Shown one piece after another: positions 1-64,000 of a stretch of 64,000 nt of DNA. Every line of letters begins with the position of its first letter. Within the stretch, counting starts at the first letter, position 1. Below the pieces are notes generated by a model. The model had not been told where the DNA came from. It saw nothing but the letters and a program-made list of their open reading frames with translations, and ran no database searches. A program made the translations under genes and the position numbers. Source of the stretch: Anaerolineae bacterium (lineage in GTDB: Bacteria > Chloroflexota > Anaerolineae > Aggregatilineales > Aggregatilineaceae); NCBI GenBank assembly GCA_023382715.1, contig JAHDWP010000003.1, positions 1 to 64,000 of the forward strand, written 5' to 3'.

Positions 1-253
1 GTGGAGAGGGGGCGGCGAGGCGCGTCAGCGCCGAGCGGGGGTGAGGTCAATGCCCGGCGTCAAGCGAGTCGCTGACAACTTTCGCGCGCGCGGGCGCGCT
101 CACTGGCCCTGCGCCAGCGCCCCGGTTAACCCCGCCCCGCCCGCCTTGCCCCCTCTCCGCGTGTGGAGAGGGGGCGGCGAGGCGCGTCAGCGCCGAGCGG
201 GGGTGAGGTCAATGCCCGGCGTCAAGCGAGTCGCTGACAACTTTCGCGCGCGT
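1..253. repeat. Direct repeat pair containing half-copies of a dispersed palindromic element
   Basis: Bases 1-91 recur almost exactly at 163-253 (offset 162). Each copy carries GGCGAGGCGCGTCAGCGCCGAGCGGG-type sequence followed by GGTGAGG, which is the right half of the palindromic element seen complete at 49242-49334 and 56129-56222. The copy near 141-213 also has the central CCCCTCTCC/GGAGAGGGG stem. A related tail (GAGTCGCTGNCAAC) recurs near 2968. No gene is supported here; open frames across it are low-complexity. Confidence 0.8.
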
Positions 254-265
254 CCGGCGGCGCTT

Positions 266-2746
266 CTACTGGCTTTCCGCCAGCACCCCGGCGGCGTCCC
301 ACACGCGGGCCAGCCCATCCAGCCCGCTGCTGACGATCTGCGCCCCGTCCGCCGACCAGGCGACCGCGCGCACATCGCCATCGTGTGCGCCCAGCACGGC
401 GATCTGCGCGCCGCCCGCTGCATCCCACAGGCGCACCGTCCCGTCGCGCCCGGCAGTGGCCAGCATCGATCCGTCCGGCGACCAGGCCAGGGCGATCACG
501 TGGCGGTCGTAGCCCTTGAGCGTGGCGGTCGTCTGCGCCTTGTCCGGCCCGCCAGAGAGGTCCCAGATGCGGACCGACTTGTCCCAGCTTGCCGAGGCCA
601 GGCGCGCCCCGTCCGGCGACCAGGCCAGGTCGGTGATGCTGTCCTGGTGATCGTCCAGCACGGCCAGCAGTTGCCCGTCCTGAGGGTTCCACAGCCGGAC
701 GGCCATATCCGCGCCACCGCTGGCGACGGTCACGCCGTCCGGCGACCAGGCGACCGCCGTCGCGCTGGCGGTGTGCCCGTTCGCCTCACGCAGCACCTGT
801 GCTGCAAACGCATCGCTGAAGAGGCGCGCCAGGATTGCCTCGACCTGCGCCGGTTCCAGGGCGGGGAACAGAGCATAGTGCCCGGCGACGATTTCAGCGG
901 CCAGGCCCTCCGCGCCCAGCGCTTCCAGCGCCTCCACAATCTCCGCGTCATCCTGCGCGCTCAGCGCGCTCGCCGTCTCTCCCTGCGGCACCAGGAGCAG
1001 ATAGAACCCCAGGCGGTCGAGGCGGTCAATGGGCACGTGAGCCTGCGCGTCGCGCTGAAATGCTTCCAGGCGCAGCGCGCGGGCGGCCTGGATGAACGTC
1101 GCGTCCTCGCGCGCGGTGATGTCGTCCACCGTCCGCTGGGCGCTGGCCCGCCCGCTGAGGCTGCTCAGGAACACGGCGTCATCGAGCAGCATAGCCGCGC
1201 GCAGCGCGTCCTTTTCGGGCAGGGTGGCCAGCTCTGCGGCCAGCGCCTCGTCATCTTTCACCTCAAAGGCCAGGCTGTGCGGCAGCTCGGCCAGCGCCGC
1301 GTTCAGGTCGCGCGCGGTCAGCCCGTCCACCGCAGCCACATCGAACTGCTGCGCGCCAAGCCGCCGCAGGACGGGCAGCAGCGTCTCGTCAAACAGGGCC
1401 AGCGCCAGCCGGACGCGCGCAGCCTCGTCGAGCGCGGCCAGCGTCGCGTCCAGGTCAGCGTCGCCGGTAGTGAGACTCAGCGCGGCATCGTGATCGCGCA
1501 GCCGTCCGAACAGGCGCAGCAGGGCGGCGTCCTCGCGCGCGTTGAACGCGCCAATGGCGTTCACGGCTTCGTCGTACTGGTGCAGCGCCGCCACGAAGTC
1601 CGGGTCCTGGAGTTTGGCGGCGATGACCTCACCATTCTCCAGGCCGAACGACACAGTGAAGTCCTCACCTTCCAGGTCGGCCAGCGTGGCGATGAAGTCT
1701 TCCCCGGCAGCGGCGGTCGTGGACTCGCCGTCAGCAGCGGTGATGATAATGACCAGCTCCTGGTTCTGCAGGCTGCGCACGGTGCGGATCAGGTCGGCGT
1801 CGTCACGCGAGTCGATGGCGGCGATAGCTGCTTCCGCCGCTTCCAGCGCGTCGAGCGCGGCACCGACCTTTGCATCGTCGTGCATGGCCAGCAGCAGCGC
1901 CACTTCGCTGTTGGGCAGGGCGGCCAGGTCTTCGTCCAGGGCCGCGTCCCCGGTATGCAGCGCCAGGCGGTAGGCGCTGGAGTCAGCCGCGAGCAGAGTC
2001 TGCACGAAGTCTGGGTCCTCGAACCTGACGAACAGGTGATAGTCCGTCGCGCGCAGGCGGACCACCAACTCGGTGAGCGGCTCCGCTTCGAGCGTATCCA
2101 GCGTCTTGAGCGCCGCTTCGAGCGCGTTGATCGTGCGCAGCATTTCCCGGTCTCGCAGCTTGAAGGAAAGCGCCAGCACGTGCGCCTCGCCCAGCGTGGT
2201 GAGCGCCTCACCGCTGTCCGCTTCCCACAGGCGCACGTGGTTGTCCGCGCCGCCGCTCACCAGTTGTGTCCCGTCCGCCGACCAGGCCAGCGCAAAGACC
2301 CAGTCCGTATGACCCGCGAGCGTCGCCAGCGCCGCGCCGGTGTCCGGGTTCCACACGCGGATGGTGTTATCCAGGCCGGCGCTGGCCAGGCGCGTGCCGT
2401 CCGGCGACCAGGCCAGGTCGCGCACTGCTGCCGTGTGCCCTTCCAGCGCGCGCAGCGGTTTGAGGTCTGCGTCATAGAGCCAGATGCGCGGCCCATCGCC
2501 CAGGGCCAGCACGCTCCCGTCTGGCGACCAGGCCAGGGCGAGCGCCTCGGCAACGGGCAGGCGCAGCCGTTCGTGCGGCGACGGGGTGGGGTCGCCCTCG
2601 GCGGGCGTGACCGGCTGCGGCGGCCCGGCAGGCGCGGGGTCCTCGTCGCCGCAGGCGCTCAGCGCGAGTGCGATCCCGATCAACAGCGCCAGCCATAATG
2701 TCCGAGTCCCCTCGTGCCGGGGTGAGCGACGCGCTGGTTTGTTCAT
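266..2746 (-). CDS. Lipoprotein with a WD40 beta-propeller split by a ~450-residue helical insert
   Basis: This is an 826-residue protein. The ATG at 2746 is chosen because AGGAAAAGG lies just upstream and a lipoprotein signal follows: a hydrophobic stretch ending LALSAC, with the lipidated Cys at residue 32. Three WD40 repeats (about residues 62-190; AWSPDG, VRLW/IRVW ends) are followed by about 450 acidic, Ala/Leu-rich residues with recurring A-R-E/D-D-A-x-L/F-I/L-R helices. Four more WD40 repeats run to the C-terminus. Three plus four repeats make seven blades, so one propeller interrupted by an inserted helical-repeat domain is the simplest reading. It probably sits on the outer face of the cytoplasmic membrane as a protein-interaction scaffold. 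No enzymatic motif is visible. It is divergent from the peptidase gene at 3105. Confidence 0.85.
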   Translation of the reverse strand: MNKPARRSPRHEGTRTLWLALLIGIALALSACGDEDPAPAGPPQPVTPAEGDPTPSPHERLRLPVAEALALAWSPDGSVLALGDGPRIWLYDADLKPLRALEGHTAAVRDLAWSPDGTRLASAGLDNTIRVWNPDTGAALATLAGHTDWVFALAWSADGTQLVSGGADNHVRLWEADSGEALTTLGEAHVLALSFKLRDREMLRTINALEAALKTLDTLEAEPLTELVVRLRATDYHLFVRFEDPDFVQTLLAADSSAYRLALHTGDAALDEDLAALPNSEVALLLAMHDDAKVGAALDALEAAEAAIAAIDSRDDADLIRTVRSLQNQELVIIITAADGESTTAAAGEDFIATLADLEGEDFTVSFGLENGEVIAAKLQDPDFVAALHQYDEAVNAIGAFNAREDAALLRLFGRLRDHDAALSLTTGDADLDATLAALDEAARVRLALALFDETLLPVLRRLGAQQFDVAAVDGLTARDLNAALAELPHSLAFEVKDDEALAAELATLPEKDALRAAMLLDDAVFLSSLSGRASAQRTVDDITAREDATFIQAARALRLEAFQRDAQAHVPIDRLDRLGFYLLLVPQGETASALSAQDDAEIVEALEALGAEGLAAEIVAGHYALFPALEPAQVEAILARLFSDAFAAQVLREANGHTASATAVAWSPDGVTVASGGADMAVRLWNPQDGQLLAVLDDHQDSITDLAWSPDGARLASASWDKSVRIWDLSGGPDKAQTTATLKGYDRHVIALAWSPDGSMLATAGRDGTVRLWDAAGGAQIAVLGAHDGDVRAVAWSADGAQIVSSGLDGLARVWDAAGVLAESQ

Positions 2747-3104
2747 GGCAGCCTTTTCCTGTCTTGCATTCGCCAAACCGTTGACTCTGAGCCAATGATA
2801 GCACACACTGGAGCACAGGCGAGCGGCTCGTGAACCCTGGGCGCGTTTCACGAGAGTTCGCGGCCAGCTCATAAGAGTGTTTTTTGAGAGAGATCATCTG
2901 AGAAGCCGGTTCCCTATCCAAAATCCCGTCCCCTCTTCAGACACGCGGCAGGGGGTCAAGGCCCAACGCCAGGCGAGTCGCTGCCAACCTTTGCGCGCAC
3001 TCAAAAGAACGGTCGTGTGGACAACAGCGCCCAGAACGGTTAAAAAGGGAGACGGGCGCGCAACGCCCAGAGGCACGGACTCCGGGGAGGATGGTGACAG
3101 GCCC
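2747..3104. other. Divergent intergenic region
   Basis: This 358-bp gap lies between the lipoprotein gene (minus) and the peptidase gene (plus) and must hold both promoters. On the minus strand a TATCAT hexamer sits near 2796-2801 with no convincing -35. A fragment resembling the 1-253 repeat tail (GAGTCGCTGCCAAC) lies near 2968. No further gene is supported. Confidence 0.5.
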
Positions 3105-5105
3105 TTGATCCATACACGCTCTTTTCGTCTTGTTCGCCACGCGCTGGCGGCGCTCCTCGCCGGGGCGCTGATCGCCGTGTGCGCGCCGGGGATGCCCAGC
3201 GCGGCCATGCCCCGGCCCCAGGGGCCGCTGGGACAGGTGCCCACGCCCGTCGCCCAGACTCTCGACGATGCGGGGTTCGCCCAGCTCACTGAGATCACTA
3301 TCCCCCCGCGCGACCGCATTGATCTGGCGCGACGCCTGCTCGGCGTGAGCGAGGTGCCCCAGCCGCCGACGTCGCCCCCGCCGGAACTTGACCTGGGCGC
3401 TGTCGTGACCTTCTGGGCCGATAACCTCGACGACGACTATGCTTTTCAGGTGGACGCCGCGCTGGTCTACAAGACGGCGCATGTCTACATCTTCGTCGAG
3501 GTGGGCCAGCCGGTTGATCGGGCCGCCGTGCAGCGTTCCGCCGACGCCTTCGAGCAGGTCATCCGGCCCCGCGTTCACCAGGTCTTCGGCACGGAATGGA
3601 CGCCCGGCATTGACGGCGATCCGCACCTGTACATCCTGCACGCTTCGGGCCTGGGGCGCTGGGTGGCGGCCTACTATGGCAGCAACAGCGCCTATCCGGC
3701 GGTGGCAGTCGCCAATTCCAACGAGCGCGAGATGTTCTACGTCAACCTGGACACGATGGCCCGGTCCATCGGCACGTGGTACTACGAGGGCGTGCTTGCG
3801 CACGAGTTCCAGCACATGGTTCACCGGCACATGGACCCCAACGAAGAGTCCTGGCTGAACGAGGGTCTCTCTGAGCTGGCGACGCTGATCACCGGCTACG
3901 GGCCGGCTGACTTCGCCTGGCCCTTCCTGCAAACGCCGGGGATACAGCTTAACACCTGGCCCGAAGCGAGCGGGCAGCGCGGGCTGCACTACGGCGCGGC
4001 CTTCCTCTTCGCCGCCTATTTTTATCAGCGCTATGGCGAGGAAGCCACCACGACCCTCGTCCGCAGCCCTGCCAACGGCCTCGCCAGCGTGGATCAGACG
4101 CTGGCCGCCATCGGCGCGACCGACCCGGCAACCGGCGCGCCGGTGACGGTTGTTGATCTCTTCGCCGACTGGCTGGCCGCCAACCTGATAGCCGATCCTG
4201 CCCTGTACGACGGGCGCTACGCCTACACGCTGGCCGATATGACCACGCTGCCGCCAGCGTCTACCAGCGGGAGATTGCCCGCCGACGGCCTGGCGCGAGA
4301 AGGCAGCGCGCCGCAGTGGGGCGCGCACTACCTGCTCGTGCCGGGAGGCAGCGCGCCGCAGCGTTTCCGCCTGACCTTCAGCGGCAGCGAGTCGGTGTCC
4401 ATCGTGCCCACCGAGGCTCACAGCGGGCGGGTCATGTGGTGGTCGAACCGCGCCGACGACAGCGACACCCGCCTGACGCGCGCTTTCGATCTCAGCGGCG
4501 TCAGCGCGGCGACGCTGCGCTTCTGGACGTGGTACCAGATCGAGAGCCTGTGGGACTTCGCCTACGTGATGGTCTCCACCGACGGCGGCGCCACCTGGAC
4601 GCCGCTCAGCACGGGGCGCACGACCGCCGACGATCCGCACCACAACGCCTATGGCCCCGCCTACACGGGGGCGAGCGGCGGATGGGTGGAAGAAGTGGTT
4701 GATCTGTCGCCCTATGCGGGGCGCGAGATTCTCCTGCGCTTCGAGGTCATCACCGATGACGCGGTGACCCAGCCCGGCATGGTCCTCGACGATATTCGCA
4801 TCCCGGAGATCGGCTACGCCGACGATGTCGAGGGTGGCGAGGGCGGCTGGGTCAGCGAAGGATGGCTGCGCACCGATAACCGGCTCCCGCAGGACTTCCT
4901 CGTGCTGCTGATCCAGCAGCGGCCAGATGAGGCGGGCGCGAATCCCGTCCGCCGCCTGCTCAGCCTCGGCGACGGGCCTGACGGTGCATGGGAGTTCACT
5001 GCCGGCGGCGCGGCGGGCGATGCAGTGCTCGTGGTGAGCGGGCTGGCCCCCATCACCACCGAGCCGGCGCGCTACACGGTGGCGCTGAGTCCCATCACAG
5101 AATAA
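3105..5105 (+). CDS. Secreted zinc metallopeptidase-like protein (HEFQH), copy 1
   Basis: The reading frame is open from 2877. A TTG at 3105 is preferred because it gives a clean signal peptide (Arg-rich start, then LAALLAGALIAVCAPG) and follows GGGGAGGA at 3085-3091. The predicted mature protein has 666 residues. Near residue 230 is HEFQHMVH followed by WLNEGLSELA, a gluzincin-type HExxH with a downstream Glu ligand. The C-terminal half has an STDGGATW motif and a VLDDI beta-sandwich of the kind found in immune-inhibitor-A-like (M6-like) proteins. It is probably an extracellular protease. The assignment to M6 or M30 is by motif only. It is a tandem paralogue of 5301-7256, and an intrinsic terminator follows. 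Confidence 0.8.
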   Translation: MIHTRSFRLVRHALAALLAGALIAVCAPGMPSAAMPRPQGPLGQVPTPVAQTLDDAGFAQLTEITIPPRDRIDLARRLLGVSEVPQPPTSPPPELDLGAVVTFWADNLDDDYAFQVDAALVYKTAHVYIFVEVGQPVDRAAVQRSADAFEQVIRPRVHQVFGTEWTPGIDGDPHLYILHASGLGRWVAAYYGSNSAYPAVAVANSNEREMFYVNLDTMARSIGTWYYEGVLAHEFQHMVHRHMDPNEESWLNEGLSELATLITGYGPADFAWPFLQTPGIQLNTWPEASGQRGLHYGAAFLFAAYFYQRYGEEATTTLVRSPANGLASVDQTLAAIGATDPATGAPVTVVDLFADWLAANLIADPALYDGRYAYTLADMTTLPPASTSGRLPADGLAREGSAPQWGAHYLLVPGGSAPQRFRLTFSGSESVSIVPTEAHSGRVMWWSNRADDSDTRLTRAFDLSGVSAATLRFWTWYQIESLWDFAYVMVSTDGGATWTPLSTGRTTADDPHHNAYGPAYTGASGGWVEEVVDLSPYAGREILLRFEVITDDAVTQPGMVLDDIRIPEIGYADDVEGGEGGWVSEGWLRTDNRLPQDFLVLLIQQRPDEAGANPVRRLLSLGDGPDGAWEFTAGGAAGDAVLVVSGLAPITTEPARYTVALSPITE

Positions 5106-5136
5106 GTCTCCAACGAGTGTAAACGCCCCTATACCA

Positions 5137-5166
5137 GTGGCGCACGCAGGCGTGCGCCACTTTTTT
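5137..5166 (+). terminator. Rho-independent terminator after peptidase copy 1
   Basis: A perfect 10-bp stem (GTGGCGCACG / CGTGCGCCAC) closes a 4-nt loop (CAGG) and is followed immediately by TTTTTT. It lies 31 bp past the stop codon. Confidence 0.93.
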
Positions 5167-5300
5167 CGCATCCGCTGTCCGCCGGGCTTCTTTATGCTTT
5201 GTTACGTTTTCATATAGGTTTCTCAATGATCCTTCCTATGAGGCAATAGTTAATCTAGAATGGAGATACCTTCGATCAATTAATTATTGCATCACGCAAC

Positions 5301-7256
5301 ATGGGGCGAGCGCGAAACGTGCTCAACGGGTGGGAACAACCAACGCCGATTGGCCGGACGAACCGGATAGCGCGGCTGGCGCTGATCGCAGCGATGACGC
5401 TGACGGCGCTGGCCGCGTGGCCCGTCGCAGCGGCCAGCGCCCAGGGCGGCGAGCGCGATCAGGCGCTGACCTGGAGCACCGCGCCACTGGTGCCACGCGC
5501 TGAAAAGTCGGTGGTCCCGCTGATTGAGGCGGACATGGCGACGGCGCGCGCGTACCAGGAAGGCGACCTGGAAGCGTTCATCCCCCTGGGCAGCCGCGAT
5601 CACGAGCCGCGCGCTTTTGTGCTGGCCTATCGCAGCCAACATGCCTATTTCTGGTTCGAGCGCGGCCTGACCCCCGACAAAGCGGAGCTGGAGCGCGCAG
5701 CGCAGCTTTTCGATGAGCGCATCTGGCCGCTCAACGCCCGCATCTACGGCGGCGCGGCGAGCGCTGGGCCTGGCGAAGCGGCGCGCATCCACATCATCAG
5801 CCAGCACACCATTGGGACGGGCATCCTGGGCGCGTTCAATCCCAACGATCTGTGCCCGCGCGCGAGCTGCCCCACCAGCAACGAACGCGCCATCATCTAT
5901 CTCAGCCAGGACACCGCCCCGCTCGGCTCCGCCGAGTTCCTGACGACGCTGGCCCACGAGCACCAGCATCTCCTGCAGTTCTATGCGGACGGCAACGAGC
6001 GCCGCTGGCTCAATGAAGGTCTCTCACAGCTTGTCGAGCACCTCAACGGCTTCGACTCGCGGGCGGCGGGCCTCTCCAACATCAGCCGCTTCCTGGCCGC
6101 GCCCGATCACTATCTGAGCGGCTGGCTGTTTGACAACCGCGACGTGGCGCGCGACTACGGCGCGGCCTACCTGTTCCTGGTCTATCTCTACGAGCAGTTC
6201 GGGCTGGACTTCATCAGCTCGGTGGCCACCAGCGACCATGACGGGCTGGCCTCTATTCAGATGGCGCTGGCCGGGCTGGACGGTGCGCCGGACGTGGATG
6301 CGGTCTTCGCCGACTGGATGCTGGCCAACCTGCTCGACGATCCGGGGGTGGCTGACGGGCGCTACCATTACCGCACGCTCGACCTGCCGGAAGCCATCAC
6401 CCCGCACCCGCTGGCCGTGCCGCTCGGTGGCGCGCGCCATCACGACCAGCTCAACCAGTACGGCGCAGATTACCTGCTGCTGGAGGGCGCGGGGACGTAT
6501 GCGATCCACTTCGACGGGGCGGATGAGACGACCGTGCTGGGCGTGCAGCCGCCGTCTGGCGAGTGGATGTGGTGGTCGAATGACCTCAACAGCAGCGCGG
6601 TCAGCCTCACCGCCGCCTTCGACCTCGGCGGGCTGAGCACGGCCACGCTGGCCTTCAGCGCCTGGTGGGACATCGAGACGAGGGGCGACTGGTTCCAGGT
6701 GCTGGTCTCTGAAGACGGCGGGAGCACCTGGCAGGCCGTGGGCGGCCCTTCGGCGGGGAGCCATGCCCGCGTGCCGGGGCCGGCCTACAGCGGGCCGCCG
6801 GAGGGGTGGGTTGCGGAGCGCGTAGACCTGAGCGACTTCGCCGGGCAACAGGTGCTCGTCCGCTTCGAGTACGTGACCGACGGCGGGCGCACGCTGCGCG
6901 GCGTGGCCCTGGACGACCTGGGCATTGTCGAGCTAGGCGAGCTTGACGACGTGGAAGACCCGGCGTCGGTGTGGGTGGCGGATGGCTTCCTGCGCATCCG
7001 CGATCGCGTCGCGCAACGTTGGGCGCTGGCGATTGTGGTGCGGGCGCCCGGTCAGCCTACCACGGTGGAGAGAGTGCCGCTGGACGCGCTGAATGCCGGG
7101 CGCGTCCGCGTGACGGTGCCGGACGGCGCGACGGCGACCCTCGCGGTGGGCGCGATGGCCCCCTTCACGGCGACCCCCGCCCCCTACGAGATCAGCATCA
7201 CGCGCGCGTTCTGGGGCTGTGAACTTCGCGCGCCCAGCACAGCGGGAAGCGCATAA
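5301..7256 (+). CDS. Secreted zinc metallopeptidase-like protein (HEHQH), copy 2
   Basis: This is a 651-residue paralogue of the preceding gene. The N-terminus has a signal peptide (LALIAAMTLTALAAWPVAAASA). The active-site region reads LAHEHQHLLQF then WLNEGLSQLVE, with the same HExxH plus Glu spacing as copy 1. The C-terminal region repeats the SEDGGSTW...VDLSDFAG...ALDDLGI beta-sandwich pattern. The ATG at 5301 lacks a clear ribosome-binding site; an in-frame GTG at 5319 is an alternative start. The terminator at 5137 separates it from copy 1, so it probably has its own promoter in the AT-rich stretch near 5200-5290. The stop codon lies inside CATAACACGCTCTAG (7252-7266), which matches the end of the MITE-like element at 28624-28805. 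Confidence 0.8.
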   Translation: MGRARNVLNGWEQPTPIGRTNRIARLALIAAMTLTALAAWPVAAASAQGGERDQALTWSTAPLVPRAEKSVVPLIEADMATARAYQEGDLEAFIPLGSRDHEPRAFVLAYRSQHAYFWFERGLTPDKAELERAAQLFDERIWPLNARIYGGAASAGPGEAARIHIISQHTIGTGILGAFNPNDLCPRASCPTSNERAIIYLSQDTAPLGSAEFLTTLAHEHQHLLQFYADGNERRWLNEGLSQLVEHLNGFDSRAAGLSNISRFLAAPDHYLSGWLFDNRDVARDYGAAYLFLVYLYEQFGLDFISSVATSDHDGLASIQMALAGLDGAPDVDAVFADWMLANLLDDPGVADGRYHYRTLDLPEAITPHPLAVPLGGARHHDQLNQYGADYLLLEGAGTYAIHFDGADETTVLGVQPPSGEWMWWSNDLNSSAVSLTAAFDLGGLSTATLAFSAWWDIETRGDWFQVLVSEDGGSTWQAVGGPSAGSHARVPGPAYSGPPEGWVAERVDLSDFAGQQVLVRFEYVTDGGRTLRGVALDDLGIVELGELDDVEDPASVWVADGFLRIRDRVAQRWALAIVVRAPGQPTTVERVPLDALNAGRVRVTVPDGATATLAVGAMAPFTATPAPYEISITRAFWGCELRAPSTAGSA

Positions 7257-7262
7257 CACGCT

Positions 7263-7493
7263 CTAGCGCCGCCCCGCCGATTCCTCTGCGCTGGTCAGCG
7301 CCGCAAGCTGGGCTTCAAGCTCCACCCGGCGCTGCGCGGCGGCCTCGCGTCCGGCCTGCAAAGCCCGCTGGTAGCGTCCGCGCAGTCCTGCGCGCATGGC
7401 GTCGCCGGACTGCGGCGAAAGAAATAGCGCCACCGCCGTGCCAATCGCGCCCCCGCTCAGCACGCCGCCCACAAATGCCAACGCTCGCTGCAT
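7263..7493 (-). CDS. YtxH-type small membrane protein
   Basis: The 76-residue protein has one N-terminal membrane segment with a Gly-rich GGVLSGGAIGTAVALFLSP pattern, typical of YtxH/gas-vesicle-like small proteins. A basic amphipathic helix follows (RGRYQRALQAGREAAAQRR). GAGGAGC precedes the ATG. The function of the family is poorly defined; a stress-related role is usually suggested. It converges on the peptidase gene, with only 6 bp between the stop codons. Confidence 0.75.
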   Translation of the reverse strand: MQRALAFVGGVLSGGAIGTAVALFLSPQSGDAMRAGLRGRYQRALQAGREAAAQRRVELEAQLAALTSAEESAGRR

Positions 7494-8121
7494 GGTCGCT
7501 CGCTCCTCGCGCTAGAAGTTGTCAGTGATCAGCAATCGGTGGTCAGAAGTCAGAGGTCAGAGGTCAGTGATCGGATCTCAATCATCTTCTCTGAAGCGGG
7601 GCGCAGCAGAACTGTTATAGGCTACGCGCCCCGTACTGCATCCCATGACCGGCCTCACCGACAACTGATCACTGATCGCCAACAACCCTCTCCTCCCGCC
7701 CGATTATACCTCACCCTTGACACGCCCCGCCCCCGCGTTTAGAATTTGTAACTGAAAAAATATTTCATTTAAGTGGGGGGGGGGTATAGTAAGCTCTCCC
7801 TCATCCCCCAACCCCTTCTCCCTCCAGGGGGAGAAGGGGAGCAGGGCGCAGGATTTCCCCTCGCCCCGGTGAGGGAGAGGGGTGCAGGGCGCAGGATTTC
7901 CCCTCGCCCGGTGAGGGAGAGGGGCGCAGGGGCGCAAGGCGCAGGATTTCCCCTCGCCCCGGTGAGGGAGAGGGGTGCAAGGCGCAGGATTTCCCCTCGC
8001 CGGTGAGGGAGAGGGGTGCAGGGGTGAGGGGTACAGGGGCGCAAGGGAGAGGGATTTCCAGACACGCTCCAAGACACTCTGCTCAAATCTGTCGCGATGA
8101 GTTCTGCTTAACGAGGCACCG
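7494..8121. other. Repeat-filled intergenic region
   Basis: This 628-bp gap holds CAGTGATCAGC-type repeats (about 7520-7680), an AT-rich stretch ending in a ten-G homopolymer (7775-7784), and a four-copy minisatellite (7846-8024). Open frames on both strands are Pro/Arg low-complexity translations of the repeats and are not genes. GAGG just before 8122 is the likely ribosome-binding site of the Fur-type gene. Confidence 0.7.
7846..8024. repeat. Minisatellite, four units of about 43-50 bp
   Basis: GCGCAGGATTTCCCCTCGCC starts at 7846, 7889, 7939 and 7982. Each is followed by GGTGAGGGAGAGGGG, so every unit has a CCCCTC...GAGGGG hairpin core. The units differ by small insertions. Confidence 0.85.
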
Positions 8122-8586
8122 ATGGCAGCCGACTTCGACGCGCTGGCCGATCATCTGCGCGAACACGGGCACAAGCTGACCCAGCCGCGCCGCGCCATCC
8201 TCAAGACACTGGCGGCGGCCTCCAAGCCGCTTTCGCCCGCCGAGATTCAGGCGCGCGGCCAGGTGTTCTGTGCCGACCTGGGCCTGGTCACGGTCTACCG
8301 CACGCTGGAGATCATGGCCGACGTGGGACTCGTGCGCCCGGTGCATGTGATGGACGGCTGTCACGGCTACGTGCTGGCGACGCCCGGCCACACGCACCAC
8401 GTGGTCTGCGAGCGCTGCAATGCGGTGGTGGAGATCGTCGGCTGCGAGCTGGGCGGATTCCTGGAGCGCGTGGCGCAGCGCACCGGCTATGCCATCACCG
8501 GGCACTGGCTGGAGATTTCGGGCATCTGCGCGGACTGCCAGCATGAGGACGGGCCGCGCTCTGCATCGGAGAGAACCAGACAATGA
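8122..8586 (+). CDS. Fur-family metalloregulator, probably Zur-like
   Basis: The 154-residue protein has an N-terminal winged helix (KLTQPRRAIL, then LVTVYRTLEIM as recognition helix). A C-terminal dimerisation/metal domain follows, with GHTHHVVCERC and a final CADC, the Cys4 structural zinc site. The zinc/manganese importer genes follow with a 4-bp ATGA overlap, so a zinc-sensing (Zur) or manganese-sensing (Mur) role is more likely than iron. It is expected to repress its own operon when metal is abundant. Sequence alone does not fix the metal. Confidence 0.88.
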   Translation: MAADFDALADHLREHGHKLTQPRRAILKTLAAASKPLSPAEIQARGQVFCADLGLVTVYRTLEIMADVGLVRPVHVMDGCHGYVLATPGHTHHVVCERCNAVVEIVGCELGGFLERVAQRTGYAITGHWLEISGICADCQHEDGPRSASERTRQ

Positions 8587-9674
8587 CGAGGTGCCGCCTT
8601 CTCGCTGCTGTGACGCTCGGCGCTCTTCTCGCTGTCAGCGGAGTGGGCGCGCTGACCGCTTCTCCCACCTCGGCGCAGGCCAGCCGCCTGCGCGTGATCG
8701 CCAGCTTCAGCATCCTGGCCGACGTGGTGAGCCAGGTGGCCGGGGACGCCGTCGAAGTCGAGACGCTGATCCCGGTGGGAGCCAACCCGCACGCCTACGA
8801 GCCATCAGCGCGGGACGTGGTGCGGCTGAGCGAGGCCGACGCCGTCTTCGTGGTCGGGCTGAACTTTGAGGAGCGGCTGCTCGATGTCGTGCGCGAGGCG
8901 AGCGGTGGCGCCCTTTACGAGCTGTGGGGCTGCCTGCCGGTTCGCCCGGTGCTGGCCGGGCTGGACGATCACGGTGAAGAAGCCGAGCACGCGGACGAGG
9001 CGCCGTCCGAGAGCGAAGCCGGCGACGCGCTCGACGCCCTGTGCGCGGAGCACGCGGCGGCAGTGGGCGCGGCGTTCGGGCTGGAAACGCTGACCCTGCC
9101 CGGCGCGGTGACGCGCGCGGACGCGGCCTACCTCGACACGCTGGCCGAGGCCGATCCGCACGCCTGGACCGACCCGGTCAACGTCGCCCTGTGGACGCTG
9201 CTGATCCGCGACAGGCTCAGCGCCGCAGACCCGGCCAACGCCGCCCGCTACGCCGCCAACGCCGGAGCGTATCTGGAGCAGTTGGCCGCGCTGCACGCTG
9301 AGATCGCCGCGCAGATGGCCGCGCTGCCCGCCGAACACCGCTTCATCGTCACCAATCACCAGGCGCTCAATTATTTCGCGGCGCGCTACGGCCTGACGCT
9401 GGTCGGCGTGATCCTCCCCGGCGGCGGCACGTCGTCCGAGCCATCGGTACAGGAAGTGCTGGCCCTGATCGAGACGATCCGCAGCGTCGGCGTCCCGGCC
9501 ATCTTCACTGAGACGACCGTCAGCGAAAGCCTGGCCCGGCAGATCGCCGATGAGTCCGGGGCGGCGCTGGTGCGGCTCTACACCGGCTCGCTGAGCGAGC
9601 CGGGCGGCCCGGCGGGCACTTACCTGGACTATATGCGTTTCAACGCCGGGCAGATCGCCGCGGCGCTGCGCTAG
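8583..9674 (+). CDS. znuA: Zinc/manganese ABC importer, substrate-binding protein
   Basis: This 363-residue cluster A-I metal-binding protein has a signal peptide (residues 1-31) and the core LRVIASFSILADVVSQVAG. Ligand-region motifs are NPHAYEPSARD, DPHAWTDP, VTNHQALNYFAARYG and FTETTVSE. An acidic/His loop (HGEEAEHADE) lies near residue 140, where ZnuA proteins carry their metal-scavenging loop. The start overlaps the regulator stop by 4 bp. The stop codon TAG is the first CTAG of a MITE-like element that separates it from znuC. The symbol is by family; manganese specificity is not excluded. Confidence 0.9.
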   Translation: MTRCRLLAAVTLGALLAVSGVGALTASPTSAQASRLRVIASFSILADVVSQVAGDAVEVETLIPVGANPHAYEPSARDVVRLSEADAVFVVGLNFEERLLDVVREASGGALYELWGCLPVRPVLAGLDDHGEEAEHADEAPSESEAGDALDALCAEHAAAVGAAFGLETLTLPGAVTRADAAYLDTLAEADPHAWTDPVNVALWTLLIRDRLSAADPANAARYAANAGAYLEQLAALHAEIAAQMAALPAEHRFIVTNHQALNYFAARYGLTLVGVILPGGGTSSEPSVQEVLALIETIRSVGVPAIFTETTVSESLARQIADESGAALVRLYTGSLSEPGGPAGTYLDYMRFNAGQIAAALR

Positions 9675-9855
9675 CATATTGGCGGAAGTCCGCCAGCAGT
9701 TGTTCGCTGTCTCCCCCACCCCAAACCTCTCCCCCGCAAGAAGGGAGGGGCTGAAAGCCCGCGCTCTGCTCCCTTTCCCCCTCGTGGGGGAAGGGCCGGG
9801 GATGGGGGGCTGGACCAGGCCAAACCGTACACCTATTTCCGCCTCGATGTGCTAG
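9671..9855. mobile_element. MITE-like element with CTAG ends, copy 1
   Basis: The 185-bp segment is bounded by CTAGCATATTGGCGGAA and the near-inverted TTCCGCCTCGATGTGCTAG. The interior has C-rich/G-rich hairpin arms (CCTCTCCCCCGC, CCCTTTCCCCC, GTGGGGGAAGGG). Length, CTAG ends and interior match the element at 28624-28805. It encodes no protein. It sits inside the znu operon between znuA and znuC, and its left CTAG supplies the znuA stop codon. Confidence 0.6.
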
Positions 9856-9891
9856 CAGCCCGTCATCGAGCCGAAAGCTGCGAGGACTTCT

Positions 9892-10776
9892 ATGGGCATT
9901 CCGCTGCGTTCCCTGGTTTCTGCCAGAAATAACGGCTCCGAGTGCGACGAGTCGGCGCCGGTCATGACCGTGCGCGACCTGGCGTCGGGCTACAACGGCC
10001 AGCCGGCCATCCGCGACCTGACCTTCGACGTGTACGCGGGCGAGCGGATCGGCATCGTCGGGCCGAACGGGGCGGGCAAGTCCACCCTGTTCAAGGCGCT
10101 GGTCGGGCTGCTGCCGCACCAGGGGGCCATCTCCATCCTGGGCGCGTCGTGTCGCGACAGTCACGGCATGATCGGCTACGTGCCACAGCACGAGGCGATT
10201 GACTGGCGCTTCCCGGCGACAGTGTGGGACGTGGTCATGATGGGCCGCGCCCGGCAGATCGGCTACATCCTGCCGCCGCGCAAGCGCGACCGCGTTGCCG
10301 TGCGCGAAGCGCTGGAGCGAGTGGGCATGTGGGCGCTGCGCAAGCGGCAGATCGGCGAGCTGAGCGGCGGACAGCGGCGGCGCGTCTTCGTGGCGCGGGC
10401 GCTGGCCCAGCGCGCGCGCGTGCTGCTGCTGGACGAGCCGTTCAGCGGCGTGGATACGGCGGCGGAGACGGACATCTTCCAGGTGCTCGATGTGCTGCGC
10501 GACGAGGGCGTGGCCGTGCTGCTGGCCACACATAACCTGGTGCAGGCGGCGACCCATTATGATAAGCTCATGCTGCTCAACAGCGGGCGCATGCTCGCCT
10601 ATGGCCCGCCCGCACAGGTCTATACGCCGGACAACCTGGCGGCGACGTTCGGCGAGCGCATCGCCCTGGTCCGCGAGGGCGATCGGTACCTGGTCATCCC
10701 TGACCAGCCGTGCCACGACCACGATCACGATGACCAGATGCACAGGCATTCTCATTCGCACAGGATAGCGTCATGA
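9892..10776 (+). CDS. znuC: Zinc/manganese ABC importer, ATPase with His-rich tail
   Basis: This is a 294-residue ABC ATPase. Walker A is GPNGAGKST (about residue 60), the Q-loop is YVPQHEAIDW, the signature is LSGGQ, Walker B is VLLLDEP and the switch is THN. The QHEAIDW segment is typical of metal-type (ZnuC/MntB) ATPases. The C-terminus carries a His/Asp tail (HDHDHDDQMHRHSHSHR) that should bind metal and is longer than the core family needs. GAGGA precedes the ATG. The gene overlaps surE by 4 bp. Confidence 0.92.
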   Translation: MGIPLRSLVSARNNGSECDESAPVMTVRDLASGYNGQPAIRDLTFDVYAGERIGIVGPNGAGKSTLFKALVGLLPHQGAISILGASCRDSHGMIGYVPQHEAIDWRFPATVWDVVMMGRARQIGYILPPRKRDRVAVREALERVGMWALRKRQIGELSGGQRRRVFVARALAQRARVLLLDEPFSGVDTAAETDIFQVLDVLRDEGVAVLLATHNLVQAATHYDKLMLLNSGRMLAYGPPAQVYTPDNLAATFGERIALVREGDRYLVIPDQPCHDHDHDDQMHRHSHSHRIAS

Positions 10777-11588
10777 CTCGACCCTTGATCTTGATCTGCA
10801 ACGATGATGGCATCGCCTCGCCCGGCCTGGCCGCCGCCGCCGCCGCGCTCGCCCCGCTGGGCGACCTGCTGATCGTCGCCCCCAGCGAGCAGCAGTCCGG
10901 CATGGGGCGCAGCTTCCCCCAGTTCAACGATGGGCGGCTCTTCCAGGCGACGGTGCGTTATGACGGCCAGGCCTGGCCCGGCTATCGGGCCAACGCCTCG
11001 CCCGCCCAGGCCGTGGATCACGCCGTGCTGGAGCTGGCCGACCGGCTGCCCACGTTGGCCGTGTCCGGTATCAATTATGGTGAGAACGTCAGCACGAGCG
11101 TCACCGGCTCCGGCACGGTGGGTGCGGCGCTGGAAGCGGCCGCTTTCGGCATCCCGGCGCTGGCCGTCTCGCTGGAGACCGACCCGGCGCTGCACTACTC
11201 CCACGACGATTCGGTGGACTTCAGCACGGCGATCCACTTCACGCGGCTGTTCGCCGCGCGCTGGCTGCGCGCTGAGCGCCCGCCGGACGTGGACGTGCTG
11301 AAGATTGACATCCCGGCCAGCGCCACGCCGGCCACCGCCTGGCGGCTGGCCCGGCTGGAGCGCGCCCAATACTTCGTGCCGCTGCCGCCGCAGCGCCGCC
11401 GCCTGGAAGACGAAGGGCGCATCGGCTATATGTTCAATGCCAGGGCGATCATGGACGAGCGATCCGACGCGGCGCTGGTGCGGGCGGGCATCGTCGCGGT
11501 GACGCCGCTGACGCTGGACATGACGGCGCGCGTCGCGCCGGAGATCATGCAGCGCTTGCTGGACGATGGGGAGAGCGCGCGGCCATGA
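10773..11588 (+). CDS. surE: 5'-nucleotidase SurE
   Basis: The 271-residue protein has the SurE active-site motifs ICNDDGI near the N-terminus, APSEQQSG and SGINYGENVS. These bind the divalent metal and phosphate in the family, which hydrolyses nucleoside 5'-monophosphates. It overlaps znuC upstream and znuB downstream by 4 bp each, so it is translated as part of the metal importer operon. SurE needs a divalent metal, which gives a loose link. It interrupts the usual adjacency of ATPase and permease. Confidence 0.92.
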   Translation: MTRPLILICNDDGIASPGLAAAAAALAPLGDLLIVAPSEQQSGMGRSFPQFNDGRLFQATVRYDGQAWPGYRANASPAQAVDHAVLELADRLPTLAVSGINYGENVSTSVTGSGTVGAALEAAAFGIPALAVSLETDPALHYSHDDSVDFSTAIHFTRLFAARWLRAERPPDVDVLKIDIPASATPATAWRLARLERAQYFVPLPPQRRRLEDEGRIGYMFNARAIMDERSDAALVRAGIVAVTPLTLDMTARVAPEIMQRLLDDGESARP

Positions 11589-12550
11589 TTGAGATCGGCG
11601 CGCTGACGCCCTGGCTGGCGGAGATCGGCCTGTGGGACGCGCTGCGCCAGGGCTGGGCGACCCTGCTGCTCAACCTGGACAGGCTGCTGCTCGCCCCGCT
11701 GGAATACCCGCTGCTGGCGCGCAGCATGGAGGCGGCGATCATCGTCGGCATCGTCAGCGGCGTGCTGGGCACGTTTGTCGTGGTGCGCGGCATGGCCTTC
11801 TTCGGCGACGCGCTGGCCCACGCCATCCTGCCTGGCGTAGCTGTCGCCTATCAGCGCGCCAACGGCAAGACGGACGATCTGTTCTGGGGCGGGCTGGTGG
11901 CGGGCCTGCTCAGCGCGCTGGGCATCGGCTACCTGACGCGCCACGAGAAGATCCGGGAAGACACGGCCATCGGTGTTGTCTTCGCGGCCATGTTCGCCCT
12001 GGGCATCGCCATGATCTCGCGCATTGACAACTATGCTGGCGACCTGTCGCACATCCTCTTCGGGCAGATCCTCGGCGTGTCGCCCGGCGACCTGCGCCTG
12101 ATCGCCCTCTTTGGTGCGGTGGTGCTGGGCGTGGTGGCGCTGTTCTACAAAGAGCTGATGATCATCTCGTTCGACCCCACGCTGGCCCAGACGCTGCGCC
12201 TGCCAGCCGAGCGGCTGCGCCTGTTACTGCTGGTGCTGATCGCGCTGACCATCGTCGTCTCGCTGCAAACGGTGGGCATCGCGCTGATGGTGGCGCTGCT
12301 GGTCACGCCCGCCGCGACCGCCCAGTTGATGAGCCGGCGCCTGCTGCCGATGATGCTCATCGCAGCGCTGATCGGCGCGGCGTCGAGCATCATCGGCTTC
12401 TACGTGTCCTACCACCAGGACATCGCCACCGGCCCGGCGATTGTGCTCACAGCGACGGCGCTCTTCGCCTTCGTCTTCGCCGAGCAGCAGATCGGCGGGG
12501 CCATCGGCCAGGCGTTCCCCCGGCTGCGTATCAGATCTGCCCGGCAGTAA
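11585..12550 (+). CDS. znuB: Zinc/manganese ABC importer, permease
   Basis: The 321-residue polytopic protein has about eight or nine hydrophobic segments and ABC-3 family motifs: VVRGMAFFGDALAHAILPGVA, DLSHILFGQILGVSP and LLVTPAATAQLM. It forms the channel for the znuA/znuC products. Its start overlaps surE by 4 bp. The first ~45 residues are an amphipathic extension before the first core helix. Confidence 0.92.
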   Translation: MIEIGALTPWLAEIGLWDALRQGWATLLLNLDRLLLAPLEYPLLARSMEAAIIVGIVSGVLGTFVVVRGMAFFGDALAHAILPGVAVAYQRANGKTDDLFWGGLVAGLLSALGIGYLTRHEKIREDTAIGVVFAAMFALGIAMISRIDNYAGDLSHILFGQILGVSPGDLRLIALFGAVVLGVVALFYKELMIISFDPTLAQTLRLPAERLRLLLLVLIALTIVVSLQTVGIALMVALLVTPAATAQLMSRRLLPMMLIAALIGAASSIIGFYVSYHQDIATGPAIVLTATALFAFVFAEQQIGGAIGQAFPRLRIRSARQ

Positions 12551-12585
12551 GGGCGCTGCTCTGCTGCGCCCTGAGGCAGAGCAAT

Positions 12586-12667
12586 ACCGCAGAGGCGCAG
12601 AGAGCGCGGAGAAAAGCGAAGAGTCTCTATAGGCTCTTCTCAAGACTTTCCTCTGCGTCTCTGCGGT
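12586..12667. repeat. Imperfect inverted repeat downstream of znuB
   Basis: ACCGCAGAGGCGCAGAG (12586-12602) is nearly complementary to CTCTGCGTCTCTGCGGT (12651-12667). An inner GAAGAG/CTCTTC pair lies between. No T-tract follows, so this looks like a dispersed repeat rather than a classical terminator. A GGGCGC/GCGCCC hairpin at 12551-12571 recurs near 54851. Confidence 0.55.
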
Positions 12668-12832
12668 TCAGAAATCTCCTCTCCCTGCACCATCCGGGCC
12701 ACCCGCGCGCTCCGAGTCATAATATTGCGGTATACTAGCATTAAGGTGTATGATCAGTCTGACGCGCGGCCGGGTTCCGGAAAGTGGCCTGAGCACGCAT
12801 CCCGACGCATCACGCATGGCAAGGTGGACAGG

Positions 12833-13960
12833 ATGGGAGCGCGTATTCTTTTCGTTGAGGACAACGACGACCTGCGCAAGAGCGCAACGCTCATGCTGGA
12901 AATGGAGGGGTTCGCCGTCGTCGGCGCGGAGGATGGGCGTGCGGCGCTGGGCCTCATCGAAACGGGCTTCCATCCCGATCTGATCATCAGCGACATCATG
13001 ATGCCGCGCGTGGATGGCTACCAGTTCTTCGAAGCGGTGCGCCGCGATCACCCGCATCTGCGCGCGGTGCCGTTCATCTTCCTGACAGCGCGCGGCGCGC
13101 GGCGCGACATCACCGCAGGCAAACTCCTCGGCGTTGACGATTACCTGGTCAAGCCCCTTGATTCGACAGAGCTGCTCGGAGCGGTGAAGAGCAAGCTGCG
13201 CCGCGTTGCCGAAATGCGCGACCTGGCTGATGAAACCCTGGGCCACGCCCGGCAGACGCTTGTCGAGCTGCTGGCCCACGAACTGCGCACCCCTCTGACC
13301 TACGTCACCGGCGGGTCTGCGCTGCTGGCCGAGGAGTTGGAGCGACAGCAGCTAACCCCGCTCAGCGAAGACATCCGCGCCAGCCTGGAACTCATCCAGA
13401 GCGGCGCGCAGCGGCTCAACCGGCTGGCTGAACAGGCGGCGCTCTACGCCCAGATCGCCAGCGGGCAGGTTGCCAGCCGGATACGAACCACATCGTCCCG
13501 CCTGAACCTGGCTTTTCTGGTGCATGACGCGCTGTCGCTGGTGAACGGCATCACGCATGAGCACGCGATCGCCGTGCAGCAGGCCCCATCCGGCGACGAG
13601 GCCCTTTGCGTGATCGGGCTGCGCGCCTTGCTGATCAACGCGATCAGCGAGATCATCCGCAATGCCGTGCAACACTCCCCGGCGGGCAGCACCGTCACCA
13701 TCCTGCTCGGCTGCACGGAGACTCAGGCCATCCTGACCGTGACCGACCAGGGCACCGGAATGGACGAAGGGCAACAGGCGATGATCTGGGATCTGCTGAT
13801 CCAGCTTGAGCGCCCTGCCGGCGAGCACCAGGGGGCTGGCCTGGGGCTGCCCCTGGCCAAGGGAATCGTTGAGGCGCACAGCGGAGAGATCGACCTGGTC
13901 AGCGCCCCTGGCGTAGGCACTCAGGTGACGATCCGCCTGCCGCTCGCCCCGTCCGAGTGA
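12833..13960 (+). CDS. Response-regulator/histidine kinase fusion
   Basis: This is a 375-residue cytoplasmic protein. The ATG at 12833 is preferred because AAGGTGG precedes it and the receiver begins at once (ARILFVEDNDDLRK). The receiver (residues 1-120) has phospho-acceptor Asp in LIISDIMMP and switch Lys in VKPLD. HisKA follows with phospho-acceptor His in LLAHELRTPL. HATPase_c has an N-box (NAISEIIRNAVQHS), G1 (TDQGTGMD) and G2 (GAGLGLPLAKG). There is no sensor or membrane segment, so input probably comes through the receiver, as in phosphorelay intermediates. No partner gene is adjacent. Confidence 0.9.
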   Translation: MGARILFVEDNDDLRKSATLMLEMEGFAVVGAEDGRAALGLIETGFHPDLIISDIMMPRVDGYQFFEAVRRDHPHLRAVPFIFLTARGARRDITAGKLLGVDDYLVKPLDSTELLGAVKSKLRRVAEMRDLADETLGHARQTLVELLAHELRTPLTYVTGGSALLAEELERQQLTPLSEDIRASLELIQSGAQRLNRLAEQAALYAQIASGQVASRIRTTSSRLNLAFLVHDALSLVNGITHEHAIAVQQAPSGDEALCVIGLRALLINAISEIIRNAVQHSPAGSTVTILLGCTETQAILTVTDQGTGMDEGQQAMIWDLLIQLERPAGEHQGAGLGLPLAKGIVEAHSGEIDLVSAPGVGTQVTIRLPLAPSE

Positions 13961-13970
13961 TGGCCCCCTC

Positions 13971-14753
13971 TCAGAAGCCGAGCGACGCTCCCCCATCAAT
14001 CAGAATCGTCTGGCCCCGGATCATGAAAGCGTCCGGCGAGCAGAGAAACGCAACCACGCCGGCTATGTCCTCTGGCTCCAACACCTGCCCGGCGGGCGTG
14101 TGCGCCAGGGCATAAGCGAAGCGCTCCTCGAAGTGCTCGCGCATTCCAGGGAAATGCTGCAAGGCGTCGGTGCGCACCATGCCCGCCGATACCGCGTTGA
14201 CCACAATGCGCAAAGGAGCCAACTCCACCGCCAGGTAGCGCGTCAGCGCTTCCAGCGCCGCCTTCGACGCGCCGACCACCGCGTATTCCGGCAGCACGCG
14301 CTGCGCCCCGATGCTCGACACGTTGACGATGGCCCCGCCACCGCGCCCGGCCAGGATGGGCACGGCGCGCTGGGCCAGGAAGAGCGCCGCCCGCGCGTTG
14401 ATGTTCAGCGTCCAGTCCCAGCCTTTGACGCGCTGCTCCATGACCGGGCGGTTGTAGCCCGACGCGGCGTTGTGGACGAGAATGTCCAGCCCGCCCAGCG
14501 CTTCAGCCGCTTCGTCCACCAGGCGCTTGCTGTCGTCTGGCTGGCCAACATCGGCGCGGGCCACGTAGACGCGGCGGCCCAGGGCGCGAATCTCCTCGGC
14601 GGTCTCTTCGGCGGGGGCGCGATTGCGGAAGTAGTTGAGGGCGATGTCCGCGCCCTCGCTCGCCAGGCGCAGCGCGATGGTCTTGCCGATGCCGCGCCCG
14701 CTGCCGGTGATCAGCGCGATCTTGCCCGCAAAGCGTGGAGCCTGCTGCTGCAT
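13971..14753 (-). CDS. SDR reductase, FabL-like enoyl-ACP reductase
   Basis: This 260-residue Rossmann protein has GSGRGIGKTIA as the NADP(H) motif, NAAS, and a catalytic region with SSIGAQRVLPEYAVVGASKAALEAL. The VSAGMVRTDALQHFP segment and the YAVVGASK spacing resemble the FabL (enoyl-ACP reductase III) branch more than FabG, so a role in fatty-acid synthesis is suggested. The ATG at 14753 follows GGAAAGGG. It converges on the kinase gene with 10 bp between. Confidence 0.8.
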   Translation of the reverse strand: MQQQAPRFAGKIALITGSGRGIGKTIALRLASEGADIALNYFRNRAPAEETAEEIRALGRRVYVARADVGQPDDSKRLVDEAAEALGGLDILVHNAASGYNRPVMEQRVKGWDWTLNINARAALFLAQRAVPILAGRGGGAIVNVSSIGAQRVLPEYAVVGASKAALEALTRYLAVELAPLRIVVNAVSAGMVRTDALQHFPGMREHFEERFAYALAHTPAGQVLEPEDIAGVVAFLCSPDAFMIRGQTILIDGGASLGF

Positions 14754-14888
14754 GGTGGCTGCCCTTTCCACTACGAGAGAAAACAAGTCCCCTCGCCCCG
14801 CTCGCAAAAGAAAGAGGGGTGAGGGGATGATACTGCGAAAAGCTCAGAACAGCCTCCAGACTCGCCCTCTACACATCTCACATCTCCC

Positions 14889-14923
14889 AAAATCCCCCGC
14901 TCCAGCCGGGCCAGAGCGGGGGA
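14889..14923 (-). terminator. Terminator for the PD40 surface-protein gene
   Basis: Read on the minus strand, TCCCCCGCTC pairs with GAGCGGGGGA across an 11-nt loop and is followed by TTTTGGG. It lies about 100 bp past the stop at 15024. Confidence 0.65.
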
Positions 14924-15023
14924 CTTTGATCGTCAGGTGAGATGTTTCCCCTCTCCCTGACAGAGCCAGGGAGAGGGTCAGAGGGCAGGGCCTGGCCCCC
15001 GCAGACTTCGGAAGCCCAGCCTG

Positions 15024-18000
15024 CTACCTGTTCTTGGACGGCGAGGGCAGCGACCGCTGGCGACTCGCGTCCTCATCGGCGGGCGTGTTCTGCGGATACT
15101 GGTCGGAGTCCGGGTGATCGGTCAGTTGGACCGCCTCGGTTTCCACCAGGATGGCAGGCGCATCTATCGGCAGCGCGGGCGTCTCGAAGATATTCGAGTC
15201 GCCAGTGATATCCGACGTGAAGATGATGATATTCGAGTTGCACCACCACGTCGGCGCGTAGTCGGCGATGTCGTTGTCGGTCACCAGGCGGGTCTGGCCG
15301 CTGGCGAACTCGTACACGTAGATGTCCAGATCGCCATCGAGATCGGACTGGTAGGCGATGAGCGTGTCATCAGGTGAGAAGACGTGCAGGGTGGCGTCGC
15401 CGCCCGGATCAGAGACCTGTATCACGGCGGAGCCATCCGCATTCATGGCCATCACCACGCTGTTGCCGCCGAAGCGATAGCTGTAGAAGGCGATCTTGGA
15501 GCCGTCGTGCGAGTACTGCGGCTCGTGATCATCGCCCTGGCCATCGCTCAGCCGCCGGACTTCCAGGGTGGCCACGTTCAGCTCGTAGATTTGCCAGAAG
15601 CCGTCGCGGTCGCTCTGGAATACGATCTTCGAGCCATCGGGCGACCAGAAGGCGTTGAGATCGTTGCTGGGGCTGTCGGTCAGGCGCGTCTCGACTCCGG
15701 TCGCCACGTTGACCATGTACAGGTCCCAGTTGCCGTTGCGGGCCGAGTCGTAGACGATGTGCGCGCCGTCCGGCGACCACATCGGGTCAACGTCAATCGC
15801 GTTGATGGTATACGTCACGCGTTGCTGGAACGTCCCGTCGGCGCTGCCGATGTAGATCTCCCAGTTGCCATCGCGGTTGCTGGCGAAGGCGATCCATTCG
15901 GCATCGGGCGCGCGGCTGGGCGCGACATCATATACGCGCGGTCCCACCCCCTGCGTCAGGTTCGGCTCTGTCCCTGGACGGCCCGGCAGGTCGCCCAGGC
16001 GGAAGACTTCCCAGTCACCAGTCTGATTGGTGTGGTAGACCAGCCAGTCGGGGCAGACCGCGCCACCCACCTGGATCGGCGTCCAGGGCGCGTGCACAGC
16101 TTCAGCCGGCTCGCAGCCTTCCGTCGTCATCGAGATCACCGGGAAGCCATTCGGCCCGCTCTCCAGCGTCTCACCGCAGACCGGCACCGGCAGGGTCGGC
16201 GATGGGGGAGGCGGAGGAGGCGGCGGCACACAGCCAGCAACAGATGCCTGGGCCAGGGCTAGGCCTCCCGACACCTGATCTACCTCGAAGCGCAGCGTGC
16301 CGGGCACGCCGGGGAAGCTGAACTGCTGCGACGCACCGCCGGCCAACTGCACCGTCCCGCTGTTGATCAGCGTGTCGTTCTGGTACAGCCGCCAGGCCGT
16401 CGGGCCGCCCATGTCGAACCCGCTATTTGTCACCGTGAAGGCAACCTCATAGGTGGGCACGACGCATATGCCGCTCGCTTGCAGGATGGATGGCGGAGGC
16501 GGAGTGAGCGTTGGCGGAGGCGGCGGCGTGTTGGTTGGTTTCGGCGTGGCGGTTGCCATCTGGCAGATTTCCGCTTCCGTGCTCACGGTGCGCGGACTGT
16601 GCGCGTCATACTGGTAGGTGATTGCAACCGTATGCGCCGCGTTAGCGGTGACGAAGGTCGCCGTCCCACCGGCGGGCACAGTGCCATTCCCGCTCTCGGT
16701 CCCGCCGACCACTTCCCACGTGAACGGCTGATCGAAGCTGTTGGGATTGCTCACTGTCCACAGTTGCGACCCGTCGTCCTGGCACTCGTAGCTCAAAGTC
16801 AGGTCGCTCAGGCATGGCTCGCCACTTTGCTCTACGTCTATCTGAGTGCCACCTACGCGCAGGATGATTGTTTTCGACCCTGGCGTAGTCTGGAAGAAGA
16901 CATCGCCGTTGGCTGCCACGGTGCCGCTACCCGCTTCGCTGCTGCCTTCCACCTCCCAGGTGAAGAGCACGTCGGACGGGTTGGGATTGTGCACCCGCCA
17001 GAGGAGATAATCCTGCCCTGGGTAGCCGCACATGAAGGCCAGGTCCAGGTTGGGCACGGGGGTGTTGGTGAACGTCGGCGTGTTCGTCGGCATCTGGGCG
17101 CAGCTAGCCGTCACGCTCAAGGAGGCCGTCTCGAAGGTTGCAGACGAATAGACGATGGTCATGGTGGCGTTGCCAGCATAAGGCCCGTAGGGCAAGAACT
17201 CACCAGGACCAATCGTGAAAACGCCGCTGTCCCCCGGCCCGCCGGGTTCGGTGACCTGCCACGTGCCCGATACGACGTCGGTGCCGCTGAAATAGCCGAT
17301 CACAAAGGTAGCGCTGGTATCCGCGTTGCACTGCACCCCCAGGTTGAGCACGGCATCGGGGCGCGGGGTATTGGTGGGCGTGCGGGTGTTAGTCGGTGTC
17401 CGCGTGGCGGTGGGTGTCGGCGAAGGCCCGTCTGTGGCTGTCGCGGTGGGCGTGCGGGTGTTGGTCGGTGTCCGCGTGGCGGCGGGTGTCGGCGAAGGCC
17501 CGTCTGTGGCTGTCGCGGTGGGCGTGCGGGTGTTGGTCGGTGTCCGCGTGGCAGTCGGCGTGGGCAGCGGGAGGCACGTACCCGTCGCGCTCAGCGTCAC
17601 CAGTTGTGTCGAGGTGTTGTACTGAATGGTGATGGTGGCGTTGCCGGCAAACGTGCCGATCATGGCGCTCTGCCCCGGATTGACGCTCAGATTGCCCGTG
17701 GTCGTCTGGGCGGTATCGGGTTCGAAGACGGAATACGAGAGGTTGGCCACTCCGCCGCCGATGTTGATCACGCTGAAGGTCGCCGTCAGGTCGGGGTTGC
17801 ACAGGATGAACAGTTGCAGCAGGGGGTCTTCCTCCGCCAGAGTGTCCGGCCCCTGCGCGGCCAGACCCGGCTGAACAGCCGGGGCTTCAAGAACCAGGGC
17901 GGAAGGCTCCTGCGTCGGCGTCATGGTGTCCGCGAGAGACTGGGCGGGTTCTTCAATGGGCGGTTGCTCAGTTGACTCGGGCGAGTCCGGCTCCGAGGCT

Positions 18001-18368
18001 CCTTCCTCGCTGCCGTCTTCCAGAGAAACCGCTGTAGGAGTTTCGCTCGGCGAGTCCGGCTCCGAGACTCCTCCCTCGCTGCCATCTTCCAGAGAAACCG
18101 CTGTAGGAGTTTCGCTCGGCGAGGCAGCCGCCGGACAGCCATCGCTGTCCGCCGGGCCAGCTTCAGCCGGGCAGGCGTCGTCGGCGTCCAGGACGCCATC
18201 TCCGTCGCCATCGGCTCCGCTACTCTGGACGGCTGGGGTGGGTAGATCGCTGGCGGTGCCATAGAGACCTACGTCGTCTCCGAACACCAGGGCAGCGATA
18301 ACCAGAAAGGATAGGACAATAACAGAGATGATCCAGATCTGCCGTGTCGGTCTTCCAGTGCGCGTCAT
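15024..18368 (-). CDS. Large membrane-anchored surface protein with Cys-framed domains and PD40/TolB repeats
   Basis: The ATG at 18368 (AAAGGAA upstream) gives 1,114 residues. Order: a signal anchor ([20 protein letters not shown]); a thrombospondin-3-like calcium motif ([15 protein letters not shown]); two 23-residue [16 protein letters not shown] repeats; five beta domains of about 80 residues, each opening and closing with Cys and separated by Thr/Pro linkers; and a C-terminal PD40/TolB-like propeller (about residues 780-1080) with repeated [10 protein letters not shown]-type strands. The linker region contains [12 protein letters not shown] repeats, probably glycosylated. It is likely exposed on the cell surface and may bind proteins or polymers. 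No catalytic motif is visible. Confidence 0.85.
17374..17560. repeat. 72-bp in-frame tandem repeat inside the surface-protein gene
   Basis: GTGGGCGTGCGGGTGTT begins at 17374, 17446 and 17518, giving about 2.6 nearly identical units that encode the Thr/Pro linker. A separate 69-bp tandem pair at about 17982-18119 encodes the [16 protein letters not shown] repeats. Both are prone to copy-number change. Confidence 0.9.
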
Positions 18369-18701
18369 ATTGAATTCCTTTGACAAAACGTGCTCTGAGA
18401 TTCACATAGTGCCAACCACTGCTACCAGCAGCCACCGCGCAACCCCATGCCTGGACGCACATCCCTCCTTCCCTTTCGCGCTTTTGCGCAAAGAGAATAG
18501 AGACTGTGCGCGCCTTGTCTGACTAGCCGGGAATGGCACTATTCATTCCCAGGGTCTGGTAAAGATCTTCCAGACATGGTCTCGCTAATTTTATCATGAT
18601 TGCACGCCAAAGCCTCATAAATTTCATAAATTTCGGAAAATTTCATAGACGTAAACGCTGCCCGCCTGCGTGCCGCCGGGCAGCAGCCCCCTGATTCCGC
18701 G
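18369..18701. other. AT-rich divergent intergenic region
   Basis: The gap lies between the minus-strand surface-protein gene and yhhQ. The AT-rich stretch 18580-18650 (TCATAAATTTCATAAATTTCG) probably holds a promoter for the minus-strand gene. GCTGCCCG at 18657 pairs with CGGGCAGC at 18677. No preQ1 riboswitch core was recognised in front of the queuosine transporter. Confidence 0.45.
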
Positions 18702-18730
18702 TTCAAAAGGCGGCGGGCGTGTGCTACAAT
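18702..18730 (+). promoter_or_regulatory. Predicted promoter giving a nearly leaderless yhhQ mRNA
   Basis: TTCAAA (18702-18707), a 17-bp spacer and TACAAT (18725-18730) match a sigma-70-type promoter. The yhhQ ATG is at 18737, about where transcription would start, and no Shine-Dalgarno sequence exists between. That fits a leaderless transcript. Confidence 0.55.
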
Positions 18731-18736
18731 AGCCGC

Positions 18737-19453
18737 ATGAACCCGGAGACGCGACCCTACCGTTACTACGACCTGATCATGGCGCTGTTCGTGACCGTGC
18801 TGCTGATCAGCAACCTGCTCAGCAGCGCCAAGATCATTGACCTCAAGACATCGCTCGGCCCGATCGCGCTGGCCTTCGACGCGGGCACGCTGGTCTTCCC
18901 CATCAGCTACATCTTCGGCGATGTGCTGACCGAGGTCTACGGCTACCGCCGCTCGCGGCGGGTGATCTGGGCTGGCTTCGGTGCCAACGCCCTGCTGGCT
19001 TTCCTGGTGTGGCTGGCGGGCGTGCTGCCCGGCGAGGGCGAATGGCTGGACTACGCCGGACAGGAAGCCTACGAGGCCATTCTGGGCGGCATCAGCGGCT
19101 TGATCGTGGCCAGCCTGGTCGCCTACTTCCTGGGCGAGTTCTCCAACAGCTACGTGCTGGCCAGGATGAAAGTCTGGACGGGCGGGCGCTTCCTGTGGGT
19201 GCGCACCATCGGCAGCACGCTGGTCGGCCAGGCGGTGGACACGACCGTCTTCATGCTCATTGCCACTGCGCTGGGCGTCTTCCCGCCGGAGATCATGGTC
19301 TCGCTGATCGTCACCAACTACATCCTGAAGGTGAGCTTCGAGGCGCTGCTGACTCCGCTGACCTACCGCGTGGTGAACGCGCTCAAGGCCGCCGAGAACG
19401 AGGACTACTTCGACCGCGAGACCGACTTCAACCCGTTCAAGCTCAGCGTGTGA
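18737..19453 (+). CDS. yhhQ: Queuosine precursor transporter YhhQ family
   Basis: This 238-residue membrane protein has about six transmembrane helices and the family motifs DAGTLVFPISYIFGDVLTEVYGY, EFSNSYVLARMK and GSTLVGQAVDT. The family imports queuosine precursors (preQ0/preQ1 or queuine, depending on member). The tgt gene lies two genes downstream, which supports the call. ATG 18737 is preferred to GTG 18719 because the predicted promoter ends between them. The C-terminus (DYFDRETDFNPF) is usual for this family. Confidence 0.9.
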   Translation: MNPETRPYRYYDLIMALFVTVLLISNLLSSAKIIDLKTSLGPIALAFDAGTLVFPISYIFGDVLTEVYGYRRSRRVIWAGFGANALLAFLVWLAGVLPGEGEWLDYAGQEAYEAILGGISGLIVASLVAYFLGEFSNSYVLARMKVWTGGRFLWVRTIGSTLVGQAVDTTVFMLIATALGVFPPEIMVSLIVTNYILKVSFEALLTPLTYRVVNALKAAENEDYFDRETDFNPFKLSV

Positions 19454-19464
19454 AGACAGGGGGG

Positions 19465-19583
19465 ATTGCGAATTGCGAATTGCGAATTTCGGATTGCGAA
19501 ATCAAAAATCCGCAGTTCGCAGTTCGTAGGCGGCGACGCCAGGAACTCCAAATCCGCAATTCGCAATCCGCAATCCGCAATTC
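19465..19583. repeat. GGATTGCGAATT short-repeat tract
   Basis: Direct and inverted copies of ATTGCGAATT/GGATTGCGAA and the complement AATCCGCAATTC fill the gap between yhhQ and rsmI. The same words recur at 45556-45601 and 54757-54782. AAGAGG at its end is the likely rsmI ribosome-binding site. Confidence 0.75.
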
Positions 19584-19592
19584 AAGAGGGCC

Positions 19593-20315
19593 ATGCTCTA
19601 CCTGGTCGCAACACCGATCGGCAACCTGGGCGACATCAGCCTGCGCGCGCTGGACACGCTGCGCGCCGTTGACCTGATCGCCAGCGAAGACACGCGCAAG
19701 ACGGGGCTGCTGCTCAAGCATTTCGACATCCACAAGCCGCAGATCGCCTTCTTCGAGCACAACGAGGAGCGCGCCGGCCCGCGTATCCTCGAGGCGCTGC
19801 GCGGCGGGCAGTCGGTCGCCCTGGTGACCAACGCCGGCACGCCCGGCATCTCCGACCCCGGCTTCACCCTGGTGCGCGACGCCCTTGAGGAGGGCCTCCC
19901 CGTGACGATGATCCCCGGCCCGGCGGCGCTGATCATGGCTGTGGTGCTCTCCGGCCTGCCCGCGCACTCCTTCACCTTTCGCGGCTTCCCGCCGCGCAAG
20001 GGCGGCCCGCGCCGCCGTTTCCTGGCCACAGACCAGGACTCGCCCCATACGCTGGTCTTCTACGAAAGCCCCTACCGGCTGGTCAAGTTCCTCGAAGACG
20101 CGCTGGCCGTCTACGGCGACCGCCCTGCCGCCGTCACCAACGACCTGACCAAGCTGTTCGAGACTGTGCTGCGCGGGCGGCTGTCGGAGCTGATCGCCGC
20201 CCTGCGCCAGAACGAGCCGCGCGGCGAGTACACGGTCGTCATCGCCGGCAGGGGCGCAGAGGCCGGAACGGAACCGAACGAGGGGAGCGGTGAGGACGAG
20301 GAGGGCGCGCAGTGA
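19593..20315 (+). CDS. rsmI: 16S rRNA (cytidine1402-2'-O)-methyltransferase
   Basis: This 240-residue tetrapyrrole-methylase-fold protein has [49 protein letters not shown] and FYESPYRL, diagnostic of RsmI. The family methylates the 2'-OH of C1402 in helix 44 of 16S rRNA. It ends with an acidic tail and overlaps tgt by 4 bp (GTGA), starting a six-gene overlapped RNA-modification operon. Confidence 0.95.
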
Positions 20316-21412
20316 GCGCTGACCGGCTGTCCCTGCCACATGGCGATCTGCCCCTGCCCGCCTTCCTGCCGGACGCCACGCGCGGCGTGGTGCGCGCGGT
20401 GGACAGCGCCGACCTGGAGGGCGCGGGCGTGACGGCGCTGGTGATGAACACCTATCACCTGATGCAGCGCCCCGGCTCCTCGACGATCAAGGCGCTGGGC
20501 GGGCTGCACCGCCTGGCCGGCTGGCCGCGCCCGATCATGACCGACTCCGGCGGCTTTCAGATTTACTCGCTCATCCGCCAGAACCCGCGCTATGGGCGGC
20601 TGAGCGACAGGGGCGCGGTCTTCACCCCGGACGGGAGTGGGCGCAAGATCAACCTGACGCCGGAGAAGAGCATCCAACTGCAAATGAGCTACGGCGCGGA
20701 CATCCTCGTCTGCCTGGACGACTGCACCCATGCCGGCGACCCGCTCGACGAGCAGCGCCGCTCCGTGCGCCGCACGGTGGCCTGGGCGCGCCGCGCCAAA
20801 GCCGAATACCTGCGCCTGGTCGAGCAGAAGGGGCTGGCCGAGGCCGAGCGCCCGCTGCTCTTCGCCGTGATCCAGGGCGGCGGCAGCGCCGAGCTGCGTC
20901 GCGAGTGCGCGGACGAAATGCTGGGCATCGGCTTCGACGGCTACGGCTACGGCGGCTGGCCGCTCGATGCGGATGGCAATCTGCTGACGGACATGCTCGC
21001 TCTGACGCGCGAACTGGTGCCGCCACAGTTCCCCGTGCACGCGCTGGGCGTCGGGCACCCGGCCAACGTTGCCGCCTGTGTGCGCCTGGGCTATCCCCTG
21101 TTCGACAGCGCCATGCCCACCCGCGACGCGCGCAACGGGCGGCTGTACGTCTTCAGCGAAGAGAGGCTGGGCGCGCTTGCTGAAGACGGGAGGTGGTTCT
21201 CGTATGTCTATGCCGGCGACGACCGGCACATCAAGGCCGCCGAGCCTGTCTCCGCGCACTGCGACTGCGCGGCCTGCCGCCGCTATGCGCTGGGCTACCT
21301 GCACCATCTCTACAAGCTCAACGACGCGCTCTATCCGCGCCTGGCGACGATCCACAATCTGCGCTTCATGACCCGCCTGATGCACCTGCTGGGGGCCGCC
21401 GATCATGGCTGA
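20312..21412 (+). CDS. tgt: tRNA-guanine transglycosylase family (Tgt) with atypical base-pocket loop
   Basis: This 366-residue TIM-barrel protein uses a GTG start overlapping the rsmI stop. It has [18 protein letters not shown] and [12 protein letters not shown], and the zinc site CDCAACRRY with a later HHL. The family exchanges G34 of GUN anticodons for a 7-deazaguanine. The pocket loop, normally GGLAVGE, reads GGWPLDA (residues 214-220), so substrate choice may differ. Pairing with yhhQ suggests use of an imported precursor; no preQ1 biosynthesis gene is in the window. Confidence 0.88.
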
Positions 21413-22235
21413 GCCGGGCGATGCGCTCGACCGGCTGGTGCAGGCCGTGCGCAGCAGCGCCAAATACGCGGGCATCAGCGAAGATTTCGTGCAGCGCGTC
21501 GGCGCGGCAGAGCTGAGCAAGCGCCGCTCGCTCAAAGAGGCGATCAAGGCGACCAAGAACAAGCTGCACCAGGTGGGCGGGGCCTACCTGGGCGCGGCGG
21601 GCGACTACCCGCGCTGGCTGGCGGCCCTGCAGGACGCTGCCGCCCAGGGCAACCCGGCCCTGCGCGACGCCTGCCGGGCCGTCATGGCCCATCACGCCTC
21701 GACGCGCGAGCGCCTGCCCATCCTGGAGACCTTCTTCGCCGAGACGCTGGCCGACATCGCGCCGGTAACCTCCATTTTGGACGTGGCCAGCGGGCTGAAC
21801 CCGCTGGCCGTCCCCTGGATGCCCCTCGCGCCGGGCGCGATCTACACCGCCTGCGACATCTACCATGATATGATGGACTTTGTGGGCGCTTTTCTGGCGC
21901 TGACGGGCGTGGCCGGGCGCGCTTTTGTATGCGACGCCGTCTACGATCCGCCGGATCAGCGCGCGCAGATCGCTTTCATCCTCAAGACCCTCCCCTGCCT
22001 GGAGCAGGTGGACAAATCCGCCGGGCTGCGCCTGCTGGACGCCGTGCGCGCCGATTACGCGCTGGTGTCGTTCCCGGCGCGCAGCCTGGGCGGGCGCGAC
22101 AAGGGCATGAGCGCCCATTACGAGGCGCGGCTGCGCGAGTTGCTCACTGAGCGGCGCTGGCCGGTCCAGCGCTTCGCGTTCGAGACGGAGCTGGCGTTCC
22201 TGGTGGACAAGCGGGGGGACAGTGCCGCATCATGA
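21405..22235 (+). CDS. 16S rRNA (guanine1405-N7)-methyltransferase family protein (ArmA/Rmt/FmrO type), copy 1
   Basis: This 276-residue protein has the family layout. An N-terminal helical RNA-binding domain reads SSAKYAGISEDFVQRV and LSKRRSLKEAIKATKNKLHQ. HASTRERL lies near residues 97-104, the SAM-site loop LDVASGLNPLAVPWM near 125, LKTLPCLEQ near 195, and VSFPARSLGGRDKGM near 221-235. These match the aminoglycoside-resistance enzymes that place m7G at 1405 in helix 44. All motifs look intact. It overlaps tgt by 8 bp and the second copy by 4 bp. Activity on G1405 is inferred from family. Confidence 0.85.
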   Translation: MAEPGDALDRLVQAVRSSAKYAGISEDFVQRVGAAELSKRRSLKEAIKATKNKLHQVGGAYLGAAGDYPRWLAALQDAAAQGNPALRDACRAVMAHHASTRERLPILETFFAETLADIAPVTSILDVASGLNPLAVPWMPLAPGAIYTACDIYHDMMDFVGAFLALTGVAGRAFVCDAVYDPPDQRAQIAFILKTLPCLEQVDKSAGLRLLDAVRADYALVSFPARSLGGRDKGMSAHYEARLRELLTERRWPVQRFAFETELAFLVDKRGDSAAS

Positions 22236-23050
22236 GCAAGCAGCCGCCGGACGTTGAGGCCATCGTCGCCGAGATCGCGCGCAACAGGAAATACCGCGCC
22301 AGCGGCGTCACAGAGAGCACGATCCGCGACATCGTGCTGAGCGAGCTGGCCCGCCAGCCGAACGCAAAGGCCGCTGTGCAGTCGGCGCGCAGAAAGCTGC
22401 ACGAGGTGATGGCCCTCTACCTGGGTGACCCGGACTACGACGCGGCGCGCGCCCAGTTGGAGGCCGCCTGCGCGACGGGCGACGCGGCGACCATCCGCGC
22501 CGCCTGCGCCGCCATCATGCGCGAGCACGACTCCACCCGCGAGCGCCTGCCGCTGCTGGACGAGTTCTACCCGCGCATCTTCGCCGTGACCGGCACGCCG
22601 CAGACGGTGCTCGACATCGCCTGCGCGCTGAACCCGCTGGCCATCCCCTGGATGGGCCTGCCGCCTGGCGCGCGTTTCTTCGCCTACGACATTCACCGCC
22701 AGCGCGTGGCGTTTCTGAACACCTTTCTGGCGCTGGTCGGGATGGGCGGCGCAGCCCTGGAGCAGGATATCCTGGTGGATTATCCGCAGGAGTCCGGCGA
22801 CGTGGCCCTGCTGCTCAAGGAGATTCACCGCATGGAGAAGCGCCGGCGCGGGATCGTGCTGCCGCTGCTGGACGCGCTGAACGTGCGCTGGATCGTGCTC
22901 TCCTCGCCGACGCGCAGCCGCACCGGTCGCCACACGGTCATAGACGCCTACCGCGAGCAGGTGCGCGGCATCCTGGCCGGGCGGCCCTGGCCGGTGACTG
23001 AGATCGAATTCGCCAGCGAGCTTGTCTATTGCATCGCCAAAGCGCCATGA
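22232..23050 (+). CDS. 16S rRNA (guanine1405-N7)-methyltransferase family protein, divergent copy 2
   Basis: This 272-residue tandem paralogue of the previous gene keeps HDSTRERL, LDIACALNPLAIPWM and LLLKEIHRMEK. The C-terminal SLGGRDKGM-type motif is degenerate: LSSPTRSRTGRHTV. The N-terminal domain keeps NRKYRASGVTESTIRDIV. The fold and SAM site are likely preserved while the target-base loop has changed, so it may modify another nucleotide, act as a partner subunit, or be losing function. It overlaps its neighbours by 4 bp on both sides. Confidence 0.8.
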   Translation: MSKQPPDVEAIVAEIARNRKYRASGVTESTIRDIVLSELARQPNAKAAVQSARRKLHEVMALYLGDPDYDAARAQLEAACATGDAATIRAACAAIMREHDSTRERLPLLDEFYPRIFAVTGTPQTVLDIACALNPLAIPWMGLPPGARFFAYDIHRQRVAFLNTFLALVGMGGAALEQDILVDYPQESGDVALLLKEIHRMEKRRRGIVLPLLDALNVRWIVLSSPTRSRTGRHTVIDAYREQVRGILAGRPWPVTEIEFASELVYCIAKAP

Positions 23051-24498
23051 GCGACGATCTCCGCGCCCGCCTGGAACGTTATCGGCAGTTGCTCCCCCCC
23101 GGCGAGATGGCCCGGCTGGAGGCGGCCCTGGCCCAGCCCCAGCCGCCCGCGCTGCGCGTCAACACGCTGAAAATCGGCGTGGCTGAGGCGCGGGGGACGT
23201 GGCCCGCCTGGTACGGCTGGGATGTGCGTGACGTGCCCTTCTGCCCGGCGGGCTGGCGAATTCTGCGCCAGGAACAGCCCGTCGGCGGGACGCTGGAGCA
23301 CGACATGGGCTGCTACTACCTGCAGGACGCGGCCTCGATGCTGCCCGCTGAATTGTTCACGGCGCACGACGCCCCGCTGATCCTCGACCTGGCCGCCGCC
23401 CCCGGCGGCAAGACGACGCACCTGGCCAGCCGCTACGCCGACCGGGGCATCATCCTGGCCAACGACAGCAGCGCCGCGCGGATCACCGCGCTGCGCTCCA
23501 ACCTGCAGACGTGGGGCGTCTTCGGCGCGCTGACGACGAACTTCCCCGGCGAGCGGTTTGGGCGCTGGTTCCCGGAGACGTTCGACCGCGTGCTGCTCGA
23601 CGCGCCATGCAGCGGCGAGACGCTGCGCCCGGCGAGCGGCGGGCGGGCGCGCGCCGTCAGCCGGCGCGAGCAAACGGCGCTCTGCCAGCGCCAGGACGCC
23701 CTGCTGCTCAGCGCGTTCCTGGCGACGCGCCCCGGCGGAGAGATCGTCTACGCGACGTGCACGCTGGCCCCCGAAGAAGACGAGGCCATCCTCGACGGGC
23801 TGCTGCGCCGCTATTCCGGCGCGCTGGCGGTGGAAGCGGTCGCAGGCGCGCCGGACGCGCCCGGCCTGGAAACAGACGGCGTGCGCGTCTTCGATCCGGC
23901 GGTGCGGCGGGCGATCCGCCTGTGGCCGCACCATTACCAGACTTCCGGCTTCTTTGCGGCGCGGCTGCGCAAGCTGGACTCCGTGCCCGTCGAGCCGGAC
24001 GAGCGGCCCGCCCGCCCCTGGGCGACGACGGGGATGACCGCCCTGAGCCGCGCCGAAATCGTCCGCCTGAGCGCGGACTGGCGCGCGCTGTATGGGTTCG
24101 ACCTGGGCGGACTGCTGGATGAGCGGGGGCTGACGCTCTGGACGCGCGAGCGGCTGCTCTTCGCCGTGCCGGAGCGGTTGGTCGCCCTGTTTGGCGATCT
24201 GCCGCACGCCGCCGCCGGTCTGCTGGCCGGGCACGAGATAGACGGGCAGATCATCCCCTCGCACGAGCTGATCACGCGCTTCGCGCGCGCCTTCGGCGGG
24301 GCGCGCCTGACGCTGGACGAGGCGCAGGTCGCCCTGTGGCGGCAGGGGCGCGACCTGCGCCCCGCCCCCCCGACAGCCTACCCAGCGGGGACGGTGGTCC
24401 TGCTGCAGGACGAGCGTGGGCGCTTCGTGGGGCGGGGGCGGCTGCTGGGCGACCGGCTGCGCAATCTGCTGCCCCGCCGCGTCCGGGGCGCACCCTAG
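23047..24498 (+). CDS. RsmF-like rRNA m5C methyltransferase (NOL1/NOP2/Sun family)
   Basis: The ATG at 23047 overlaps the previous stop (ATGA) and gives 483 residues. The methyltransferase core has DLAAAPGGKTTHLAS (SAM site), VLLDAPCSGE and YATCTLAPEEDEAIL, with both catalytic Cys (PC and TC) present. A ~170-residue C-terminal extension resembles the PUA-like region of RsmF/YebU, which methylates C1407 in helix 44. RsmB targets C967 and usually has an N-terminal NusB-like domain, absent here, so an RsmF-like role is favoured. Confidence 0.82.
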   Translation: MSDDLRARLERYRQLLPPGEMARLEAALAQPQPPALRVNTLKIGVAEARGTWPAWYGWDVRDVPFCPAGWRILRQEQPVGGTLEHDMGCYYLQDAASMLPAELFTAHDAPLILDLAAAPGGKTTHLASRYADRGIILANDSSAARITALRSNLQTWGVFGALTTNFPGERFGRWFPETFDRVLLDAPCSGETLRPASGGRARAVSRREQTALCQRQDALLLSAFLATRPGGEIVYATCTLAPEEDEAILDGLLRRYSGALAVEAVAGAPDAPGLETDGVRVFDPAVRRAIRLWPHHYQTSGFFAARLRKLDSVPVEPDERPARPWATTGMTALSRAEIVRLSADWRALYGFDLGGLLDERGLTLWTRERLLFAVPERLVALFGDLPHAAAGLLAGHEIDGQIIPSHELITRFARAFGGARLTLDEAQVALWRQGRDLRPAPPTAYPAGTVVLLQDERGRFVGRGRLLGDRLRNLLPRRVRGAP

Positions 24499-24513
24499 CC
24501 AGGAGAGAGAGCA

Positions 24514-25263
24514 ATGCACCGCTTCTTCATCCCGCCGGGCTGGATTCGCGGCGATCATGTGCTGCTGGGTGACGACGTGGCCCACCAACTGCGCCACGTG
24601 CTGCGCCTGCGCCCCGGCGCGCGCATCGTCGTGCTGGACGACCGCGGCGCGGAATACGAGGTCGCCCTGGTCAGCGTGGAGAACAAGCAGGCGCGCGGCG
24701 ACATCCTGGCGCGCCGTCCGGCGAGCGGCGAGCCGTCCGCCCAGGTGACGCTGGCCCAGGCGGTGCTCAAGAAGGATAACTTCGAGTGGGTGCTGCAAAA
24801 AGGGACGGAGATCGGCGTGGCGCGCTTCGTGCCGCTGATCACCGCGCGCACAGTCGCCGCCGGGGGCGATGGTGTCAGCGCGGCCAAGCAGGAGCGCTGG
24901 GCGCGCATCGTGCGCGAGGCGGCGGAACAGTCGCGGCGGGGCGCGTTGCCGGTCGTGGCCGCGCCGCTGACCTTCGGCGAGGCGCTGGACGACCTTACCG
25001 CCGGCCTGACGCTGATCGCCTGGGAAGAGGAGCGGGCAGCCAGCCTGCGCGATGCCGTTGCGCCGCTGCGCGCCGCAGACGCGCCCCAGGTGACGGTCTT
25101 TGTCGGGCCGGAGGGGGGCTTCACCGCTGAAGAAGTGGCGCAGGCCCAGGCGCGCGGTGCGGTGCCGGTGACGCTGGGCGCGCGCATCCTGCGGGCGGAG
25201 ACGGCGGCGACGGCTGCCGCCCTGCTGGTGCTCTACGAGCTGGGCGCGCTCGACCCGGCTTAA
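24514..25263 (+). CDS. rsmE: 16S rRNA (uridine1498-N3)-methyltransferase
   Basis: This 249-residue SPOUT-fold protein begins with a PUA-like domain (HRFFIPPGW, HQLRHVLRLRPG). It ends with the SAM knot FVGPEGGFTAEEV and LGARILRAETAATAAAL, diagnostic of RsmE. AGGAGAGAG precedes the ATG. It is the last gene of the modification operon, 15 bp after the m5C methyltransferase. Confidence 0.94.
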   Translation: MHRFFIPPGWIRGDHVLLGDDVAHQLRHVLRLRPGARIVVLDDRGAEYEVALVSVENKQARGDILARRPASGEPSAQVTLAQAVLKKDNFEWVLQKGTEIGVARFVPLITARTVAAGGDGVSAAKQERWARIVREAAEQSRRGALPVVAAPLTFGEALDDLTAGLTLIAWEEERAASLRDAVAPLRAADAPQVTVFVGPEGGFTAEEVAQAQARGAVPVTLGARILRAETAATAAALLVLYELGALDPA

Positions 25264-25643
25264 CGCTTTGTTAATTCCGGCCAGCCGAATTTGGGTGTAT
25301 GCTAGATGATGTGCAGGCCGTGACAGGGGAACGAGCGAAGAAGACGGCGAAGCTGGCCGCGCGCTCTCCTGCGTACAGTTCCGCACACTGCGTGCCTGCG
25401 GCTCGGAACATTGCACCCCCACAGCGAAGAACAACCCATCGGCAGTACTTGTGCAAATGTCGCACACAGGCGATATACTAGAGCAGTATTCAGCAACCCT
25501 CGTTGAAGAAATATCCGTTGGATAAAATGAGATTGTTGCCGCCGTTCTCCATGACACCTGTCACTGGTGAGCGGCGTGTAGGCGGACTATTCTGATAAGG
25601 ATGAATCCTGGGTTCGCTGCCCAACAGGTGATACATTGTCGTC
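25264..25643. other. Intergenic region before the cytochrome cluster
   Basis: This 380-bp gap has lower GC than its surroundings. TGTGCAAATGTCGCACA (25450-25466) is an inverted repeat with 5-bp arms, just upstream of a TATACT hexamer (25474-25479), and could be an operator-promoter for the cytochrome genes. The short frame at 25299-25481 has no homology signal or ribosome-binding site and is not called. Confidence 0.4.
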
Positions 25644-26453
25644 ATGATTCGCAGGATGCCGTTCACCGCAAAGGCCCACTGCTGGGCGCTCGCGATCGGC
25701 TGCGCGCTGGTGCTGGTCGCGCTGCTGGCGCTGGCCCACGCCGGGCGCGCCGCTGAGCGCATCCCCGCGCAGGAACCCTACGCGCGCGTCCTGGAGACGG
25801 TGACCCGGCTGGGCGGCTGTCCGACCTGCCACGCTACCCCGGCTTCACAGGAGCCAGGGGTGATGGGCGCTTTGCTGGCCAGCGCCCCCCTGCACCGGGC
25901 CATCGAGCTGCCGGATGCCCGGCCTGCCGCCGCCAAGACTCAGGCGGCGCAGGTCAACGAGCGCCTGGTTGCAGTGGGGCAGCGCCTGCTCGACGCCCTG
26001 CCGTCCGGCGACGCGCGGGCCGGGCAGGCCGCCGCAAGCTACCTGACGATCGTGACGGACATCGGCGCGGGCGGCAGTCCGGCGGCGCTGGTGACCGCGC
26101 TGGCGCAGCTTGAGCAGTTGGAAGCTGTCCTGCGCACCCTGGAACGCGAAGCCGGAACGACCGTCTTCTGGCAGGCGAGCGAGCCGCTGGCGGTGTCCGC
26201 CGGGGCCGCGACCGTCGCCCTGACCAGCGTATCGCCTGCGGCTGTCCTCATCGGCGTGGGGTTTGTGCTGCTTGCCGTGGCGCAGGCTGGCGAGCGGTGC
26301 GCGCCCGGCAAGACGGACTGCGCCCCGGCGCAGGTTGCTTTCGCGTTCTCGCGTCGCGGTCCTCCGTCGGCGACCGCGTTCCGATTCGGTGCAGAGAGAA
26401 GATTGCCGCCCCTGAGCGTGCAATCTTCTTTTTGTTGTAAGGCAGACGTTTGA
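25644..26453 (+). CDS. Membrane protein with one c-type haem motif
   Basis: This 269-residue protein has an N-terminal membrane segment or signal (CWALAIGCALVLVALLALAHA) and one CPTCH haem site at about residue 59. A helical region follows, then a second hydrophobic segment (SPAAVLIGVGFVLLAVAQAG). The last ~55 residues are unlike the rest, and the terminator-like hairpin at 26397-26433 lies within them, so the reading frame may run on past an ancestral end. An in-frame ATG at 25656 is an alternative start. It probably belongs with the two multihaem cytochromes that follow, as a small electron carrier or assembly factor. The family is not recognised. Confidence 0.6.
   Translation: MIRRMPFTAKAHCWALAIGCALVLVALLALAHAGRAAERIPAQEPYARVLETVTRLGGCPTCHATPASQEPGVMGALLASAPLHRAIELPDARPAAAKTQAAQVNERLVAVGQRLLDALPSGDARAGQAAASYLTIVTDIGAGGSPAALVTALAQLEQLEAVLRTLEREAGTTVFWQASEPLAVSAGAATVALTSVSPAAVLIGVGFVLLAVAQAGERCAPGKTDCAPAQVAFAFSRRGPPSATAFRFGAERRLPPLSVQSSFCCKADV
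26397..26433 (+). terminator. Intrinsic terminator overlapping the end of the monohaem gene
   Basis: AGAAGATTG (26397-26405) and CAATCTTCT (26421-26429) form a 9-bp stem, followed by T's to 26433. The hairpin ends 20 bp before the stop codon of the gene it would terminate and precedes the decahaem gene. Confidence 0.7.
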
Positions 26454-26506
26454 CCAGAAGAGCATCGTGCCCTGTCAGAAGCAAGATTCACGGAGAGGAG
26501 CATTCT

Positions 26507-28627
26507 ATGTCAAGAAAACTGTTGTTAGCTCTTGGGATTGCGCTGCTGTTTGCAGCGGCGGCTGTCGCCCTGATGCAAGGGGCGTCCAGGCAGGTCCTGG
26601 CCCAGGAAGGCGGCGAGGAATGTGACGGGGCGCCGTGTCCGGCCTGGATCGTCGAAGCCTGGGCTGGATCGGCACACGCCGACGAAACGGCGGAAGCCTT
26701 CCGCCACTGGGACGGGGAAGACCCCCAGGAAATCCCCGTCACCTGCGCCAAGTGCCACAGCGAGGGTGGGCACCTGGACTTCCTCGGCGCGGACGGTTCG
26801 GCGGCGGGAGTCGTAGATGCCCCGGCCCCGGTGGGCACGCTGGTCTCGTGCACGGTCTGCCACAACCCGGTGTCCGTTGACAAGGTCTCCGTCGTGTTCC
26901 CGTCCGGCGTGGAGATCACCGGGACGGACGCTTCGGTGCGCTGCATGGAATGCCACCAGGGGCTTGAGTCAACGGTGGGCGTGAACCAGGTCCTGGCCGA
27001 CTTCGGCCTCGACCCCGATGAGTCCAGCCCCGATCTGCCCTTCCTCAACATCCACTACTTCGCTGCGGGCGCCAGCCTGTACGGTTCTGACGTGCACGGC
27101 GGCTACGAGTTCGAGGGCAAGGCGTATATGCCCAAGTTCGGGCACGTGCCGGGCTACGATAGCTGCATCGGCTGCCACAATATGCACACCCTGGAGCTGA
27201 AGGTCACCGAGTGTGCGGTCTGCCATCAGAACGTGACCGGCGCCGAAGATCTGAAGACTGTCCGCATGCCGGGGTCGCTGGTGGACTACGATGGCGATGG
27301 CAGCATCACCGAGGGCATCTACGAGGAACTGGAAGATCTGCAGGCGCTGCTCTACCAGGCCATCCAGGCCTATGCCAGCGAGGTCGTCGGCACACCCATT
27401 GTCTACGATCCTCTCGCCTACCCGTACTTCTTCATTGACACCAATGCCAATGGCTCGGTGGACGGGGGCGAAGCGATCTTCCCGAACCGCTACAACGCCT
27501 TCACGCCGCGCCTGGTCCAGGCGGCCTACAACTACCAGGCGTATGAGAAAGACCCTGGCGCGTTCGCTCACAATGGCAAGTACTACGCGCAGCTTCTCTA
27601 CGACTCGATCGCCACGCTGAACGAAGCGCTCGCCCAGCCGGTTGATCTGGCGCAGGCGCACCGCGATCCAGCCGGTCACTTCAACGCCACAGCCGAGGCG
27701 TTCCGCCACTGGGATGCGGATGGCGAGGTTCCCGGCGCGTGCTCCAAGTGTCACACGGCCGGCGGGCTGCCCTTCTACCTGAAACAGGGCGTGGCGATCT
27801 CGGTTCCGCCGACCACGTCGCTGGCCTGCTCGACCTGCCACAGCAGCCTCGAGGAATTTACCCTGTTCGCATCGGACGAGGTGACGTTCCCCAGCAAGGC
27901 AAAGCTGAGCTTTGGAGAGGGCGTGACCTCCAACCTGTGCCTGAACTGCCACCAGGGGCGCGAGTCAACGGTGTCGGTCAACGCGCACCTCGCGGCAGCG
28001 GGCGCCGGGGATGACGAAGTTTCTGACAAGATTCGCTTCATCAACGTGCACTACTTCGCCGCTGGCGCGACGCTCTTCGGCGCCGAGGCGCAGGGTGCCT
28101 ACCAGTACGAGGGCCAGGAGTACGTGGGTCGCTTCGCGCACGTGCCGGGCTTCGATACCTGCGCAAGCTGCCACAATGTCCACGCGCTGACGCTACAGGA
28201 GACGGCGTGCACCGCCTGCCACGGCCAGTTCGAGGATGTCGCGGCGATCCGCATGATGGCCGGTGACTACGACGGGGACGGCGCACAGGAAGGCGTCGCC
28301 GGCGAGCTGACAACCCTGCACGAGGGGCTGCTGGCGGCGCTCCAGGCGTATGCTGCGGATACCATCGGCACGCCTATCGCTTATGACGCTGTTGCCTACC
28401 CGTACTGGTTCGTGGACGCCAACGGCAATGGCGCGCACGATGCGGACGAGGCCGACGGGTACGCAACGTGGACGCCACGCCTGCTGCGCGCCGCCTACAA
28501 CTACCAGTACGCGGCCAAGGACCCCGGCGCTTTTGCCCACAACGCTCGCTACATCGCGCAGGTGCTCTACGACAGCCTGCTGGATGTTGGTGGCGAGGGT
28601 GCAGTTGCCGGCATGACGCGGCCCTAG
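26507..28627 (+). CDS. Secreted decahaem cytochrome c with internal duplication
   Basis: The ATG at 26507 follows GGAGAGGAG and gives 706 residues with a signal peptide (KLLLALGIALLFAAAAVALM). Ten CxxCH motifs occur in two sets of five: CAKCH, CTVCH, CMECH, CIGCH, CAVCH, then CSKCH, CSTCH, CLNCH, CASCH, CTACH. Each half repeats the order EAFRHWD, CHQGxEST, NVHYFAAGA, FAHVPG/FGHVPG, YDGDG and DPGAFAHN, so the protein arose by duplicating a pentahaem unit. It is probably extracytoplasmic and carries electrons to or from the NapC-like partner at 29046. The stop codon lies inside the left end of a MITE-like element. Confidence 0.92.
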   Translation: MSRKLLLALGIALLFAAAAVALMQGASRQVLAQEGGEECDGAPCPAWIVEAWAGSAHADETAEAFRHWDGEDPQEIPVTCAKCHSEGGHLDFLGADGSAAGVVDAPAPVGTLVSCTVCHNPVSVDKVSVVFPSGVEITGTDASVRCMECHQGLESTVGVNQVLADFGLDPDESSPDLPFLNIHYFAAGASLYGSDVHGGYEFEGKAYMPKFGHVPGYDSCIGCHNMHTLELKVTECAVCHQNVTGAEDLKTVRMPGSLVDYDGDGSITEGIYEELEDLQALLYQAIQAYASEVVGTPIVYDPLAYPYFFIDTNANGSVDGGEAIFPNRYNAFTPRLVQAAYNYQAYEKDPGAFAHNGKYYAQLLYDSIATLNEALAQPVDLAQAHRDPAGHFNATAEAFRHWDADGEVPGACSKCHTAGGLPFYLKQGVAISVPPTTSLACSTCHSSLEEFTLFASDEVTFPSKAKLSFGEGVTSNLCLNCHQGRESTVSVNAHLAAAGAGDDEVSDKIRFINVHYFAAGATLFGAEAQGAYQYEGQEYVGRFAHVPGFDTCASCHNVHALTLQETACTACHGQFEDVAAIRMMAGDYDGDGAQEGVAGELTTLHEGLLAALQAYAADTIGTPIAYDAVAYPYWFVDANGNGAHDADEADGYATWTPRLLRAAYNYQYAAKDPGAFAHNARYIAQVLYDSLLDVGGEGAVAGMTRP

Positions 28628-28805
28628 AGGCTGTTATGAACTTTGGCAGGTGGGCAGCTCCTGTGCTTGCCCCCCCATCCTCGGTCCTTCCCCCGCACGG
28701 GGGGAAGGAAGAAGCCCGCCCTGGCCCCTTCCCTCCGCTTGCGTGGGGGAAGGGATCGGGGGATGGGGGGATGTCCACCCGGCAGAAGTGCATAACACAC
28801 TCTAG
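28624..28805. mobile_element. MITE-like element with CTAG ends, copy 2
   Basis: The 182-bp segment starts CTAGAGGCTGTTATG and ends CATAACACACTCTAG, imperfect terminal inverted repeats (13 of 15). The interior is C/G-rich hairpin sequence like that of the 9671-9855 element. The left end contains the stop codon of the decahaem cytochrome. End-like fragments also occur at 7252-7266 and about 39146-39162. Confidence 0.65.
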
Positions 28806-28876
28806 TCTGTAACAAGCAATGCGGGGGAGACAGGCGTATGTGCTGTCTCCCTTCAGGATGCCGTAGGACAAGGTTT

Positions 28877-28906
28877 CGTAGGGGCGTATCGCGATACGCC
28901 CCTACG
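28877..28906. repeat. Perfect 30-bp palindrome
   Basis: CGTAGGGGCGTATCG is followed directly by its exact complement CGATACGCCCCTACG. A variant lies at 43463-43492 and a fragment (AGGGGCGTATGGC) near 62861, so it is a dispersed element. It is not followed by T's. Confidence 0.9.
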
Positions 28907-29045
28907 GAGTATTATAGGGTTGCGCCTTCACAACACCGTCGTCCCACGAACTCGTCGAGCACAGGTCGCGCGCTGTGATTTTCACCCCTGTGACGTTGCG
29001 CTCGCTGGCGGCGACTGAATACATCTTTGAAGGGAGCGTTGAGGC

Positions 29046-31013
29046 ATGGCTGAACGAGTCCGCAGGTTTTTCTTCCCCCCAGGCGATCGCTCGAAGATAC
29101 GCCGCTACGGGCCGGTCGCGCTCGTCCTCGCGGTGCCCGTGTTCCTGCTGCTGGCGATTCCTCCGGCATGGGAGTACAGCAATACCGCCGATTTCTGCGG
29201 CAAGACGTGCCATACCATGCCCCCGGAATACAACACCTACCTGGTCTCGCCCCATGCTCGCGTCCCGTGCGTGGACTGTCACATCGGGCGCGACTGGATC
29301 GCCAAGCAAGCGATCCGCAAGAGCGAGCACGTGACCCTGGTCTACAAGACGATCACGGGGAAATACGAATACCCGATCCGGGTCAGCAGCATGCGCCCCG
29401 CCCGCGACACGTGCGAGCGCTGTCACTTCCCGGAGAAATTCAGCGACGATAGCCTGCGCGTCATCCATCGTTTCGACGACAGCGAAGAGAATCTGCCCTA
29501 CGCCATCTACCTGCTGATGCACACCGGCGGCGGCAGCGAGCGCGAAGGGCTGGGGCGCGGCATTCACTGGCATATCGAGAACAAGATCGAGTACATCACC
29601 ACCGACGCCGAGCACCAGGACATCCCCTGGGTGCGCGTCCAGTATGCCGACGGCAGCACTGATGAATACGTCTCGCTCGACGCGACCATAGACACGGACA
29701 ACCTGGGCCAGTACACTCTGCGCGAGATGGATTGCATCTCCTGCCACAACCGCATCTCGCACCTGATCCCGCCGCCGCGCACCCTGGTGGACACAGCCCT
29801 GCTGCGCGGCGACCTGCCAGCCGACCTGCCCTACCTTCGCGCGCGCGCCGTCGAAACGCTGGCGCACACTGACGATGCGGCGTTCGGGGAAGCGCTCGCC
29901 GGGCTGGAGACGTTCTATCAGGAAGAATACCCCGACCTGTACGAGGAGCGCCGCGTCGAAGTGGACGACGCCATCGCCCTCGTCGCCCGGCTTCACGCCG
30001 ACAACACCTACAGCGAGCAGATGCTCAACTGGGAGACGCACCCCAACAACATCGGCCACCGCGACTCGCCGGGCTGTTTCCGCTGCCACGACGGCAAGCA
30101 CTTCAACGCGGCAGGCGAAGCCGTGCGCCTGGAGTGCAACCTGTGCCATTCCATCCCGCAGATCGTGCGCCCCGGCGTGATCGAGCCGATGCTGCCGCTG
30201 GTCACCGGGCTGGAGCCAGGCTCGCACCTCGATTCCACGTGGATCGCGCGGCACCATGCCGAGCTGGACGAGACCTGCGCCAACTGTCACACCACCGAGA
30301 ACGCCGGCGGCACCACCGACACCAGCTTCTGCTCCAACAGCGGCTGCCACGGCGTGGACTGGCGCTACGCCGGGTTTGACGCGCCGTCGCTGGCCGCCGC
30401 GCTGGGCCTCGACCAGGGGCCGGAGACGGCGCCGGTCGAGACCCCTCCGCTGGTCGAGGGTGAGCCGGTCACCTACCGGCAGCTTCAGCCGGCGCTTGAG
30501 CAAACGTGCGGCCAGTGTCATGGGGCAGCGCCGATCAAGGGGCTGCGCGTGACTGATTACGAGAGCCTGCTGGCGGGGAGCGATTCCGGCCCCGTGATCG
30601 TGCCGGGATCGCCAGAGGAGAGCCTGATCCTGACCGTGCTGAAGGGCGGGCACTTCGCCAGGCTGAGCGACGAGCAGATGGCCCTGCTCGAAGCGTGGAT
30701 CGCGGCGGGCGCGCCGCCGGGCGAGGCTCCGCCGCAGGAAGCGGCGGGCGAAGCGGTGACCTATGCCGCCGTCGAAGAAGCGCTGACCGCGCAGTGCGGC
30801 ACCTGTCACGGGGCGGCCAGGACGAAGGGCCTGCAGGTGACTGATTATGAGAGCCTGCTGGCGGGGAGCGATTCCGGCCCCGTGATCGTGCCGGGATCGC
30901 CAGAGGAGAGCCTGATCCTGACCGTGCTGAAGGGCGGGCACTTCGCCAGGCTGAGCGACGAGCAGATGGCCCTGCTCGAAGCGTGGATCGCGGCGGGCGC
31001 GCCGCCGGATTAA
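29046..31013 (+). CDS. NapC/NirT-anchored multihaem cytochrome c with two C-terminal haem repeats
   Basis: This 655-residue protein starts with one transmembrane anchor (residues 20-40, VALVLAVPVFLLLAIPP) and a NapC/NirT-like haem region. Haem motifs in order: CGKTCH (CX3CH), CVDCH, CERCH, CISCH, CFRCH, CNLCH, CANCH, CSNSGCH (CX4CH), then CGQCH and CGTCH in two C-terminal cytochrome domains that are near-identical at DNA level. NapC/NirT proteins take electrons from membrane quinol, so a quinol-to-decahaem path is the inferred role. The CX3CH and CX4CH sites are non-standard, and the latter may not bind haem. Confidence 0.88.
   Translation: MAERVRRFFFPPGDRSKIRRYGPVALVLAVPVFLLLAIPPAWEYSNTADFCGKTCHTMPPEYNTYLVSPHARVPCVDCHIGRDWIAKQAIRKSEHVTLVYKTITGKYEYPIRVSSMRPARDTCERCHFPEKFSDDSLRVIHRFDDSEENLPYAIYLLMHTGGGSEREGLGRGIHWHIENKIEYITTDAEHQDIPWVRVQYADGSTDEYVSLDATIDTDNLGQYTLREMDCISCHNRISHLIPPPRTLVDTALLRGDLPADLPYLRARAVETLAHTDDAAFGEALAGLETFYQEEYPDLYEERRVEVDDAIALVARLHADNTYSEQMLNWETHPNNIGHRDSPGCFRCHDGKHFNAAGEAVRLECNLCHSIPQIVRPGVIEPMLPLVTGLEPGSHLDSTWIARHHAELDETCANCHTTENAGGTTDTSFCSNSGCHGVDWRYAGFDAPSLAAALGLDQGPETAPVETPPLVEGEPVTYRQLQPALEQTCGQCHGAAPIKGLRVTDYESLLAGSDSGPVIVPGSPEESLILTVLKGGHFARLSDEQMALLEAWIAAGAPPGEAPPQEAAGEAVTYAAVEEALTAQCGTCHGAARTKGLQVTDYESLLAGSDSGPVIVPGSPEESLILTVLKGGHFARLSDEQMALLEAWIAAGAPPD
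30549..31010. repeat. 288-bp-offset tandem duplication in the cytochrome gene
   Basis: About 170 bp from 30549 recur from 30837 with almost no change (GACTGATTAC versus GACTGATTAT near the start). The repeat is in frame and each copy follows a distinct CxxCH site. The near-identity implies recent duplication or gene conversion. Confidence 0.9.
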
Positions 31014-31093
31014 GCCGCTCCCGCTGCGACTCGCGAAGACGAAAGCTAATCGCGGGGGAAACGACCTGCCCGCGCCAGGTCCCGGCACGGACT

Positions 31094-31127
31094 AGACTGC
31101 CGCAGTTTTCGAGAACTGCGGCAGTCT
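31094..31127. repeat. Strong hairpin between convergent genes
   Basis: AGACTGCCGCAGTT (31094-31107) and its exact complement AACTGCGGCAGTCT (31114-31127) enclose a 6-nt loop. It lies between the cytochrome gene (plus) and livM (minus), so it could act as a bidirectional terminator. No T-tract follows on either strand. AGACTTCGGAAGTCT at 31214-31228 is a member of a dispersed palindrome family. Confidence 0.7.
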
Positions 31128-31286
31128 GGCGTAGCGGACACGTCCCCCGCTCTGGCCCGGCTGGAGAGGGGATTTCGGAGAGAGATCTGTGGGCGCGCGA
31201 GCGCTCGAAGGGCAGACTTCGGAAGTCTTATGCCGCGCCCACCCCTCCCCGCCAACTCCACGTAGAGGCCCAACGCCCCTCGCCCA

Positions 31287-32840
31287 TCAGGGCTTGCTCG
31301 CGCCCGCCGCTTCGCGCTCCTGGCGCATCTGTCGCTCAAGCCGGCGCAGGCGGCGCGTCGCCCACAGCCGGTTCCACGTGCCGACAATGCCGTGCGGCAG
31401 GACCATCACCACGACCACAAACAGCGCGCCCAGGAACAGGTCCCACAGGTCGGCGACGTTGTAGACCGCCTCCGCCTCGCCGCGCAGTTGGCCCCCGATC
31501 AGCAGCAGGACGGCAGCCAGCGTGACGAACACGCCGCCGCGATAGGCGAGCATCAGCCGCTCGTAGCGCGGCGTGCGCGGCCCGGCACCGATCAGGCGCT
31601 CTCCCAGCCTCGTCAGGGAGTGGCGGAATACCCCCACCAGCGCGCCGGCGATGGCCAGGGCGATGATCTGCCACACGGCCAGCAGGCCGAACACCCGCGT
31701 GCCCAGGGTGAACGTCTCGTTGCGCAGGTACGTCTCGCCCAGGTGCAGGCCCAGCGTGGCGATCACCGGGCCGGTGAGCGTGCCCACCCCGCCGATCAGG
31801 GTGTTGAGCAGCGGATCCACCGTGTAGGCCAGGCTCAGCGTGTCGGGGTGCACGATCTTATCCGTCGCCCAGATCATGAACAGCAGCCCGCTCAGCGTGG
31901 CGATCGCCCCGGCGAAGACCATCGTCAGCACCTTGTAGAACAGGGTGTGATAGCCGATCGTCTGCGCGCGCTCCTCGTTGTCGCGGATGGCCAGCATCAC
32001 CCGCCCCACCGGGGAACTCATGTAGCGGCGGATGGCCAGGAAGATGATGGCGAAGAAGACGACCGTCCAGTGGTACATCGTCAGGCGGCTGCCGTCGGCG
32101 GTCGGCGTGACGTTGAGCGCCGGCGGCAACAGGCTGCGGAAGGCCAGCCCGTCCTCGGCGCCGGTGTAGCTGCGGAAGGTGCCGCTTTTGGCCAGCACCC
32201 AGAACACCTCGGCCAGGGCCAGGGTGAACATGGCGAAGTAGATGCCGCGCACGCGCAGCGTCACCACGCCGGAAGTCAGGCTGACGATGAGGCTCAGCAG
32301 CAGGGCGACCGCCGCCGCCTGCCAGAAGGAGATCGCCCCCTCGGCGGGCAGCAGCAGCAGGGCCAGCAGCACGCCGCTCAGCGTCACCACGACCAGCGCC
32401 CGCGCCCGCAGCCGGCTGAACAGGGCCAGCCCCAGCGCCACCAGCAGCACGAGGACCAGCGCCTTGTGCTGCAGGCCCGCGTCGTAGTGGCCCATCAGGA
32501 TGAAGGTGACATAGCCGCCCGCGCCGAAGAACAGCGCGTGGCCGAAGGAGACGATGCCGCTGAAGCCGAAAAGCAGGTTGTAGCTCATGGCCAGGCAGGC
32601 CAGCGTCAGGGCGCGGGCCATCTCGCTCTGCCAGAAGGCGGAGTCGCCGGTTGGGCGGCTCGGCTTCACCTGCGAGCCGCTCAGATCGGCCACAATGTAC
32701 GGGAAGCGCCACAGCAGCACGAAGACCAGGGCGAAGAACCAGTTCTCCAGCACCAGCCGCGCCAGTCGCTCGGCCAGGCCGCGCAGGGTAGAGTCCGGGA
32801 TGCGCTGGATGCGCGCGAAGACGAAGCGCTCGACCATCAT
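31287..32840 (-). CDS. livM: Branched-chain-type ABC importer, permease LivM
   Basis: This 517-residue polytopic protein has about ten or more hydrophobic segments and LivM-family motifs: YNLLFGFSGIVSFGHALFFGAGGY, AIRDNEERAQTIGY, and GGVGTLTGPVIATLGL. It is longer than typical LivM (about 350-420) because of extra membrane segments near residues 120-185 and a C-terminal basic tail (RRLRRLERQMRQERE). It overlaps the livH stop by 4 bp. The substrate is not fixed by sequence; the neighbouring acyl-CoA ligases suggest an organic acid or amide rather than Leu/Ile/Val. Confidence 0.9.
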   Translation of the reverse strand: MMVERFVFARIQRIPDSTLRGLAERLARLVLENWFFALVFVLLWRFPYIVADLSGSQVKPSRPTGDSAFWQSEMARALTLACLAMSYNLLFGFSGIVSFGHALFFGAGGYVTFILMGHYDAGLQHKALVLVLLVALGLALFSRLRARALVVVTLSGVLLALLLLPAEGAISFWQAAAVALLLSLIVSLTSGVVTLRVRGIYFAMFTLALAEVFWVLAKSGTFRSYTGAEDGLAFRSLLPPALNVTPTADGSRLTMYHWTVVFFAIIFLAIRRYMSSPVGRVMLAIRDNEERAQTIGYHTLFYKVLTMVFAGAIATLSGLLFMIWATDKIVHPDTLSLAYTVDPLLNTLIGGVGTLTGPVIATLGLHLGETYLRNETFTLGTRVFGLLAVWQIIALAIAGALVGVFRHSLTRLGERLIGAGPRTPRYERLMLAYRGGVFVTLAAVLLLIGGQLRGEAEAVYNVADLWDLFLGALFVVVVMVLPHGIVGTWNRLWATRRLRRLERQMRQEREAAGASKP

Positions 32841-33835
32841 TCCCCCCTGCCGAACAGGCCGTTCGGCTGCACAAGCAGCACGGCGATCATCAACAGCAGC
32901 ACCGAGGTTTCGGCCAGCACCGGCGCGTTGAAGTGGGCCAGCGACAGCTGCTCGGCGACAGCCCGCGTCAGCCCGACGATGATGCTGGCGATGGCCGTGC
33001 CCTCAAAGCTGCCCATCCCGCCGATGACGATGACCACAATAGCCAGGATCAGGAACTGGTTGCCCATGCCCAGCGTCGCCCCCTGGTAGGGGATCAGGGC
33101 GATGCCGCCCAGCGCCGCCAGCCCCGCACCCAGCACGAAAACCAGCGTGAACACCCGCCACACGTTGATGCCCAGCGCCTGCACCATCTCCGGGTCTTGC
33201 ACGCCGGCGCGGATGATGATGCCGATGCGCGTGCGGTTGAGCAGCAGAAAGACGCCGATCATCATCACGATGCCCAGCACAATGATGAACAGCCGGTAGT
33301 AGCTCAGGCTCTGGCCGAACAGCGAGAAATTGCTGTTGAGCAGCGACGGCGGGGCGAGCGGCTGCTTGGGGTCGGCCCCGTAGTAACGCTCCACCAGGTC
33401 GAGAAAAATGGCCCCCAGCCCGAAAGTGAGCACCAACTGGAAGACGGGCCGCGCATAGAGGGGCCGGATCAGCCCCATCTCCATGATCGCGCCGATGAGG
33501 GCCACAAACACTACGCCGCTGATGATGGCCGCCAGGAAGCGCACGTCGGCGCTGCCGTCCACGCGCAGATAGACATCGTAGCCCACATAAGCGCCGATGA
33601 GCAGAAACGCACCCTGGGCGAAGTTCAGCACGTCCAGCAGCCCGAAGATCAGCGACAGCCCCGAAGCCACCAGGAAGATCAACATGCCCAGCAGCACGCC
33701 GCGAAACATCGTCTGTCCGGCGGTGTTGGCCCCGAAGTCGGCCAGGCTGATCGTCAGCAGCACGGCGACATAGGCCACCACGAGCAGCCACGAGCGACGG
33801 TGCTGGGGCGACAGGTGAGCAAAATAGCTGTGCAT
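32837..33835 (-). CDS. livH: Branched-chain-type ABC importer, permease LivH
   Basis: This 332-residue membrane protein has the LivH signature GLSLIFGLLDVLNFAQGAFLLIGAY near the N-terminus and VIVIGGMGSFEGTAIASIIVG near the C-terminus, with about eight transmembrane helices. It lies between livF and livM in a minus-strand operon. Confidence 0.92.
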   Translation of the reverse strand: MHSYFAHLSPQHRRSWLLVVAYVAVLLTISLADFGANTAGQTMFRGVLLGMLIFLVASGLSLIFGLLDVLNFAQGAFLLIGAYVGYDVYLRVDGSADVRFLAAIISGVVFVALIGAIMEMGLIRPLYARPVFQLVLTFGLGAIFLDLVERYYGADPKQPLAPPSLLNSNFSLFGQSLSYYRLFIIVLGIVMMIGVFLLLNRTRIGIIIRAGVQDPEMVQALGINVWRVFTLVFVLGAGLAALGGIALIPYQGATLGMGNQFLILAIVVIVIGGMGSFEGTAIASIIVGLTRAVAEQLSLAHFNAPVLAETSVLLLMIAVLLVQPNGLFGRGE

Positions 33836-33849
33836 CAGTCCCTCCGCTC

Positions 33850-34566
33850 CTAGGCCACGCCCAGGGTGGTCTTGATCAGCTCTGGGTCATGCACCAGGTC
33901 GGTCATCAGCCCCGCGTGCACCGAGACGCCCTCCTCGATGATCACATAGCGCTCGGCCAGGTGGCTGGCGACCTGGAAGTTCTGCTCGACGAGCAGCACG
34001 GTCGTCCGCGCCGAAAGCTGGCGGATGGCCCCCATCATCTGCTCGATGATCACCGGGGCCAGCCCTTCGCTCGGCTCGTCAATGAGCAGCAGGTCGTTGT
34101 CGGCGACCAGGGCGCGGGCCACGGCCAGCATCTGCTGCTGCCCGCCCGAAAGGTGACCGCCCGGCAGGTGGTAGAGCCGCTTGAGATCGGGGAACAGGCC
34201 GAAGATGAAGTCGGTCTTGCCCGCCAGGTCACCCTTCTTGCGCTCGGCGATCTGCAGGTTCTGGGCGACGGTCAGGTCGCGGAAGATGATGCGCTTCTCC
34301 GGCACGTAGCCGATGCCCATCCGGGCGATGGCGTGCGGGCGCCTGCCGCGCAGCGGCTGGCCGTTGAAGCGGATCTCGCCGCTGCGCGGGGGTGTCAGGC
34401 CGATGATGCTGCGCAGCGTGGTCGTCTTGCCCGCGCCGTTGCGCCCCAGCAGCACGGTGATGCTGCCGCGCGGCACGCTCACCGACACGCCTTCCAGGAT
34501 GTGAAACTCACCGATGAAGGTGTGGATATTCTCAACTTCCAGGATGTTGTCCGGGGCGGTGCTCAT
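33850..34566 (-). CDS. livF: Branched-chain-type ABC importer, ATPase LivF
   Basis: This 238-residue ATPase has Walker A GRNGAGKTT, signature LSGGQQQM, Walker B LLLIDEPSEGLAP and the LivF-typical VLLVEQNF. The length is usual for LivF. The start overlaps the livG stop by 4 bp. Confidence 0.94.
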   Translation of the reverse strand: MSTAPDNILEVENIHTFIGEFHILEGVSVSVPRGSITVLLGRNGAGKTTTLRSIIGLTPPRSGEIRFNGQPLRGRRPHAIARMGIGYVPEKRIIFRDLTVAQNLQIAERKKGDLAGKTDFIFGLFPDLKRLYHLPGGHLSGGQQQMLAVARALVADNDLLLIDEPSEGLAPVIIEQMMGAIRQLSARTTVLLVEQNFQVASHLAERYVIIEEGVSVHAGLMTDLVHDPELIKTTLGVA

Positions 34567-35360
34567 GTGCTCGCTCCCCCGATGATGCCGGCGAAATCGC
34601 CGTATAGCTCGCCCAGGTACGCCTGCTGCACGGTCTCGTTGCGAGCGATCTCGGCGGGCGTGCCCTCGGCCAACACCGCGCCCAGGTGCATGACCGTGAT
34701 GCGGTCAGAGCTGGTCATGACCACGTTCATATTGTGCTCGACGAGCATGATCGTCTTGCCGGTGCCGCGCTGGATGGCGCGGATCGTCTCCATCAGCGGC
34801 GGGACCTGCTCGGTGGCCATGCCCGCCGTCGGCTCGTCGAGCAGCAGCAGCTCGGCATCGGAGGCGAGCAGGATGGCCAGCTCCAGCTTGCGCTGGTCGC
34901 CATGCGGCAGCACGGCGGCGGGGACGGCCAGCTTGTCGCTCAGGCCCACCTGGGCGATGGCTGTCAGCGCCGTCTCGGTGTACTGCGCAAAGCGGCGAAA
35001 GTGCCACCAGAACTTGAAGCTGTCGCCGCCGAGCGCCTGCGCCGCCAGGCGCACATTTTCCAGCACGGTCAGGCTGGGAAAGATATTGGTGATCTGGAAC
35101 GAGCGCCCAATGCCCAGGTGCACGCGGCGGTGCAGCGGCTCGGCGGTGATGTCGCGCCCCTTGAACCACACCGTCCCGCCGGTGGGGCGCAGATTGCCGC
35201 TCAGCAGATTGAACAGGGTCGTCTTGCCCGCGCCGTTCGGCCCGATGATCGCGTGCAGTTCGCCGGCGCGCACGCGAATGTCCACGTCGGCGACGGCGAC
35301 CAGGCTGCCGAACTCCTTGCGCAACCCTTTGCCTTCGAGGATGAACGTCTCTTCGACCAT
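34563..35360 (-). CDS. livG: Branched-chain-type ABC importer, ATPase LivG
   Basis: The ATG at 35360 gives 265 residues starting MVEETFILEGKGLRKEFG. The frame is open further upstream, but that part is a shadow of the binding-protein gene. Walker A is GPNGAGKTT, Walker B LLLLDEPTAGMA and the switch region MLVEHNM. The LivG insert (SFQITNIFPSLTVLENV) is present. The usual LSGG signature is altered: the segment reads VLPHGDQRKLELAI, a variant common in LivG proteins. Confidence 0.92.
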   Translation of the reverse strand: MVEETFILEGKGLRKEFGSLVAVADVDIRVRAGELHAIIGPNGAGKTTLFNLLSGNLRPTGGTVWFKGRDITAEPLHRRVHLGIGRSFQITNIFPSLTVLENVRLAAQALGGDSFKFWWHFRRFAQYTETALTAIAQVGLSDKLAVPAAVLPHGDQRKLELAILLASDAELLLLDEPTAGMATEQVPPLMETIRAIQRGTGKTIMLVEHNMNVVMTSSDRITVMHLGAVLAEGTPAEIARNETVQQAYLGELYGDFAGIIGGAST

Positions 35361-35434
35361 ACATCTGCTCGCTTCAGAGACGGGGGATGCACGGCGTGCA
35401 CCCCCCGCCAGCCAGTTATGGTGCAGAACGAACG

Positions 35435-36694
35435 CTACTGGGCGCGCTCGGCCAGCGGCGTGCAGTCGAGCGTATCGCTGCTGCGCTCGGCCCCGGCCTC
35501 GCACGGGATGTCGGCGATCTCGATCTCTTCCAGCAGCTCGTAGAACTTGAACTCCGGATCGGTCAGGTTGGTGATGCGCACGGCGTACATGGGCATCAGC
35601 GCCTGGTGATCTTCGGCGCGCATCGTGTAGGTGCCCTTCGGCCCTTCCCACTGCAAGCCTTCCAGGGCCGGGATCAGCGCGTCAAGCTCGGTCGAGCCTT
35701 CGGCCCCTTCCAGGCCGAGCACCAACGCCTGGGCGTTGGCAAAGCCGCACTCGGTGAACAGGTCCGGCACGTCGTTGTAGACTTCCTTGTGCCGCGCCAC
35801 CAGCCAGTCGTTCACTTCCGTTTGGGGCAGGGTGTAGTGGTAGACGATGAACCCGTCGCTGGGGATGATCGTCGCCTCGGCGAAGGCAAGCTGGAACTCG
35901 TTGGAGTTGAAGAAGGCCAGCGCCGCCATCTTCTCGGCCACGCCCAGCTCCTGAATCTGCTTGACCAGCGGGATGGTCGTCGCGCCCGCCCAGATGTAGA
36001 TCACGCCGTCCGCGCCGGAGTCGAGAATCTGCTGCAGGTAGGGGGCGAAGTCGGTCGTGTCCAGCGGGGCGTAGAGCGTGTCCATGGCCGGGGTCGCGCC
36101 CGCCTGCTGGAGGGCGTAGTCGAACGCCTCTGCCTCTTCGCGCCCGAAGGCGTAGTCGGCGGCAAGCTGGACGTAGCTCGGGCCGATGGCGTCTACCCAG
36201 AAGGGGGCCAGCACCAGCGCGTCGTGCCACGAGTTGCGGCAGGCGCGGAAGGTGGTCGGCTCGAACAGTTCGGCGGTCAGGTTCTTGGCGGCGGCGGGGC
36301 CGGCCATCAGCACCACGCCGTACTCAGCGGCGATGCTGACCAGGCCCTGCGTCACGCCGGACGACGGCGCGCCGACGAGCACTTCCACCCCTTCGACCTC
36401 GATCAGCTCGCGCGCCTGAGTGGCCGCGACGGCTGGGTCGTTGGCGTAGTCGCGCACGACGATCTCAATCGGGCGGCCAGCCACTTCCATCGTGCCGTCG
36501 GTGGCGTATTCGAGGCCGAGCGTGAAGCCGTTCTGCAGCTCAACGCCGTAAAGTTGCAGCGCACCGGTCAGGTCGGTCAGCAGGCCGATCTTGAGCGGCT
36601 CGCCTCCCTGGGCGCTGGCCGAGCGGTACGACGGTACCGCCACCAGCGACAGCGCCAACAGGGCAGCCAGTACGATCAGTGTCCATTTACGCAT
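35435..36694 (-). CDS. Branched-chain-type ABC importer, substrate-binding protein
   Basis: The ATG at 36694 is preceded by AAGGAG and followed by a signal peptide (KWTLIVLAALLALSLVAVPSYRSASA), giving 419 residues. The Peripla_BP_6 fold is visible: KIGLLTDLTGALQLYG, YANDPAVAATQARELIEVEGVEVLVGAPSS and the later GFANAQALVLGLEGA. It is the first gene of the liv operon on this strand. Ligand identity is unknown; other members of this fold bind amino acids, amides, urea or aromatic acids. Confidence 0.88.
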   Translation of the reverse strand: MRKWTLIVLAALLALSLVAVPSYRSASAQGGEPLKIGLLTDLTGALQLYGVELQNGFTLGLEYATDGTMEVAGRPIEIVVRDYANDPAVAATQARELIEVEGVEVLVGAPSSGVTQGLVSIAAEYGVVLMAGPAAAKNLTAELFEPTTFRACRNSWHDALVLAPFWVDAIGPSYVQLAADYAFGREEAEAFDYALQQAGATPAMDTLYAPLDTTDFAPYLQQILDSGADGVIYIWAGATTIPLVKQIQELGVAEKMAALAFFNSNEFQLAFAEATIIPSDGFIVYHYTLPQTEVNDWLVARHKEVYNDVPDLFTECGFANAQALVLGLEGAEGSTELDALIPALEGLQWEGPKGTYTMRAEDHQALMPMYAVRITNLTDPEFKFYELLEEIEIADIPCEAGAERSSDTLDCTPLAERAQ

Positions 36695-36841
36695 TGCCAA
36701 TGCTCCTTGAAAGTGTCTCAAACCCTACGAGTTCGGTGGGTGCTGTGCAGAATCGCAAAACCGCTTCCCTGTCCGTTGTCCGTGATGGTCGCTGGCGCTC
36801 CTCCTTCCGCTCGACAGTCGAAAAACCCTGGTTGGGAACCG

Positions 36842-38358
<1,517 letters not shown>

Positions 38359-38374
<16 letters not shown>

Positions 38375-38445
38375 AAGCCGTCCGTCACTTTCTCCTGGCC
38401 AGCCGCACCTGAGCCTTGTCGCTCGTCAGCTCGCGCAGCGCGCCC
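38359..38445. repeat. 87-bp direct repeat, copy 1 (functional ligase start)
   Basis: It matches 39256-39342 with three mismatches. On the minus strand it holds a duplicated end of the AlkD-like gene and the start codon region of the acyl-CoA ligase (MVIGDT). The MntA/HepT pair lies between the two copies. Confidence 0.92.
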
Positions 38446-38462
38446 TTGCTGCCGCACACACT

Positions 38463-38828
38463 CTACCTCTGTTCAGAGGTCTCCCCGCCCTGCTTCTCCA
38501 GGTCTGCTAGCATGGCTTCGGCAGCGCGCTGTAACTCTGGCAGATAGTCCTGGATGACGCTCCAAACGACGTCCATGTTCACATTCAGGTAGCCGTGCAC
38601 CAGGCGATTGCGAAAACCGCTGATCGCCTTCCAGTCCACCCCAGGGTAGGCTGCTTTGATCCCGTCTGACAGCCGCTGCGTCGACTCGGCCATCGTCTGC
38701 AAATAGTGCAATGCAGCCGCACGATCGTGTTTGGCTGTCATGAAGGTCTCGCGCCCAGCGGCAGTCAGCTCGTTGATGTCGGCGATCGTCTCCAGAATAT
38801 GCACCACATAGACCCGATCCTGCTTCAT
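38463..38828 (-). CDS. hepT: HepT-like toxin (DUF86)
   Basis: This 121-residue helical protein has the HEPN catalytic motif RNRLVHGY (RxxxxHxY) at about residues 72-79. HepT toxins are HEPN ribonucleases that are silenced when their MntA partner adds AMP to the motif Tyr. It overlaps mntA by 4 bp, and the pair sits between 87-bp direct repeats. Confidence 0.9.
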   Translation of the reverse strand: MKQDRVYVVHILETIADINELTAAGRETFMTAKHDRAAALHYLQTMAESTQRLSDGIKAAYPGVDWKAISGFRNRLVHGYLNVNMDVVWSVIQDYLPELQRAAEAMLADLEKQGGETSEQR

Positions 38829-39112
38829 AGGGGTTCGGCCTCTTTGAGTATCTCATCCCGGATTAGGGGGTGCAGATCGCCGGGTGTGACCAGATCAACC
38901 CGCTGTTCCAGCAGTTCCTGCAGCTCCATCAGCAAGGCACCGCCGCCCCAAGCCGCGTGTTCCAGACCTTCTACCAGTAAGTCAATGTCGCTGTCCGGCC
39001 CGGCTTCTCCGCGCAGCACTGAGCCGAACACCCGCACGTTCGACGCACCGTGCCGGGCCGCCAGGCGCAGAATCTCCTCTCTTTTCGCACGCAGTTCTTC
39101 GAGGGTGGTCAC
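38825..39112 (-). CDS. mntA: MntA-like nucleotidyltransferase antitoxin
   Basis: The GTG start at 39112 is preceded by AAGGAG. The 95-residue minimal nucleotidyltransferase has GSVLRGEAGPDSDIDLLVE (GSx10DxD) near residues 30-48 and a third acidic residue in RVDLVTP. It is expected to adenylylate and neutralise HepT. No other gene shares this short transcription unit. Confidence 0.9.
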   Translation of the reverse strand: MTTLEELRAKREEILRLAARHGASNVRVFGSVLRGEAGPDSDIDLLVEGLEHAAWGGGALLMELQELLEQRVDLVTPGDLHPLIRDEILKEAEPL

Positions 39113-39255
39113 GAGCGCTGCTCCTTATCGGTCACTTGTTGTTCTTTAGAGCGTGTTATGAACTCTGTGCGCTCGGCGCGGTGGGCAGCGCGTAACGCTA
39201 TGTGCGGCGCATGACCCCACCCGGTGATCCCTCCCCGCTTGGCGCACTACTCGCG

Positions 39256-39342
39256 TGTCGCCGATGACCATAAGCCGTCCGTCACTTTCTCCTGGCCAGC
39301 CGCGCCTGAGCCTTGTCGCTCGTCAGCTCGCGCAGCGCGTCC
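39256..39342. repeat. 87-bp direct repeat, copy 2 (truncated ligase start)
   Basis: On the minus strand this copy contains the true end of the AlkD-like gene and then ATGGTCATCGGCGACAC, the first codons of the acyl-CoA ligase. The frame diverges after MVIGDT. It is the remnant of the junction duplicated when the MntA/HepT segment arrived. Confidence 0.9.
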
Positions 39343-39968
39343 GAGGCGATCCAGCGCGCTGACTTCGCCGGGATCGTCTGAATCTCGCGGGCCAGGGCGA
39401 TCGCTGAGGCGTTGAGCGCCTGGCTGCGCTTGCCGATATTGCGCAGCGCCCAGTTGACCGCCTTCTTGACAAAATTGCGCTCGTCGGTCGCCCCGGCGAC
39501 GATGACCGGGAAGAACGCCTCGAACGCGGAGTCGGGCGCTTGCTTGTCCTGCACCGCCAGCGCCGCGATCAGCGCATACGCGGCGCGCCTGACGAATTCT
39601 TCTTCGCGCCCCGCCCACTCAAGCGCTTTCTGGTAGGCGTAGGGCGTCTTGTCGAACAGGTTGCTCGTCGTCTGGTCCACGATGTCCCACGAGTCGAACG
39701 CCGCCGCCCAGCGATCCATCTCGGCGGGAGTCATCTGCCCCGGATCGGCGATTATGCCCGCCAGCAGCCGCGCCTCGTGCACGCCGGAGTCCCAGAGTTG
39801 CAGCGCCAGGGCGTGATCGCGCTTGATGTCTTTGGCGATCTCGCGCACAGTGTAGACGGAGATGCCCAGCGTTTCCGTCTGGGGCCTGATCCCATAGCGG
39901 GCCATCCCGGCGACGTTGTCTGCGTTGGCCAGCGCCCGCAGCCGGGCCATCACCTCATCATACTGCAT
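39282..39968 (-). CDS. AlkD-like HEAT-repeat DNA-alkylation repair protein
   Basis: This 228-residue all-helical protein has family motifs: MARYGI, WDSGVHEARLLAGIIADP, FDSWDIVDQ and NFVKKAVNWALRNIGKRS. AlkD-type enzymes remove N3/N7-alkylated purines from DNA. The Trp and Asp of the FDSWDIVD region match residues used in the family. Its 3' end is partly duplicated at 38359-38445. Confidence 0.88.
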   Translation of the reverse strand: MQYDEVMARLRALANADNVAGMARYGIRPQTETLGISVYTVREIAKDIKRDHALALQLWDSGVHEARLLAGIIADPGQMTPAEMDRWAAAFDSWDIVDQTTSNLFDKTPYAYQKALEWAGREEEFVRRAAYALIAALAVQDKQAPDSAFEAFFPVIVAGATDERNFVKKAVNWALRNIGKRSQALNASAIALAREIQTIPAKSARWIASDALRELTSDKAQARLARRK

Positions 39969-39971
39969 GGT

Positions 39972-40961
39972 CTATCCCGTCCACACGAACGCCGTCGCGG
40001 CCATCGTGTAGCCCGCGCCGCTGCCGCAGAAGATCACCAGCTCGCCCGGCTGCGGGCCGATGCCCCTCTCAACCGCGTCATCGAGGGCCATCGGCATACA
40101 GGCCGAGCCGGTGTAGCCCCACTTGTCCATAATCATGTGCGTCTTGCTCAGCGGCAGGCCCAGATCGGCCATCACGTATTCGATGGTGCGCGCGTTAAGC
40201 TGCGTGAAGTATATCCTGTCCACTGCGCTCACCGGCTGCCCGATCTTGTCCAGCAGGGCGCGCACCAGCGGCGGCCAGCCGCGATTGTTCGTGTCCGGCG
40301 GGAAGCGCTTGCGAATCTCCAGCACCTGGCGCGGGCTGCCATCTCCGCCGGTGGGCGCGACCGTCCCGCCGATGAAGACGCCCATGTAGTCGTGAAATGA
40401 GCCGTCGGACCGGATGTTGCCGCCCAGGAAGCCGGGCTGTTCGCCGGCGCGCAGCAGCACCGCCCCCGCCCCATCGCCGAAGAGGGTGCAGGTGCGCTTG
40501 TCCGTCCAGTCCACGTAGCGGGTCATGCCGTAGGCCCCGACGACCAGGATGTAGCGGTACGCTTCGTCGGTGGCGATGGTGCGCGCCGCCATATCCAGCC
40601 CGATCACCCAGGCGGCGCAGGCGCTGTTCACGTCGAAGGTGCCGGCGTTGGCTGCGCCGAGCTTGTGCTGCACCACCGAGGCCGTGCCCGGCGAGATGTA
40701 ATCGGGCGTGTCCGTCGCCAGGATGAGCAGGTCCACATCCCCCGGCGCGACGCCCGCCCGCTCCAACGCCTGGTGCGCGGCGTGTACGGCCAGGTCGGAG
40801 GTCACTTCGTCGTCGCCGATCAGGTGGCGCTGGCGGATGCCGACATTGTCAATCAGCCACTGATCCACCGGCTCGCCGAGCAGCGCGTCAAGCTCGGCGT
40901 TGCTGCGCACCTGGGCCGGGACGTAGCGCCCGGTGCTGGCGATCTGCGCGTAACGGGCCAT
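39972..40961 (-). CDS. FabH-like thiolase-fold enzyme with altered triad, copy 1
   Basis: This 329-residue ketoacyl-ACP-synthase-III-like protein keeps the catalytic Cys in DVNSACAAWVIGL and the FGDGAGAVLL and GSGAGYTMAA motifs. The triad His (HQANxRI) aligns with TQLNART and the triad Asn (GNTSAAS) with GYTGSAC, so Cys-His-Asn becomes Cys-Thr-Tyr. Decarboxylative condensation is therefore doubtful; an acyl-transfer or ester/amide-forming role is possible, as in other FabH-like enzymes. It lies 3 bp from the hydrolase gene and near two acyl-CoA ligases. Confidence 0.82.
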   Translation of the reverse strand: MARYAQIASTGRYVPAQVRSNAELDALLGEPVDQWLIDNVGIRQRHLIGDDEVTSDLAVHAAHQALERAGVAPGDVDLLILATDTPDYISPGTASVVQHKLGAANAGTFDVNSACAAWVIGLDMAARTIATDEAYRYILVVGAYGMTRYVDWTDKRTCTLFGDGAGAVLLRAGEQPGFLGGNIRSDGSFHDYMGVFIGGTVAPTGGDGSPRQVLEIRKRFPPDTNNRGWPPLVRALLDKIGQPVSAVDRIYFTQLNARTIEYVMADLGLPLSKTHMIMDKWGYTGSACMPMALDDAVERGIGPQPGELVIFCGSGAGYTMAATAFVWTG

Positions 40962-40964
40962 GCC

Positions 40965-41768
40965 CTAGCCTTTCAGAAACCCGATGATGGCGCGGTTGGC
41001 CGCGTCCGCCTGCTCGATGAAGAACAGGTGCCCCGCGCCAGGGACGATCTGCACCTGCGCGCCGGGCCAGGCGGCGGCGATGGCCTGGCTGTTGGCGGGC
41101 GGCGTGACTTCGTCATGCTCGCCGACCAGCAGCAGGACGGGCATGGGCGGCGTGAAGTCCGTGATGTGATCCTGCTGGAAGTAGGCCAGCCCGGCGCTGC
41201 TCTGGCGCAGGTAGAGGGCGGGCGTCTGCTGGCTGCTGAAGCGCAGGTCAATCAGGCGTTGAAAGCCCTCCGGGTCGCGCGCCTCAAACCCCTCCGCCGC
41301 CGCAATGCGCGTGCCGCGCCGCACCAGCTCCAACGGGTCGCCGGAGCGATCCTGCAGGGCCTGCATCGCCCGCGCCGAGGGCATGGCCACTCGCGGCCCC
41401 CAGTACAGCGTCGAGGCCAGGATCAGGCGGCTGATCCGTTCCGGCTGCTTGCGGGCCATGAACAGGGCGATGCCGCCGCCCAGCGAATGCCCGAAGACGT
41501 GCGCCCGCTCGATCTGCAGCGCATCCAGCAGGCCGAGTGCGTCCTCGGCCAGCATGTCCAGCGAGTAGGGCACATCCGGCTTGTCGGAGTCGCCGATGCC
41601 CCGGTTGTCGAAGGTGATGACGTGGAAATGTTCGGCCAGCGGGCCGACGTTGCGCCACCACGACGCGCGCCACTGCCCCACGCCGCAGATCAGCAGCAAC
41701 GGATCGGCGGCGGGATCGCCGTGTGTCTCGTAGAACAGGTGAATGTCGTTTGCCTGGATCAGGGGCAT
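40965..41768 (-). CDS. Alpha/beta hydrolase
   Basis: The ATG at 41768 with GGACGGAGA upstream gives 267 residues; the open frame further upstream is a shadow of the ligase gene. The nucleophile elbow is GHSLGG (about residue 94), the acid is in VGEHDEVTPP and the His in GAGHLFFIEQ. The fold resembles the 3-oxoadipate enol-lactonase/epoxide hydrolase type (FDNRGIGDSDKP). The substrate is unknown; the cluster suggests an acyl ester, lactone or thioester. Confidence 0.87.
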   Translation of the reverse strand: MPLIQANDIHLFYETHGDPAADPLLLICGVGQWRASWWRNVGPLAEHFHVITFDNRGIGDSDKPDVPYSLDMLAEDALGLLDALQIERAHVFGHSLGGGIALFMARKQPERISRLILASTLYWGPRVAMPSARAMQALQDRSGDPLELVRRGTRIAAAEGFEARDPEGFQRLIDLRFSSQQTPALYLRQSSAGLAYFQQDHITDFTPPMPVLLLVGEHDEVTPPANSQAIAAAWPGAQVQIVPGAGHLFFIEQADAANRAIIGFLKG

Positions 41769-41790
41769 GGGTCTCCGTCCTGTCGTGACT

Positions 41791-41823
41791 AGACTTCCGA
41801 AGTCTTCAAGACTTCGGAAGTCT
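41791..41823. repeat. Perfect cruciform AGACTTCCGAAGTCTT / AAGACTTCGGAAGTCT
   Basis: Two exact 16-bp complementary arms are separated by one base. Shorter or imperfect relatives occur at 31214-31228, 54810-54842 and 15003-15012, so it is a dispersed element. It lies between the hydrolase and ligase 2. Confidence 0.9.
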
Positions 41824-41824
41824 C

Positions 41825-43363
41825 TCAGTCTCCGTACTGCTCGGCCAACGCCTTTTTGTCTATCTTGCCCGCGCCGGTCTTGGGCAGCGCGTCGGCGAAG
41901 ACCACCGACTTGGGCACCTTGAAGCCTGCCAGGTGCTCGCGCAAGAAAGCCAGCAGGTCCTCGGCGCTCAGCGGCGCGCCCGGCTCGACCACCACAATCG
42001 CCCGCCCGACCTCGCCCCACTTGGCATCTGGCACGCCGATCAGCGCCGCCTCTTTGATCGCCGGGTGGCGGTACAGCACGCTCTCGATCTCGGCGGGATA
42101 GACGTTCTCTCCGCCGGAGATGATCATGTCCTTCAGCCGCCCGGCGATGGTGTAGTAGCCTTCGGCGTCGCGGGCGGCCAGGTCGCCGGTATGCAGCCAG
42201 CCGTCGCGGATGGCCTCGGCGGTGGCGGCGGGGTTGTTCCAGTAGCCGGGCGTGACGTGCGGCCCGCGAATGAGCAGCTCGCCCGGCTCGTCCGGCGCGC
42301 ACTCGCCCCCGTCCGGGCGGGCGATGCGCACGTCCACGTGCATCAGCGGGAAGCCGACCGCGCCCGGCTTGCGGCGCACGTCGGCGGCGGGCAGCCAGAA
42401 GGTGTTCGGCCCGGCTTCGGTCAGGCCGTAGCCCGTCTTGAAGTCCACCTCTTTGGCCCAGAAACGCTCGAAGACGGGCATGGGGCACGGCGCGCCGCCG
42501 TTGATGACCAGCTTGAGCCGGCTGAAGTCCACCCCCGCCCAGCGCGGATGCTGCTGCATCAGGATGAACATGGTCGGCACGCCGAAGTAGAGCGTCACCA
42601 TGCCGGTTTCGATCAGATCAAAGACCTGATCCACGTCGAAGCCCGCGCAGAGGATACTCGTCCCGCCAATGTGGATCAGCGGCAGGGTGAAGACGTTCAG
42701 CCCGCCGGTATGAAAGAGCGGCGCGTTGAGAATGGTCACGTCGTCCTGGTCCAGCCCCCAACTGACCACCGTGTTGACGCTGTTCCAGGTCATGTTGCCG
42801 TGCGAGAGGATCGCCCCTTTGGGCAGGCCGGTCGTGCCACCGGTGTAGCAGATCACCCAGGGCGAGTCCCAGTCCAGGTCGGGGCGCGGGGCTTGCAGGG
42901 TGACGGGATAAGCGTCGCGCTCGGCGAGCGAGCGATCCGCAGGATCGGCCAGCGCGTCCAGCGCGATGAAATGGCGCACGCTGGGCACCTGGGAGCGCAG
43001 CCGGTTGACGCTCTCGGCGAACTCACCGGAATAGACCAGCACGGTCGGCGCGGCGTCGCGGATCAGGTTGCCTAGCTCGGCGGACGTCAGCCGCCAGTTG
43101 AGCGTCTGCAGGATGGCGCCGCTGGTGCCGCAGGCCATCCACAGATCGAGGTAGGCCAGGCTGTTGGTCGCGCAGACAGCCACGCGGTCACCGACCCCCA
43201 CCCCCAGCGCGCGCAGATAATTGGCCGTACGGCTGGCCTGCGCGTGCCAGGCGGCATAGGTGATGTCCGCGCCGCTGATCGTGTCGCGGATGGCCAGGCG
43301 CTCCGGCGACAGTTGGGCGCGGCGCTCCAGGAAATCGGTGACGTAAAGCGACTTTTGACGCAT
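41825..43363 (-). CDS. Acyl-CoA synthetase (AMP-forming), copy 2
   Basis: This 512-residue ANL ligase has the P-loop YTGGTTGLPKGA, GYGLTEAGPN, DGWLHTGDLAARDAEGYY, IISGGENVYPAEIE and the catalytic Lys in KTGAGKIDKKAL. It is paralogous to the 36842-38374 ligase; the C-terminal 130 residues are especially similar. Its chain preference cannot be read from sequence. Confidence 0.93.
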   Translation of the reverse strand: MRQKSLYVTDFLERRAQLSPERLAIRDTISGADITYAAWHAQASRTANYLRALGVGVGDRVAVCATNSLAYLDLWMACGTSGAILQTLNWRLTSAELGNLIRDAAPTVLVYSGEFAESVNRLRSQVPSVRHFIALDALADPADRSLAERDAYPVTLQAPRPDLDWDSPWVICYTGGTTGLPKGAILSHGNMTWNSVNTVVSWGLDQDDVTILNAPLFHTGGLNVFTLPLIHIGGTSILCAGFDVDQVFDLIETGMVTLYFGVPTMFILMQQHPRWAGVDFSRLKLVINGGAPCPMPVFERFWAKEVDFKTGYGLTEAGPNTFWLPAADVRRKPGAVGFPLMHVDVRIARPDGGECAPDEPGELLIRGPHVTPGYWNNPAATAEAIRDGWLHTGDLAARDAEGYYTIAGRLKDMIISGGENVYPAEIESVLYRHPAIKEAALIGVPDAKWGEVGRAIVVVEPGAPLSAEDLLAFLREHLAGFKVPKSVVFADALPKTGAGKIDKKALAEQYGD

Positions 43364-43462
43364 GATCGGCCTTAAAAGTTTAGAGATAGAGGTGCGTCCC
43401 TTTCCCTTTTGTTTCTATTGTACTCCACCCGCCGGGCACACCAGGAACACCTTCACCCGTTT

Positions 43463-43492
43463 CGTGGGGGCGCATGGCGATACGCCCCCACG
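43463..43492. repeat. Palindrome related to the 28877-28906 element
   Basis: CGTGGGGGCGCATGG is followed by CGATACGCCCCCACG, with a few mismatches between arms. It lies in the gap before the SDR gene. Confidence 0.75.
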
Positions 43493-43513
43493 CCAGGCAG
43501 CGGGGCAGCGCCC

Positions 43514-44260
43514 CTACATCACCAGCCCGCCGTCCACGCTCAGCACCGCCCCGTTGACGAACGACGCCTCGTCCGAGGCCAGGAAGAGGAAGGCGTTGGC
43601 GATGTCTTCCGGCTCGCCCAGGCGACGCGCGGGCGTCATGCCGATGAACCTGTCCAGCACCTCTTGCGGCATCGTCTTGACCATCTCGGTGGCGATGAAG
43701 CCCGGCGCGACGGCATTAGCGGTGATGCCCTTCGGCCCCAGCTCGCGCGCCCAGACACGGGTCATGCCGATCACGCCTGCTTTGGTGGCGACGTAGTTGG
43801 TCTGGCCGAAGTTGCCGTACAGCCCCACGACCGACGACGTGATAATGATCCGCCCGTAGCCGCGCTCGACCATGTGCGGGGCGACGGCTTGCGTCATGTT
43901 GAAGACGCCCTTCAGGTTGACGGCGATCACCTGGTCGAACTGCTCCTCGGTCATCTTGACCAGGCGCGCGTCGCGGGTGATGCCGGCGTTGTTGCACAGG
44001 ATGTCAAGCTGCCCAAAGGCGTCGAGCGCGGCCTGTACCGCTGCGGTGACCTGTTCGCGCTGCGTCACGTCACAGACGGCGGCCAGCGCTTCACCGCCCG
44101 CCGCCACGATCTCGCTCGCGACAGCGTTGATGCCATCGGGGGCGACATCCAGCGCCACGACCTTCGCCCCTTCCTGGGCGAAGCGCAGCGCAATCGCCTT
44201 GCCAATGCCCTGCCCCGCGCCGGTGACCAGCGCGACGCGGCCCGCTAACCGTGTGCCCAT
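43514..44260 (-). CDS. SDR 3-oxoacyl reductase, FabG/PhaB type
   Basis: This 248-residue SDR has GAGQGIGKAIA, NNAGITRD, a catalytic set with SSVVGLYGNFGQTNYVATKAG (Ser, Tyr, Lys) and PGFIATEM, all typical of FabG. It reduces 3-oxoacyl-ACP or 3-oxoacyl-CoA with NAD(P)H. Given the acyl-CoA ligases and FabH-like enzymes around it, acyl-CoA turnover is as likely as fatty-acid synthesis. Confidence 0.88.
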   Translation of the reverse strand: MGTRLAGRVALVTGAGQGIGKAIALRFAQEGAKVVALDVAPDGINAVASEIVAAGGEALAAVCDVTQREQVTAAVQAALDAFGQLDILCNNAGITRDARLVKMTEEQFDQVIAVNLKGVFNMTQAVAPHMVERGYGRIIITSSVVGLYGNFGQTNYVATKAGVIGMTRVWARELGPKGITANAVAPGFIATEMVKTMPQEVLDRFIGMTPARRLGEPEDIANAFLFLASDEASFVNGAVLSVDGGLVM

Positions 44261-44390
44261 TGCTGTCTGCCCTCCTTCAAAGCGCAGCTCTCAGTGATCA
44301 GCGATCAGTTTTCAGTCAGGGCGTCTGCGCCAGCAGGGATGCCGCTCTACCGGGCCTGGGGCCTGGGCAGAGCGCGGCCCTCACCGCGCG

Positions 44391-45413
44391 CTACCCCCAG
44401 CGCAGCGCCGTCGCGCTCCAGGTGTACCCCGTGCCCGCGCCCGCCAGGACGACCAGATCGCCGTCTTTGATCTTGCCTTGCGCCAGTCCCAGCTCCAGCG
44501 CGAGAACCTGGTCCACGCTCTGGATGTGCCCGTACTGATCCAGATACACGGCCTGGTCGGGCGTCAGGCCGACCGCCGCCAGAATCTCGCGGAAGAACGA
44601 CGCCTTCATGTGGGTGATGCCCAGGAAGCGCAGATCGCCCAGCGCATAGCCGCTGCGCTCGACCGCCTCTGTGATCACGCCGGTGAAGTTCGCCAGCGAG
44701 ACCGCACCCAGCCGCTCGGCCATGTACTCAGCGTGCTGCACGTCCAGCCGCCCGTGCAGCGTGCCCATCTCTGCCGGCATCAGCCGCGGCTCGTCCCCGG
44801 CAGGGGTGAGCACGACCGTGTCGGCCAGCGAGCCATCGGTGCGGACCGCCGATTCCAGCACCGTGTTGCGCGCCAGCCCGCGCTGGAAGATGGCCGCGCC
44901 GCCGCCCGCGCCGAAATTGAACATGAAGCGCGTGCGCAGGTTGTCCAGGTCAATCAGGTCATTTTCGCGGCTGGCCGAGACGAGCAGCACGTTTTGCAGG
45001 CGGTCGTCCAGGCGCATCATGTCGCGCGCCACCTTGTAGGCGATGGGCGCGCCCGCGCACAGGGCATACGTCTCGAAGGCGAAGGCGTTGCTCGCGCCGA
45101 TCATCTGCTGAATCTTGGACGCCGCCGACCAGACGATGTGATCCTTGTACTCGCTGCCGTGATAGAGAACGGCGTCCAGTTGCAGGGGATCGAGTCCGGC
45201 GGCGTCGAGGGCGCGGCGGGCAGCGGTGGCGGCCATCGCCGTGATCGTGTCTTGCGGCCCGGCGACGTGAATCGCGCGGATGCCCATCTTCTCCAGCACG
45301 ACGAAGTCGGGCAGGCCGGTGCGGGCGGCGATCTCCTGACCGGTGATCACCTGCGGCGGGATGTAGACCCCCGTCCCGGCTATGCCGACAGGGGGAAGTT
45401 GTGGAGAGATCAT
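44391..45413 (-). CDS. FabH-like thiolase-fold enzyme, copy 2
   Basis: This 340-residue KAS-III-like protein has the candidate nucleophile Cys in TYALCAGAPIAYKVA, NFGAGGGAAIF in place of GDGAGA, THMKASFF where FabH has HQANxRI, and YGHIQSVDQ where the triad Asn normally sits. His is kept and Asn is lost. It is only distantly similar to the 39972-40961 enzyme, so the cluster holds two different FabH-like subfamilies. The start is the first in-frame ATG, ending at 45413. Confidence 0.8.
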   Translation of the reverse strand: MISPQLPPVGIAGTGVYIPPQVITGQEIAARTGLPDFVVLEKMGIRAIHVAGPQDTITAMAATAARRALDAAGLDPLQLDAVLYHGSEYKDHIVWSAASKIQQMIGASNAFAFETYALCAGAPIAYKVARDMMRLDDRLQNVLLVSASRENDLIDLDNLRTRFMFNFGAGGGAAIFQRGLARNTVLESAVRTDGSLADTVVLTPAGDEPRLMPAEMGTLHGRLDVQHAEYMAERLGAVSLANFTGVITEAVERSGYALGDLRFLGITHMKASFFREILAAVGLTPDQAVYLDQYGHIQSVDQVLALELGLAQGKIKDGDLVVLAGAGTGYTWSATALRWG

Positions 45414-45555
45414 ACGGTTGTCCAGAAAGCAGAAAGGCGGCGCTCTAGTTGCCCGCAGCCTAACGCAGGCCAGTTACGCGCCAGTTACGGGGAGCGTTGA
45501 TCGCCAATTATCGGCTGTCAGGGGAGTGAGAGGGCGCAGGAGAAACCGCGCGAGT

Positions 45556-45601
45556 ATTCTTCATTTCGCAATCCGCACTCCGCACTTCGCAATCCGCAAT
45601 C
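45556..45601. repeat. Short CGCAATCCGCAATC repeat tract
   Basis: Tandem TTCGCAATCCGCACTCCGC-type words match the tracts at 19465-19583 and 54757-54782 in complement. It sits just past the stop of the response-regulator gene. Confidence 0.7.
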
Positions 45602-45606
45602 CCGTC

Positions 45607-46335
45607 CTACACCCCAGACACGTCCTCGGCCAGCGCCGTGATGCGCATGAACGCCTTTTCCTGAGGACTCATGTCGGGCGGGTAGATCGTGTCGTCGTAG
45701 GTCTCCAGGATGCGGTAGCCCTCTTTGACGTAGCTGCGCACTGTGTGCGGGCTGATGCCCATCTCGTCGGCGGCAAGCTCGGCGGACATCCCTTCGACGA
45801 CGCACAGTTGCAACGCCTGGCGGACGCGCTCCGTCAGCGCGGGATATTCGCGGCGCTCCGGCACGACAGCCGCCCGGAAGAGCCGCCCCCCGAACTCATC
45901 CCTGAGCGCGTCTTTGACGCCCTGCGTGACGACGAAATCGTGATCCTGCGCCCAGATGATGGCGGAGGCGATGCGGATGCGCAGCTCATTGCGCAGCAGA
46001 TAGCCGTTCACCTGGACCTGCTCGCAGGCGTGGAGCGTCTCCAGGCTCAGCTTGCGGTCGAGCACCAGCGTCATCACGTGTGGGATCGTCTGCTCGATCT
46101 CGCCGATCAACCGGGCCAACTCCGCCGGCGTGCTGGCCGCCTGCGCGTCGAGCAGCACCACGTCTGGCCATTCGGATTCGTCCACTGCGCGCACGTAGTC
46201 CCGCACGGAGTCCAGCGTATCGGCCAGGTGCACGACGCGCGTGCGCCTGTCCCAGGCCAGGTAGCTGTTGATGGCCTGGCGAGCGTAGAAGTCGGTGTCG
46301 AGCACGAGCACTTTGAGGTTTGTCCTGGGGGGCAT
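45607..46335 (-). CDS. NarL/LuxR-type response regulator
   Basis: This 242-residue protein has a receiver-like N-terminus (LKVLVLDTDFYARQAI, DVVLLDAQ with the likely phospho-acceptor Asp) and a C-terminal HTH (LTERVRQALQLCVVEGMSAELAADEMGISPHTVRSYV). The ATG follows GGAGGGG. No partner kinase is adjacent. It could regulate the divergent aromatic operon or the acyl-CoA cluster, but nothing in the sequence shows which. Confidence 0.83.
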   Translation of the reverse strand: MPPRTNLKVLVLDTDFYARQAINSYLAWDRRTRVVHLADTLDSVRDYVRAVDESEWPDVVLLDAQAASTPAELARLIGEIEQTIPHVMTLVLDRKLSLETLHACEQVQVNGYLLRNELRIRIASAIIWAQDHDFVVTQGVKDALRDEFGGRLFRAAVVPERREYPALTERVRQALQLCVVEGMSAELAADEMGISPHTVRSYVKEGYRILETYDDTIYPPDMSPQEKAFMRITALAEDVSGV

Positions 46336-46600
46336 GGCGTTCCCCTCCTGGGCGGCATACGCGATTCCGCTGAGCGGCTCGCCCGGTCATTGCATGAGGC
46401 CAAGTGTACCACAGCCTTCGCTCCGTCACGTCTGGCGGGTGTGCATACAGGTTGACAGCGACGCGCGCCAGCGCCGAGCGGGGGGGAGGTCCGCCAGGGG
46501 GCAGGGCCTTCTGCTGCGCCAGGCTTCGCGCGCCCGCGCGCGCCCAGGCCTCGCGCCCCCCGGCTGTTCGAGCAATCGGCCAACCGGCCAATTCGGGTTG
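46336..46600. other. Intergenic region upstream of the aromatic operon promoter
   Basis: It contains a fragment of the GCGAGGCGCG-type palindromic repeat (about 46464-46495) and GC-rich low-complexity sequence. No gene is supported. Confidence 0.5.
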
Positions 46601-46630
46601 TTGACAAGTCCCGCCACCCTGTGCTACAGT
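46601..46630 (+). promoter_or_regulatory. Sigma-70-type promoter of the aromatic operon
   Basis: A perfect TTGACA (46601-46606), an 18-bp spacer and TACAGT (46625-46630) sit 24 bp upstream of the leader peptide start. It is one of the best promoter matches in the window. Confidence 0.82.
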
Positions 46631-46653
46631 GGGCCTGTCATTGGGAGAGACAC

Positions 46654-46785
46654 ATGACTGGCACGCAGCCCCACACCTGGCCACAAACAAGCCCCAGCAG
46701 CGCCTGGGTCTGGTTTGGCTTCTATTATTTTGGTGGCGGCCATAGGGCAGGTTGGAGCGTGCCTTCTGCCAGTGTCACAGGGTAA
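46654..46785 (+). CDS. Aromatic leader peptide (attenuation sensor)
   Basis: This 43-codon reading frame starts ATG with GGGAGAG upstream and ends TAA. Codons 18-26 encode WVWFGFYYF, and Trp also occurs at codons 9 and 34, so nine or so residues of a short peptide are Trp, Phe or Tyr. Phe and Tyr use TTT and TAT in a GC-rich genome where TTC and TAC are common, which should favour stalling. It is followed by an intrinsic terminator and the chorismate/aromatic genes. Ribosome stalling at low charged tRNA(Trp/Phe/Tyr) should allow read-through into aroH. Translation and regulation are inferred from sequence only. Confidence 0.88.
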   Translation: MTGTQPHTWPQTSPSSAWVWFGFYYFGGGHRAGWSVPSASVTG

Positions 46786-46825
46786 TCCCTGACAAAACCC
46801 GAAGACACAGGGCGCTGAGCACCAA
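46752..46825 (+). promoter_or_regulatory. Candidate antiterminator pairing of the aromatic attenuator
   Basis: TTGGAGCGTGCCT (46752-46764), 20 nt past the aromatic codons, can pair in blocks with the terminator arm and loop: CCU with AGG, AGCG with CGCU, UUGG with CCAA. Bulges make it weaker than the ilv equivalents. A competing hairpin TGTCACAGGG / CCCTGACA (about 46774-46793) may also take part. Confidence 0.45.
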
Positions 46826-46841
46826 GCTCAGCGCCCTTTTT
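46810..46841 (+). terminator. Attenuator terminator of the aromatic operon
   Basis: An 11-bp GC-rich perfect stem (GGGCGCTGAGC / GCTCAGCGCCC) with loop ACCAA is followed by TTTTT. It lies 24 bp past the leader stop codon and 40 bp before aroH. Confidence 0.93.
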
Positions 46842-46880
46842 CGTTATCGGCGCAACGCCAACCAGAAAGGAGTCCGCGCC

Positions 46881-47282
46881 TTGACCGCAACGCAGTCCAG
46901 CCGGCCCATCCGTTGCCAGGGAGTGCGCGGCGCGATCACTGTCCCGGCCAACACCGCCGCCGCCATCCGCGAAGCCACGCACGAACTGCTGCGCGCGCTG
47001 CTGGCGGCCAACCCGATCGTCCCGGAGGACATCGGCGGCGCGTTCTTCACTACCACGCCCGATCTCACCGCCGAGTTCCCCGCCGTCGCCGCGCGCGAGT
47101 TGGGGTGGACGGACGTGGCCATCCTGTGCGGGCACGAGATGAACGTTCCCGGCGCGCTGCCGATGTGCCTGCGCGTGCTGCTGCTGTGGAATACGACGCG
47201 CGCGCCCCATGAGATTCAGCATGTGTACCTACGCGAGGCGCAAGCCCTGCGTCCCGACCGCGCGGTGAACACGCCCGCCTAG
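46881..47282 (+). CDS. aroH: Chorismate mutase, AroH type
   Basis: The TTG at 46881 is chosen because AAAGGAG lies 8 bp upstream; an upstream frame overlaps the leader and terminator and is discarded. The 133-residue protein matches the trimeric AroH fold: RGAITV near the N-terminus, [22 protein letters not shown], the active-site CGHEMNV (Cys, Glu), [11 protein letters not shown] (catalytic Arg) and [13 protein letters not shown] (Tyr). It converts chorismate to prephenate and feeds the tyrA and pheA branches in the same cluster. It is the first structural gene after the aromatic attenuator. Confidence 0.93.
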
Positions 47283-47332
47283 CGCGCCTTCTGACACGGA
47301 GTCAAGTCGCCACCAACCAGGAGAGTTCTCAC

Positions 47333-48364
47333 ATGATCGTCGTCATGAACGTCAACGCCAGCGCCCGCGAAATCTCCGATGTCATCGCCCGCATCCGCGC
47401 CATGGGCTACGACGTGCACCTGTCGGAAGGCAAAGAGCGCACGATTATCGGCGTCATCGGGCGCGGGCGGCCCATTGACCGCGAGCAGATCGCCCTGATG
47501 TCCGGGGTGCAGTCGGTGATGCCGGTCACCCACCCTTACAAGATCGCCAGCCGCGAGTACCATCCCGACGACACGCTCGTCCCGCTGGACGGGATCACGG
47601 TCGGCGGGCCGGACCTGGCCATCATCGCCGGGCCGTGCTCAGTGGAGAGCCGCGAGCAGATCATCGAGACGGCGCACGCGGTGCGCGAGGCCGGGGCGAC
47701 GGCCCTGCGCGGCGGGGCGTTCAAGCCGCGCTCATCGCCCTACGCCTTCCAGGGCCTGGGCGAGGAAGGGCTGCGCTACCTGGCCGAGGCGCGCGAACAG
47801 ACCGGGCTGCCCATCGTCACCGAGGTGATGGACCCGCAGCTTGTCCCGCTGGTCTGCCAGTACGCCGACGTGCTGCAGATCGGGGCGCGCAACATGCAGA
47901 ACTACACGCTGCTGCACGCGGTGGGCGAGAGCCAGCACCCCGTGCTGCTCAAGCGCGGCATGAGCAGCACTATGGAGGAATTGCTCATGTCCGCCGAGTA
48001 CATTCTCAGTCACGGCAACATGCGCGTCATGCTCTGCGAGCGCGGCATCCGCACCTTCGAAACCTACACGCGCAACACGTTCGACATCAACGCCATCCCC
48101 GTGCTCAAGCGCATCTCGCACCTGCCGGTCATCGCCGATCCCAGTCACGGCGTCGGCAAGTGGGAATACGTGGAGAGCGTCTCGCTGGCAGCGATCGCCG
48201 CTGGCGCGGACGGGCTGATCCTGGAGGTGCATCCGCAGCCGGAGATGGCCCAGTCGGACGGGCAGCAGTCGCTCAAGCCGGAGCGTTTCGCCGCGCTGGT
48301 AGCCAGGCTGCGCCAGCTTGCGCCCATAGTCGAGCGGCAGGTCCCCCAGCCGCAGCGGGTATAG
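47333..48364 (+). CDS. aroF: 3-deoxy-7-phosphoheptulonate (DAHP) synthase, type I-beta with regulatory domain
   Basis: This 343-residue protein has an N-terminal ferredoxin-like (ACT-like) domain (residues 1-70) joined to the KDO8P/DAHP TIM barrel. Barrel motifs: [64 protein letters not shown] and [11 protein letters not shown]. It condenses PEP with erythrose-4-phosphate, the entry step. The N-terminal domain in this subtype binds Tyr or Phe as feedback inhibitor, so the step is likely controlled both by attenuation and allosterically. AGGAGAG precedes the ATG. Confidence 0.94.
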
Positions 48365-48368
48365 CGCA

Positions 48369-49229
48369 ATGGAGGCTTCCTTCAGCGCCTGCACGGTGCA
48401 CGTGATCGGCCTGGGGTTGATGGGCGGCTCGCTGGCCATGGCTCTGCGGGGTCAGGTGGGGCGCATCGCCGCCGAAGACATCGCCCCCGACGTGATCGCG
48501 GACGCAGCGGCGCACGGTATCATTGACGGGCCGGGCACCTCTCAGGAAGCCGACATCGTGGTGCTGGCCACGCCCGCGCACGCCATCCTTGACCTGGCTC
48601 CGCGGCTTGCGCTGCGTCCGGGGACCCTGGTGATAGACCTGGGCAGCACCAAGACGCGCATCTGCCAGGTATTGGATGGCTTGCCGCCGGGCGTGCTGGC
48701 TGTGGGCGGGCATCCCATGTGCGGCCTGGCCGAGAACGGCTACGCCCACGCCATCCCCACGCTGTACCGGGGCGCGCGCTTCGTGCTCTGCGAGACACAG
48801 CGCACCACCGCCGAAGCGCGCCTTGTCGCCGAGACGCTGGTGCGGGCGGTCGGCGCGCAGCCGTTGTGGATGGATCGCGCCCGCCAGGATCGGCTGACGG
48901 CGCTGACCAGCCACCTGCCGCACCTGCTCTCCTTCGCCCTGATGCGCCTGGCGATGGACGGCGCGGCAGAAGACCCGGCGCTGCTGGAGCTGGCGGCGGG
49001 CGGCTTCGACGGGGCGACCCGCCTGGCCCGCACCGACGCAGCGATGATCGTCGGTATGTTCAGCACCAACGCCGATCAGCTTCGCCGGGCCGCCGCCGAG
49101 CTGCGCGCCCACCTGGATCGCCTGGACGCGATCCTGGCCGATGTCGGCGCGCTGGAAGACGAATTGGGGGCGATTGTGGCGGCCCGGCGCGCCTACACGG
49201 CTGGCTATGGGGAGCGGTTAATCACATGA
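48369..49229 (+). CDS. tyrA: Prephenate dehydrogenase
   Basis: This 286-residue protein has a Rossmann start (HVIGLGLMGGSLAMAL), IDLGSTKTRIC, VGGHPMCGLAENG (substrate His) and the C-terminal helical domain with TALTSHLPHLLSFAL. It oxidatively decarboxylates prephenate toward tyrosine. No ACT domain is present. Its last ~40 bp are part of a 233-bp tandem duplication. It starts 4 bp after the DAHP synthase stop. Confidence 0.93.
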   Translation: MEASFSACTVHVIGLGLMGGSLAMALRGQVGRIAAEDIAPDVIADAAAHGIIDGPGTSQEADIVVLATPAHAILDLAPRLALRPGTLVIDLGSTKTRICQVLDGLPPGVLAVGGHPMCGLAENGYAHAIPTLYRGARFVLCETQRTTAEARLVAETLVRAVGAQPLWMDRARQDRLTALTSHLPHLLSFALMRLAMDGAAEDPALLELAAGGFDGATRLARTDAAMIVGMFSTNADQLRRAAAELRAHLDRLDAILADVGALEDELGAIVAARRAYTAGYGERLIT

Positions 49230-49241
49230 GCGACCTGTTGG

Positions 49242-49334
49242 CCTCACCCCCAGCCTCGCTACGCTCGGCTTGCCCCCTCTCCATTCGAATGGAGAGGGGG
49301 TGGCGAGGCGCGTTAGCGCCGAGCGGGGGTGAGG
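49242..49334. repeat. 93-bp palindromic repeat element (copies also at 49475-49567 and 56129-56222)
   Basis: It runs from CCTCACCCCC to GGGGGTGAGG with a central CCCCCTCTCCATTCGAATGG...AGAGGGGG stem and a GGCGCGTTAGCGCC inner hairpin. The whole element is nearly self-complementary. Partial copies lie at 1-52, 141-213, 46464-46495 and near 62889. It appears in gaps between genes of one operon without obvious terminator T-tracts. Confidence 0.88.
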
Positions 49335-49371
49335 CAAAGCACGATCCAGTCACCCCCTGCGAGGTGACGCC

Positions 49372-49462
49372 ATGAACGGCGCATCAACGACAATCCGCGT
49401 CCGTCCTGGTGGCGGCCCTGCGCGCCTACACGGCTGGCTATGGGGAGCGGTTAATCACATGA
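49372..49462 (+). pseudogene. Duplicated aroA start fused to duplicated tyrA end
   Basis: ATG at 49372 begins MNGASTTIRVRPG exactly as aroA does, then runs through the duplication joint into a copy of the tyrA 3' end. The frame continues as repeat-derived sequence to 49608. It has the aroA ribosome-binding region, so a useless 78-residue peptide may be translated just before aroA. Confidence 0.8.
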
Positions 49463-49604
49463 GCGACCTGTTGGCCTCACCCCCAGCCTCGCTACGCTCG
49501 GCTTGCCCCCTCTCCATTCGAATGGAGAGGGGGTGGCGAGGCGCGTTAGCGCCGAGCGGGGGTGAGGCAAAGCACGATCCAGTCACCCCCTGCGAGGTGA
49601 CGCC

Positions 49605-50924
49605 ATGAACGGCGCATCAACGACAATCCGCGTCCGCCCTGGTGCGGCCCTGCGCGGGGCGGTGCGCGTCCCCGGCGACAAGTCGCTCTCGCACCGCGCG
49701 CTGATCCTGGGCGCGCTGGCTGAGGGGGCAAGTCACGCGCGCGGCTGGCTGCCCGCCGGCGACACGCTGGCAACGCTGGGCTGTGTGCGGGCGCTGGGCA
49801 TCGCGGTCGAGCAAGAGGACGCGACAACCCTCACCGTGCACGGGCGCGGGTTGGGCGGGCTGCGTGCGCCCACTGCCCCGCTGGACTGCGGTCACGCGGG
49901 GACGGCCATGCGCCTGCTGGTGGGCGTGCTGGCCGGGCAGCCCTTCGCCAGCACGCTCGACGGCAGCGCGCAGCTTCGCCGCCGCCCGATGCGCCGCATC
50001 ACCGGGCCGCTGCGCCAGATGGGGGCGCAGATCGCCGACACGGACGGGCGCGCACCGCTGCACTTCCGCCCGGCAGCGCTGCGCGGCATGGCCCACACCT
50101 TGCCCGTCGCCAGCGCGCAGGTCAAAAGCGGGCTGCTGCTGGCCGGGCTGTTCGCCGACGGGCCGACGACGGTCACCGAGCCGGGGCCGGCCCGCGATCA
50201 CACCGAGCGTATGCTGCGGGCGATGGGCGCGGGCGTGACGACCGACGGCTTCAGCGCAACGCTGACCCCCGGCCCAGCGCTGCGCCCGCTCGACCTGACC
50301 GTGCCCGGCGACCTCTCTTCGGCGGCTTTTGTGCTGGCGGCGGCGCTGCTGGTGGGCGGCGGCGAGGTGCGCGTGAACAGCGTGGGCGTCAACCCGACGC
50401 GCACCGGCCTGCTGGACATCCTGGCGGCGATGGGTGGCCCCGTGACCGGGGAGCGCGAGCGGCTGGAAGGGGGCGAGCCGGTGGCCGATCTGCTCGTCCG
50501 GCGGGCGGATCTGCGCGGGACAGAGGTGGGCGGCGACCTGATCGTGCGCGCCATTGACGAATTCCCCGCCCTGATGGTGCTTGCTACGCAGGCGGCGGGC
50601 GAGACCGTCGTGCGCGACGCGGCAGAGCTGCGCGTCAAGGAGACGGATCGCATCGCGGTGATGGCCGGGGAGCTGCGCAAGCTGGGCGCGCAGATTGACG
50701 AGCGCCCGGACGGGTTCCGCATCGTTGGGCCGCAGCGCCTGCGCGGCGCAGTCGTGCAGGGGCACGACGATCACCGCGTGGCGATGGCCCTGACCGTCGC
50801 CGGGCTGGTCGCCGACGGCGAGACAGTGATCGAGGATGCCGCCTGCGCCCACGACTCGTTCCCCGGCTTCGTCGAAACCATGCAGGCCCTCGGCGCGGAG
50901 ATGGACTGGTGCGATCATGACTGA
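49605..50924 (+). CDS. aroA: EPSP synthase (3-phosphoshikimate 1-carboxyvinyltransferase)
   Basis: This 439-residue protein has the motifs VPGDKSLSHRALIL, DCGHAGTAMRLLVG, ASAQVKSGLLLAGL, DLSSAAFVLAA, RAIDEFPALMVLA, LRVKETDRI and GHDDHRVAMAL, covering both domains. The glyphosate-site segment reads CGHAGTAMRL, whereas the common class I form is GNAGTAMRPL. The ATG at 49605 is the second copy of the duplicated start region. The stop overlaps the aroE start by 8 bp. Confidence 0.95.
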   Translation: MNGASTTIRVRPGAALRGAVRVPGDKSLSHRALILGALAEGASHARGWLPAGDTLATLGCVRALGIAVEQEDATTLTVHGRGLGGLRAPTAPLDCGHAGTAMRLLVGVLAGQPFASTLDGSAQLRRRPMRRITGPLRQMGAQIADTDGRAPLHFRPAALRGMAHTLPVASAQVKSGLLLAGLFADGPTTVTEPGPARDHTERMLRAMGAGVTTDGFSATLTPGPALRPLDLTVPGDLSSAAFVLAAALLVGGGEVRVNSVGVNPTRTGLLDILAAMGGPVTGERERLEGGEPVADLLVRRADLRGTEVGGDLIVRAIDEFPALMVLATQAAGETVVRDAAELRVKETDRIAVMAGELRKLGAQIDERPDGFRIVGPQRLRGAVVQGHDDHRVAMALTVAGLVADGETVIEDAACAHDSFPGFVETMQALGAEMDWCDHD

Positions 50925-51762
50925 GCAGGTGGGGCTGCTCGGCTGGCCGGTGGCGCACAGCGTCTCCCCGGCCATGCACAACGCGGTTTTCCGCTATCTG
51001 GGGCTGGACTGGCGCTACGACCTGCTGCCCGTCCCGCCCGATCGGTTCGCCGAGGAGGTGACGCGGCTGATCGCGGCAGGCTATCGCGGCTTCAACGTGA
51101 CCATCCCCCATAAAGCGGCGGCGCTGGCTCTGCCCCAGGTGAAGTCAATCACCCCGGCGGCGCGAATCCTGGGCGCGGCCAACACCCTGGTCGTGCAGCC
51201 GGACGGGACACTGCACGCTGACAACACCGACTGGCGAGGCTTCACCGCCGATTTGCTGGCACAGAAAGTGGCCGTCGCCGGTGCGACATGCCTGGTGCTG
51301 GGCACGGGCGGGGGCGCGCGCGCGATCCTCTACGCGCTGGAACGCCTGAGCGCGGCGAAAATTGCGCTGGTCAGTCGCGCGCCGCGCCCGCAGGCCGCTG
51401 GCGGGCCGCTGCTGGCGGGCTGGCCGGTCGCGGGCTACGACGACCTGGCCGCGCTCGCGCCCGCCGCCGATCTGATCGTCAACTGCACGCCGGTGGGCAT
51501 GTTCCCCCACGCGGATGAGTCGCCCTGGCCGCCGAAGGTACCTTTCCCGCCTGGCGCTGTGCTGTACGACCTGGTCTACACCCCCCCCACGACGCGGCTG
51601 ATGCGCCAGGCGGAAGCAGCGAGGGGGCGCGCGCTTGGCGGGCTGGGGATGCTCGTCTGTCAGGGGGCGCTGTCGTTCGAGCAGTGGGTGGGGATCGGCC
51701 CGCCGCTGGTTATAATGGCAGGGGCGGCCCAGGCCGCTGTGTGGGGTTCTGCACGCGACTAA
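50917..51762 (+). CDS. aroE: Shikimate dehydrogenase
   Basis: The ATG at 50917 gives 281 residues beginning MTEQVGLLGWPVAHSVSPAMHNAVF. Motifs are FNVTIPHK (catalytic Lys), GAANTLV, NTDWRGF (Asp), VLGTGGGARAILYAL (NADP site), NCTPVGMFP and YDLVYTPPTT. It reduces 3-dehydroshikimate. An IS200/IS605 element lies directly downstream and separates it from tyrS. Confidence 0.94.
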   Translation: MTEQVGLLGWPVAHSVSPAMHNAVFRYLGLDWRYDLLPVPPDRFAEEVTRLIAAGYRGFNVTIPHKAAALALPQVKSITPAARILGAANTLVVQPDGTLHADNTDWRGFTADLLAQKVAVAGATCLVLGTGGGARAILYALERLSAAKIALVSRAPRPQAAGGPLLAGWPVAGYDDLAALAPAADLIVNCTPVGMFPHADESPWPPKVPFPPGAVLYDLVYTPPTTRLMRQAEAARGRALGGLGMLVCQGALSFEQWVGIGPPLVIMAGAAQAAVWGSARD

Positions 51763-51769
51763 TGAAATG

Positions 51770-51960
51770 AAAGAGTGAAGCGGTGACGACTCTCCCCGCT
51801 AAAGCAGGGAGCTTTCCAGAGCACGCGCGCCGCAACCGGCCACGTTACGCCCTGGCGGCCCCGTCCGGGCCGGATTGACCGCACACATCAGGATATTCCG
51901 AGCGGCATTCACGTCACGGTCAAGCGTGAGACCGCAGTCAGGACAAACATGTACGCGAAC
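51770..51960 (-). ncRNA. Candidate omega RNA (reRNA) of TnpB
   Basis: In IS200/IS605 elements the TnpB guide RNA comes from the 3' part of tnpB and the right end, with the guide taken from flanking DNA. Here the right-end hairpin and the tnpB stop coincide at about 51799-51811. The expected guide would start just outside the element near 51770. The position is inferred and not resolved to the base. Confidence 0.4.
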
Positions 51961-52974
51961 GCTCAACTCCTTCTGGACGACCACACCACAGGCCGAGCAC
52001 GCCTGCGAGGTGTAGGCGGGGTTCACGGTCACCACCAGCGTACCAGCTTCTTCCGCTTTGTACGCGAGCAGTTGTTGGAACTCCGCCAGCCCCGCGTCGT
52101 GCGCGCTGAGGGCGAGGTGGCGATTGGCCGTCATGAAGGCGAGCGTCAGGTTTTCGAGAGCGATCAGGCTGTAGGTATCCGCCAGCTGGCGGGTGAGCTT
52201 GTGCCAGAAGTCGCGGCGCTGGTTGGCCACCCGCTCATGCAGGCGCGCGACCTGCGCGGCGGCTTTGCGGCGATGCGCACTGCCCTTCTGCCGCCGGGAC
52301 AGGCGGCGCTGCGCGACGCGCAGTTGGGCGAGGCTCTGACGCAGCCAGCGCGGGTTTTCGACCAGCGTTCCGTCGCTGAGCGCCAGCAGGTGCGCCAGCC
52401 CCATGTCAATCCCGACTGCCGGGCCGGTGCGCTCTGGGATGACCGGATCGGGCAGGTCGAGCATCAGGCAGACGTGCCACTTGCTGGCCCGGCGCTTGAT
52501 GACCACGTGCTTAATCGTTGCGTCGTCAGGCAGCGGGCGGTGGAACTTGACCTTGACCTCGCCCGCGTTCTGGACGTAGAACATGGTACGCGCGCCGAGC
52601 CGCAGCTTGCACCCGTCGCCGTGCCGGTATTCCAGGCTGTGGAAGCGGTCACGCCCTTTGAAACGCGGAAAGCCGGGCTTCTCGCCCGCTTTCAGGCGGC
52701 GGAAGAAGGCGGCAAACGTCTTGTCGAGGCGGCGGAGCATCTGCTGGACGCTGGTCGCGTTAAGCTGGCCGAGCGTGTCGGGATTGGCATGGCGCAGGTC
52801 GCGGAAGTGCGCCCACTGTTGCGGATAGCTCACGCCCTTGCCAGTCTCGCGGTAGACGGTGATGCGCTGTTCGAGCGCGGCGTTGTAGAGCGTGCGCCCC
52901 TGCCACAGCAGGAAGTCAAGCGCCCGCGCCTGCGCGTTCGTCGGGTACAGCCGGTAGCGGTAGGTACGGATCAC
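51799..52974 (-). CDS. tnpB: RNA-guided endonuclease TnpB
   Basis: This 391-residue protein has an N-terminal HTH (YRYRLYPTNAQARALDFLLWQGRTLYN), RuvC Asp in GIDMGLAHLLALSDG, Glu in IALENLTLAFM, a zinc ribbon CSACG...CPDCG and the final Asp in LDRDVNAARNIL. All three catalytic acids and four Cys are present, so it looks active. The stop codon lies inside the right-end hairpin. Confidence 0.94.
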   Translation of the reverse strand: MIRTYRYRLYPTNAQARALDFLLWQGRTLYNAALEQRITVYRETGKGVSYPQQWAHFRDLRHANPDTLGQLNATSVQQMLRRLDKTFAAFFRRLKAGEKPGFPRFKGRDRFHSLEYRHGDGCKLRLGARTMFYVQNAGEVKVKFHRPLPDDATIKHVVIKRRASKWHVCLMLDLPDPVIPERTGPAVGIDMGLAHLLALSDGTLVENPRWLRQSLAQLRVAQRRLSRRQKGSAHRRKAAAQVARLHERVANQRRDFWHKLTRQLADTYSLIALENLTLAFMTANRHLALSAHDAGLAEFQQLLAYKAEEAGTLVVTVNPAYTSQACSACGVVVQKELSVRVHVCPDCGLTLDRDVNAARNILMCAVNPARTGPPGRNVAGCGARALESSLL

Positions 52975-52977
52975 GCG

Positions 52978-53367
52978 CTATTGCCCCTTCTGCTCGTCAA
53001 GGTACCGCTTGATTGTCGCGGCGCTGACATGACCCGCCGTGCCAATGTAGTACGAGCGCGTCCAGAGCGAGGGCAAGCGACTCTTCAGGTGCGGAAACTC
53101 TTTCCGCAGTTGGTGGCTGGTCGAGCTTTTCAGCCGGTGCATGATTTGGCTAATCGCCAATGTCGGCGGGAACGAGGCGAACAGGTGTACGTGGTCTGGC
53201 ATCACAACCAGGTCAAACAGCTCGCCATCGAGTTCCCGAACGTATTCAGGCAGCAATTCGGCCAGACGCGCACCCACAGCGCCTTCCAGGACTGGACGCC
53301 GGAACTTGGGGCACCAGACGAGGTGGTAGTTGATGTCGTAGGTTGCGTGCCGAGTTTGTTTGCTCAT
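52978..53367 (-). CDS. tnpA: IS200/IS605 transposase TnpA (Y1 HUH)
   Basis: This 129-residue protein has NYHLVWCPKFRRPVL, the HUH motif in MPDHVHLF and the catalytic Tyr in the YYIGTAGHVSAATIKRYLDEQ helix. It is full length with both active-site parts intact. It lies 3 bp upstream of tnpB. Confidence 0.95.
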   Translation of the reverse strand: MSKQTRHATYDINYHLVWCPKFRRPVLEGAVGARLAELLPEYVRELDGELFDLVVMPDHVHLFASFPPTLAISQIMHRLKSSTSHQLRKEFPHLKSRLPSLWTRSYYIGTAGHVSAATIKRYLDEQKGQ

Positions 53368-53405
53368 CGTAATCTAATTATATCGCGAGAGAGAGAAGGA
53401 GGCAA

Positions 53406-53447
53406 GCGCCATTCCCCACCGAGTTAAAACCCGGTGTCCCCTGGCGC
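53406..53447. repeat. Candidate left-end palindrome of the IS
   Basis: GCGCCA...CACCG and CGGTG...TGGCGC pair across a 10-nt AGTTAAAACC loop with a symmetric internal loop. It ends 7 bp before the tyrS ATG. Confidence 0.65.
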
Positions 53448-53454
53448 AATTTCT

Positions 53455-54750
53455 ATGGAACAGGTGAAAACCGCAGAGAATCTCTTCGAAGAGCTGCGCT
53501 GGCGCGGCCTGATTTACAACGCGGCGGAGGGTGCCGAAGAAGCCCTGGCCCGCGAGAAGGTGACCGCCTACATTGGCTTCGACCCGACCGCCGACAGCCT
53601 GCACATCGGCTCGCTGCTGCCGATCATGGTGCTGGTGCATCTGCAGCGGCACGGCCACACGCCGATCGCCCTGGCCGGCGGTGGCACGGGGCTGATCGGC
53701 GATCCCAGCTTCAGGGCCAAAGAGCGCCAGTTGCTGTCCCAGGAGCAGCTCGCTTACAACCTGGAGGGGATCAAGGCCCAGCTTGCCCATTTCCTGGCTT
53801 TCGAGGGGGTGCCTAACCCGGCGCTGCTGCTCAACAACGCCGACTGGCTGTGCAAGCTCAACCTGATCGAGTTCCTGCGCGACATTGGCAAGCACTTCAC
53901 CGTCAACTATATGATGGCCAAGGACTCGGTCAAGACACGGCTGGAGGGCGAGGAAGGCTTGTCGTTCACCGAGTTCAACTACATGCTGCTGCAAGCCTAC
54001 GACTTCCTGCGCCTGTACCTGGACTACGGCTGCACCTTCCAGATGGGCGGCAGCGACCAGTGGGGCAATATCACCGCCGGCACCGAGCTGATCCGCCGCG
54101 TCGTTGACGGCAAAGCCTACGCCCTCACTGTGCCGCTGATCACCACCTCGACCGGCGTCAAGTTCGGCAAGACCGAGGCCGGGACCGTCTGGCTCGACGC
54201 CCGGCGCACGTCGCCGTTCCGCTTCTACCAGTACTGGCTCAACACGACCGACGCCGATGTGGTGCCGTACCTGAAGTACTTCACGCTGCTGGATCGCGAC
54301 GAAATCGCCGCGCTGGAGCGATTCGTGGTCGCCGAGCCGCACCTGCGGGCCGCGCAGCGCCGCCTGGCCGAGGAAGTCACGCGGGCGGTGCACGGCGAAG
54401 ACGGCCTGCGCAAGGCGCAGCAGGCGACTGAAGTGCTCTTTGGCGAGCGCGACCTGGAAGGGCTGAGCGCCGACGACCTGCTCGATATCTTCGCCGAGGT
54501 GCCGTCCAGCGCTGTGCCCGCGCACGACCTGGGGGGCGAGGGGCTGAGCCTGGTTGACCTGGCCGTGACATGCGGGCTGGAACGTTCCAAAAAGCAGGCG
54601 CGCACCCTGATCGAGAGTGGCGGGCTGTACCTGAACGCAGCTCGCACAGACGATGTGGAGCGGCGTGTCACCCTGGCCGACGCCATCGAAGGGCGCGTCA
54701 TCGTCCTGCGCAAGGGCAAGAAAGGCTATCACCTGGCGCGGGTGGAGTAG
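53455..54750 (+). CDS. tyrS: Tyrosyl-tRNA synthetase
   Basis: The ATG at 53455 gives 431 residues; a GTG at 53434 is possible. Class I motifs: [33 protein letters not shown] and KFGKTE (KMSKS equivalent). A C-terminal S4 domain runs from [20 protein letters not shown] to the end. It charges tRNA(Tyr). Its position inside the aromatic operon puts Tyr activation under the same attenuator, which itself reads Tyr codons. No Shine-Dalgarno is visible because IS sequence abuts the start. Confidence 0.94.
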
Positions 54751-54756
54751 GGGTGG

Positions 54757-54842
54757 AATTGCGGATTGCGGATTGCGAATTGGGAAGATCGCGGCTGACG
54801 CACGGGGGTAGACTTCCGAAGCCTGCGAGACCTCGGAAGTCT
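54757..54842. repeat. Repeat tract between tyrS and aroC
   Basis: GGATTGCGGATTGCGAATT words (54757-54782) are followed by an imperfect AGACTTCCGAAG...CTCGGAAGTCT hairpin (54810-54842), both members of dispersed families. A GGGCGC/GCGCCC hairpin near 54851-54872 and CTGATCGCTGAC-type repeats follow before aroC. Confidence 0.75.
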
Positions 54843-54946
54843 GGCTCACAGGGCGCCGCTCTGCTGCGCCCCTACGCGACTGTTCTCGCTGATCGCTGAC
54901 CGCCGACCGCTGAAAGCTGATGGCTGATAGCTCTTTCGGAGGAACT

Positions 54947-56128
54947 GTGCTGCGTTTTCTCACTGCGGGCGAAAGTCACGGCCCGGCGCTGACCGGCATC
55001 CTGGAAGGGATGCCCGCCGGCGTCCCGCTGACGCCCGCCGACCTCAACCGCGACCTGGCCCGCCGCCAGACCGGCTACGGCAGCGGCGGGCGCATGCAGA
55101 TCGAGCGCGACCGGGCGCGCATCACCGGCGGGGTGATGAACGGGCGCACCACCGGCGGGCCGATTGCCCTGGTCATTGAGAACCGCGACTGGAAGAACTG
55201 GGCGGAGCGCGACATCCCACCCATGACCACGCCGCGCCCCGGCCACGCCGACCTCACCGGCGCGCTTAAGTACGGCTACCGCGATCTGCGCCTGGCCCTG
55301 GAGCGGGCCAGCGCCCGTGAGACGGCGGTGCGCGTGGCCATCGGCGCGATCGCCCGGCGGCTGCTGGCTGAGTTCGGCATCACGGTGGGCGGCTATGTGA
55401 CGGCCATCGGCGCGGAGATGGCGCACTTCGCCGACGATCCGCCCGACTATCCGGCCCGCTTCGCCGCCGCGCTGGAATCCGACGTGAGCTGTCCCGATGC
55501 GCAAGCCGCCGAACAGATGCGCGCGGCCATCCGCCAGGCCAAAGTGGACAAAGACACGCTCGGCGGGATCATCGAGGTCGTGGCGCTGGGGCTGCCGCCC
55601 GGCCTGGGGTCGCACGTCCACTACGACCGCCGCCTGACGGGGCGGCTGGCCGGAGCAGTGTGCAGCGTGCCGAGCATCAAGGGCGCGGAGATCGGCCCGG
55701 CCTTCGCCAACGCCCGCCGCCCCGGCACGCAGGTCCACGACCAACTGGCGCTGGGCGAGGACGGGCGCATCCGCCGGACGAGCAACCGCGCTGGCGGGCT
55801 GGAAGGCGGCATGACCACCGGCGAGCCGCTGATCGTGCGCGCGGCCATGAAGCCGATCAGCACCACGCTGACGCCGCTGGAGTCGGTGAGCCTGGCGGCG
55901 GGGACGCCCGCGCATACTGAATATGAGCGCAGCGATTTCTGCGCCACGCCGCGCGCAGTGGTCATCCTGGAGAGCATGGTCGCCTTCGTGCTGGCCGACG
56001 AGCTGCTGCGCAAGCTGGGCGGCGACAGCCTGGACGAGCTGCGCCCGCGCTGCGCCGCGCTGCGCCAGGCGCGGCTGGACGACCTGCCGATGGACGACGT
56101 GCCCTGGCGCTTCGGCTATGAGGTGTGA
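54947..56128 (+). CDS. aroC: Chorismate synthase
   Basis: A GTG at 54947 with GGAGGA just upstream matches the conserved LRFLTAGESHGPALTGILEG start and gives 393 residues. The in-frame ATG at 54920 would add nine residues. Further motifs: RRQTGYGSGGRMQIE, GRTTGGPIAL, RPGHADLTGALKYG, RASARETA, SNRAGGLEGGMTTGEP and CATPRAVVILESMVAF. It removes phosphate from EPSP using reduced FMN. A palindromic repeat begins right at its stop. Confidence 0.95.
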   Translation: MLRFLTAGESHGPALTGILEGMPAGVPLTPADLNRDLARRQTGYGSGGRMQIERDRARITGGVMNGRTTGGPIALVIENRDWKNWAERDIPPMTTPRPGHADLTGALKYGYRDLRLALERASARETAVRVAIGAIARRLLAEFGITVGGYVTAIGAEMAHFADDPPDYPARFAAALESDVSCPDAQAAEQMRAAIRQAKVDKDTLGGIIEVVALGLPPGLGSHVHYDRRLTGRLAGAVCSVPSIKGAEIGPAFANARRPGTQVHDQLALGEDGRIRRTSNRAGGLEGGMTTGEPLIVRAAMKPISTTLTPLESVSLAAGTPAHTEYERSDFCATPRAVVILESMVAFVLADELLRKLGGDSLDELRPRCAALRQARLDDLPMDDVPWRFGYEV

Positions 56129-56222
56129 CCTCACCCCCAGCCTCGCTACACTCGGCTTGCCCCCTCTCCATTCGAATGGAGAGGGGGCGGCGAGGCGCGT
56201 CAGCGCCGAGCAGGGGGTGAGG
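56129..56222. repeat. Palindromic repeat element, third full copy
   Basis: It is the same 93-94-bp element as 49242-49334, about 90% alike by eye. It starts one base after the aroC stop codon and fills most of the gap to aroK. Confidence 0.88.
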
Positions 56223-56256
56223 TAAAGCGCAACGCGGAGCCTTACCGAGACTCTCT

Positions 56257-56775
56257 ATGACAGGGGTCCCTCACAACCTGGTCCTGGCCGGCTTCATGGG
56301 GACGGGCAAGAGCACCGTCGGGCGCCTCGTCGCCGGGCGGCTGGGCCTGGCTTTCGTGGACACCGACGCCGCGATCGAGCGGCGGGCGGGGCGGAGCATC
56401 GCGCAGATTTTCGCCCAGGATGGCGAGACGGCCTTCCGGCGCATTGAGGCCGAAGTCTGCCGCGAGATCGCTGCCGGGCGGGACCAGGTGATCGCGGTGG
56501 GCGGCGGCGCGCTGCTCGACGACTCCGCGCGCCGCGCCTTCGCCCAGAGCAGCCTGATCGTGTGCCTGACCGCTTCGCTCGACGAGATTTTGCGGCGGGT
56601 GGGCGACGACCCGGCGCGGCCCCTGTTCAGCGCCGACCGCGAGCGGTTGGCGGCGCTCTGCGCGGCGCGGGCGGCTCATTACGCCAGCCTGCCGCACGCG
56701 GTGGACACGACTGCCCGCACCCCGGCGGAGATCGCCGAGGAGGTGATGCGCCTGTGGAACCAGCCTCGATCCTGA
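56257..56775 (+). CDS. aroK: Shikimate kinase
   Basis: This 172-residue P-loop kinase has Walker A GFMGTGKSTVG, FVDTDAAIERRAG (shikimate/Mg site), FRRIEAEV, AVGGGALLDD and DPARPLF near the lid. It phosphorylates shikimate at O3. The 3' end overlaps the aroB start by 22 bp. Confidence 0.94.
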   Translation: MTGVPHNLVLAGFMGTGKSTVGRLVAGRLGLAFVDTDAAIERRAGRSIAQIFAQDGETAFRRIEAEVCREIAAGRDQVIAVGGGALLDDSARRAFAQSSLIVCLTASLDEILRRVGDDPARPLFSADRERLAALCAARAAHYASLPHAVDTTARTPAEIAEEVMRLWNQPRS

Positions 56776-57818
56776 CCATCCAGGGCGCGGACGAAGCGTA
56801 TCCGGTGGTGATCCAGCCCGGCGCGCTGGCCGAAGCGCTGCCCGCGTTCGTGGGGGAGCGGCGCTTCTCGCGCGTGGCCGTGATCAGCAACACGATCGTC
56901 GGCCCGCTCTACGGCGAGGCGCTGGCCGCCCGCCTGCCGGACGCTTTTCTGATCACCGTGCCGGATGGCGAGGCGCACAAGACGTTGGGCACAGCCACCG
57001 CGCTTTACGGCGAGCTGCTGGCGGGCGGCTGCGATCGCTCGTCGCTGGTCATCGCGCTGGGCGGCGGGGTGATCGGCGACCTGGCCGGCTTCGTCGCGGC
57101 GACTTTCATGCGCGGCGTGGCCCTCATCCAGGCTCCCACCAGCCTGCTGGCCATGGTGGACGCCAGCCTGGGCGGCAAGGTGGGCGTGGACCTGCCCCAG
57201 GGCAAGAACCTGGTTGGCGCGTTCAAAGACCCGCTGGCCGTCTTCGCCGACAGCGCGGCGCTGCACACCCTGCCGCCGGTCGAGCGGCGCTGCGGCCTGG
57301 CCGAAGTGCTCAAGGCCGGGCTGATCGCCGATCCGCCGCTGGTGGAGCGCCTGCTGGCGAGCGAGCCGCCGCCCATCGAGGACGTGATCGCGCGGGCCGT
57401 GCGCGTCAAGAAGCAGGCCGTCGAGCAGGATCGGCTGGAGCGCGGCACGCGGGCCTACCTGAACCTGGGTCACACCTTCGCCCACGCCATCGAAGGGGTC
57501 AGCGGCTACGCCTGGAAGCACGGCGAGGCGGTGGCCCTGGGCCTGGTGGCGGCGGCGCGCCTGTCTGTGCAGCGCGGACTGGCCGCCCCCGATCTGGCCG
57601 CGACAGTCGAGCAGGCGGTGACGGCGCTGGGCCTGCCCGCGCGCTACGCCGGGCTGGACCCCGCTGCCCTGTGGGACGCCATGCGCCACGACAAGAAGTT
57701 TCGCGGCGGGAGCGCGCGCTTCGTGCTGCTGCGCGCGACCGGCGATCCGTGCGTGGCCGATGACGTGCCGCGCGACGCGGTGATCGCCGTGCTGGAGTCG
57801 CTGCGGGAGGGGCCATGA
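56754..57818 (+). CDS. aroB: 3-dehydroquinate synthase
   Basis: A GTG at 56754 is chosen because GAGGAGGTG lies about 10 bp upstream inside aroK and the conserved fold begins at once ([18 protein letters not shown]). The product has 354 residues. Motifs: [70 protein letters not shown] and KHGEAVALG. It converts DAHP to 3-dehydroquinate using NAD and a divalent metal. The stop overlaps aroQ. Confidence 0.93.
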
Positions 57819-58243
57819 ACATCCTGATTTTGCACGGGCCGAACCTCAACCTGCTGGGAGCGCGCGAGCCGGAGGTCTACGGCAGCCTGACGCTGGACGC
57901 GATCAACGCGCGGCTGGAAGACTACGCGGCGGGGCACGGTGCCGCGCTGCGCATCACCCAGAGCAACCACGAGGGCGCGCTGATTGACGCGCTGCACGCG
58001 GCGCGCGGCTGGGCGGACGGGGTGATCCTCAACCCCGGCGGCTACACGCACACCAGCGTCGCCCTGCGCGACGCGCTCAGCGCGGTCGGGCTGCCGGCCA
58101 TCGAGGTGCACCTGTCGAACATTCACGCCCGCGAGCCGTTCCGCCACACTTCGCTGATCGCGCCGGTCTGCCTGGGGCAGATCAGCGGGCTGGGCTGGCT
58201 GGGCTACCGGCTGGCGCTGGAGGCACTGCTGGAGAGAGGGTGA
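57815..58243 (+). CDS. aroQ: 3-dehydroquinate dehydratase, type II
   Basis: This 142-residue protein has [21 protein letters not shown] (catalytic Arg and Tyr), [50 protein letters not shown] (catalytic His). These define the dodecameric type II family. It overlaps aroB by 4 bp. Confidence 0.95.
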
Positions 58244-58285
58244 TGGGTGTTTGGTTTCTGGTGATTGGGGGTCAGTCATCAGGAG

Positions 58286-58356
58286 TCAGTGATCAGCGCG
58301 GCTGGCTGCTGAATGGCAAAGCCCGTCTCGCCTGGATATTGATCGCTGATCACTGA
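58286..58356. repeat. Inverted repeat TCAGTGATCAGCG in the aroQ-pheA gap
   Basis: Exact 13-bp arms lie at 58286-58298 and 58344-58356. Similar CAGTGATCAGC words occur near 7520-7680, 44290-44320 and 54885-54920. AAGGAG just before pheA is its ribosome-binding site. Confidence 0.8.
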
Positions 58357-58413
58357 AAACCAATCACCACCAACAACCAATCACCCACCACCCACCACTA
58401 AGGAGACACACAT

Positions 58414-59259
58414 ATGGGCGAGCGCATTGTCGCCTTCCAGGGCGAGCACGGTGCGTATTCGGAAGAAGCGATCCACCGCCAGTTCGGCGAGGATACGAAG
58501 ACCCTGCCCTGCGAGACCTTCGCCGAGGTTTTCGCGGCCATCCAGCGCGGGCGGGCGACGCACGGCATGGTCCCGGTCGAGAACGCGCTGGCCGGGACGG
58601 TCTTCCAGGTCTATGAGCTGCTGATCGAGCACGATTTCCGTGTGCAGGCCGAGCACCTGCTACCGATCACCCACCACCTGCTCGCGCCAGAAGGCACAGC
58701 GCTGGAAGATGTCAAGCGCGTCATGTCGCACCCGCAGGCGCTGGCCCAGTGCGCCGACACCCTGCACCGGCGCGGCTGGGAGCCGGTCGCCACCTATGAC
58801 ACGGCGGGCGCGGCGCGCGCCCTGGCCGAGCACCCGGAGGCGCACACGGCGGTCATCGCCTCGGCGCTGGCGGGCCGGCTCTACGGCCTGGCCGCGCTGG
58901 ACAGCGGCCTGGAAGACGACCCCGGCAACTCGACGCGCTTCTTCGCCATCGGCGCGGACGATGCCCAGCGCCGCGACCCCAGCAAAACCTCGCTGGTCTT
59001 TGCCGTGCGGCATCGCCCGCGCGCGCTCTACGACGCCCTGGGCACGTTCGCCCTGCGCAACATCAACCTGACCAAGATCGAGTCGCGGCCCATGCGCGGG
59101 CGAGCCTGGCAATACTGGTTCTACCTCGACTTCGAGGGCCACTGGCGCGATTCCGCCGCCGAGGCCGCCCTGGTAGACCTGCTGCGCCAGGCTTCGATGG
59201 TCAAGATGCTGGGGTCGTACCCGGCGGCGCTGGGCGGGCCAAACACGGGCGGCGCGTGA
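58414..59259 (+). CDS. pheA: Prephenate dehydratase with ACT domain
   Basis: This 281-residue protein has a PDT domain (about residues 1-185) with FQGEHGAYSEEAI, VPVENALAGTVFQVYELL, HPQALAQC and NSTRFFAIG (catalytic Thr-Arg-Phe). A C-terminal ACT domain follows with GTFALRNINLTKIESRPMRGRAWQYWFYLD, the Phe-binding ESRP site. It makes phenylpyruvate and is probably inhibited by Phe. There is no fused chorismate mutase, consistent with separate aroH at the operon start. It is the last aromatic gene. Confidence 0.94.
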   Translation: MGERIVAFQGEHGAYSEEAIHRQFGEDTKTLPCETFAEVFAAIQRGRATHGMVPVENALAGTVFQVYELLIEHDFRVQAEHLLPITHHLLAPEGTALEDVKRVMSHPQALAQCADTLHRRGWEPVATYDTAGAARALAEHPEAHTAVIASALAGRLYGLAALDSGLEDDPGNSTRFFAIGADDAQRRDPSKTSLVFAVRHRPRALYDALGTFALRNINLTKIESRPMRGRAWQYWFYLDFEGHWRDSAAEAALVDLLRQASMVKMLGSYPAALGGPNTGGA

Positions 59260-59294
59260 GTGGCCCGCGAACGGCTGGTGGCTGATCGCTCCTG

Positions 59295-60551
59295 CTAGTC
59301 GCGCTTGAAGCGCGTGTAGTCCGGCTGGCGATAGCGGCTCTTGCCCGTCCCTTCGACGTTGAGCATGGCTTCGACCTTCATCGGCAGGCCGATCATGTGG
59401 ATGAAGCCCTTGGCGTCGGTCTGGTCGTAGATGTCCATGTGGCCGAACGAGGCGTAGTCTTCGCGGTAGAGGCTGTAGGGACTCTTGCGCCCGGCGATGA
59501 TCACGTTGCCCTTGTACAGCTTGAGGCGCACCGTGCCGCTCACCGTCTGCTGCGTCACCTGCACAAAAGCGTCCAGCGACTCGCGCAGGCGCGTATACCA
59601 CATGCCGTTGTAGACCAGTTCGGCGTACTTGACGGCCACGAAGTCCTTGAAGTGCATGGTCTGCTTGTCCAGGCACAGGCTCTCCAGCGCCTGGTGAGCG
59701 GCGCGCAGGATGGTGCCGCCGGGCGTCTCGTAGACGCCGCGACTCTTCATGCCGATCAGCCGATTCTCGACCATGTCCACCCGCCCGATGCCGTTGACCG
59801 CGCCCAGCTCGTTGAGCCGCTCGAACAGCGGGACAGGGGGCAGAGCTTCGCCATCAATGGAGATGGGCACGCCCCGCTCGAAGCCGATGGTGACATAGGC
59901 CGGTTCGTCGGGCGCGTCTTCCGGGCTGCGCGAGAGGACGAACATCTCCTCGTGCGGCTCGTTCCAGGGGTCTTCCAGCGGGCCGCCCTCGTGACTCATG
60001 TGGAACAGGTTGCGATCGCGGCTGTAGATGCTCTTGAGCGTCGAGCTGACCGGCACGTTGTGTTCGGCAGCGTATTCGAGCGCGTCCTCGCGGCTGCGGA
60101 TGTTCCACTCGCGCCAGGGGGCGATCACCTGAATCTTGGGGTTGAGGGCCATCGCCGTCAGCTCGAAGCGCACCTGGTCGTTGCCTTTGCCCGTGCAGCC
60201 GTGCGCGATGGCCTGTGCGCCCTCGTCCTCGGCGATCTCGACCAGATGCTTGCTGATCAGCGGGCGGGCGAAGGACGTGCCCAGCAGGTAGACGCGCTCG
60301 TAGACCGCCCCGGCCTGCATCGTCGGGAAGACGAAGTCGGTCAGGAACTCCTCGCGCAGATCGCGGATGATCAGCTTGCTGGCCCCGGTCTTCAGCGCTT
60401 TCTCTTCCAGGCCATCGAGTTCTTCCTCCTGGCCCAGGTCGGCGGTGAAGCAGATCACTTCGCAGCCGTAGTTATGGCGCAGCCAGGGCACGATGATCGA
60501 GGTATCCAGGCCGCCGCTGTAGGCCAGGACGACTTTCTTGATCGGTTCCAT
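59295..60551 (-). CDS. argG: Argininosuccinate synthase
   Basis: The ATG at 60551 with AAAGGAA upstream gives 418 residues. Motifs: [16 protein letters not shown] (PP-loop), [37 protein letters not shown] and [13 protein letters not shown]. It joins citrulline and aspartate. The gene runs opposite to the aromatic and ilv operons. The sequence resembles the longer argG branch with the [15 protein letters not shown] segment. Confidence 0.95.
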
Positions 60552-60660
60552 GTGGGGTTCCTTTCTTGGCGGAGGTGTGCGCCCTATCTGATTGGGCGCT
60601 AATGCTAGCGCCCGCAGCCCGCAAAAAACAGGGCGGCGATCTGCTCGCAGGCCCCTTTTG

Positions 60661-60689
60661 TATATAATCACTAAACTCAGCCCGCCCAA
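60661..60689 (-). promoter_or_regulatory. Possible argG promoter
   Basis: On the minus strand TTGGGC (60689-60684), a 17-bp spacer and TATATA (60666-60661) lie about 110 bp upstream of argG. The match is modest. Confidence 0.35.
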
Positions 60690-60704
60690 TTGAGCCACAA
60701 CCCC

Positions 60705-60733
60705 TTGACAGAACGGTTCCCGCTGGCTAAAGT
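60705..60733 (+). promoter_or_regulatory. Promoter of the ilv leader-operon
   Basis: A perfect TTGACA (60705-60710), a 17-bp spacer and TAAAGT (60728-60733) precede the first leader peptide by 49 bp. It diverges from argG. Confidence 0.78.
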
Positions 60734-60782
60734 CTTATTCAATAACGTGATCGGCCTGCGTGCTGAAGGAAACGTGTTCGCT

Positions 60783-60866
60783 ATGGCGTCTCGTCGCCTG
60801 TCCCTCGTCCTTATCGTCATTGTCCTCGTCATTCTTGGCGGGGCATTTGGCGTTGGGAGAGCGTAG
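60783..60866 (+). CDS. Branched-chain leader peptide 1
   Basis: A 27-codon frame starts ATG (GAAGGA upstream) and ends TAG. Codons 6-18 encode LSLVLIVIVLVIL: five Leu, four Val and three Ile. CTC, CTT and ATT codons are used rather than only CTG and ATC, which dominate nearby genes. The peptide has no other likely role and sits between a promoter and a terminator upstream of ilvD, the standard layout of ribosome-mediated ilv attenuation. Confidence 0.9.
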   Translation: MASRRLSLVLIVIVLVILGGAFGVGRA

Positions 60867-60908
60867 CCGCAGCAGGCCCTAGTGTGTAAGCAAAAGCCTC
60901 CCAACGCC
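60849..60908 (+). promoter_or_regulatory. Antiterminator pairing of ilv attenuator 1
   Basis: GGCGTTGGGAG (60849-60859), inside the last leader codons, is exactly complementary over 11 bp to CTCCCAACGCC (60898-60908), which is the 5' arm plus loop of the terminator. A ribosome stalled in the Leu/Val/Ile run leaves this strand free. A ribosome that reaches the stop codon covers it. Confidence 0.85.
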
Positions 60909-60921
60909 GGGAGGCTTTTTT
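60892..60921 (+). terminator. Attenuator terminator 1 of the ilv operon
   Basis: AAAAGCCTCCC and GGGAGGCTTTT form an 11-bp stem around a 6-nt loop (AACGCC), ending in TTTTTT. Confidence 0.93.
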
Positions 60922-60956
60922 GTTGCGCTGATGCGTTCAGCGGAGACACAGCAGCC

Positions 60957-61079
60957 ATGACTTTCGACGCGCTGCGCGCGCTGGTCCCTCTTATTGTCCT
61001 GGTCATTGACCTCCTTCTCGCTCTTGAGAAGGGGGGCAGACGGGTTGGGGTGCCGGCGCAGCGCAGAGCAAAATGCTAG
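60957..61079 (+). CDS. Branched-chain leader peptide 2
   Basis: A 40-codon frame starts ATG (CGGAGA upstream) and ends TAG. Codons 9-23 encode LVPLIVLVIDLLLAL, so it has eight Leu, three Val and two Ile in the first 23 codons, richer in Leu than leader 1. It begins 36 bp past terminator 1 and has its own terminator. It is an independent second sensor in series with the first. Confidence 0.88.
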   Translation: MTFDALRALVPLIVLVIDLLLALEKGGRRVGVPAQRRAKC

Positions 61080-61115
61080 CAGCGCAGCGTAAGAAGAGCC
61101 AGGAGGCCGTCCCAA
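61042..61115 (+). promoter_or_regulatory. Antiterminator pairing of ilv attenuator 2
   Basis: GGGTTGGGG (61042-61050), in the later part of leader 2, pairs with TCCCAACCC (61107-61115), the inner 5' arm plus loop of terminator 2, with one G-U. The geometry copies attenuator 1. Confidence 0.78.
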
Positions 61116-61130
61116 CCCAGGGGCGGCCTC
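61100..61130 (+). terminator. Attenuator terminator 2 of the ilv operon
   Basis: GAGGCCGTCCC (61100-61110) and GGGGCGGCCTC (61117-61127) form an 11-bp stem with one G-U pair around loop AACCCA. Only TTT follows, so it is likely leakier than terminator 1. It lies 44 bp before ilvD. Confidence 0.82.
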
Positions 61131-61173
61131 TTTCGTGTCAACCGACAGCATTCGCACCCAACAAGGCAGAATC

Positions 61174-62841
61174 ATGCGCTCAGATCGGATCAAGAAGGGT
61201 TTCGAACGGGCACCGCACCGCAGCCTGCTCAAGGCGACCGGCGTCACCGATGCCGACATGCGCAAGCCGTTCGTCGCCGTCGTCAACTCCTACGTGGACA
61301 TCGTCCCCGGCCACGTGCACCTGCAGCGTTTCGGCCAGGTCGTCAAAGAGGCCATCCGCGCGGCGGGCGGCGTGCCTTTCGAGTTCAACACCATCGGCGT
61401 GGACGACGGCATCGCGATGGGACACCTGGGCATGAACTACTCGCTGCCCAGCCGCGAACTGATCGCCGACTGCGTTGAGACGATGGTCGTCGCCCACGCT
61501 TTCGACGGCATGATCTGCATCCCCAACTGCGACAAGATCGTGCCGGGGATGCTCATGGGCGCCATGCGCGTGGACATTCCCACCATCTTCATCAGCGGCG
61601 GGCCGATGGCCGCCGGCAAAACTCCCGACGGGCGCACGATTGACCTGATCAGCGTGTTCGAGGGCGTGGGCGCGTACAAGGCGGGCAAGATTGACGCCGC
61701 CGAGCTGAAGACGCTGGAAGATTTCGGCTGTCCCTCGTGCGGCTCGTGCTCCGGCATGTTCACCGCCAACTCGATGAACTGCCTGATGGAAGCCCTGGGG
61801 TTGGCCCTGCCTTTCAACGGCTCGGCCCTGGCCGAAACCCCGGAGCGCGTCGAGCTGGCGAAACGCGCCGCGCGCCAGCTCATGGTCCTGATCGAACAAG
61901 ACCTGACGCCGCGCCGCATCGTCACCCACGAAGCCCTGGACAACGCCTTCGCCCTGGACATGGCCATGGGCGGCAGCACCAACACCGTCCTGCACACGCT
62001 GGCCCTGGCCTACGAAGCGGGCGTGGACTACCCGCTGGAGCGCATCAACCGGGTCGCCGAGCGCGTGCCGCACATCTGCAAGGTCAGCCCGGCCTCGCAC
62101 TGGCACATGGAAGACGTGCACCGCGCGGGCGGCGTGCCGGCCATCCTGCACGAAATCGCCCAGAAGGACGGCGCGCTGCACCTAGACTGCATCACGGTGA
62201 CCGGGCGGACGCTGGGCGAGAACGTCGCTGACGCAGCCATCGCTGACCACGAAGTGATCCACCCGCTCAGCGATCCGCACAGCCCTACCGGGGGGCTGGC
62301 TGTGCTCTTCGGCAGCCTGGCCCCCGACGGCGCGGTGATCAAGACCGGCGCAGTGCCGGCCCACATGCGCCGCCATCGCGGCCCGGCGCGCGTCTTCGAA
62401 AGCGAAGAGGCGGCCTCGGTGGGCATCCTCAACGGGCTGGTGCAGCCGGGCGATGTGGTGGTCATCCGCTACGAGGGGCCGCGCGGCGGGCCGGGGATGC
62501 AGGAGATGCTGGGGCCGACGGCGCAGTTGCAGGGCATGGGCCTGGGCGACAGCGTGGCCCTGGTGACCGACGGGCGCTTCTCCGGCGGCAGCCGGGGCGT
62601 GTCCATCGGCCATGTCAGCCCGGAAGCGGCGGCGGGCGGGCCGCTGGCCGCCGTGCAGCCGGGCGACATCATCGCGATCGATCTCGATCGGCGGACGCTC
62701 GACCTGCTGGTGGAGCCGGCGGAGGTGCAGCGTCGCCTGGTCGCGCTGCCGGACTTTGTGCCAGATATTCCCAGCCGCTGGCTGCGGCGCTATGCCCGGC
62801 TGGTCAGCAGCGCCAGCACCGGGGCGGTTTTTTTTGATTGA
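61174..62841 (+). CDS. ilvD: Dihydroxy-acid dehydratase
   Basis: The ATG at 61174 (AAGGCAGA upstream) gives 555 residues; the upstream open frame overlaps terminator 2. Motifs: [53 protein letters not shown] (iron-sulfur Cys), [11 protein letters not shown] and [22 protein letters not shown]. It makes the 2-oxoacid precursors of Val, Leu and Ile. Expression should depend on both upstream attenuators. The end encodes TGAVFFD across a T8 run. Confidence 0.95.
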
Positions 62842-62975
62842 CAGTTGCGGTGTGGGGAGCAGGGGCGTATGGCACTACGCCCACCGACCTCACCCCCGCT
62901 CGGCCCGATGATGCTGTTTCGGCGATGACCGAAAACCAACCAGCACGGCGCAAGCCTAACAAGGAGAAAAACACT
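62842..62975. other. ilvD-ilvB gap with repeat fragments
   Basis: The 134-bp gap holds GGGGCGTATGGCACTACGCCC, related to the 28877 palindrome, and CCTCACCCCCGCTCGG, a piece of the palindromic element. AAGGAG at 62961-62966 serves ilvB. No terminator is visible, so ilvB is probably co-transcribed. Confidence 0.6.
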
Positions 62976-64000
62976 GTGAAACTGACCGGCGCTGAGATCA
63001 TCCTGGAATGCCTGCTCCGCGAGGGCGTAGACATTATGTTCGGCTACCCCGGCGGCGCGATCTTGCCCACCTACGATACCATGACCAAGTATCCCCAGCT
63101 TCGCCACGTGCTGGTGCGCCACGAACAGGGCGCCGCCCACATGGCCGACGGCTATGCGCGAGCGACGGGCAAGGTCGGCGTGGTCATCGCCACCTCCGGC
63201 CCCGGCGCGACTAACCTGGTCACCGGCATCGCCACCGCCATGCTGGACTCCTCGCCCATCGTCTGCATCACCGGGCAGGTGCCCAGCGCGGTCATCGGCT
63301 CCGACGCCTTCCAGGAGACGGACGTGACGGGCGTCACGCTGCCCGTGACCAAGCACAATTATCTGGTCTACAACGTGGAAGAGCTGGCCTACACCATCCG
63401 CGAGGCGTTTCACATCGCGCGGACGGGGCGGCCCGGCCCCGTGCTGGTAGATATTCCCAAAGACGTGCAGACCGCTGTCACCGAGTTCGTCTATCCCGAA
63501 GGCCCCATCGAGCTGCCGGGCTATCGCCCGCCGCAGCGCGCCGCCGAGGAAGACATCGCCGCTGCCCTGGCGCTGATCGAGAGCGCCGAGCGCCCGCTCA
63601 TCCTGGCCGGGCACGGCGTGATCATGTCGGGCGCGGGGCGCGAAGTGCTGCAATTCGCCGAGATGACGCAGACGCCCTTCGCCCTGACGCTGCTCGGCAA
63701 GGGCGGCCTGCCAGAGACGCACCCGCTCTCGCTGGGCATGATGGGCATGCACGGCACCGGCCACGCCAACCTCGCCATTCAGAACGCCGACCTGCTGCTG
63801 GCCTTCGGGATGCGCTTCGACGACCGCGTGACCGGCAACCTGAAGACCTACGCGCCCAACGCCAAGAAGATTCACATTGACATTGACATATCGGAAATCC
63901 ACAAAAACGTGCGCGTAGATGTGCCCATCGTCGGCGACCTGAAAACGGTCCTCGGCCAGTTGATGCCGCACGTCAAGCCGATCGAGCACAAGGCGTGGCT
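62976..64000 (+). CDS. ilvB: Acetolactate synthase large subunit (partial, runs off window)
   Basis: A GTG at 62976 with AAGGAG 9 bp upstream starts KLTGAEIILECLLREGVDIMFGYPGGAILPTYD. At least 341 codons are present; the C-terminal TPP-binding domain is beyond the window. Motifs: RHEQGAAHMADGYARATGKVGV (catalytic Glu), TSGPGATNLVTGIATAMLDSSP, ITGQVPSAVIGSDAFQETD and the FAD-type middle domain with FGMRFDDRVTG. It forms acetolactate or acetohydroxybutyrate, the step before ilvC and ilvD. ilvN and ilvC presumably follow. Confidence 0.94.
   Translation, partial: MKLTGAEIILECLLREGVDIMFGYPGGAILPTYDTMTKYPQLRHVLVRHEQGAAHMADGYARATGKVGVVIATSGPGATNLVTGIATAMLDSSPIVCITGQVPSAVIGSDAFQETDVTGVTLPVTKHNYLVYNVEELAYTIREAFHIARTGRPGPVLVDIPKDVQTAVTEFVYPEGPIELPGYRPPQRAAEEDIAAALALIESAERPLILAGHGVIMSGAGREVLQFAEMTQTPFALTLLGKGGLPETHPLSLGMMGMHGTGHANLAIQNADLLLAFGMRFDDRVTGNLKTYAPNAKKIHIDIDISEIHKNVRVDVPIVGDLKTVLGQLMPHVKPIEHKAW

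Follow-up and report, generated by a model that had tools for sequence, protein, structure and literature searches.

The question raised by this locus is whether a short reading frame rich in aromatic codons and a terminator, which together precede a long row of aromatic biosynthesis genes, form a regulatory switch, and which amino acids such a switch would read. In the window, by which we mean the whole stretch of 64,000 nt analysed here, the leader is followed by the genes aroH-aroF-tyrA-aroA-aroE-tyrS-aroC-aroK-aroB-aroQ-pheA (Table 1), named from NCBIfam and Pfam family matches. The first-pass annotation had described this cluster as making all three aromatic precursors, which holds for the chorismate, Phe and Tyr branches and not for Trp, trpE being located on another contig. 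The shikimate row is split between aroE and tyrS by an IS200/IS605-type pair of TnpA (Y1 transposase) and TnpB on the minus strand (51799-53367).

The same annotation had placed a 43-residue leader containing WVWFGFYYF before a terminator, and this is borne out at 46601-46841, where a promoter is also present. The stretch 46200-47100 contains one promoter-like site, where shuffles would lead one to expect 0.1, and TTGAC-type elements similar to it precede many of the relatives' leaders, as judged by eye and uncounted. The leader peptide (MTGTQPHTWPQTSPSSAWVWFGFYYFGGGHRAGWSVPSASVTG; ATG at 46654, TAA at 46783-46785) is encoded by a short frame with its own start and its own ribosome-binding site, is predicted to be translatable and has counterparts in relatives. 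Its control codons match amino acids made by the operon, and the terminator sits between the leader and aroH, close after the leader stop. The terminator stem consists of 12 pairs, nine of them G-C, and the first T of the five-T tract doubles as the last base of the stem. The 211-nt leader RNA as a whole folds far more strongly than shuffles (z -5.25). Judged by its anatomy, the element is very probably a classical ribosome-mediated attenuator with aromatic control codons, a reading to which we assign a probability of roughly 0.88. On the other side of the leader promoter, and adjoining it, lies a divergent regulator-like ORF on the minus strand (45607-46335), with a sigma-70 region 4 or LuxR-type HTH towards its C-terminal end.

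Table 1. Leader elements and downstream genes in the window, with the basis of each assignment
Feature	Position	Strand	Basis
Promoter-like site, TTGACA-18 nt-TACAGT, TG before the -10	46601-46630	+	Sequence scan
Leader ribosome-binding site, GGGAG	46643-46647	+	Sequence
Leader peptide ORF, 43 codons + TAA	46654-46785	+	ORF; counterparts in relatives
Possible segment 1, GGCACGC, complementary to 46757-46763 (GCGTGCC)	46660-46666	+	Weakly conserved in relatives
Control codons W-V-W-F-G-F-Y-Y-F, leader codons 18-26	46705-46731	+	F/Y run conserved, W facultative
Segment 2, 5' half of proposed antiterminator, inside leader ORF after the run	46752-46776	+	Fold with terminator 3' arm held open; permutation tests in relatives
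Segment 3, proposed partner of segment 2, overlaps terminator 5' arm and loop	46804-46825	+	Fold with terminator 3' arm open
Intrinsic terminator; stem 46809-46837, T tract 46837-46841	46809-46841	+	Hairpin scan
aroH, chorismate mutase, TTG start	46881-47282	+	TIGR01796 over cut-off
aroF, DAHP synthase	47333-48364	+	NF006421, TIGR01361 over cut-off
tyrA, prephenate dehydrogenase	48369-49229	+	Family E 2e-46, below equivalog cut-off
aroA, EPSP synthase	49605-50924	+	TIGR01356 over cut-off
aroE, shikimate dehydrogenase, start approximate	50905-51762	+	Best E 5.5e-63, below equivalog cut-off
tyrS, tyrosine--tRNA ligase, start approximate	53452-54750	+	TIGR00234 over cut-off
aroC, chorismate synthase	54920-56128	+	TIGR00033 over cut-off
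aroK, shikimate kinase	56257-56775	+	E 3.5e-43, below equivalog cut-off
aroB, 3-dehydroquinate synthase, start approximate	56769-57818	+	TIGR01357 over cut-off
aroQ, type II 3-dehydroquinate dehydratase	57815-58243	+	TIGR01088 over cut-off
pheA-type prephenate dehydratase	58414-59259	+	PF00800 E 3e-58

Recurrence was assessed in the upstream regions of aroH from the window's family (15 of its 18 genomes have AroH), from its order (138 of 154 genomes) and from 80 named records. The order loci read in detail number 71 (L002-L072) and come from 70 of the 138 AroH genomes, one genome being represented twice, with the remaining order genomes covered through an RNA model alone. The named records are the best-scoring 80 of at least 593 loci, so that their share is no census of the phylum; by title they are mostly Chloroflexota (Chloroflexus, Roseiflexus, Oscillochloris, Ardenticatenaceae, Anaerolineae, Dehalococcoidia), with a few deltaproteobacterial or unplaced records, and in 58 of the 80 aroF lies within 300 nt after aroH. 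Removal of 18 near-duplicates from 151 upstream regions left 133 unique ones. Under a strict rule, a short ORF had to contain four or more W/F/Y within nine codons, with an intrinsic terminator following the run at a distance of 15-160 nt. This rule was passed by 89 of these 133 and by 4 of their 1330 dinucleotide-shuffled versions, ruling out a chance ORF; with five of nine W/F/Y the figures are 84/133 and 1/1330. Among control upstream regions from the window's family, 1/15 passed at trpE and 0/12 at pheS, the 12 having been scanned from 20 pheS loci, most others of which are second pieces of the same genes. Conservation of the aromatic run, which the first-pass annotation had named as a check, is found, and the pattern that it had set against its proposal, DNA kept with the frame lost, did not occur: the reading frame and its run persist as the DNA around them changes. 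Both synonyms are used for each of the main residues (TTT 276, TTC 93, TAT 195 and TAC 141 in 110 runs). An RNA model of the 3' half of the element, built from 16 sites including the window's own, has the window site as its single match in that genome (E 3e-24, the site being one of the training sequences) and finds matches in 113 of the 154 order genomes at E 0.01 or better, not all of them at aroH.

The 44 upstream regions that were not called fall into three kinds. In 21 an aromatic run is present and the hairpin or T tract lies outside the strict terminator rule; these near-misses are L009, L010, L017, L024 and 17 named records, 15 of them titled Chloroflexales or its genera, and hairpins are visible by eye in the former four and in all 13 of the named near-misses displayed. 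In the Chloroflexus-type leaders (L120, L121, L146 and other Chloroflexales) the run gives way to a common coding stretch, TGGTCGCTTCGC, and then to a strong hairpin, and the imperfect T tract (TCTGTTTG and similar) may make termination efficiency doubtful. Leaders of this general kind occur in records titled Chloroflexus and Roseiflexus, genera of which cultured members exist. In a further 16 uncalled loci trpA lies at most 260 nt upstream of aroH, against 0 of the 89 called loci, and none of the called attenuators lies within 260 nt behind either trpA or trpG; in these 16, aroH appears to end a trp operon. In one of them (L046) a weak leader can be made out by eye, and the RNA model has a match there (G089:C202). 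Neither an aromatic leader with terminator nor a nearby trpA was found in the remaining seven (L124, L154, L158, L178, L179, L186 and L187, the upstream region of L186 being only 217 nt long), four of which carry an ORF with four aromatics in nine codons and no terminator, taken as chance.

The spacing of the parts is narrow over the 89 called loci. The run, of 5-12 residues, ends 41-87 nt before the terminator (60-82 nt in 78 loci), and the stop codon precedes it by 18-61 nt (20-35 nt in 72 loci). Between the two lies a segment complementary to the terminator loop and one of its arms, examples of such pairs being GAGCTTG/CAAGCTC, GAGTTTG/CAAACTC, GGTGTGAGGC/GTCTCACACC, GGGCGTTATC/GATAACGCCT and TTTGGTTGCTTCGCGTT/AGCGTGAAGCAACCAAG; this segment 2 starts at a median of 18 nt past the run and ends at a median of 12 nt before the stop. 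The mean helix score between segment 2 and the terminator is 18.92, compared with 15.83 (sd 0.31, maximum 16.97) in 2000 swaps among loci, 17.31 (sd 0.30, maximum 18.37) in 2000 swaps within groups, where the groups are families and the 27 called named loci are pooled as one group, and 15.01 (maximum 15.81 in 300) with segment 2 shuffled. Mean duplex energy behaves likewise (-27.8 native, -23.15 swapped, minimum -24.36 in 2000). An unbroken helix of at least seven pairs is available in 56 of the 89 loci, and in 84 the RNA up to the incomplete terminator folds so that segment 2 and the terminator half share four or more pairs. This recurrence, the tight spacing and the complementarity beyond swaps render extremely improbable the alternative of no regulation at all, in which a constitutive terminator or spacer would stand beside a chance ORF that is not translated, although many operons do begin after terminators.

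The complementarity is a property of the 89-locus set and not of each site. Taken singly, 15 of the 89 loci surpass 95% of the swaps made at the same locus, and at the median locus 21% of swaps do equally well; the window alone is non-significant, with a best unbroken helix of 15.0 against a shuffled-segment mean of 15.01 and with 13% of swaps equalling its duplex energy, and its antiterminator is predicted to be a bulged structure. Within the window's family a 7-pair helix shows one double change, 59 of 500 shuffles being as good, and in the terminator stem a single pair has double changes. The idea that one conserved antiterminator helix serves the whole family was rejected, since three helix columns break down in 6, 3 and 4 of the 16 rows, the window's genus being among the failures at the first. 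Pairing of the possible segment 1 with segment 2 is weakly supported, its native score of 17.93 being reached in 1 of 2000 swaps among all loci and in 28 of 2000 within groups. Folding energy of the full-length RNA was dropped as proof of a switch, as it yields the terminator state only: all four folds of the window (from 46637, 46729, 46747 and 46795 to 46842) contain the terminator, and the fold from 46747 has -44.7 kcal/mol compared with -24.7 when the terminator 3' arm is held open. The switch would consequently need co-transcriptional (kinetic) timing, which is assumed here.

From the parts, their spacing and conservation, and the complementarity that the set shows beyond swapped controls, we infer ribosome stalling, the switch itself and the sensing of each amino acid, which would proceed as follows. 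Transcription would start slightly after 46630 and a ribosome would begin the leader. With ample charged Phe, Tyr and Trp tRNAs it would reach the stop at 46783 and cover segment 2, so that the terminator would form and most transcripts would end before aroH. Were one of the aromatic tRNAs poorly charged, the ribosome would halt within the control codons, leaving segment 2, which begins 20 nt past the run, free to pair with segment 3; this pairing would break the terminator and the operon would be transcribed. It is the position of segment 2, after the run and before the stop, that would let a ribosome halted in the run free it and a ribosome at the stop cover it, as judged from the size of the ribosome footprint.

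Two other ways of sensing amino acids need to be weighed. T-boxes (RF00230) sense tRNA charging and need no translation, so that a T-box or another riboswitch with a fortuitous ORF might in principle take the place of the attenuator, the more so as aromatic genes of this phylum do use T-boxes, at trpE. The window, however, gives no Rfam match at the gathering threshold, and its frame and aromatic codons are conserved, which leaves this reading hardly credible. Neither RF00230 nor any curated Rfam amino-acid leader (Trp, Phe and similar) matches the window leader, while trpE loci match RF00230 as a positive control, and a relaxed Rfam search of 46590-46900 returned two weak matches only, to lncRNA and IRES models, far below thresholds. 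Alternatively, the aromatic peptide might stall the ribosome upon binding a free amino acid or metabolite, as in nascent-peptide arrest leaders of the TnaC type, and the codons would then not read tRNA charge. A run of bulky residues could indeed slow elongation, and certain residues recur after the run in family f1 (H-x-x-G-x-S-L in several leaders), but these overlie segment 2, and one leader (L016) reads that stretch in another frame with the DNA kept, an assembly error being possible there. The length, order and F/Y/W make-up of the run moreover vary over 110 leaders, unlike an arrest motif, and we regard peptide arrest as very unlikely.

By its sequence features, then, the element very probably belongs among the classical leader-peptide attenuators. 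Those of E. coli known as trpL, pheL and pheST each respond to a single aromatic amino acid and stand before one branch or a synthetase, and the multivalent attenuator of E. coli ilvGEDA, reportedly described by Lawther and Hatfield in 1980, has a leader that mixes codons of several branched-chain amino acids made by its operon. With the former three the window leader shares a leader ORF, control codons, a terminator and, as predicted here, an alternative hairpin, but it precedes the shared trunk and mixes aromatic codons; with ilvGEDA it shares the principle of one leader carrying codons of several operon products, these being branched-chain and not aromatic in ilvGEDA. An attenuator with a leader named AroR, in front of aroF of Corynebacterium glutamicum, is said to go back to Neshat et al. 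in 2014. In the accessible text of the sources its motif is given as F-Y-F (PMC11802643, PMC4046766), so that the first-pass generalisation of one amino acid per classical aromatic attenuator holds only in part; the E. coli trpL, pheL and pheST attenuators are named there too (PMC11802643). According to the same text, aroF transcription in C. glutamicum rises under Phe limitation and Tyr is without response (PMC11802643), and this reportedly silent Tyr codon means that the presence of a codon is no proof of sensing. As described in those excerpts, AroR resembles the window leader in being an aromatic-codon leader peptide before a DAHP synthase gene and differs from it in having a three-residue motif without Trp and in belonging to another phylum. 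Leaders of the window type, for their part, have the longer run given above, stand at aroH and recur over a phylum.

As for Chloroflexota, a survey of 2010 states in the portion available that its authors knew of demonstrated leader-peptide systems in Proteobacteria and Actinobacteria only, a list that it extends to Firmicutes (PMC2965389). A paper of 2016 places Chloroflexi with the groups whose genomes were too few for a judgement (PMC4833913), a survey of 2013 mentions T-boxes in Chloroflexi (PMC3766115), and a survey of Actinobacteria from 2005 reports that conserved RNA structures are missing upstream of Phe and Tyr operons in that group (PMC1262725), each in the excerpts accessible. In the accessible parts of the literature on attenuation and leader peptides in Chloroflexi, Chloroflexus and Roseiflexus no description of the element was found, an earlier mention (e.g. 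in Panina 2001 or Lopatovskaya 2010) being possible, and the similarly accessible wider literature on aromatic attenuation yielded no case other than AroR and the E. coli attenuators. Multivalent (ilv) and F-Y-F (AroR) attenuators are thus already known, and what would be new is the mixed aromatic variant recurring in Chloroflexota. If the attenuator reading is true, classical leader-peptide attenuation would extend to a phylum for which no such description was found in the literature searched, and the shared trunk of a branched pathway would be coupled to several end products by a single RNA switch.

Which amino acids the attenuator would read can be approached through the composition of the run in 110 leaders. 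Of their 909 run residues 754 are W, F or Y (F 369, Y 336, W 49); F and Y are near-universal and W is present in 34 of the 110 runs, the corresponding counts by other definitions being 26/89 in the F/Y-defined zone and 32/89 in the run plus four codons. Within the window's family, 10 of 16 runs contain W, and genera there that lack it keep F and Y. The mixed Trp/Phe/Tyr sensor of the first-pass annotation is accordingly supported in part: Phe and Tyr codons are the conserved component, and Trp codons are facultative across the family of leaders. The facultative W invites the view that this is a Phe/Tyr attenuator with incidental Trp codons, in which only Phe, perhaps Tyr, limitation would alter read-through. 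That Trp has its own T-box at trpE favours this view, as does AroR, reported in the accessible text to answer to Phe and not to Tyr (PMC11802643). Against it, W is enriched in the zone formed by the F/Y cluster and the four codons upstream, where it makes up 38 of 489 non-F/Y residues compared with 32 of 2800 elsewhere (odds ratio 7.3, a figure that ignores relatedness); in the same zone G, a common spacer, is enriched 1.8-fold and H, I, L and C are depleted. W also recurs in separate lineages, including Roseiflexus (YFFWFWYF), W-x-W followed by F/Y occurs with varying x in six of the 11 genera giving loci in the window's family, and three aroF leaders carry W. Incidental Trp, being a variant inside the attenuator reading with odds that overlap its own, seems to us a serious possibility that falls well below even odds. 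The Phe and Tyr codons are best called the general signal of these leaders and Trp a recurrent optional addition in the window's and some other lineages, and for the window leader itself we lean slightly towards Trp being sensed too.

Trp shortage would probably also have a separate sensor on its own branch, given the T-box at trpE. In the window's own genome trpE lies behind a T-box over the Rfam threshold (L083), as it does in all three family loci tested, that one included, and in 18 of 20 order loci. T-box and leader-peptide attenuator hence occur in the same genomes as two systems on separate branches of one pathway. The presence of W was also compared with gene neighbourhood: W occurs in 3 of 21 leaders with trp genes upstream (L022, L041, L049) and in 28 of 61 for which at least 1400 nt of upstream sequence showed no trp gene (Fisher 0.010, ignoring relatedness, with seven short-upstream loci omitted and L038 assigned by hand from L279). 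As this contrast follows whole families and has exceptions, with the G032 aroF leader (below) outside the count, it is a lead only.

Leaders at other genes bear on whether the codons are fitted to the gene behind. Thirteen further RNA-model matches were opened, of which five are aromatic leaders by rule, one, at tyrS, is a leader by eye, and seven resemble unrelated terminators. Scanning of 20 aroF upstream regions gave three leaders, one of which (L260) is really an aroH leader, and the RNA model added those of G147 and G148. The aroF leader reads WAWFGFYYFF in G147 (L216, C434) and YGWAWFGFFYFTY in G148 (L215, C25), where a methyltransferase-like ORF lies between the W/F/Y leader and aroF; in G032 it reads YYYFYFWYSF, with trpG 319 nt upstream, and in G095 a leader without W, YCSYYF, precedes a second aroF. 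The aroH leader of G148 (L066) is FYYSYFGYY, without W, and the contrast with its aroF leader is weakened because a second aroF (C183:7054-8061) accompanies that aroH (C183:8167-8526). At tyrS, which in the window's family sits inside the aro operon, one leader was found in 29 upstream regions scanned from 30 loci. It belongs to the stand-alone tyrS of G150 (L222, G150:C19:120200-122500, minus strand; also L238), where a Tyr-only leader, MLRNSNLYYYSKAIRVSMARVSGR (YYY), and a terminator lie directly upstream and a segment GAGCATG is complementary to CATGCTC of the terminator, so that it looks like a Tyr version of the same attenuator; the aroH leader of that genome is YAYFFYFYW.

These few cases are a lead, not proof, that codon make-up may follow the needs of the gene behind. 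Taken furthest, they would point to a retunable OR gate throughout the phylum, in which a shortage of any of the Trp, Phe or Tyr tRNAs is sensed at the shikimate trunk with codons fitted per gene (YYY at tyrS, W/F/Y at some aroF, mostly F/Y at aroH, and less W near upstream trp genes), beside the Trp T-box on the trp branch. We hold this extension tentatively, at a little under even odds. If it is true, one pathway would be governed by two unrelated sensors of tRNA charge, and the natural series of leaders (YYY, F/Y, W/F/Y) offers ready variants for asking how codon make-up sets the starvation that is sensed, the OR gate included. In one genome the two sensors may even act in series: at L279 (G092:C230:39000-51500, family f6) trp genes, trpE to trpA by eye, precede the aroH attenuator in the same orientation, and as the trpE of this genome has a T-box (L198), a T-box trp operon may read into the leader-peptide attenuator. 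A separate observation concerns three genomes of family f2 that are more than 90% complete (G018, G019 and G021), in which trpE was not found and aroH follows a W-less F/Y leader (L060, L057 and L067); these are possible Trp auxotrophs.
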